From positions 1 through 21,015 of IMG/VR virus record IMGVR_UViG_3300046011_005389: a stretch of 21,015 bases of DNA, one strand, 5' to 3'. Origin of the DNA: a virus. The position numbers and the translations under genes are program-made. Shown piece by piece: positions 1 through 21,015 of this stretch. The first letter of the stretch is position 1; each line of letters opens with the position of its first letter. The notes below the pieces were generated by a model, which had not been told where the DNA came from, ran no database searches, and saw only the letters and a list, made by a program, of their open reading frames with translations.

Positions 1-92
1 GAGGGATACAGTAGATACTGCGCGGTATTCCTGTATTGGAACTGAATAAGATTCGGAGGTTGGTGATACCTTGGCAACAGAAATCACCAATT
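1..92 (+). ncRNA. Hairpin-rich RNA segment upstream of a terminator (3' end of an RNA or transcript)
   Basis: All three + frames close by position 48 and no gene is visible. Three consecutive stems can be drawn. The first pairs 5-11 with 31-37 (one G-U), with an inner stem 15-19/24-28 closing a GCGC loop. The second pairs 42-47 with 51-56 around a 3-nt loop. The third pairs 60-67 with 83-90, eight perfect pairs. The uridine-rich terminator follows at once. This fits the 3' part of a small structured RNA, or a leader/trailer whose 5' end lies outside the window. It matches no RNA family I know. An upstream coding sequence could also end at 45 or 48, so the non-coding call is an inference. Confidence 0.4.
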
Positions 93-115
93 CCCTTCGG
101 GGATTTATTTTTTTT
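92..115 (+). terminator. Intrinsic terminator with cUUCGg tetraloop
   Basis: TCCC (92-95), loop TTCG (96-99) and GGGA (100-103) form a short stem closed by the very stable UUCG tetraloop, followed by an almost pure T run to 115. It ends the transcript carrying the hairpins at 1-92 and lies only 12 bases before the next start codon. Transcription of the downstream genes therefore needs read-through or a promoter inside the upstream segment. Confidence 0.65.
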
Positions 116-126
116 ATTAATCAGAT

Positions 127-909
127 ATGGAAGAATTAACATTTATACTAAACAAAGATGCCTATATAAAAAGCTATAAGGAAATCTTAGAACTACCAAT
201 AGAAAGACAAAGAAGATTATTCTTTGCAAGACAGTTGTATGATGTAAGGTATATTACAAAAAAAGAAACTGATACTCATATCTATTGGTCATGTAGTGAA
301 AAGAAACCCAAATTTTATAATAACAAATTATTCTTTAGTCATAGAAACAGCCAAGGTATGACCTATGACAAAAAGAAGAAGAGTGTTAAGATTTGGTTTG
401 GAATGAGATACAGTGAGCTTCCAATGGAACTTAGAAGAAATGTTTTAGAAACATTTGATATGTATTGGGTAATGCAATTAAACAATGGTATCTCAAGTCT
501 TATTAGTAACACAGTATTTGGTAAAATCATCAAGGGTAAAATAAACAACGCATATGAAATATGTCAAGCTTACTTTAAAGTAGCTCCATATAAAGCAAAG
601 AATGTTGACCTTGAATTATTTACTAATGTGTTTTCTAAATTAGATATGTCACCTAAGAGTTTGAGTAATCACTTTATGGTTGCCATAGATTGTAATGTAT
701 TACTACAGCAGGTAAAGAAGAGTGCTGCCAACGGGTTTTATTTTAACACCTATATTGATTTTTTAGTAGAGAAAGCAAGTATACTAAACAAAGAAGTAGA
801 TTTTAATATATCTAATGAAGAAGCAGATAAGCTTTGTCAAGAGTATACTAAAATCATAAAAAGAGATGATATTATTTACGAATTTTTTAAAGAGAATGAT
901 TATGAATAA
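127..909 (+). CDS. Unrecognised phage protein, 260 aa
   Basis: This is a 260-residue soluble protein, rich in Lys, Tyr and Asn, with no family I recognise. The middle part (about 95-150) looks helical, and no membrane segment or metal-binding cysteine cluster is visible. The ATG at 127 is the first one after the terminator and has only a T-rich leader with no Shine-Dalgarno motif. The 3' end overlaps the next gene by 8 bases (ATGAATAA), which suggests coupled translation. Codon use resembles that of its neighbours. The function is unknown, and its place at the head of a + strand gene string suggests an early gene. Confidence 0.8.
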   Translation: MEELTFILNKDAYIKSYKEILELPIERQRRLFFARQLYDVRYITKKETDTHIYWSCSEKKPKFYNNKLFFSHRNSQGMTYDKKKKSVKIWFGMRYSELPMELRRNVLETFDMYWVMQLNNGISSLISNTVFGKIIKGKINNAYEICQAYFKVAPYKAKNVDLELFTNVFSKLDMSPKSLSNHFMVAIDCNVLLQQVKKSAANGFYFNTYIDFLVEKASILNKEVDFNISNEEADKLCQEYTKIIKRDDIIYEFFKENDYE

Positions 910-1156
910 AGAATTACAGGAAAAGTTAGATTTTTGGAATCAACTAAAAGAAGAAGTTGAATTTTCAGATGCTCCACAAGAGCTAAAAGAACAAATGTTA
1001 TCAGAAGTGCACTACAACATAGTGTGTGTTGAAGATGAACTAGATAAAAACATGCAGAATAAAACTATTAATGCTATGTCAGCTACATTAATAATGTTTT
1101 GTTGTGCATCAGCTGGTATATTAGGTTATGCTGTAACAGTTAAGTATTTATTATAA
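902..1156 (+). CDS. Small C-tail-anchored membrane protein, 84 aa
   Basis: The first 50 or so residues are charged and helical, possibly a coiled coil, with many Glu, Lys and Leu. One hydrophobic segment (about residues 57-82, with Cys-Cys and Gly) ends at the C-terminus, so this is probably a single-pass membrane protein with its soluble part in the cytoplasm. I chose the ATG at 902, which overlaps the previous stop by 8 bases. An upstream non-ATG extension to 866 would run deep into the preceding gene. No family is recognised. It is the last gene before the structured RNA segment. Confidence 0.75.
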   Translation: MNKELQEKLDFWNQLKEEVEFSDAPQELKEQMLSEVHYNIVCVEDELDKNMQNKTINAMSATLIMFCCASAGILGYAVTVKYLL

Positions 1157-1161
1157 TTGCG

Positions 1162-1310
1162 TACACCTCCAACCGTAGTAGACAGATAAAAGGTGTAATA
1201 GTCTGTCTTAAAACACGTAAACCTAAGTACCCATACAGCAGTGAGTTGGGCTAAGTTATATACAATTCCTCGGAGCTGGGAGTAGAATGCTTAGGAACGT
1301 GTCTTTTATT
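1162..1310 (+). ncRNA. Candidate structured RNA: H-type pseudoknot plus three-way junction
   Basis: The 173-base gap between genes carries nested complementarity. TACACCT (1162-1168) pairs with AGGTGTA (1191-1197). AGACAGA (1180-1186) pairs with TCTGTCT (1202-1208). The two stems interleave, giving a classical H-type pseudoknot of 7+7 perfect pairs. Directly after it, 1213-1218/1297-1302 and 1222-1227/1290-1295 form a 12-pair stem with a 3x1 internal loop. This closes over two hairpins, CCCA/TGGG (1230-1233/1247-1250) and ATTC-CTC/GAG-TA-GAAT (1265-1271/1280-1288). A short T-rich tail (1303-1310) may end the RNA. It matches no riboswitch, ribozyme or phage RNA I know. It could be a free ncRNA or a 5' regulatory leader of the gene at 1330. 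Confidence 0.55.
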
Positions 1311-1329
1311 AACTAAAAAATGTATAATT

Positions 1330-1659
1330 ATGAAATGGTTCAGGAAATTATTTAAGAAAAAGAAAAAGAGTTATCCACAGGATAATAAGTTTAAACTATG
1401 TATTATTGATGAGAAATCAGATTTAATACATGAAGTACTAGGTATTACAGAAGAAAGATGCCGGGAACTAACTGAGCTGTGCATAAAAGCATATGGTGCC
1501 AGTGATATTAAAACAGAATCATATGCTATGGTAGTAGAGCAATGTGTTCATGTTAATGAAGTTGTTATGGCAATCCAAATCTTTGAGAAAGTTTCTCATG
1601 CACAGGCTAAGAAAAGAAGTTTGAGAAATTTAATGGATAATCTATTTAGTGATGAGTGA
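1330..1659 (+). CDS. Unrecognised basic-N-terminus protein, 109 aa
   Basis: The N-terminus is strongly basic (residues 2-14 mostly Lys/Arg with aromatics), followed by an alternating strand/helix region. No known domain is recognised. The basic patch could bind nucleic acid or the membrane surface (inference). The ATG at 1330 lies 20 bases after the T-rich tail of the structured RNA segment, so that RNA may be the gene's leader. The C-terminal codons overlap the next gene by 8 bases (ATGAGTGA), which indicates translational coupling. Confidence 0.75.
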   Translation: MKWFRKLFKKKKKSYPQDNKFKLCIIDEKSDLIHEVLGITEERCRELTELCIKAYGASDIKTESYAMVVEQCVHVNEVVMAIQIFEKVSHAQAKKRSLRNLMDNLFSDE

Positions 1660-1867
1660 TTTAATTACTTCTGTTCTTGGGATGGATCTCAAGGCAGACA
1701 TTAGAGATATTGATGACAACTTAATCTTAACTGGTGTAAAGAAAACAATTTATCCGGTACAAAAGATTGATAAAATCAACTACCGGATTATAGACAAAGG
1801 TTTCTTTACACACTACAATGAAGCTCTCTTAGCTAAAATAAGAGATTTCAGAAGATTAAATGACTAG
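1652..1867 (+). CDS. Unrecognised small protein, 71 aa
   Basis: This is a short, soluble, mixed-charge protein with no cysteine motif or membrane segment. I chose the ATG at 1652, inside the ATGAGTGA overlap with the previous stop; a GTG one codon earlier is possible. The stop falls two bases before the next ATG. The compact arrangement with both neighbours supports a real gene, but the sequence gives no function. Confidence 0.7.
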   Translation: MSDLITSVLGMDLKADIRDIDDNLILTGVKKTIYPVQKIDKINYRIIDKGFFTHYNEALLAKIRDFRRLND

Positions 1868-1869
1868 TT

Positions 1870-2298
1870 ATGAGCATGAAAATACACTTAGAGTTTGATG
1901 AAACTGATTTGTATAACACTCTTAAATCAATGATTAATCATCCAAATGCAGAAGAGATAACTAAGTTATTGACTCCGTTTATTGGTAGTAGTTCTGATTG
2001 TAGTAAATGGTTGTTTAAACTGATATTAGGCAGAAAGTTACCGGATATAATTCCTGTAGGTACTATATGTCTTACTCATGTTAACAATCTAAGCTATGAG
2101 ATAGATAAACCTAAAACAATAAAGTCTGAGTTATCTGACAATAATGGTATGATTGCTTGTACTATCAAGGAATTTAGAGGCTTTCATGATTGGAAACATT
2201 ATGAAGTTGAGTCTCTTGGTCTTGATACTGGGGGTAGGCAAAAAACATTTAGTAGTTACTTGATGTCTGAACAATTAGAAATAATGGAAGAGTTTTAA
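1870..2298 (+). CDS. Unrecognised protein, 142 aa
   Basis: The protein starts with an acidic amphipathic stretch and continues with predicted helices and a beta-rich C-terminal half around residues 60-125. The middle (a strand running into a Pro-Val-Gly-Thr turn) looks like a small beta domain, but I cannot name a family. A second ATG two codons on is an alternative start. The gene closes the first transcription unit, because a strong terminator begins 43 bases after its stop. Confidence 0.75.
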   Translation: MSMKIHLEFDETDLYNTLKSMINHPNAEEITKLLTPFIGSSSDCSKWLFKLILGRKLPDIIPVGTICLTHVNNLSYEIDKPKTIKSELSDNNGMIACTIKEFRGFHDWKHYEVESLGLDTGGRQKTFSSYLMSEQLEIMEEF

Positions 2299-2340
2299 GA
2301 TAGTATATCTGTGGATATGCTTTTCCTGACCAAATGATGC

Positions 2341-2364
2341 GGGGAACAGAAATGTTCCCCTTTT
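2341..2364 (+). terminator. Intrinsic terminator with GAAA loop
   Basis: GGGGAACA (2341-2348) pairs perfectly with TGTTCCCC (2353-2360) around a GAAA (GNRA) tetraloop, followed by TTTT. Eight pairs, half of them G-C at the base, make this the strongest terminator in the window. It ends the transcription unit finishing at 2298. Confidence 0.85.
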
Positions 2365-2444
2365 CATTGTTAGCCATATAGTATAATAATTTATAAAGCT
2401 CTATTATATGTTTACTATTTAATAGTTTACATTTACTAAACTTT
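2365..2444 (+). promoter_or_regulatory. AT-rich promoter region with inverted repeat at the start codon
   Basis: After a strong terminator, the downstream genes need a promoter in these 80 bases. The stretch is very AT-rich. It has a partial match to the Bacteroidota -7 box (TATGTTTA, 2407-2414, A where G is expected), a repeat of GTTTAC at 2410-2415 and 2425-2430, and a perfect 6-bp inverted repeat, AGTTTA (2424-2429)/TAAACT (2437-2442), two bases before the ATG. The inverted repeat could be an operator or a hairpin hiding the start. No box fits a consensus fully, so the exact promoter is not assigned. Confidence 0.3.
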
Positions 2445-2729
2445 ATGAATTTAAACATGCTGTATCAATTACCTAATGGAAAGGTAATATTTCTAACCAT
2501 AGACCAGTTCTTAGACCTTACAGAGGAAGACATACAATATCTTATGTCAGTAGATGCTGGTGAACATACAGCAAGTCCCTTTACAGATTCAGCAGTAGTA
2601 GCTAATACTAAAGAAAAATATTATGATTTTGATTATTATGTAGATGATGAGATTGATATCAATAATATTGTTTCTGATGATGCACCATTTGATGATATCA
2701 TAGATCTGAATGATTCCTTAGACGGATAA
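2445..2729 (+). CDS. Small acidic phage protein, 94 aa
   Basis: The N-terminal 40 residues form a compact strand-helix unit with an LTxEDIQYLM-like helix. The C-terminal half is a long acidic tail with many Asp and Tyr (about residues 60-94) that is probably disordered. I have a loose memory of similar small acidic proteins in crAss-like phages, but cannot assign a role. A second ATG at codon 5 (2457) is an equally good start and would give a protein beginning MLYQLPNG. This is the first gene after the terminator at 2341. Acidic-tailed proteins of this size are often inhibitors or DNA mimics, which here is only a guess. Confidence 0.7.
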   Translation: MNLNMLYQLPNGKVIFLTIDQFLDLTEEDIQYLMSVDAGEHTASPFTDSAVVANTKEKYYDFDYYVDDEIDINNIVSDDAPFDDIIDLNDSLDG

Positions 2730-2769
2730 GGAGTTCAAAAATTATATTCACACACCAAATCAAATTTTT

Positions 2770-3234
2770 ATGGATGGTAAGACAATTGTGTTAGGTAATG
2801 ACACAGGAGGGGTAATTCATACCTCAAAAAATGACGAATATGGATACATTCGTGTAGAACAAGAAAGGAGTTTATTTGATAGCAAAGGTTTCTTAAGAAG
2901 AAAATCTATATCAGCTTTAATTCCTGGTACCATAGAAGATCTTAAAAAAGCAGGTTTTTATAAAGGTCAGATTCTTCCGGGTAAGATTATTATTGTGGAA
3001 CAAACTGAACCATTTAATAAAACAAGGCCAGACCTAGATCTTAAAGTTGCCGGTCAAACAGGTATAATCTGTATGAAAGATAGCAAAAAGATTTATAGAA
3101 AACACTTTTATACCGTGTTTACTGATGCAGAAGATGAAATGATTATGCACAGTAATGGTGAAGATATTAGTGAAGCTTATTTAGCAGAAAAGAAAACTAC
3201 TGCTATTCAGCCGAATACAGAGTTTGACTTATAA
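2770..3234 (+). CDS. Conserved-looking beta-rich phage protein, 154 aa
   Basis: The sequence is rich in Gly, Lys, Thr and short beta strands, with an acidic/basic alternating core and a turn around residues 55-85 that includes a Pro-Gly-Thr motif and a Gly-Gln-Ile-Leu-Pro-Gly motif. It has no catalytic signature I know. The style suggests a soluble beta-barrel or single-strand-binding type fold, but this is not established. The ATG at 2770 follows a 40-base AT-rich gap with no Shine-Dalgarno motif at useful distance. A terminator follows 25 bases after the stop, so the unit 2445-3234 is probably one two-gene transcript. Confidence 0.75.
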   Translation: MDGKTIVLGNDTGGVIHTSKNDEYGYIRVEQERSLFDSKGFLRRKSISALIPGTIEDLKKAGFYKGQILPGKIIIVEQTEPFNKTRPDLDLKVAGQTGIICMKDSKKIYRKHFYTVFTDAEDEMIMHSNGEDISEAYLAEKKTTAIQPNTEFDL

Positions 3235-3259
3235 TTTTTTGTTTTAATGGTTGATTACA

Positions 3260-3283
3260 GGGGGCAGTGATGTCCCCTTTTTT
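3260..3283 (+). terminator. Intrinsic terminator with GTGA loop
   Basis: GGGG (3261-3264) pairs with CCCC (3274-3277). CA/TG (3265-3266/3271-3272) continues the stem past a single bulged T, leaving a GTGA (GNRA) loop. Six T follow, and more T-rich sequence after that. It has the same design as the terminator at 2341. The next ATG is only 26 bases downstream. Confidence 0.75.
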
Positions 3284-3309
3284 ATTATTTATTTTTAATT
3301 GTATATGTT

Positions 3310-3816
3310 ATGGAAAAGCAAAACAGAAATCAAAAGTATCAATTTTCAGGTAAGTTATCTGAATATCAGTTTAAGAATCAAAGACCTACTGTCATGCAGT
3401 ATGAGACTGATAGTTATTCTCAGTATCAAAACTATCTCTACAAGAGAGCATTATATGGTTTAGATTCTCTTACTGAGAAAGAACTTGCTACAATGTGTAG
3501 TAAAAAGAAACAAAGAATAATTAGTGTTTATAAAAGAGCTCAACTTACACTTAATAAGTTTAAGCAACAGATTACTATTCAATATAGTAACTTTATATTC
3601 AAGACTTTATTTCCTAAAAGCCCAATTACCCAGTTGTTACTAGCTGATACTGAGACTGATGACAAGTTCAAGAATACTTTAACTTTTAAAGATTTAGGTA
3701 TAAATAAAGAACAAATTATTAGTATCTTTATGGCTGAAGGTATCCTTCCTAAAAACTTTTTAAGTTTAGATAAGGATCCAAACCAACTACCAAGATTAAA
3801 GAATGCCGGTAAATAA
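3310..3816 (+). CDS. Unrecognised basic protein, 168 aa
   Basis: The N-terminal 45 residues are rich in Gln, Asn and Tyr and look disordered. A Lys/Arg-rich helical stretch (about 60-100) and a more globular C-terminal part follow. The overall basic charge suggests a nucleic-acid or protein scaffold role (inference). No family is recognised. The ATG at 3310 follows an AT-rich leader, and the 3' end overlaps the next gene by 14 bases in another frame. Confidence 0.75.
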   Translation: MEKQNRNQKYQFSGKLSEYQFKNQRPTVMQYETDSYSQYQNYLYKRALYGLDSLTEKELATMCSKKKQRIISVYKRAQLTLNKFKQQITIQYSNFIFKTLFPKSPITQLLLADTETDDKFKNTLTFKDLGINKEQIISIFMAEGILPKNFLSLDKDPNQLPRLKNAGK

Positions 3817-4078
3817 TGCATTATTTGAGTATCATTATATATATGGAAATCCAAAACTCCATTATGTAATTGCAGACATATATGGTAAGTATAGTATTAC
3901 TCCTATTGCAAACAATAGGGGTGATACTGCTTATTATGAAGTTCATGAGTTGCATTCACTGTATAATGATATTAAGTTCCGGTCTCAGAAAAAAGCTATG
4001 CAATATGTAGTGGCAGAGTTATTCACTGAATTTTTTGATTATGAGCACTATGGATTTACCAGACATACCAGGCTTTAG
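3803..4078 (+). CDS. Small protein, 91 aa, first of a possible tandem family
   Basis: This aromatic-rich small protein has beta strands first and a C-terminal helix (about residues 58-82). The plan 'strands, then F-x-S-x-x-x-A-x-x-Y/F, then E-x-x-x-x-F-F-D' recurs in the next two genes, so it may be a divergent paralogue. It overlaps its predecessor by 14 bases and its successor by 29-38 bases depending on the start chosen there. No known family is recognised. Confidence 0.65.
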   Translation: MPVNNALFEYHYIYGNPKLHYVIADIYGKYSITPIANNRGDTAYYEVHELHSLYNDIKFRSQKKAMQYVVAELFTEFFDYEHYGFTRHTRL

Positions 4079-4298
4079 AAAAGAAACATGGAGTGGTTTT
4101 GATGGTAGACCTGTATGTGAATGGAATTCTCAATTTAGTAATTACAGAGTACAGCCAAGTGGTAAAGGTTACATTGTAGTTGGTAGAGTTGATGATTATA
4201 ATACTGCATATCTTATATATTTTGATAGTTTTGAAGAAGCTGTGTATTTTATTAGAAATAAAGAAATAACTAAATTCTTTGATGATGATATATTTTAG
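4041..4298 (+). CDS. Small protein, 85 aa, tandem paralogue A
   Basis: The protein opens with a short Pro-Gly-Phe motif, has a beta-rich middle with W-x-S-x-F, and ends in a helix with EA-x-x-F-I-R-N-K-E-I and a FFDDD tail. The same order of motifs appears in the next gene, which shows tandem duplication. The start is ambiguous: ATG at 4041 or at 4050 (82 aa, beginning MDLPDIPG); both overlap the previous gene. I list the longer one. The function is not known. Confidence 0.65.
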   Translation: MSTMDLPDIPGFRKETWSGFDGRPVCEWNSQFSNYRVQPSGKGYIVVGRVDDYNTAYLIYFDSFEEAVYFIRNKEITKFFDDDIF

Positions 4299-4506
4299 AG
4301 ATTATCCTGGATTTAAATGGAGTTTGGTACCAACAACTCACAATGATGCATATGATGTATGGGAATCAACTTTTTGTACTGATGCTGTTATGTCTATAGA
4401 AGGTAAGTTTTTTAATATTTCAAGCATGCGGCAATTTGACACTATCCATGAAGCTATGGAGTATATTAGAAATAGAGAAATAATAAAATACTTTGATGAA
4501 GACTAA
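4282..4506 (+). CDS. Small protein, 74 aa, tandem paralogue B
   Basis: It shares with the preceding gene the early Pro-Gly-Phe, a central W-x-S-x-F, and a C-terminal helix EA-x-x-Y-I-R-N-R-E-I followed by KYFDED. It is therefore a diverged duplicate of that gene. Two ATG codons (4282 and 4285) compete as the start, and both overlap the previous stop. The gene overlaps the HNH nuclease gene at its 3' end by 11 bases. No functional motif is visible. Confidence 0.65.
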   Translation: MMIYFRDYPGFKWSLVPTTHNDAYDVWESTFCTDAVMSIEGKFFNISSMRQFDTIHEAMEYIRNREIIKYFDED

Positions 4507-4900
4507 GGTATGTGATGGATGTGGATTAGAAAGACCCATATGGAAGAGTAGTGGAACCGGGGGATTAAAGCTATGTAAAAACTGCTGGAGTTGCCACAAA
4601 AGCGGAGATACTGTACAGAAACCAACAAATTCTGCCATCCCCCGTGTTTCTGCTAAAAGAGCAAAGAAAGATGCGGAGTATAGCAAACTAAGAGAAAGAT
4701 ATCTTACTGATAACCCTTTGTGTATGGTTAAGGTGAACGGATGTGGTCATGGTGCCACTGATGTTCACCATACATATGCAGGAGCTAACAGAGATGCATT
4801 TTATTTAATACAAAGTACATGGAAGGCAGTTTGCAGAAACTGTCATGACTGGGTGCATAATCATCCAGAAGAAGCCCGTACAATGGGCTGGCTTAAATGA
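4496..4900 (+). CDS. HNH endonuclease with N-terminal zinc ribbon
   Basis: This 134-residue protein has a treble-cysteine zinc ribbon at the N-terminus (C6xxC9 and C27xxC30xxC33) and a C-terminal HNH-type module. The HNH module shows C76 and C83, the double His H91-H92, and C113xxC116-H117 with H121, as expected for a zinc-stabilised beta-beta-alpha metal nuclease. Such small HNH proteins are common in phage early or recombination regions, some annotated as NinG/Rap-like or as homing nucleases. A role in DNA cleavage during recombination or packaging is plausible. The ATG at 4496 overlaps the previous stop. Confidence 0.8.
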   Translation: MKTKVCDGCGLERPIWKSSGTGGLKLCKNCWSCHKSGDTVQKPTNSAIPRVSAKRAKKDAEYSKLRERYLTDNPLCMVKVNGCGHGATDVHHTYAGANRDAFYLIQSTWKAVCRNCHDWVHNHPEEARTMGWLK

Positions 4901-4906
4901 TTGATT

Positions 4907-5194
4907 ATGGGATCAAATGAAGTTATCTTAAAAACAATATTGGAATATTATCAAGATAGACAGAGAGAATTTAGATCACTTACAGAAAAACTAAAAACTT
5001 GCTGTTGCTTTCCAACCAGAAGAAAAATAAAATTAAGGTTGGAGGAGCTAAATACTATTTTAAGCAGAGATTATACACTTCCTAAGTATGACTTAATGCA
5101 GTCACTTAAAGTTAAGTATAAAGAACTTAAAAAGTATCCTGAATTGGTAGAAATAGCTAGGAAGAAAAGAGAACTTAAAAGAATGATAGCATGA
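4907..5194 (+). CDS. Basic helical small protein, 95 aa
   Basis: The protein is almost wholly helical, highly charged and Lys/Arg/Glu-rich, with a Cys-Cys-Cys stretch near residue 32 and a likely coiled coil in the C-terminal half. No family is recognised. I chose the ATG at 4907, six bases after the HNH stop; a TTG at 4901 is possible. Its stop overlaps the next ATG (ATGA), so the two small genes are probably translated together. Confidence 0.65.
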   Translation: MGSNEVILKTILEYYQDRQREFRSLTEKLKTCCCFPTRRKIKLRLEELNTILSRDYTLPKYDLMQSLKVKYKELKKYPELVEIARKKRELKRMIA

Positions 5195-5370
5195 GTAAAC
5201 CAAACACAAAACAAATTAAAAGCATTGCTGATAAGTCTGAGACTGTTGGTAATGAATTGTATGATGAGTTTCAAAAAAGTAAAAAACTTGAAACTGCAAA
5301 AGTAGCTATAGCAGCATTTAGAAATACTCTTTATGCAAATAGTCTACTGATTAAGAATGAAAAATTATGA
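5191..5370 (+). CDS. Very small helical protein, 59 aa
   Basis: An ATG overlapping the previous stop (ATGA, 5191) opens a frame of 59 codons ending in TGA at 5368-5370, which itself overlaps the ATG of the next gene (5367). Both junctions are the ATGA type used across the window, which is good evidence that the frame is real; without it there would be a 170-base gap. The product is Lys-rich, with an Ala-rich amphipathic helix (about residues 34-50). No family is recognised. Confidence 0.65.
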   Translation: MSKPNTKQIKSIADKSETVGNELYDEFQKSKKLETAKVAIAAFRNTLYANSLLIKNEKL

Positions 5371-5663
5371 ATAAATTAGAATTAAATAAAAAAATAGCAC
5401 TGTTTAATGGTGATATTACTAGTATGTCTGATGAAAAGGACATGTCTGAATTAAACTATACTGAGTCTTGGGATAAATTAATTCCTGTATATCAGAAGTT
5501 ATGTCAAAAATCTAAAGAATTATATGACAAGAAAAATGTAGATGGGTTTCTCTATATTAATCATTGTATTGAAAATGATTTAGATTTAAAAGCATCCTCT
5601 GAATTACATTTTGCTATTGCCTTAGTCAGTGTTATTGATGAATACTATTGCGAAATTAAATAA
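5367..5663 (+). CDS. Small phage protein, possible ABA-sandwich type, 98 aa
   Basis: The layout is an N-terminal helix, the motif ESWDKLIPVY in the middle, and a C-terminal helix rich in Ala/Val/Ile ending VIDEYYCEI. This recalls a large group of short phage proteins with a 'SWDxLMPV ... VxxFIxWY' pattern, described as a Phage ABA sandwich domain; the match is from memory and weak. Function is unknown in that group. It overlaps the preceding gene at ATGA and ends one base before the helicase start. Confidence 0.7.
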   Translation: MNKLELNKKIALFNGDITSMSDEKDMSELNYTESWDKLIPVYQKLCQKSKELYDKKNVDGFLYINHCIENDLDLKASSELHFAIALVSVIDEYYCEIK

Positions 5664-5664
5664 T

Positions 5665-6756
5665 ATGAAAAGAGAAGAAATACAAGAAGAAGCTTTGAAA
5701 GCAACACTTGGTTTAGCAAGATGTGGATTAGGACTTGCAACAGGAGTTGGTAAAACTCTTGTTGGACTTCTTCACATAGAGAGAAATTATTCTCCACTAA
5801 TTAATATTTTAGTTGTGGCTCCTAAGGTATCAATATTTGGTTCTTGGCGGTATGAAGCACAGAAGTTTGGAAAAGAGAAGTTACTTGACAATGTTGTATT
5901 TACAACTTATCTAAGTTTAAGTAAACATGATCCTAGAGAATATGATATTGTCTATTTAGATGAGTGTCATAGTTTATTGGATAGTCATAGACCTTTTCTT
6001 GAAAACTTCCAGGGTAAAATCTTAGGACTAACCGGTACTCCACCTAAGTATAAGAGCTCAGAGAAAGGTAGAATGGTTTCTGAGTTTTGTCCTATTGTTT
6101 ATACATTCATTACTGATGAAGCTGTAGAGAATAAAATACTTAATGATTATCAGATTATAGTGCATGAGCTCCAGTTAGATACAAGAAAGAATTATTCTGT
6201 ATCTACAAAGTCAGGAACTTTTATGTCTTCTGAGAAACAGAACTATGGCTATTGGTGTAATAGAATAGACAATGGTCAAGGTCCTGCACATATTACTAGA
6301 GTGATGAGAATGAAAGCAATGCAAGAGTATCCGAGTAAAGTTCAGTATGCAAAAGCACTTATGGAAAGCATTAAAACTAAATGCATCATATTTGCAAATA
6401 CCCAAGATCAATCGGACTCTATATGCTCTCATAGTTACCATAGTAATAATCCACAATCTGAAAGTAATCTTACAGCATTTAAAGATGGTAGTATTCAGCG
6501 GTTATCTTGTGTGCTCCAGCTTAATGAAGGTGTAAACATACCAAATCTAAAACAGGGTATTATCTTACATGCCTATGGTAATGAAAGAAAAGCCAGTCAA
6601 AGAATTGGTAGATTACTACGGTTAAATCCAGATGATAAAGCTATTGTCCATATCTTATGTTATATGGATACAGTAGATGAGAAATGGGTTAAGGAAGCTC
6701 TAGAAGGATTTGACCAAAGTAAAATCATGTGGAAAAATTTCAATGTCACATTATAA
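5665..6756 (+). CDS. Superfamily 2 DNA/RNA helicase
   Basis: The 363-residue protein has the SF2 motifs in order: Walker A ATGVGKT (25-31), an Ia-like VAPK (51-54), Walker B DECH (99-102), motif III TGTP (123-126), a motif V-like LNEGVNIP (286-293) and motif VI QRIGRLLR (312-319). This is the complete minimal two-RecA-domain core, without large accessory domains, comparable in size to UvsW-type phage helicases. It is expected to couple ATP hydrolysis to translocation on or remodelling of DNA during replication or recombination. The ATG at 5665 lies one base after the previous stop; an earlier TTG at 5629 would sit inside the upstream gene. The partner strand and polarity cannot be read from the sequence. 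Confidence 0.9.
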   Translation: MKREEIQEEALKATLGLARCGLGLATGVGKTLVGLLHIERNYSPLINILVVAPKVSIFGSWRYEAQKFGKEKLLDNVVFTTYLSLSKHDPREYDIVYLDECHSLLDSHRPFLENFQGKILGLTGTPPKYKSSEKGRMVSEFCPIVYTFITDEAVENKILNDYQIIVHELQLDTRKNYSVSTKSGTFMSSEKQNYGYWCNRIDNGQGPAHITRVMRMKAMQEYPSKVQYAKALMESIKTKCIIFANTQDQSDSICSHSYHSNNPQSESNLTAFKDGSIQRLSCVLQLNEGVNIPNLKQGIILHAYGNERKASQRIGRLLRLNPDDKAIVHILCYMDTVDEKWVKEALEGFDQSKIMWKNFNVTL

Positions 6757-6773
6757 TTTATTATCTTAATGGT

Positions 6774-7028
6774 ATGGAAGAGCACAAAACACACAGAGTA
6801 GTTATTTACAATGATGATATAAATTCTTATCAGTATATCATGGCTAGCTTGATTAGGTTCTGTAAACATGAGCCTATTCAAGCTGAGCAATGTGCGGTTA
6901 TAGCACACAATAAAGGAAAATGTCCAGTTAAATCAGGAGATTTCTTGGAAATGTTTGAATTAAAGAATAAATTTGATGATCTAGACATTAAATCAGAAAT
7001 TGAAGAATATGCAGGTGATTTGCATTGA
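6774..7028 (+). CDS. clpS: ClpS-like protease adaptor
   Basis: The 84-residue product matches ClpS along its length: strand RVVIYNDD (8-15), helix, then QAEQC (36-40) and AHNKGKC (44-50) with the His that, in ClpS, helps bind the N-terminal amine of N-degron substrates (H45), and a C-terminal strand/helix. The N-D-D triad is intact. At the gatekeeper position (Met in E. coli) there is Tyr (Y19). The QAEQC ... HxxGKCxVK wording is that of Bacteroidota ClpS, so the gene was probably taken from such a host. ClpS feeds N-degron proteins to ClpAP; a phage copy could redirect host proteolysis. The ATG at 6774 gives a normal length. A GTG at 6729 would overlap the helicase gene. Confidence 0.8.
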   Translation: MEEHKTHRVVIYNDDINSYQYIMASLIRFCKHEPIQAEQCAVIAHNKGKCPVKSGDFLEMFELKNKFDDLDIKSEIEEYAGDLH

Positions 7029-7275
7029 TAGCCGTAATAAACCTAAAAGAATATCACCATATGAATGGTTAGAAGAAGGTAAGGTATATACTGTAGTTGA
7101 AGTAGCCAGAATGAGTCTACAACAAAATAGATATGGTTATAGATTAAAAGAAGTACAACTATCAGAACAATCATTTCCTTATGAGTATTACAGTGCGGAT
7201 AGATTTGCACCTTATGTTACTTTAGAAGAAATAGAAGCAGAACATTTTCAAGAAGCAGATTTAGAATTAATTTAA
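7009..7275 (+). CDS. Small conserved-looking protein downstream of clpS, 88 aa
   Basis: The protein begins with a strand (VICID), then a basic loop, then W-L-E-E-G-K-V-Y-T-V, a pattern often seen in small beta-barrel or SH3-like proteins, and ends in an acidic helix with a conserved-looking FPYEYYSADRF segment. I recall similar short proteins in Bacteroidota phages and prophages, but with no known role. The ATG at 7009 lies inside the end of clpS (20-base overlap), which implies coupled translation and perhaps a joint function. Confidence 0.65.
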   Translation: MQVICIDSRNKPKRISPYEWLEEGKVYTVVEVARMSLQQNRYGYRLKEVQLSEQSFPYEYYSADRFAPYVTLEEIEAEHFQEADLELI

Positions 7276-7286
7276 AATTTATTATT

Positions 7287-7469
7287 ATGAAAGAGGATAA
7301 TGGACTAGCTGTCTTTACAGTATTAGTATGGGCATACATACTTACAGCACATATATTTATGCTGTATTTTTGGTATCAGTGGTCTCAAACACATGGATTT
7401 TTAAGTACACTTATTATTGGACCTATTATATCTGAGATAAAAGGATTATTGTTCCCATTTTTTATGTAG
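7287..7469 (+). CDS. Small membrane protein, 60 aa
   Basis: Two hydrophobic segments (about residues 8-30 and 37-59) separated by a short Trp/Ser/His-rich loop predict a two-pass inner-membrane protein. It has a few charges at the start only. It is the first of four membrane or exported small proteins in 2 kb. The leader before the ATG is pure A/T (ATTTATTATT). No family is recognised. Confidence 0.65.
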   Translation: MKEDNGLAVFTVLVWAYILTAHIFMLYFWYQWSQTHGFLSTLIIGPIISEIKGLLFPFFM

Positions 7470-7472
7470 CTT

Positions 7473-7922
7473 ATGGATTATACTTATGAAGATGTGTTGG
7501 TGCAATGTGAGTTAGTTAAAGATCTTCTTAAGGAAGGTAAGAACAGAAGAAGTATGGATAGAAGAAACTATCTAATTGCACTTATGTATTACAAGTTTAA
7601 TAAAACAGAATTTGTTATAGGAAAAGTATTTGATATGAAGAGAGAAACAGTGACTTCTGCAAAGTTTCACCCATATCAATTACTTGAATATAGTGACATT
7701 AGTTTTATTGCAAATGTAAATGATCTTATGATTGCATTTCCATATGAGTTTCCTAATCATAAAGCAGGACAAGCTGATAAAAAATATACAGCTGTTATAA
7801 CTCACTTTGATAAAGATGCTAGAAAGAAAATCAAAAAGTATATGGAATTTAAGGAGATATCAAGAATTGATATGGCAGTAAAAGAATTAACACTAAAAGC
7901 CTTGAAATTATGGGAAGGATGA
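7473..7922 (+). CDS. Unrecognised protein with possible DnaA-like helix-turn-helix, 149 aa
   Basis: Residues about 29-66 read as a helix-turn-helix with spacing like that of DnaA domain IV (helix, then E-x-x-I-G-x-x-F, then R-x-x-V-x-x-A), though the DNA-contact DHTT signature of DnaA is replaced. The rest is helical and Lys-rich at the C-terminus. A DNA-binding regulator or replication accessory role is possible but unproven. It starts three bases after the previous stop and overlaps the next ATG (ATGA). Confidence 0.65.
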   Translation: MDYTYEDVLVQCELVKDLLKEGKNRRSMDRRNYLIALMYYKFNKTEFVIGKVFDMKRETVTSAKFHPYQLLEYSDISFIANVNDLMIAFPYEFPNHKAGQADKKYTAVITHFDKDARKKIKKYMEFKEISRIDMAVKELTLKALKLWEG

Positions 7923-8170
7923 AAGAATTTTGTATAGATTTAATTAATGCCAATGGAGGTATACCAGATGGCATTACTATAGCTGATGTAGCTAGAATGA
8001 AAGAATTAGACATGTATAACTGGGAAGAGTATGAAAGACAACAAGAGAAAGCTAGAATACAGCATCTTGAATCAGAAAATTCAAGAAAGATTACAGAGGT
8101 GGTTAAAGCTAAAAAAGCCGGAGGAGATATCTCAGCCGCGGAAGAGGGACAAGAACCAGAAATCTATTAA
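7919..8170 (+). CDS. Unrecognised small protein, 83 aa
   Basis: A short N-terminal unit (about residues 1-40, with NGG-I-P-x-G-I-T and a Met/Trp-rich segment) is followed by a long charged helix rich in Glu, Arg, Gln and Lys, then an Ala/Gly/Glu tail. It is probably a helical adaptor; no family is recognised. The start is either the ATGA at 7919, as chosen, or the ATG at 7910 (86 aa). The GC-richer 3' end (about 8116-8145) differs slightly from its surroundings. Confidence 0.6.
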   Translation: MKEFCIDLINANGGIPDGITIADVARMKELDMYNWEEYERQQEKARIQHLESENSRKITEVVKAKKAGGDISAAEEGQEPEIY

Positions 8171-8172
8171 CA

Positions 8173-8397
8173 ATGAAGAAGGAGACTAGAACTTGGCTAC
8201 TATGGTATATGGTAGTTTTACACTTACTTGCTGTTATAGGTAGTACAGGTATTGCTGTGTATATACAGCATTTTCATCCTGGAATTTGGAATTGGTTTTT
8301 GCTAATAGGTTTAGCATTGTTAAACTATGTGCTTTTTAAGAACATGTTTAACACAGTAAATAAAATTATTAATATTAAAAAAAGAAAACAATTATGA
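8173..8397 (+). CDS. Small two-pass membrane protein, 74 aa
   Basis: Two hydrophobic segments, residues about 8-31 and 38-59, are joined by a His/Trp/Gly loop and followed by a very basic C-terminal tail (KKRKQL). By the positive-inside rule both ends should face the cytoplasm. The stop overlaps the next ATG (ATGA) of the exported protein, so the two are translationally coupled and may act together at the envelope. No family is recognised. Confidence 0.7.
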   Translation: MKKETRTWLLWYMVVLHLLAVIGSTGIAVYIQHFHPGIWNWFLLIGLALLNYVLFKNMFNTVNKIINIKKRKQL

Positions 8398-8807
8398 AAA
8401 AGTTATTATTATTATTGTTGTTGTCAGCAGGTGCAGCACATTCACAAATTGTAGTTGATGAGCCAACTAAAGATAGTGTCATATATTCATTCCCATTAAC
8501 AGTATTGAAATTAGTACACTTTTATGGGGAAACTAATCACTATACTTTCTTTTATAAAAACACCAAGTATCAGTATGTTACTGATATTGATTACATTTCT
8601 TTTGATAACAAAGAAGAAGTTATTCAATTCTTTAATTTACTATTAAAAGTATATGAGTCTGGAGAGTTTACAAGTTTTACACTTGATGAAAAGAGATATC
8701 ATATAGCAAAAAGAATAGGTCAATTAGCAGTGTATGATTCTGATGATTTAAGTGAGTTTTTGATCACTAAGAAAATTATAACCAAAATACTAGAAGCACT
8801 GCAGTAA
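8394..8807 (+). CDS. Exported periplasmic phage protein, 137 aa
   Basis: A textbook signal peptide (MKK, then a Leu run, then Ala-His-Ser before Gln) spans residues 1-17, with cleavage likely before Q18 and no lipobox Cys. The mature part (about 120 aa) is rich in Tyr/Phe and beta strands up to residue 80, then helical and charged. I recall Bacteroidota phage proteins of this general form without known function. Exported early proteins in phages often change the envelope (superinfection exclusion, adsorption block); that role here is an inference. The gene overlaps its predecessor at ATGA. Confidence 0.7.
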   Translation: MKKLLLLLLLSAGAAHSQIVVDEPTKDSVIYSFPLTVLKLVHFYGETNHYTFFYKNTKYQYVTDIDYISFDNKEEVIQFFNLLLKVYESGEFTSFTLDEKRYHIAKRIGQLAVYDSDDLSEFLITKKIITKILEALQ

Positions 8808-9002
8808 TTGAAACATTTCATTAAATATCTTATAGTTTGGATAAGCCAAAACTTAGCCATACCTTTTTGGACAGTAGGTCACATACATTTGTTGAGTACT
8901 GTCTATGAAGATATTATTGAGATTATAGCTTCCTGCGGTATGAACTTAATAGTTGCCGCAGGATTTTTTATTGATTACTGGGACCAAAGAAAAAACAAGT
9001 AA
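8808..9002 (+). CDS. Small membrane protein with TTG start, 64 aa
   Basis: The only usable start is TTG at 8808, directly after the previous stop. The first in-frame ATG would remove most of the protein. Two hydrophobic stretches (about residues 5-28 and 34-56) predict a two-pass membrane protein ending in a charged tail (DQRKNK). The TTG start predicts weak expression. It completes the run of envelope-directed small genes. Confidence 0.5.
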   Translation: MKHFIKYLIVWISQNLAIPFWTVGHIHLLSTVYEDIIEIIASCGMNLIVAAGFFIDYWDQRKNK

Positions 9003-9003
9003 T

Positions 9004-9225
9004 ATGAAAGTAACAATTGAATTTTCTGATGAAGATGCAGCAGAAGATGCTAGAGTAGCCTTAGATGGTTGGAAATGGAAACACGCTATGTGGGAATTAG
9101 ATCAGCACTTAAGAAATGAACTTAAGTATAATGAAAAACTTCCTTCTGCAGTAGATGAAGCTTATGAATCATTAAGAAATAAGATCCGGGAGATTTTATC
9201 TGATAATAACCTAACAATGGAATAG
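9004..9225 (+). CDS. Conserved small phage protein, 73 aa
   Basis: The pattern 'ALDGWKWKHAMWELDQHLRNELKYN...AYESLRNKIREIL' matches a widespread short phage protein family with 'ALxGxxxxxAxWDLDxxLRxxxKY' that I know only as hypothetical. It is helical after an N-terminal strand. The ATG at 9004 lies one base after the previous stop; an earlier frame-open stretch back to 8953 lies inside the upstream gene. Its role is unknown despite broad occurrence. It stands one base upstream of the radical SAM gene. Confidence 0.75.
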   Translation: MKVTIEFSDEDAAEDARVALDGWKWKHAMWELDQHLRNELKYNEKLPSAVDEAYESLRNKIREILSDNNLTME

Positions 9226-9226
9226 T

Positions 9227-10093
9227 ATGCTAGTAGAAAAAGTTACTAGGAAGTCTATGGTTATTAGACCTTCCGGAAGAAGTACTGACTTTATTTCACC
9301 AAGTTTTGGACATGGTTGTCTTTATAACTGTAGTTACTGCTACATGAAAAGACACAAACCGGAAGGACTTTCTGTAGCTACTAATACTATGGATATCCTG
9401 ACAGAGATCAATTCACATGTGTGGTTTGCTGATGTTGACAAACCAAATCAGACCGGAGACTTTATTACTTATGACATCTCATGCAATGAAGACTTTGCTC
9501 TACATGCTAAGTATCATGAATGGGAAACTATCTTCAAGTTTTTTAGAGATCATCCACTTGCTATGGGTTCATTTGCTACTAAGTATGTAAATAAAGACTT
9601 TTTAAATTTTAACCCAGAAGGTAAGATTAGAGTAAGATTTAGTCTTATGCCTGAAAGATGGAGAAAAGTTCTTGAACCAAATACAAGTTCTATTCATGAT
9701 AGATTACGTGTAGTGCATTTATTTTTAAAAGCTGGATATGAAGTTCATTTAAATTTTAGTCCTGTAATAGTTCATGACAACTGGCTTGCTGAATATGAGT
9801 TTTTATTTGATATAATCAACAGACATTCTGCTTTAAATAAATGGAATATTAATGCAGTTAAAGCTGAAGTAATATTCTTAACTCACAATGAAGAAAAACA
9901 CAAGTATAATTTAGCTAATAAACTTCCGGGAGAAGAACTGTTATGGGTACCTAAAATACAGGAAGGAAAAGTATCACAGTATGGTGGAGAAAACATTAGG
10001 TATGAACATAATAGAAAAGCTGATTATATCAAACAGTTTGTTGAGTTGCATGATGAGATAATACCATTTAACACAATTAGATACATATTTTAA
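9227..10093 (+). CDS. Radical SAM protein, spore-photoproduct-lyase family
   Basis: The 288-residue protein carries C31-xxx-C35-xx-C38 in a GCLYNCSYCYM setting, the radical SAM [4Fe-4S] signature in the form used by SplB-like proteins. The preceding 'SPSFGHGC' and the later 'ATKYVN' and 'RVRFSLMP' segments also fit that family. SplB uses SAM to generate a radical that repairs the thymine spore photoproduct. A phage that does not sporulate may use the protein to repair or modify its DNA, or the family label may cover another reaction. The length is somewhat short for the family. It follows the previous gene by one base. Confidence 0.8.
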   Translation: MLVEKVTRKSMVIRPSGRSTDFISPSFGHGCLYNCSYCYMKRHKPEGLSVATNTMDILTEINSHVWFADVDKPNQTGDFITYDISCNEDFALHAKYHEWETIFKFFRDHPLAMGSFATKYVNKDFLNFNPEGKIRVRFSLMPERWRKVLEPNTSSIHDRLRVVHLFLKAGYEVHLNFSPVIVHDNWLAEYEFLFDIINRHSALNKWNINAVKAEVIFLTHNEEKHKYNLANKLPGEELLWVPKIQEGKVSQYGGENIRYEHNRKADYIKQFVELHDEIIPFNTIRYIF

Positions 10094-10110
10094 ACTTAAA
10101 TCAAAGTAAA

Positions 10111-10344
10111 ATGAAAACATATAAAGGAAGTATAGAAACAAAGTTCTTTTGGTTAGTACCATTTGTAATTGGTGTAAGTAAAAGTACTGTAGATAATAAA
10201 GCAAGTGTATATGCTCTGCATATTACTCCATTTTTAGAAATTGGGTTTAATTGGAAGAATATGTCTAATCTTAAAAATATAGGTCATGATCCTTTGATGA
10301 TGAATACAGATGATCCATTAAACTCTATTATTGATCATTTTTAG
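10111..10344 (+). CDS. Unrecognised small protein, 77 aa
   Basis: A mildly hydrophobic middle (residues 12-24 and 35-46) is not long enough to be a sure membrane segment. The C-terminus is polar with two Met-Met/Asp stretches. No family is recognised. The A-rich 17-base leader (ending AAAGTAAAATG) is typical of Bacteroidota start regions. It ends two bases before the next ATG. Confidence 0.6.
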   Translation: MKTYKGSIETKFFWLVPFVIGVSKSTVDNKASVYALHITPFLEIGFNWKNMSNLKNIGHDPLMMNTDDPLNSIIDHF

Positions 10345-10346
10345 TT

Positions 10347-10616
10347 ATGACACTTAGAGATACAGAATTAATAGGTAAAGAGCTTGTGAAGTATGGGTTT
10401 TACAGAAACAGTAATAATCATCATAAGTATGTGTATAAAGATATTAACATTGAATTTGTATTACTTTATCACAATAACTGGTATGCAGATATAAAAATGT
10501 CTGTAATTGATAATGTTATTGTTTTTCTTAAAGGTCATGAAGCTGTATTTACTCCACAGTGGGTAATGGAAGAGTATGATAAATTAGTAGCAGTATTTAA
10601 ATTTGCAAAAACATGA
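10347..10616 (+). CDS. Unrecognised small protein, 89 aa
   Basis: The order is an N-terminal helix ending KYGFY, a Tyr/His-rich beta hairpin with a central Trp, then a C-terminal helix with Val/Phe/Lys. The next gene and the one at 11408 have a similar 'helix-GF-strands-helix' plan, so they may share a fold; the sequence match is weak. The stop overlaps the next ATG (ATGA). The function is unknown. Confidence 0.65.
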   Translation: MTLRDTELIGKELVKYGFYRNSNNHHKYVYKDINIEFVLLYHNNWYADIKMSVIDNVIVFLKGHEAVFTPQWVMEEYDKLVAVFKFAKT

Positions 10617-10900
10617 CAGCAGAAGAAGTTAAAAAAGTTAAGAGAACCTTAAAAAAGCATGGATTTAAGCAACACAAATTGTTAGAAGGATTTTATATAA
10701 AATTATATAATGAATGTCCTATAACTATAAGTTTTAGAGAACCTCTTTCTGATACATATTTTATGACAGTTGTGATGGAGCTTGATGATGATTATGATTT
10801 AGCTATAGATAGTATTTTAGATTATGATGAAACTAATCCTCAAAGATTTTTGGATATAGTTGATCATTTTAATGCAGCAATTAAATTTATAAATAGATAG
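10613..10900 (+). CDS. Unrecognised small acidic protein, 95 aa
   Basis: A basic N-terminal helix ends in KKHGF, followed by strands, a strongly acidic segment (about residues 62-73, mostly Asp) and a closing helix. The plan resembles its upstream neighbour, and the two genes are translationally coupled by ATGA. No catalytic motif is visible. Confidence 0.65.
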   Translation: MTAEEVKKVKRTLKKHGFKQHKLLEGFYIKLYNECPITISFREPLSDTYFMTVVMELDDDYDLAIDSILDYDETNPQRFLDIVDHFNAAIKFINR

Positions 10901-10902
10901 TT

Positions 10903-11001
10903 ATGAATACAATTTTAATAGTTACAGTGGTAGTATTAGTATCAGCAGGTCTTATAATATTTTCTTTAAGAGATGATGATGAAAATAATTGGGATCAATA
11001 A
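10903..11001 (+). CDS. Membrane microprotein, 32 aa
   Basis: An ATG two bases after the previous stop opens 32 codons: a hydrophobic helix of about 19 residues (Ile, Leu, Val, Ala) followed by an acidic tail (RDDDENNWDQ). Its TAA overlaps the ATG of the next gene (TAATG). Placement, spacing and a clean single-pass membrane plan suggest a real microprotein, and it fills an otherwise empty 100-base gap. Single-pass phage microproteins often inhibit host membrane processes; that is a guess here. Confidence 0.5.
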   Translation: MNTILIVTVVVLVSAGLIIFSLRDDDENNWDQ

Positions 11002-11411
11002 TGGGTAAAAGAGAAGATAAAGAGCTAAGCAAACTTTGTGTAGCTATTTGTTCTGATCATTATGAGTTGTTAAAGAATGTGGATACTAATATGAGTTATA
11101 CTTTTAACTTATATTCTTCCGGTCCATATCAGGGACAGTATAAAAAGTTTATGTTTTATGCTGAATTAAAGCTTAATAAATTCTTAGGGTTAATTACTGC
11201 TGAGGAAGTAGAAAATGTATATAATATGATGATATCAGAAGATAAGGATAACTTCTATATTGTAATGCAGATAGTCAAACACTATATGAAAGAAAGACAT
11301 GCTAAGTTTGGAGCTTTAATGGATTATAAAGGCTATGACTATGCCCGGCACAATTATTTACAGGAAATTCTGAATCCAGCAGATTTCTTAATTAAATTAG
11401 TAAATAAATGA
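11001..11411 (+). CDS. Unrecognised protein, 136 aa
   Basis: This is a soluble, mostly helical protein with many Tyr, Lys and Met. A Cys at residue 13 and one at 17 do not form a cluster. It has no recognisable domain. The chosen ATG at 11001 overlaps the preceding stop (TAATG); an earlier in-frame start at 10989 would lie within the microprotein gene. The gene overlaps its successor at ATGA. Confidence 0.7.
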   Translation: MGKREDKELSKLCVAICSDHYELLKNVDTNMSYTFNLYSSGPYQGQYKKFMFYAELKLNKFLGLITAEEVENVYNMMISEDKDNFYIVMQIVKHYMKERHAKFGALMDYKGYDYARHNYLQEILNPADFLIKLVNK

Positions 11412-11659
11412 CAGAAGAAGATTTAATAGATTTAGGATTTGATCAGGTGCATATAGCAGATGCTCAAAGTCAGAATGGATATGATTATTATTTTTATCAG
11501 AAAGAAATCTGTGACAATATAGTTTTATATAGCACAGATAGCATTGATGTAGAAGATAACAATTGGATAGTTAAATGTTGGGATATACCAGCAATTAGAA
11601 TAACCTCAAAAGATCATTTTATGCAATTTGTAGAAATGATTGATAATATAACTTGTTAG
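11408..11659 (+). CDS. Unrecognised small protein, 83 aa
   Basis: It begins with a short helix and LGFD, continues with Tyr-rich strands, a central Asn-Trp, and a C-terminal helix with Phe/Met/Ile. This plan ('EDLIDLGF...YYFYQ...NIVLYS...W...FVEMI') resembles a broad class of short phage hypothetical proteins and, weakly, the genes at 10347 and 10613. It overlaps its predecessor (ATGA) and precedes the next ATG by one base. Confidence 0.7.
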   Translation: MTEEDLIDLGFDQVHIADAQSQNGYDYYFYQKEICDNIVLYSTDSIDVEDNNWIVKCWDIPAIRITSKDHFMQFVEMIDNITC

Positions 11660-11660
11660 T

Positions 11661-12035
11661 ATGTTATCAGTTAAATTAGTTAAGAAAGATGGTAAGCTGA
11701 CATATCCTGATGAGAAGTCTAAGTTGGCTTATCAAATCTTTTTGGATAAGATTCCAGAAGGACAGAAAGTAGAAATGTATATTGGTCTAGCAGATGCTGA
11801 CCATAGTGTAGCACAATTGGCAAAAGTGCATGCCTGTATAAGAGAATTAGCCAAAGAATCTGGCTATACTTTTGAAGAAATGAAAGTGTTGATTAAAGAA
11901 AGATCAGGATTATGTTATGAAGCAGGAGAAGTTACAATATGTAAATCATTTGCCGAATGTAGTAAAGATGAATTAGCTTTAGCTATTGAAGCTTGTGTAG
12001 AAGTAGGAAAGATTTATAATATTAATCTTGCTTAG
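11661..12035 (+). CDS. Possible NinB-like recombination protein, 124 aa
   Basis: Strand-rich N-terminus, then a His-containing helix (QLAKVHACIRELAKESGY), a Lys-rich segment, the motif KSFAECSKDEL and a C-terminal helix ending EVGKIYNI. The last two features recall NinB/Orf proteins, phage recombination mediators that help load a strand-exchange protein onto SSB-coated DNA; lambda NinB is of similar length. The identification rests on pattern memory, not on a catalytic residue. The nearby SSB and Sak4-like ATPase make such a role sensible. Its 3' end overlaps the minus-strand gene tail to tail by 14 bases. Confidence 0.4.
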   Translation: MLSVKLVKKDGKLTYPDEKSKLAYQIFLDKIPEGQKVEMYIGLADADHSVAQLAKVHACIRELAKESGYTFEEMKVLIKERSGLCYEAGEVTICKSFAECSKDELALAIEACVEVGKIYNINLA

Positions 12036-12336
12036 GTTCTACATAACCTTCATCACCAGGTTGTAGAACTTCTTTTTCATCATAAAGAGATTTTTCCTTA
12101 GCCACTCTTTCAATTTCAGCAATTAGAAGTGTAGTAGTATAAAAAGCTCTTTCATAATGGCTAAGTTCAGAAAATTGTTTAGTTGTCATATTTCTTAAAG
12201 ATTCTTCTAATTTTGTAGAATCTTTTTCAGAAAGAAATAAATAGGCAGCTAATTCTTTAGCCATTAAATAAAAACCTTTATTTACTTTGATGTCAAATAT
12301 TGCATCATCTTTCATTTCTTTAATTGTGATTGCCAT
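12022..12336 (-). CDS. Lone minus-strand gene, unrecognised protein, 104 aa
   Basis: This is the only convincing gene on the minus strand. The product begins with a strand (MAITIKEM), has a long helical core with Tyr, Phe, Ala and Leu (about 22-85), and ends in a Glu/Asp/Pro tail (PGDEGYVEPKQD). I have a loose memory of crAss-like phage proteins, perhaps from the late structural region, with a similar 'YDEKEVLQPGDEGY' tail, but cannot name a function. The ATG at 12336 is preferred over a TTG at 12357. A Bacteroidota-type promoter box lies just upstream. Its stop overlaps the convergent + gene. In this setting it would be transcribed separately, possibly late. Confidence 0.75.
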   Translation of the reverse strand: MAITIKEMKDDAIFDIKVNKGFYLMAKELAAYLFLSEKDSTKLEESLRNMTTKQFSELSHYERAFYTTTLLIAEIERVAKEKSLYDEKEVLQPGDEGYVEPKQD

Positions 12337-12354
12337 GGTAGTTGATTTTTTTAA

Positions 12355-12381
12355 CAAATTTAATAAAATATGAATAACAAA
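12355..12381 (-). promoter_or_regulatory. Bacteroidota-type promoter for the minus-strand gene
   Basis: Read on the minus strand, TAAATTTG (12362 to 12355) matches the Bacteroidota -7 consensus TAnnTTTG exactly. TTTG (12381 to 12378), 15 bases upstream, matches the -33 element, although the spacing is a few bases short of the usual. Transcription would start about 12-15 bases before the ATG at 12336. The box lies across the short gap and the first codons of ung, so the promoter overlaps the divergent gene. Confidence 0.5.
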
Positions 12382-13080
12382 CTAGAGTTAGAAGAAATAA
12401 GAAGTAAGTTATTGCTTAAACTTGAACCATCTGGTTGGAATTTAGTATTAAAATCATTCATAGAAAGTTCTGATTTTGAAACAATAATTAAACAATTAGT
12501 TTATCTTGTTAAAGAAGGTAAAAGATTTACTCCCACATTAAAACAGATGTTTAGAGCATTTGAAGAATGCCCTTATAACAAACTAAAAATAATCATTGTA
12601 GGTCAAGATCCTTATCCTCAATTAGGAGTTGCAGATGGTATCGCATTTAGTTGTAGTAACACCATGGAATTACAGCCAAGTTTAAACTATATGTTAAATG
12701 AAGTAAACAAAACTGTTTACAAAGGTCATCCTGGAAGTTTAGATGTAGATTTAACCAGATGGTCAAATCAAGGAATCTTATTAGTTAATACAGCTCTTAC
12801 AACTACAGTAGGTAAGATAGGACAGCATTACAATATATGGAAACCCTTTATAGCTTATTTGTTTGATCATTTAACATGGAATAATTCCGGACTTATTTAT
12901 ATTTACATGGGAAAACAAGCTCAAGAATGGGCGGAGTGTGTAAATGATAACAACCATAAGTTTTATGTAAGTCATCCTGCAAGTGCTGCCTATAATAACA
13001 GTACTTGGGATTGTCAAAATGTATTCATAGAAGCTAGGGATATTGTCAAAAAAATGTATAACGAAGATATTATCTGGTAA
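12370..13080 (+). CDS. ung: Uracil-DNA glycosylase, family 1
   Basis: The 236-residue enzyme has motif A GQDPYP (78-83) with the water-activating D80, GVADGIAFS (86-94), the WxNQGxLLVNTALT strand (131-144) with the uracil-reading N140, and motif B SHPAS (201-205) with catalytic H202. It excises uracil from DNA to start base-excision repair. The DNA-intercalating part after the His is SHPAS-AAY rather than HPSPLS, so the leucine finger is not obvious. It heads the replication module, as in crAss-like phages. The ATG at 12370 follows an A/T-only leader, and the stop overlaps the next ATG (TAATG). Confidence 0.93.
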   Translation: MNNKLELEEIRSKLLLKLEPSGWNLVLKSFIESSDFETIIKQLVYLVKEGKRFTPTLKQMFRAFEECPYNKLKIIIVGQDPYPQLGVADGIAFSCSNTMELQPSLNYMLNEVNKTVYKGHPGSLDVDLTRWSNQGILLVNTALTTTVGKIGQHYNIWKPFIAYLFDHLTWNNSGLIYIYMGKQAQEWAECVNDNNHKFYVSHPASAAYNNSTWDCQNVFIEARDIVKKMYNEDIIW

Positions 13081-13670
13081 TGGAAGATGTATTTAACAAA
13101 CTAATAAAAGCAGGTATAACACCTAATGCATTTTATGTTTTGTATTGTTCTAAACATAAAAAAATTCCTAATTCATTTGTAAGTTATGCTTTAGAAATTA
13201 GGAAGCTGCAAGTAGAAAAATGGGTGGATCAAGATTTGCAATTAACAGAAAAAAGTATTAATTTTATTCAAGAAATTGATGCCTTTTTCAAGAAAAGTAA
13301 AAAGAAAACATCTACAAATTTGATGGGTGAATCTTTTCTTGAATTGATACAAGAGTATGTAGAAATTTTTCCTAACAAAAGACTTTCAAGTGGTAAACCT
13401 GCAAGAGTAAATGTGAAAACATTAGAGAATTCTTTTCGTTGGTTTTTTGATACTTATAGTTATGACTGGGAAACAATTCTAGCAGCAACTAGAAAATATG
13501 TTTATGATTTTGAGCTTAAGAATTATGAATTTATGAGAACTTCTCAATATTTTGTAAGAAAACAAAATACTGATAAATCTTGGGATTCTGACTTAGCTAC
13601 ATATTGTGACATGATTATTAATGGAGAAGATGATTTTGAAGATAATCATTTTAAAGAAAGCGTAGTATGA
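13080..13670 (+). CDS. Conserved replication-module protein, possible helicase loader, 196 aa
   Basis: The N-terminal 65 residues look like a small helical, winged-helix-like unit. A Lys-rich linker (about 72-80) follows, then a helical C-terminal domain with aromatic residues (FRWFFDTYSYDW around 119-130). Proteins of this layout lying just upstream of DnaB-like helicases often act as helicase loaders or initiators. Here the helicase follows after only one small gene. The assignment is from context and layout, with no diagnostic residue seen. It overlaps both neighbours (TAATG, ATGA). Confidence 0.6.
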   Translation: MEDVFNKLIKAGITPNAFYVLYCSKHKKIPNSFVSYALEIRKLQVEKWVDQDLQLTEKSINFIQEIDAFFKKSKKKTSTNLMGESFLELIQEYVEIFPNKRLSSGKPARVNVKTLENSFRWFFDTYSYDWETILAATRKYVYDFELKNYEFMRTSQYFVRKQNTDKSWDSDLATYCDMIINGEDDFEDNHFKESVV

Positions 13671-13861
13671 GTAATTTTAATATTAAAATTTTATTGGGAA
13701 TCTGTGCTGTCATAGGTTCAATTGCTGGATACTATTTTGCAACATTTCTATTTGGTAGTATGCCATTTTGGAAATATATTTTGTTTGAATTTGCAATAAC
13801 AATTTTGCATACAATGTATAATTTCACAAAAGAACAAGCACTACAAACTGTGAAGAAATGA
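13667..13861 (+). CDS. Small membrane protein, 64 aa
   Basis: Two hydrophobic stretches (about residues 7-27 and 33-52), the first with a Gly-rich face, predict a two-pass membrane protein with a polar C-terminus (EQALQTVKK). It is wedged between the putative loader and the helicase, with ATGA overlaps on both sides, so it is co-translated with replication genes. A membrane anchor for the replisome is conceivable but not shown. No family is recognised. Confidence 0.6.
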   Translation: MSNFNIKILLGICAVIGSIAGYYFATFLFGSMPFWKYILFEFAITILHTMYNFTKEQALQTVKK

Positions 13862-14859
13862 GTAACTATTTAAATACTAAACCAGTAAAAGTAAAAAGTA
13901 AAATTGAAGCTTTTGATGAAGCTTTAGTTCACATAAAAGCAAGACAAGAAGGAAGAATAAGAAGTTTAATAACCGGTTGGCCCAAGTTTAATGATGCTTT
14001 ATTAGATGGGATAGAATGGAATACCCTAACAGTTATAGGGGCCAGACCAGGAACAGGAAAAACTTTTTTTATTGACCAATTGTGTGCTGACGTTGTTGAG
14101 TTAAACCCTAATGAAAATTTTAGAGTTTTACAGTTTCAATTAGAAATGCCGGGAAGAACCAGTGCTATCAGAGAATTATCAACTCCTACCAAAAAGGATT
14201 ATAAATCTTTAAATAGTGCAGGTATCAACAAGCTGACTGATGATGATTACAACAGGTGTGTTTCTTATGTAGAAAAACTTAGACAAAATGCAAGAGTTGA
14301 TGTTGTATATGACCCTTGTACCGTGGAAGAGTTTATGTCTACAATCCATCATTATGTAATGAAATATTGCAAAGAAGTTGATGGTAAAAAAAAATATACC
14401 AAAGTTTTAATTACAGTGGATCACTCAACTCTATTCAAAAAGTCTGCAAAAGATAAAGACAAGTTTGATATGTTGTATAATCTAGGTGAAGCAATTACCT
14501 ATATGAAGAAAACATATCCAGTTGCATTTCTTATTTTGAGTCAATTGAATAGAAATATTGATAGTCCCGAAAGATCAGAAAATGGTAAGTATGGTAATTA
14601 TGTCCTAGATTCTGATATTTTTGGTGCAGATGCTTTATTGCAACATGCTGATACCTTAATTGGTATCAATAGACCGGCACTTAAGAAAATCAGATACTAT
14701 GGACCTGATAGGTTCATAATTCCAGATGACACTACAATTGTATTTCATTTTCTTAAATCTAGAAATGGAGACACAAGAATTAGTTTTTTCAAGTTAGATA
14801 AACAGCAGATGAAGATTGTAGAAATTGACACTCCTCCGCAACAACAAAAAACAAAATAG
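13858..14859 (+). CDS. DnaB-like replicative helicase (RecA-core only)
   Basis: The 333-residue protein has Walker A GARPGTGKT (61-69), Walker B LITVDH (184-189), a SQLNR sensor segment (228-232), DIFGADALLQHAD (253-265) and the DnaB KSRNG arginine-finger signature (300-304). These mark the C-terminal hexameric RecA domain of DnaB/gp41-type helicases. The N-terminal primase-binding domain of cellular DnaB is missing: only about 45 residues precede the ATPase. It should unwind DNA at the fork with the primase at 16959. The possible loader lies two genes upstream. It overlaps the preceding gene at ATGA. Confidence 0.88.
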   Translation: MSNYLNTKPVKVKSKIEAFDEALVHIKARQEGRIRSLITGWPKFNDALLDGIEWNTLTVIGARPGTGKTFFIDQLCADVVELNPNENFRVLQFQLEMPGRTSAIRELSTPTKKDYKSLNSAGINKLTDDDYNRCVSYVEKLRQNARVDVVYDPCTVEEFMSTIHHYVMKYCKEVDGKKKYTKVLITVDHSTLFKKSAKDKDKFDMLYNLGEAITYMKKTYPVAFLILSQLNRNIDSPERSENGKYGNYVLDSDIFGADALLQHADTLIGINRPALKKIRYYGPDRFIIPDDTTIVFHFLKSRNGDTRISFFKLDKQQMKIVEIDTPPQQQKTK

Positions 14860-14865
14860 TAAATT

Positions 14866-15468
14866 ATGACAAGAAAAGAAAAGACAGAAGAATTGTTTAA
14901 GAAGCATTCTCCAACTTTTAGAATCATGAAAGTTGAAGATCCATTCTTTACATTAAAAAGCGCGTATTTTATTAGTGGTAAAAAAGGTAAATTTATTCAG
15001 TTATTTGAAAGTGAACTTGGTAAAGAAAAAGATGTTTATATGGAGTTTGTCAAAAAAGATTTGACTCCTGATTTATCGGATAGACCTTTATTCAAACTAA
15101 CATTCAATCCATTTTATAAAGAAGAATATGAAATGGAAAATAAAACAACTGAAGAAGGAAAAGAATATTCAGTATATATAATTCCTGTTTCTGAATTACA
15201 AGTTATCATGCCTAACGGTTCTTATATTACATATTCTAATTATGAGAATGGAGTTACAATTGATAGACAACAAACATTATTTCCAGACTTTGAAGATCAA
15301 TTTGGTTCTAAAAATGAAGTAGAACTTGACATTCAAAATAATGAAATTGCAGATGCACCATTATCTGAAATGACAATTTTAGATTTTGCATCTATAATGC
15401 TGATGAAACCAGTAAGTGCAAGGCCATGGTTGAATGATTTGATTAAACAAACAAAACGTGAAATATGA
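14866..15468 (+). CDS. Conserved replication-region protein, 200 aa
   Basis: The protein has a helical start, a beta-rich region (about 30-140) with Tyr and Phe in strands, and a helical acidic end. There are no metal or nucleotide-binding motifs. It sits between the DnaB-like helicase and the Sak4-like ATPase with short junctions (6-base gap, then ATGA), so it probably belongs to the DNA metabolism set. I cannot name a family. Confidence 0.7.
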   Translation: MTRKEKTEELFKKHSPTFRIMKVEDPFFTLKSAYFISGKKGKFIQLFESELGKEKDVYMEFVKKDLTPDLSDRPLFKLTFNPFYKEEYEMENKTTEEGKEYSVYIIPVSELQVIMPNGSYITYSNYENGVTIDRQQTLFPDFEDQFGSKNEVELDIQNNEIADAPLSEMTILDFASIMLMKPVSARPWLNDLIKQTKREI

Positions 15469-16184
15469 GTATAGTACTTCCAACAACTAAGATTAAAGGG
15501 GATAGAGTAAATCCTAAAAGACTCTTGATTTATTCTAAACCTAAGACAGGTAAAACTACTGCATTTGCAGGACTTGACAATAATCTGATTATAGATCTTG
15601 AGAATGGTTCTGATTATGTTAATGCTTTGAAAGTTAAAGCTAAAAACTTAAAAGAACTACTTGCAGTTGGTCAAGCAATTATTGATGCTGGTAAACCTTA
15701 CAAGTATGTTACAATTGATACTGTAACTGCTTTAGAATCTATGGTGATGCCGCTTGCAGTAAAACTTTACAGAAATACACAAATGGGTAAGCATTTTGAA
15801 GGAGACAGTGTAATTGGATTACCTAATGGTGCAGGTTATGGATATATTCGTGAAGCATTTTTCAATATTTTAGATTTTATTGATACCTTAGCACCCCACA
15901 TTATTTTATCTGGTCACATTAAAGACAAGGTAGTTGATGATAAAGGTGAGATGGTTATGTCTGCAAACATTGATTTGACGGGTAAAATTAAATCTTTGAT
16001 TTGTGCTAATGCGGATGCAATTGGTTATATGTATAGAAAAGGTAACAAAACTATTTTGTCTTTTAAGACTAATGAAGAAGTTACTTGTGGTGCCAGACCT
16101 GAACATTTGAGAAATCAAGAAATAGTAGTAACTGAATCAGTAGATGGTGTATTAACTACATCATGGGATGAAGTATATAAGTAA
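15465..16184 (+). CDS. RecA-fold ATPase, Sak4-like recombination protein
   Basis: The 239-residue protein has Walker A SKPKTGKTT (24-32), Walker B YVTIDT (81-86), and a conserved LSGHIKDK segment (148-155). This is the minimal RecA core seen in phage AAA_24 / Sak4 proteins, which anneal or exchange strands together with the phage SSB. The next gene is the SSB, the usual Sak4 partner arrangement. It lacks RecA N- and C-terminal domains, as expected for the family. It overlaps the previous gene at ATGA, and a 22-base A-rich gap separates it from the SSB gene. Confidence 0.8.
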   Translation: MSIVLPTTKIKGDRVNPKRLLIYSKPKTGKTTAFAGLDNNLIIDLENGSDYVNALKVKAKNLKELLAVGQAIIDAGKPYKYVTIDTVTALESMVMPLAVKLYRNTQMGKHFEGDSVIGLPNGAGYGYIREAFFNILDFIDTLAPHIILSGHIKDKVVDDKGEMVMSANIDLTGKIKSLICANADAIGYMYRKGNKTILSFKTNEEVTCGARPEHLRNQEIVVTESVDGVLTTSWDEVYK

Positions 16185-16206
16185 TAACAAATAAATAAAT
16201 ACAAAA

Positions 16207-16899
16207 ATGAACGTAGATTTAACAGATTTATTAGAAAGTAAGAGTGGCGGTAAAGGTGGTAAAAAGATTACACCCGGAAATCATGTATTGAAAATTACAG
16301 GTTTGAGTACTAAAGAAGACGAGAGATATCCTGAGAAAAAGTATATCTATATTCATGTAGAAACCGAACCAATTGAAGATTTTGAAGGTTTCTATATTGA
16401 TAATGACCCTAGTAAGGGAAGACATCTTGGTAAAATTGGTAAGATTAATGCAAATCCTTTTGGATATAAAGATGGTACCATGCCAAGTGGTGAGCCTGTT
16501 ACACAGCAAAGATCAATGTTTATGTTTGTAATTAACTTATGTAAAACATTAGGTATTACTGAATGGGCTCGTGAACAAAATAACAAACATTCAAATGCTG
16601 AATCTTTGATAGATGCATTTAATGCTACTGCACCATTTAAGAACCAGTTTCTTGAGTTTTGTGTAGGTGGTCAAGAATGGGTTAATGCAGAAGGTTATAC
16701 AAATTATAATTTACAACTTCCAAAAGCTGCAGGTGGTAGATATTCTATTGCAGGACTTGAAGAAGGTAAATGTCTAAAGTTTGATGCTTCTAAACACATC
16801 TATGTTCAAAAGAGTAAAACTCAAGAAGTTACTAATTTTAGCAAAGATGATGATGATCTTGATATACCAAAGTCATCAAGTGAGTTTAGTTTAGATTAA
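16207..16899 (+). CDS. Single-stranded DNA-binding protein
   Basis: The 230-residue protein has a Gly/Lys-rich N-terminus, a beta-rich core (about 20-185) and a classic acidic C-terminal tail (KDDDDLDIP...SLD), the feature through which SSBs recruit replication partners. Position between the Sak4-like ATPase and the primase fits. The core is not the bacterial SSB OB-fold sequence but resembles crAss-like phage SSBs. The leader is A-rich with an AAATAAATAAATA tract and no Shine-Dalgarno motif, typical for well-expressed Bacteroidota genes. A strong terminator follows, so its mRNA 3' end is protected. Confidence 0.75.
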   Translation: MNVDLTDLLESKSGGKGGKKITPGNHVLKITGLSTKEDERYPEKKYIYIHVETEPIEDFEGFYIDNDPSKGRHLGKIGKINANPFGYKDGTMPSGEPVTQQRSMFMFVINLCKTLGITEWAREQNNKHSNAESLIDAFNATAPFKNQFLEFCVGGQEWVNAEGYTNYNLQLPKAAGGRYSIAGLEEGKCLKFDASKHIYVQKSKTQEVTNFSKDDDDLDIPKSSSEFSLD

Positions 16900-16920
16900 T
16901 CATTCTATTTAATAATTTAA

Positions 16921-16953
16921 GGGGAAGTATTACTGCTTCCCCTTTATTATTTT
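16921..16953 (+). terminator. Intrinsic terminator after the SSB gene
   Basis: GGGGAAG (16921-16927) pairs with CTTCCCC (16936-16942) around an 8-base loop and is followed by a T-rich tract (TTTATTATTTT). Only 16 bases separate it from the primase ATG. The terminator probably allows some read-through and lowers primase expression relative to SSB. Confidence 0.8.
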
Positions 16954-16958
16954 AGATT

Positions 16959-17936
16959 ATGCAATCAACAGTTAATTTTGTAACAAGTATAATTGATGTT
17001 CCAAGAGAATGGATATTTGAATTTTACTTGAATCTCTCTTCTAGACTTTATGGTCAAACAATAAAGATAAAGTCTGTATTCAATCCAGCAGAGAAAACAG
17101 AATCCATGTATATCTATTTTGATGATTCAAAAGGTTATTATAGATATAAAGATTTTTCTTCTGGATTTGGTGGAGATTCTAGTAACTTGATAATGGATTT
17201 ATATAAATTATCTAGGAAACAAGCTAATCTAAAAATTGTATTAGATTATTCTAAGTATCTTGAAGATAATAATTATGATCCTGTAACTGAATATAAAATA
17301 GCGGCTACTTATAAAGTTTCAGATTTTATGATTAGACATTGGAATATCCTAGACAAAAGCTATTGGCAATCATTTAAAATTGGTACTGATCAGCTTACTA
17401 AGTATGAAGTAATTCCACTTGAGTATTATACATTAAGTAAAATAGAAGATAACATAGAAACATCATTTACTATAAAAGGAGAACATATCTATGGCTACTT
17501 TAAAAATGATGGAACTTTGTATAAAATTTATCAACCCAAGAATAAAGAAAAGAAGTTTATCAAACTACTTAACTATATTCAAGGTTCTGAGCAATTAACA
17601 TATACAACGAAGTATCTAATGATCATATCTTCATTAAAAGACTTGATGGCATTTAATTCATTAGGAATTCAGAATATTGAAGGAATAGTTCCAGACAGTG
17701 AGAATAGCCTTTTACCTGATAGTTTGATTCATTATTACAAAGAAAAGTATCATAAGATTATTACTCTATTGGATAATGATAAAGCCGGAATTCAAGCTAT
17801 GGAAAAGTATAAAGAAAAACATGAACTAAATTATGTTATCCCACCTGCTGAAAAGGATATTGCTGATTGTATTAAAACACATGGGATAGTAAAGACAAGA
17901 GAAATGTTATTTCCACTATTAAAACAAGCATTATGA
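16959..17936 (+). CDS. DNA primase, DnaG/TOPRIM type
   Basis: The 325-residue protein has an N-terminal DnaG-like region (YYRYKDFSSGFGGD, 60-73) and a TOPRIM domain with the metal-binding D272-N-D274-K-A-G. The first TOPRIM element reads IISSLKDL (222-229), with Ser where most family members have the acidic Glu, a variant I recall from crAss-like phages. The N-terminal zinc-finger cysteines of bacterial DnaG are absent. It should make RNA primers for the DnaB-like helicase. The ATG at 16959 follows the terminator's T tract, and the stop overlaps the next ATG. Confidence 0.85.
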   Translation: MQSTVNFVTSIIDVPREWIFEFYLNLSSRLYGQTIKIKSVFNPAEKTESMYIYFDDSKGYYRYKDFSSGFGGDSSNLIMDLYKLSRKQANLKIVLDYSKYLEDNNYDPVTEYKIAATYKVSDFMIRHWNILDKSYWQSFKIGTDQLTKYEVIPLEYYTLSKIEDNIETSFTIKGEHIYGYFKNDGTLYKIYQPKNKEKKFIKLLNYIQGSEQLTYTTKYLMIISSLKDLMAFNSLGIQNIEGIVPDSENSLLPDSLIHYYKEKYHKIITLLDNDKAGIQAMEKYKEKHELNYVIPPAEKDIADCIKTHGIVKTREMLFPLLKQAL

Positions 17937-18358
17937 GCTGGATTTATAAAGGTAAAGAGTTTGACGACAGAAATATTCCTGAAGGAGGTGTAGGTTTTAT
18001 ATACATTATGACTGCTATAATTGATGGTAAATCTGTTGCTTATATTGGTAAGAAGAACTTCTTTGCTAATATTAAAAGACCACTTGGAAAAAAGGCTCTA
18101 GCAATGTCTACAGACAAGAGACTTAAGAAGTACAAGAGAGAACTTAAACCTGACTTTATGAGATATTACAGTAGTAATAAGATCTTAAAAGATGCTCACA
18201 AAGCAGGAGTAAGTATTAAAAGAGAGATACTTATGATATGTTCTACTCAAATGGAGCTGACATATCAAGAGGTAAAGCACCAATTCAAATATGAGGTGCT
18301 TGAGAAAGAAGAATTCCTAAATGGGAATATTCTTGGTAGGTTTTATAAAATCAAATAG
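17933..18358 (+). CDS. GIY-YIG family endonuclease
   Basis: The 141-residue protein reads GFIY (21-24) then AYIGKK (36-41), the two-strand GIY-YIG motif. A basic stretch, a YYSSN segment and a helix with ELTYQEVKHQF follow, where the metal-binding Glu is expected, then NGNI-x-GRFY. This order matches the phage group with 'GFVY...YIGKK...' often labelled SegE-like. It cuts DNA in one metal-ion active site and could be a free-standing homing nuclease or a phage DNA-processing enzyme. It overlaps the primase gene at ATGA. Confidence 0.75.
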   Translation: MSWIYKGKEFDDRNIPEGGVGFIYIMTAIIDGKSVAYIGKKNFFANIKRPLGKKALAMSTDKRLKKYKRELKPDFMRYYSSNKILKDAHKAGVSIKREILMICSTQMELTYQEVKHQFKYEVLEKEEFLNGNILGRFYKIK

Positions 18359-18360
18359 TT

Positions 18361-18765
18361 ATGACAGAATTAGAATTGACAAGCCTCCTGTTTCAGTTGG
18401 CTGATTTGAATGTTACTGGTGTTAAAGTAAAATATGATGGTGCTGGAGACTCTGGTTCCGTAGAATGGATTGGTTTTACAAAAGATCCATGTAACACTCC
18501 AGAAGATGTAATTGATTATGTAGATGATTGGAATAATGAATTTTTATTAAGTAATCTAGATAGGGAACTTTATAACTTAGTTGAAGAGTTTGTTATTGAG
18601 AAACTTCTTGATGATATAGAAGACTGGTGGAATAATGAAGGTGGTTTTGGTGATGTAGGTATATGTGTTCCTTCAGGAAAATATGTTATCAATAATCATA
18701 TCAGAATTACTGAAACTGAAGATTATTTTCATGATGGAGATTTATTAAGTAAAACAGAAGAATAA
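18361..18765 (+). CDS. Small phage protein with YDGAGDSG motif (DUF6878-like), 134 aa
   Basis: The central YDGAGDSGSVEWIGF segment (about residues 25-39) and a C-terminal DWWNNEGGFGDVGICV (about 88-103) recall a phage/bacterial family I know as DUF6878, where Y-x-G-x-G-D-S-G starts a beta sheet. The match is from memory and tentative. The protein is acidic and soluble; its role in the family is unknown. It lies upstream of a DUF6915-like gene and a metallopeptidase/VWA gene in tight overlap (TAATG). Confidence 0.6.
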   Translation: MTELELTSLLFQLADLNVTGVKVKYDGAGDSGSVEWIGFTKDPCNTPEDVIDYVDDWNNEFLLSNLDRELYNLVEEFVIEKLLDDIEDWWNNEGGFGDVGICVPSGKYVINNHIRITETEDYFHDGDLLSKTEE

Positions 18766-19112
18766 TGGCGCATCCTTGGCAACATGCAAAATCCTCAGCT
18801 AAAAAGTTTGGAGGATCTCCTTTGGATTATTTGGAGATACACAAATGGTTTGATGAAACTAAGGCTTGGTATGGTCATAGTAAGCACAGACTGTTTAGAC
18901 ATCATAGTGAAGGTATATTTGAATGTGAGAAAAGATTTGGTGAAGTAATCACTAACTCTGATGGTAAAGATGTATATGTCCGTTATATAGGTGAACAGCA
19001 TGTAAAGGAAGATTGCAATGGATACATTCCAAGTGCAAAAGAATGGGTGGATATGATTGCAAGTGGTAAGCCTCAAGATTGGGCTATTAAAACTTTAAAA
19101 ATTGAAGACTAA
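18765..19112 (+). CDS. DUF6915-like protein, 115 aa
   Basis: The start MAHPWQHAKSSAKKFGG, the inner DYLEIHKWFDETKA and RHHSEGIFECE, and the later ITNSDGK and GEQHVKED follow the order of a well-populated hypothetical family, DUF6915. The several His residues (4, 26, 38, 41, 45, 46, 79) could coordinate a metal, though no catalytic activity is known to me. It overlaps both neighbours (TAATG on each side). The label is from pattern recall. Confidence 0.75.
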   Translation: MAHPWQHAKSSAKKFGGSPLDYLEIHKWFDETKAWYGHSKHRLFRHHSEGIFECEKRFGEVITNSDGKDVYVRYIGEQHVKEDCNGYIPSAKEWVDMIASGKPQDWAIKTLKIED

Positions 19113-19303
19113 TGAATAGAGTAAAACAAATTAAAGAAAAAGTAGAAGCTTTAGTTAATGAAGCTATAGAGCTGTTAGAAGCTAATTATGATATGGATAG
19201 TGCTAAGTTTAATAATCCTGCATACATGACTATGATGGATTTAAACGGTGCCTTAATGGAACTAGATTGTTTAGATGATGAAGACTTAAAAACTGAAGAC
19301 TGA
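19112..19303 (+). CDS. Small acidic helical protein, 63 aa
   Basis: The sequence is almost entirely helical, with Glu/Asp at many positions and a heptad-like pattern in the first 27 residues, then a DDED tail. No family is recognised. TAATG overlap with the previous gene and TGATGG with the next indicate coupled translation. It may be a protein-protein adaptor (inference). Confidence 0.65.
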   Translation: MNRVKQIKEKVEALVNEAIELLEANYDMDSAKFNNPAYMTMMDLNGALMELDCLDDEDLKTED

Positions 19304-19704
19304 TGGGTAAAGTAAAATTTGACAAAGAAGAAACAAAGAATTTATTAAACATGCTTAAATCTGAAGATCAGGATAATCATGTTATTGCATTTCAAGCATT
19401 AGAGAATACTGACCACAAAAAATATATTGGTGAGTTACTAGTGTTGTATAAGTTTTCTAAGTTACCAAAAGATGCTTGGGAAAAAGAAGCACCAAAATCT
19501 TATAAGGTGTTAAATAAAGCTGCTGCACTAGGGGATAATAATCTTACTAGTGGTAAATGTTTATCTCTTATGACTTCTAATGGATCTAGTAAAGATTCAA
19601 TAGAATTGTTCTTGGAGAATTTTGTAGTAGATATGGTTGGGTTCTTAGGACAACTAGGATATCCAACAGAAAAATTTGAAATAGATATTAAACTAAAAGA
19701 CTAA
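19303..19704 (+). CDS. Unrecognised protein, 133 aa
   Basis: Mostly helical, soluble, with Lys and Leu in repeating patterns; residues about 10-60 look like a short alpha-repeat. There is no catalytic motif. Overlaps of one base with both neighbours place it in the same translational string as the metallopeptidase/VWA gene, and it may be a partner of that protein (inference). Confidence 0.7.
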   Translation: MGKVKFDKEETKNLLNMLKSEDQDNHVIAFQALENTDHKKYIGELLVLYKFSKLPKDAWEKEAPKSYKVLNKAAALGDNNLTSGKCLSLMTSNGSSKDSIELFLENFVVDMVGFLGQLGYPTEKFEIDIKLKD

Positions 19705-20994
19705 TGGACAAAGTTCAGAGTTTAAGTAAAGCTAGTAAAGACCTGATGTTGAAGGAGCCCTATTATGGGTTCTTTCTCATTATGTTGAATAAGCTATGGG
19801 ATGCTAAGAGAGTTCCTACTGCCGGGGTTAGTAAGAATGGTATTAATTATCAGCTTGCTATCAATCCTGATTTTTGGGAAGGTCTTAATGAAGAACAGAG
19901 GCTCGGTATATTAAAACATGAATTGCTTCATATTGCATTTGGACATCTTACTACTTACTTTAAGTTTAGTGATAAGAGACTTGCAAATGTTGCAATGGAT
20001 ATGGAAATCAATCAGTATATTGAAAAGTCTTGGTTACCGGGCGGAGAATATTCTAAAGAAGAATATGAAGCATTGAATGAAAAACTAAAACTTGAAATGT
20101 CTGCAGCTATGGAAACAGGAGCAAGTCCTGAAGAAATAGCTGAGATACTTAAGAATGCACCTAGTAGAGGTATTTTTATAGAAGACTATGCTGATATGAA
20201 TCTTGAACTTAGAGCAGGTTGTAGATATTACTATGACAAGCTTAAAGAGTTTAAAGATGAGAAAGAGAAGAATGGTACTTGTGGTAATCAAGCAATGGAT
20301 AATCTTCTTGACAATATCTCCTGATCATGGTACCTGGGAAGAGTTTGATAATCTTACTGAAGCTGAGCAAAAGTTAATTGAAAAGCAATTACAGAAGGTG
20401 CTTAGTGATGCTAAGGAACAAACTGTTAAGAAACGGGGTACTGTGCCAGGTGAGATAGATGGTCTTATCATTGTAGAACAAATAGAAGCCCCTAAGTTTG
20501 ATTGGAGAGGGTATATCCGTAGGTTTACTGGTATCAGTACAAAAGTATTTACCAAGAAGATCAGGCGGAAAGAAAATAGAAGATTCTCTGACAATCCGGG
20601 TCTCAAGATTAAGATGAAACAACATATGCTTTTAGCTATAGATACTTCAGGTTCTGTAAGTGATTCTGAGTTGAAAGAGTTTATGAATGAGATTCATCAT
20701 ATCTATAAAGCCGGTGTTGATATTACTATAGTACAGTGTGATACTAAAATACATTCTATCAAACCTTATACAGGAAAGCATGAAATGAATATACACGGAA
20801 GAGGTGGGACTGAGTTTGATCCTGTCCTAGAATATTATAATGAAAACCTAAAGAAATATACTAGCCTGGTGTATTTTACTGATGGTGAATGTGGTTATTC
20901 TGTAAAACCAAAAGGAAATATCCTATGGGTTTTATCAGAACAGTCCTATATGAATAATGATTTACCAGGTAAAGTAATTAAATTAGAATTATAA
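19704..20994 (+). CDS. Metallopeptidase-VWA protein, made in two frames by +1 shift (or split gene)
   Basis: The first frame (19704-20324, 206 aa) has the zinc motif H72-E-L-L-H76 with H81, followed by AMDMEINQYI, as in DUF2201_N-type metallopeptidase domains. The second frame carries the VWA-like domain: MIDAS D313-x-S315-x-S317, T369 and D393 in the joined numbering. In this family both domains normally sit on one chain of about 400-450 aa. Joining the frames by skipping one T at TCC-TGA (20319-20324) gives 429 aa with smooth family-like sequence across the join (NIS, then DHGTWEEFD). The change is +1, precisely at a known type of shift site. Alternatives are a split gene with restart (TTG 20308, or ATG 20257 or 20272), a true mutation, or a sequencing error. 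Substrates are unknown; VWA/metallopeptidase proteins often work with a MoxR ATPase. Confidence 0.75.
20319..20325 (+). other. Candidate programmed +1 frameshift site UCC-UGA-U
   Basis: Reading in the metallopeptidase frame, the last sense codon is TCC and the stop is TGA followed by T. Slippage of the Ser-tRNA by one base to the right puts GAT in the A site and continues in the VWA frame. UCC-UGA-U is the shift site of eukaryotic antizyme; bacterial prfB uses CUU-UGA-C. No strong Shine-Dalgarno-like stimulator is seen just upstream, and only a weak stem (TCTTC near 20303 with GAAGA near 20339) is visible around it. Confidence 0.55.
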
Positions 20995-21004
20995 ATTAAA
21001 GATT

Positions 21005-21015
21005 ATGAGTCATTC
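21005..21015 (+). CDS. Start of a further gene, cut by the window edge
   Basis: An ATG at 21005, ten bases after the previous TAA and preceded by the window's usual AAAGATT leader, begins a frame of only three codons (MSH) before the sequence ends. By position it continues the same string; a MoxR-type ATPase would fit beside the VWA protein, but nothing in three codons can show it. Confidence 0.35.

Follow-up and report, generated by a model that had tools for sequence, protein, structure and literature searches.

Two candidate RNA families from phages, one a covarying three-way junction located mostly among tRNA genes

Introduction

Phage tRNA islands carry large RNAs and ribozymes, the jobs of which are mostly unknown. 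The purine riboswitch is a three-way junction with two parallel hairpins whose loops pair with each other, and the pistol ribozyme has a helix order in which a hairpin loop pairs downstream and a second helix forms around that pairing. GOLLD and ROOL RNAs often occur near tRNA islands and contain kissing loops (PMC12286853); theta ribozymes, found mainly in Bacteroidota phages, are HDV-like and lie at the 3' ends of phage tRNAs (PMC10879173). Searches of the literature on phage tRNA-array RNAs, outside subscription journals, yielded GOLLD/ROOL and theta ribozymes and neither of the two elements reported here.

The window, that is, the whole stretch of DNA analyzed here, is a 21-kb IMG/VR virus fragment (21,015 nt). 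The original prediction placed in it a single unclassified structured RNA at positions 1162-1310, an interleaved pseudoknot followed by a closed three-way junction. The reported pairing is real, yet the segment consists of two independent modules, PK (about 1157-1209) and B (about 1213-1302). Sequence comparison suggests that these represent two phage RNA families absent from Rfam 15, the family catalog searched, B with strong covariation.

Results

The DnaB-like helicase encoded in the window has its closest relatives, which share about 31-34% identity with it across most of the protein, in genomes of crAss-like phages from human feces, and the phage, as placed by its helicase, is probably a distant environmental relative of the crAss-like phages. 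Gene 1330 (1330-1659, plus strand; 109 aa) was assigned to no family, and its relatives' copies are preceded or not by B or PK. A protein homology search of viral contigs with the gene at 127-909 returned zero relatives, PHROGs gave the neighboring genes no name, and no tRNA was recognized in the window or in G003, the record of locus L004. The segment had been described as the only sizeable gap between early genes, which is incorrect: 2299-2444 is likewise intergenic, forming a second gap of about 2299-2445. This second gap contains a terminator-like hairpin and is 72 to 95% conserved across many related phages, the conservation being limited to the first ~80 bases in L016, L028, and others. 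Positions 1-92, upstream of the gene at 127, are 86 to 92% conserved in four other phages (L031, L037, L050, and L157) and are possibly another RNA.

Both predicted 7-bp perfect helices (1162-1168/1191-1197 and 1180-1186/1202-1208) are present, as is the broken stem closing over two hairpins (P1a, 1213-1218/1297-1302; P1b, 1222-1229/1288-1295); these and all features below are on the plus strand. The argument that so much ordered pairing was unlikely to arise by chance did not hold for this sequence taken alone, as nested folding of 1150-1320 gave a z score of only -0.92 (B alone, -1.9; PK alone, -1.4) and interleaved perfect 7+7 helices appeared in 76 of 5000 dinucleotide shuffles. Because these single-sequence statistics are unconvincing, the case for structure rests on relatives, and the homologues, whose covariation had been proposed as a check, do covary.

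B was examined in an alignment of 57 sequences and, through a covariance model, in one of 101 matches, and the statistics were computed on 93 distinct sequences. On this comparative evidence, B is a three-way junction of about 90 nt in which the two hairpin loops pair together. Pairing was kept in 97.0% of pair cells, versus 83.6% for shuffles and at most 47.0% with slid partners; two-sided changes were found in 17 of 29 pairs, with a covariation score of 0.395 versus 0.148. The closing stem has two-sided changes in 12 of its 14 pairs. Hairpin P3 (1230-1233/1247-1250) is 92.5% paired, and both members of its outermost pair on the loop side vary; hairpin P4 (1265-1268/1280-1283) is 99.2% paired, with a C-G pair replaced by U-A in 12 sequences. 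The strand between the two hairpins, CUAAGUUAKAUACA (1251-1264), and alongside it UAGAA (1283-1287), are nearly invariant, an invariance partly built in through the collection of the set by exact core motifs. In the outer stem, the sequence is at liberty to vary; the core, by contrast, is fixed.

The P3 and P4 loops each carry one kissing strand. The main helix, CAGC (1236-1239) with GCUG (1275-1278), is 100% paired, and the second, GAG (1243-1245) with CUC (1269-1271), is 99.6% paired; the loop-loop helix was absent from the covariance model that aligned the sequences. Three of the four main pairs are compensated: CAGC/GCUG becomes CCGC/GCGG in L072 and in the second copy in L070, UUGC/GCAA in L140 and in L195 (a metagenome-bin contig), and CAGU/ACUG in L142. 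GAG/CUC in L070 reads ACG/CGU by eye; it is misaligned by one column and was left uncounted. The two B copies of L070 (2589-2687 and 2763-2864) are adjacent and differ in their kissing loops, the first having its loop-loop helix fully re-paired.

Three pattern scans yielded 12 distinct versions of PK on about 20 contigs, in phages related to that of the window; L127 to L135 proved to be chance matches to the PK pattern. The original prediction had missed a stem, P0 (UGCG, 1158-1161, with CGUA, 1173-1176), which belongs to the lowest-energy fold, is found in 12 of 12 distinct homologues with G-C/G-U variation, and encloses the 5' strand of helix P1 in its loop. P1 (the first of the two 7-bp helices) interleaves with both P0 and P2 and is paired in 97.6% of cells; across the 12 homologues, a single pair varies, by wobble, and there are zero two-sided changes. 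P2 (1180-1187/1201-1208) is 99% paired, and one of its pairs changes from G-C to A-U in five homologues. P0 adds a second knot, and the fold read from these alignments is doubly interleaved. Across the 12 distinct sequences, 98.7% of pair cells were kept, compared with at most 47.4% with slid partners; shuffles separate poorly because the sequence is so conserved. Covariation is modest, the G-C to A-U change in P2 being the one compensated pair, and we regard the PK fold as likely. Depending on the phage, PK sits between unrelated genes or adjoins tRNAs, lying 5' of tRNA-Arg in L028, L031, and L032, 3' of tRNA-Arg in L025 and L034, 5' of a broken tRNA in L033, and, in L015, 5' of a tRNA-like unit. 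PK makes up another, narrower RNA family of the arrays that contain B.

The view of PK and B as one RNA was not supported, since the two are separate in most genomes. Gene-1330 homologues, used as bait, led to seven loci. In L002, L003, and L006 to L008, PK is followed directly by TTATTTATTAACTAAAAAATGTATGATTATG, which in the window comes after B; B is therefore an extra segment of about 100 nt compared with those phages. L004 has a complete PK ahead of another gene, and the PK copy ahead of B is reduced to its 3' portion, an arrangement which implies that PK and B have been shuffled relative to one another. Four sister records with PK or gene 1330 are B-negative.

A search of IMG/VR with two core patterns returned 98 and then more than 119 stretches, giving at least about 120 distinct B loci after removal of duplicates and of chance matches such as L041, L042, L044, L061, and L074. 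B occurs in uncultivated phage contigs of up to 295 kb. Searches of 50,697 named phage records and of 72,556 plasmids gave no B, and two exact patterns gave 0 and 1 matches in 84,980 prokaryote genomes, the lone match being a metagenome-bin contig; across these collections, B is restricted to phages. It is a single-copy element: each of the 17 larger B-bearing records searched whole (99 to 295 kb, mostly with 10 to 30 tRNA genes each) contains exactly one copy. Two adjacent copies were seen in L070, L088, and L102, each a stretch from a smaller contig. B is located mostly in tRNA arrays. A strict ARAGORN tRNA lies within 1.5 kb at 82 of the approximately 120 listed distinct loci, on the same strand in all 82, and was not found within that distance at about one third of them. 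At 35 loci, a tRNA lies within 15 nt of B; when B was placed at random in the same loci (200 trials), this was so at 14 loci on average and at no more than 26.

Several other RNAs occur in the phages that carry B or PK. The B-bearing contig of L119 has a GOLLD RNA (11113-11519, plus strand) and a tmRNA gene (11933-12340, minus strand), and Rfam searches found freshwater-1 RNA in B-bearing L049 (1382-1443) and L162 (1167-1228). A Hatchet ribozyme match (75 bits; gathering score, 51) lies at 8553-8720 on the minus strand of L015, from a phage of the window's group. At 25 loci, including L035, L036, L046, L053, L056, L057, L068, L070, L073, and L081, we observed tRNA-like units that combine an acceptor stem of Leu type with D and T arms (AGTCAGGTGG...ACGC ... 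AGGTTCGAATCCTGTCCTGACT) and in which inserts of 13 to 119 nt replace the anticodon arm; in none of the 34 distinct units is the D arm followed by an anticodon arm of 5 bp and 7 nt, and ARAGORN calls them tRNAs with odd introns. Three further elements recur in these phages. One, RNA-like and in the same arrays, is TGCTATTGTGGGAGTGACTTACTTCAACCCTC...GGAAAGACAGCATTTTT (L015, L016, L039, L087, L093, L094, L117, L119, L161, and L193); the others, each often immediately 5' of B, are GTGTTGTTCCCTTGAGAAAGGA...ACAACACAGAGG (16 loci, including L019, L036, L039, L049, L053, L068, L070, L081, and L086) and GTGGGAAAGANNNATCCCGAAA...GATCAC (12 loci, including L036, L040, L056, L057, L059, L070, and L121).

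The description of the RNA as unclassified stood. In Rfam 15, neither PK nor B matched a family at the gathering threshold or, on the relevant strand, at E values up to 10; the sole match at that limit was to AfaR on the minus strand (17.6 bits, with 100 needed). Neither module was matched by ARAGORN or by the tRNA and tmRNA families RF00005 and RF00023. Among identities considered for B, a likeness to 5S rRNA strings was dropped, the covariance search giving no 5S match, as was a Ro-binding Y RNA (TROVE protein in just 1 of 21 records); RNA ligase, present in 8 of 21 records, was too inconsistent to serve as a partner.

Discussion

Our results make it rather probable that B is a phage-only free RNA produced from a tRNA-array operon and acting in trans through a fixed junction, most likely in the control or protection of translation, with PK as a second family. 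B would be transcribed within an operon of phage RNAs, in most cases a tRNA array, and probably cut out together with the tRNAs. Pairing between its loops would hold the two hairpins parallel and thereby give the junction the form of a fixed surface or pocket. As a stable RNA acting in trans, B would offer this junction to a protein, a ribonucleoprotein, or a ligand, the most plausible setting being the control or protection of translation by the phage. That B lies mostly among tRNA genes suggests that it is produced by these viruses as a free RNA, one of the two roles initially proposed; its absence from Rfam and the covarying homologues appear to favor this as well, and the presence of GOLLD, freshwater-1, and tmRNA as array neighbors lends further support. 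A role in translation is favored because of the tRNA setting. A related and more tentative reading, to which we give clearly less than an even chance, is that B is an undescribed phage-only class acting in trans, either on translation in the host or on defenses that target tRNA, as one of a set of small RNAs expressed from the arrays that would also include PK, the further recurrent RNAs, and the tRNA-like units with a replaced anticodon arm.

The original prediction had offered, as its other possibility, a regulatory leader of gene 1330, and a cis-acting leader controlling the next gene, either a riboswitch or a protein-binding site, would accord with several features: B ends about 25 nt upstream of the gene 1330 start codon in the window, and its invariant junction resembles a binding pocket in a general layout like that of the purine riboswitch. 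Among the approximately 120 listed loci, however, gene 1330 directly follows B only in the window and L004, and B therefore does not appear to be a leader of this gene. At four other loci a homologue of the gene lies about 242 to 244 nt from B, separated from it by other RNA genes where the sequence was read, and the downstream neighbors of B are otherwise varied, mostly tRNAs or unrelated sequence; there is also no purine riboswitch match at E values up to 10. A free RNA fits better than a leader because the outer stem is free while the core is fixed, tRNA ends are often abutted, and the following gene varies. For PK, which in several phages lies shortly upstream of a start codon, a role in cis may still apply; taken as a whole, leader function is distinctly unlikely. 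We also think it unlikely that the modules are self-cleaving ribozymes, comparable to theta ribozymes, that trim the tRNA array. B adjoins tRNA ends at many loci, much as theta ribozymes act beside phage tRNAs (PMC10879173), the window's phage group includes the Hatchet match in L015, and the interleaved helices of PK come in a pistol-like order. Yet the window gave no match to a ribozyme family, even with E values up to 10 allowed, B often lies away from a tRNA end and has a closing stem that flanks the core on both sides, and PK has neither the third pistol helix nor HDV helix P3.

Similarly small is the chance that B is a decoy that, from its place within the tRNA array, misleads host RNA-targeting defenses such as tRNA nucleases through mimicry. 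Phage tRNAs are reported to counter tRNA-cleaving defenses (PMC10264068, PMC11555353), and tRNA-like units lacking an anticodon arm occur in the same arrays; B itself, however, has no evident tRNA resemblance or tRNA-family match, and no link was found from B to any particular nuclease. That B has no cellular role, being just conserved sequence that recent recombination has carried from phage to phage, is very improbable: the presence/absence junctions and the partial PK copy abutting B in L004 do show shuffling, but the many differing compensatory changes, including those in the kissing helix, require that the RNA fold be under selection.

As a compact, single-copy element of about 90 nt, supported by covariation and present in many different large phages, B is of a size suited to direct structure determination and pull-down, and its natural variants, the compensated kissing loops among them, provide a ready set for mutational tests.

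Among described RNAs, the theta ribozymes are nested double pseudoknots with a P3 helix, a helix order that neither PK nor B has; in PK, only 4 nt (1187-1190) separate the 5' strand of P2 from the 3' strand of P1, where an HDV-like fold has its P3 hairpin. The helix order of PK resembles that of pistol, but PK has no P3 hairpin, with only 4 nt between the 3' strands of P1 and P2, and no family match. B shares with the purine riboswitch a three-way junction with loop-loop pairing and differs from it in core sequence and in not occupying a leader position before a regulated or constant gene. GOLLD and ROOL are, like B, phage RNAs with kissing loops in a tRNA-island setting, but they are large RNA cages of several hundred nucleotides. 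Freshwater-1 (RF02979) is, like B, a small RNA of such phage tRNA arrays; at 62 nt, it has another sequence and fold, and B does not match it. B is phage-only in the collections searched and lies mostly in or beside tRNA arrays on the same strand, and it can be described as a phage tRNA-island small RNA.
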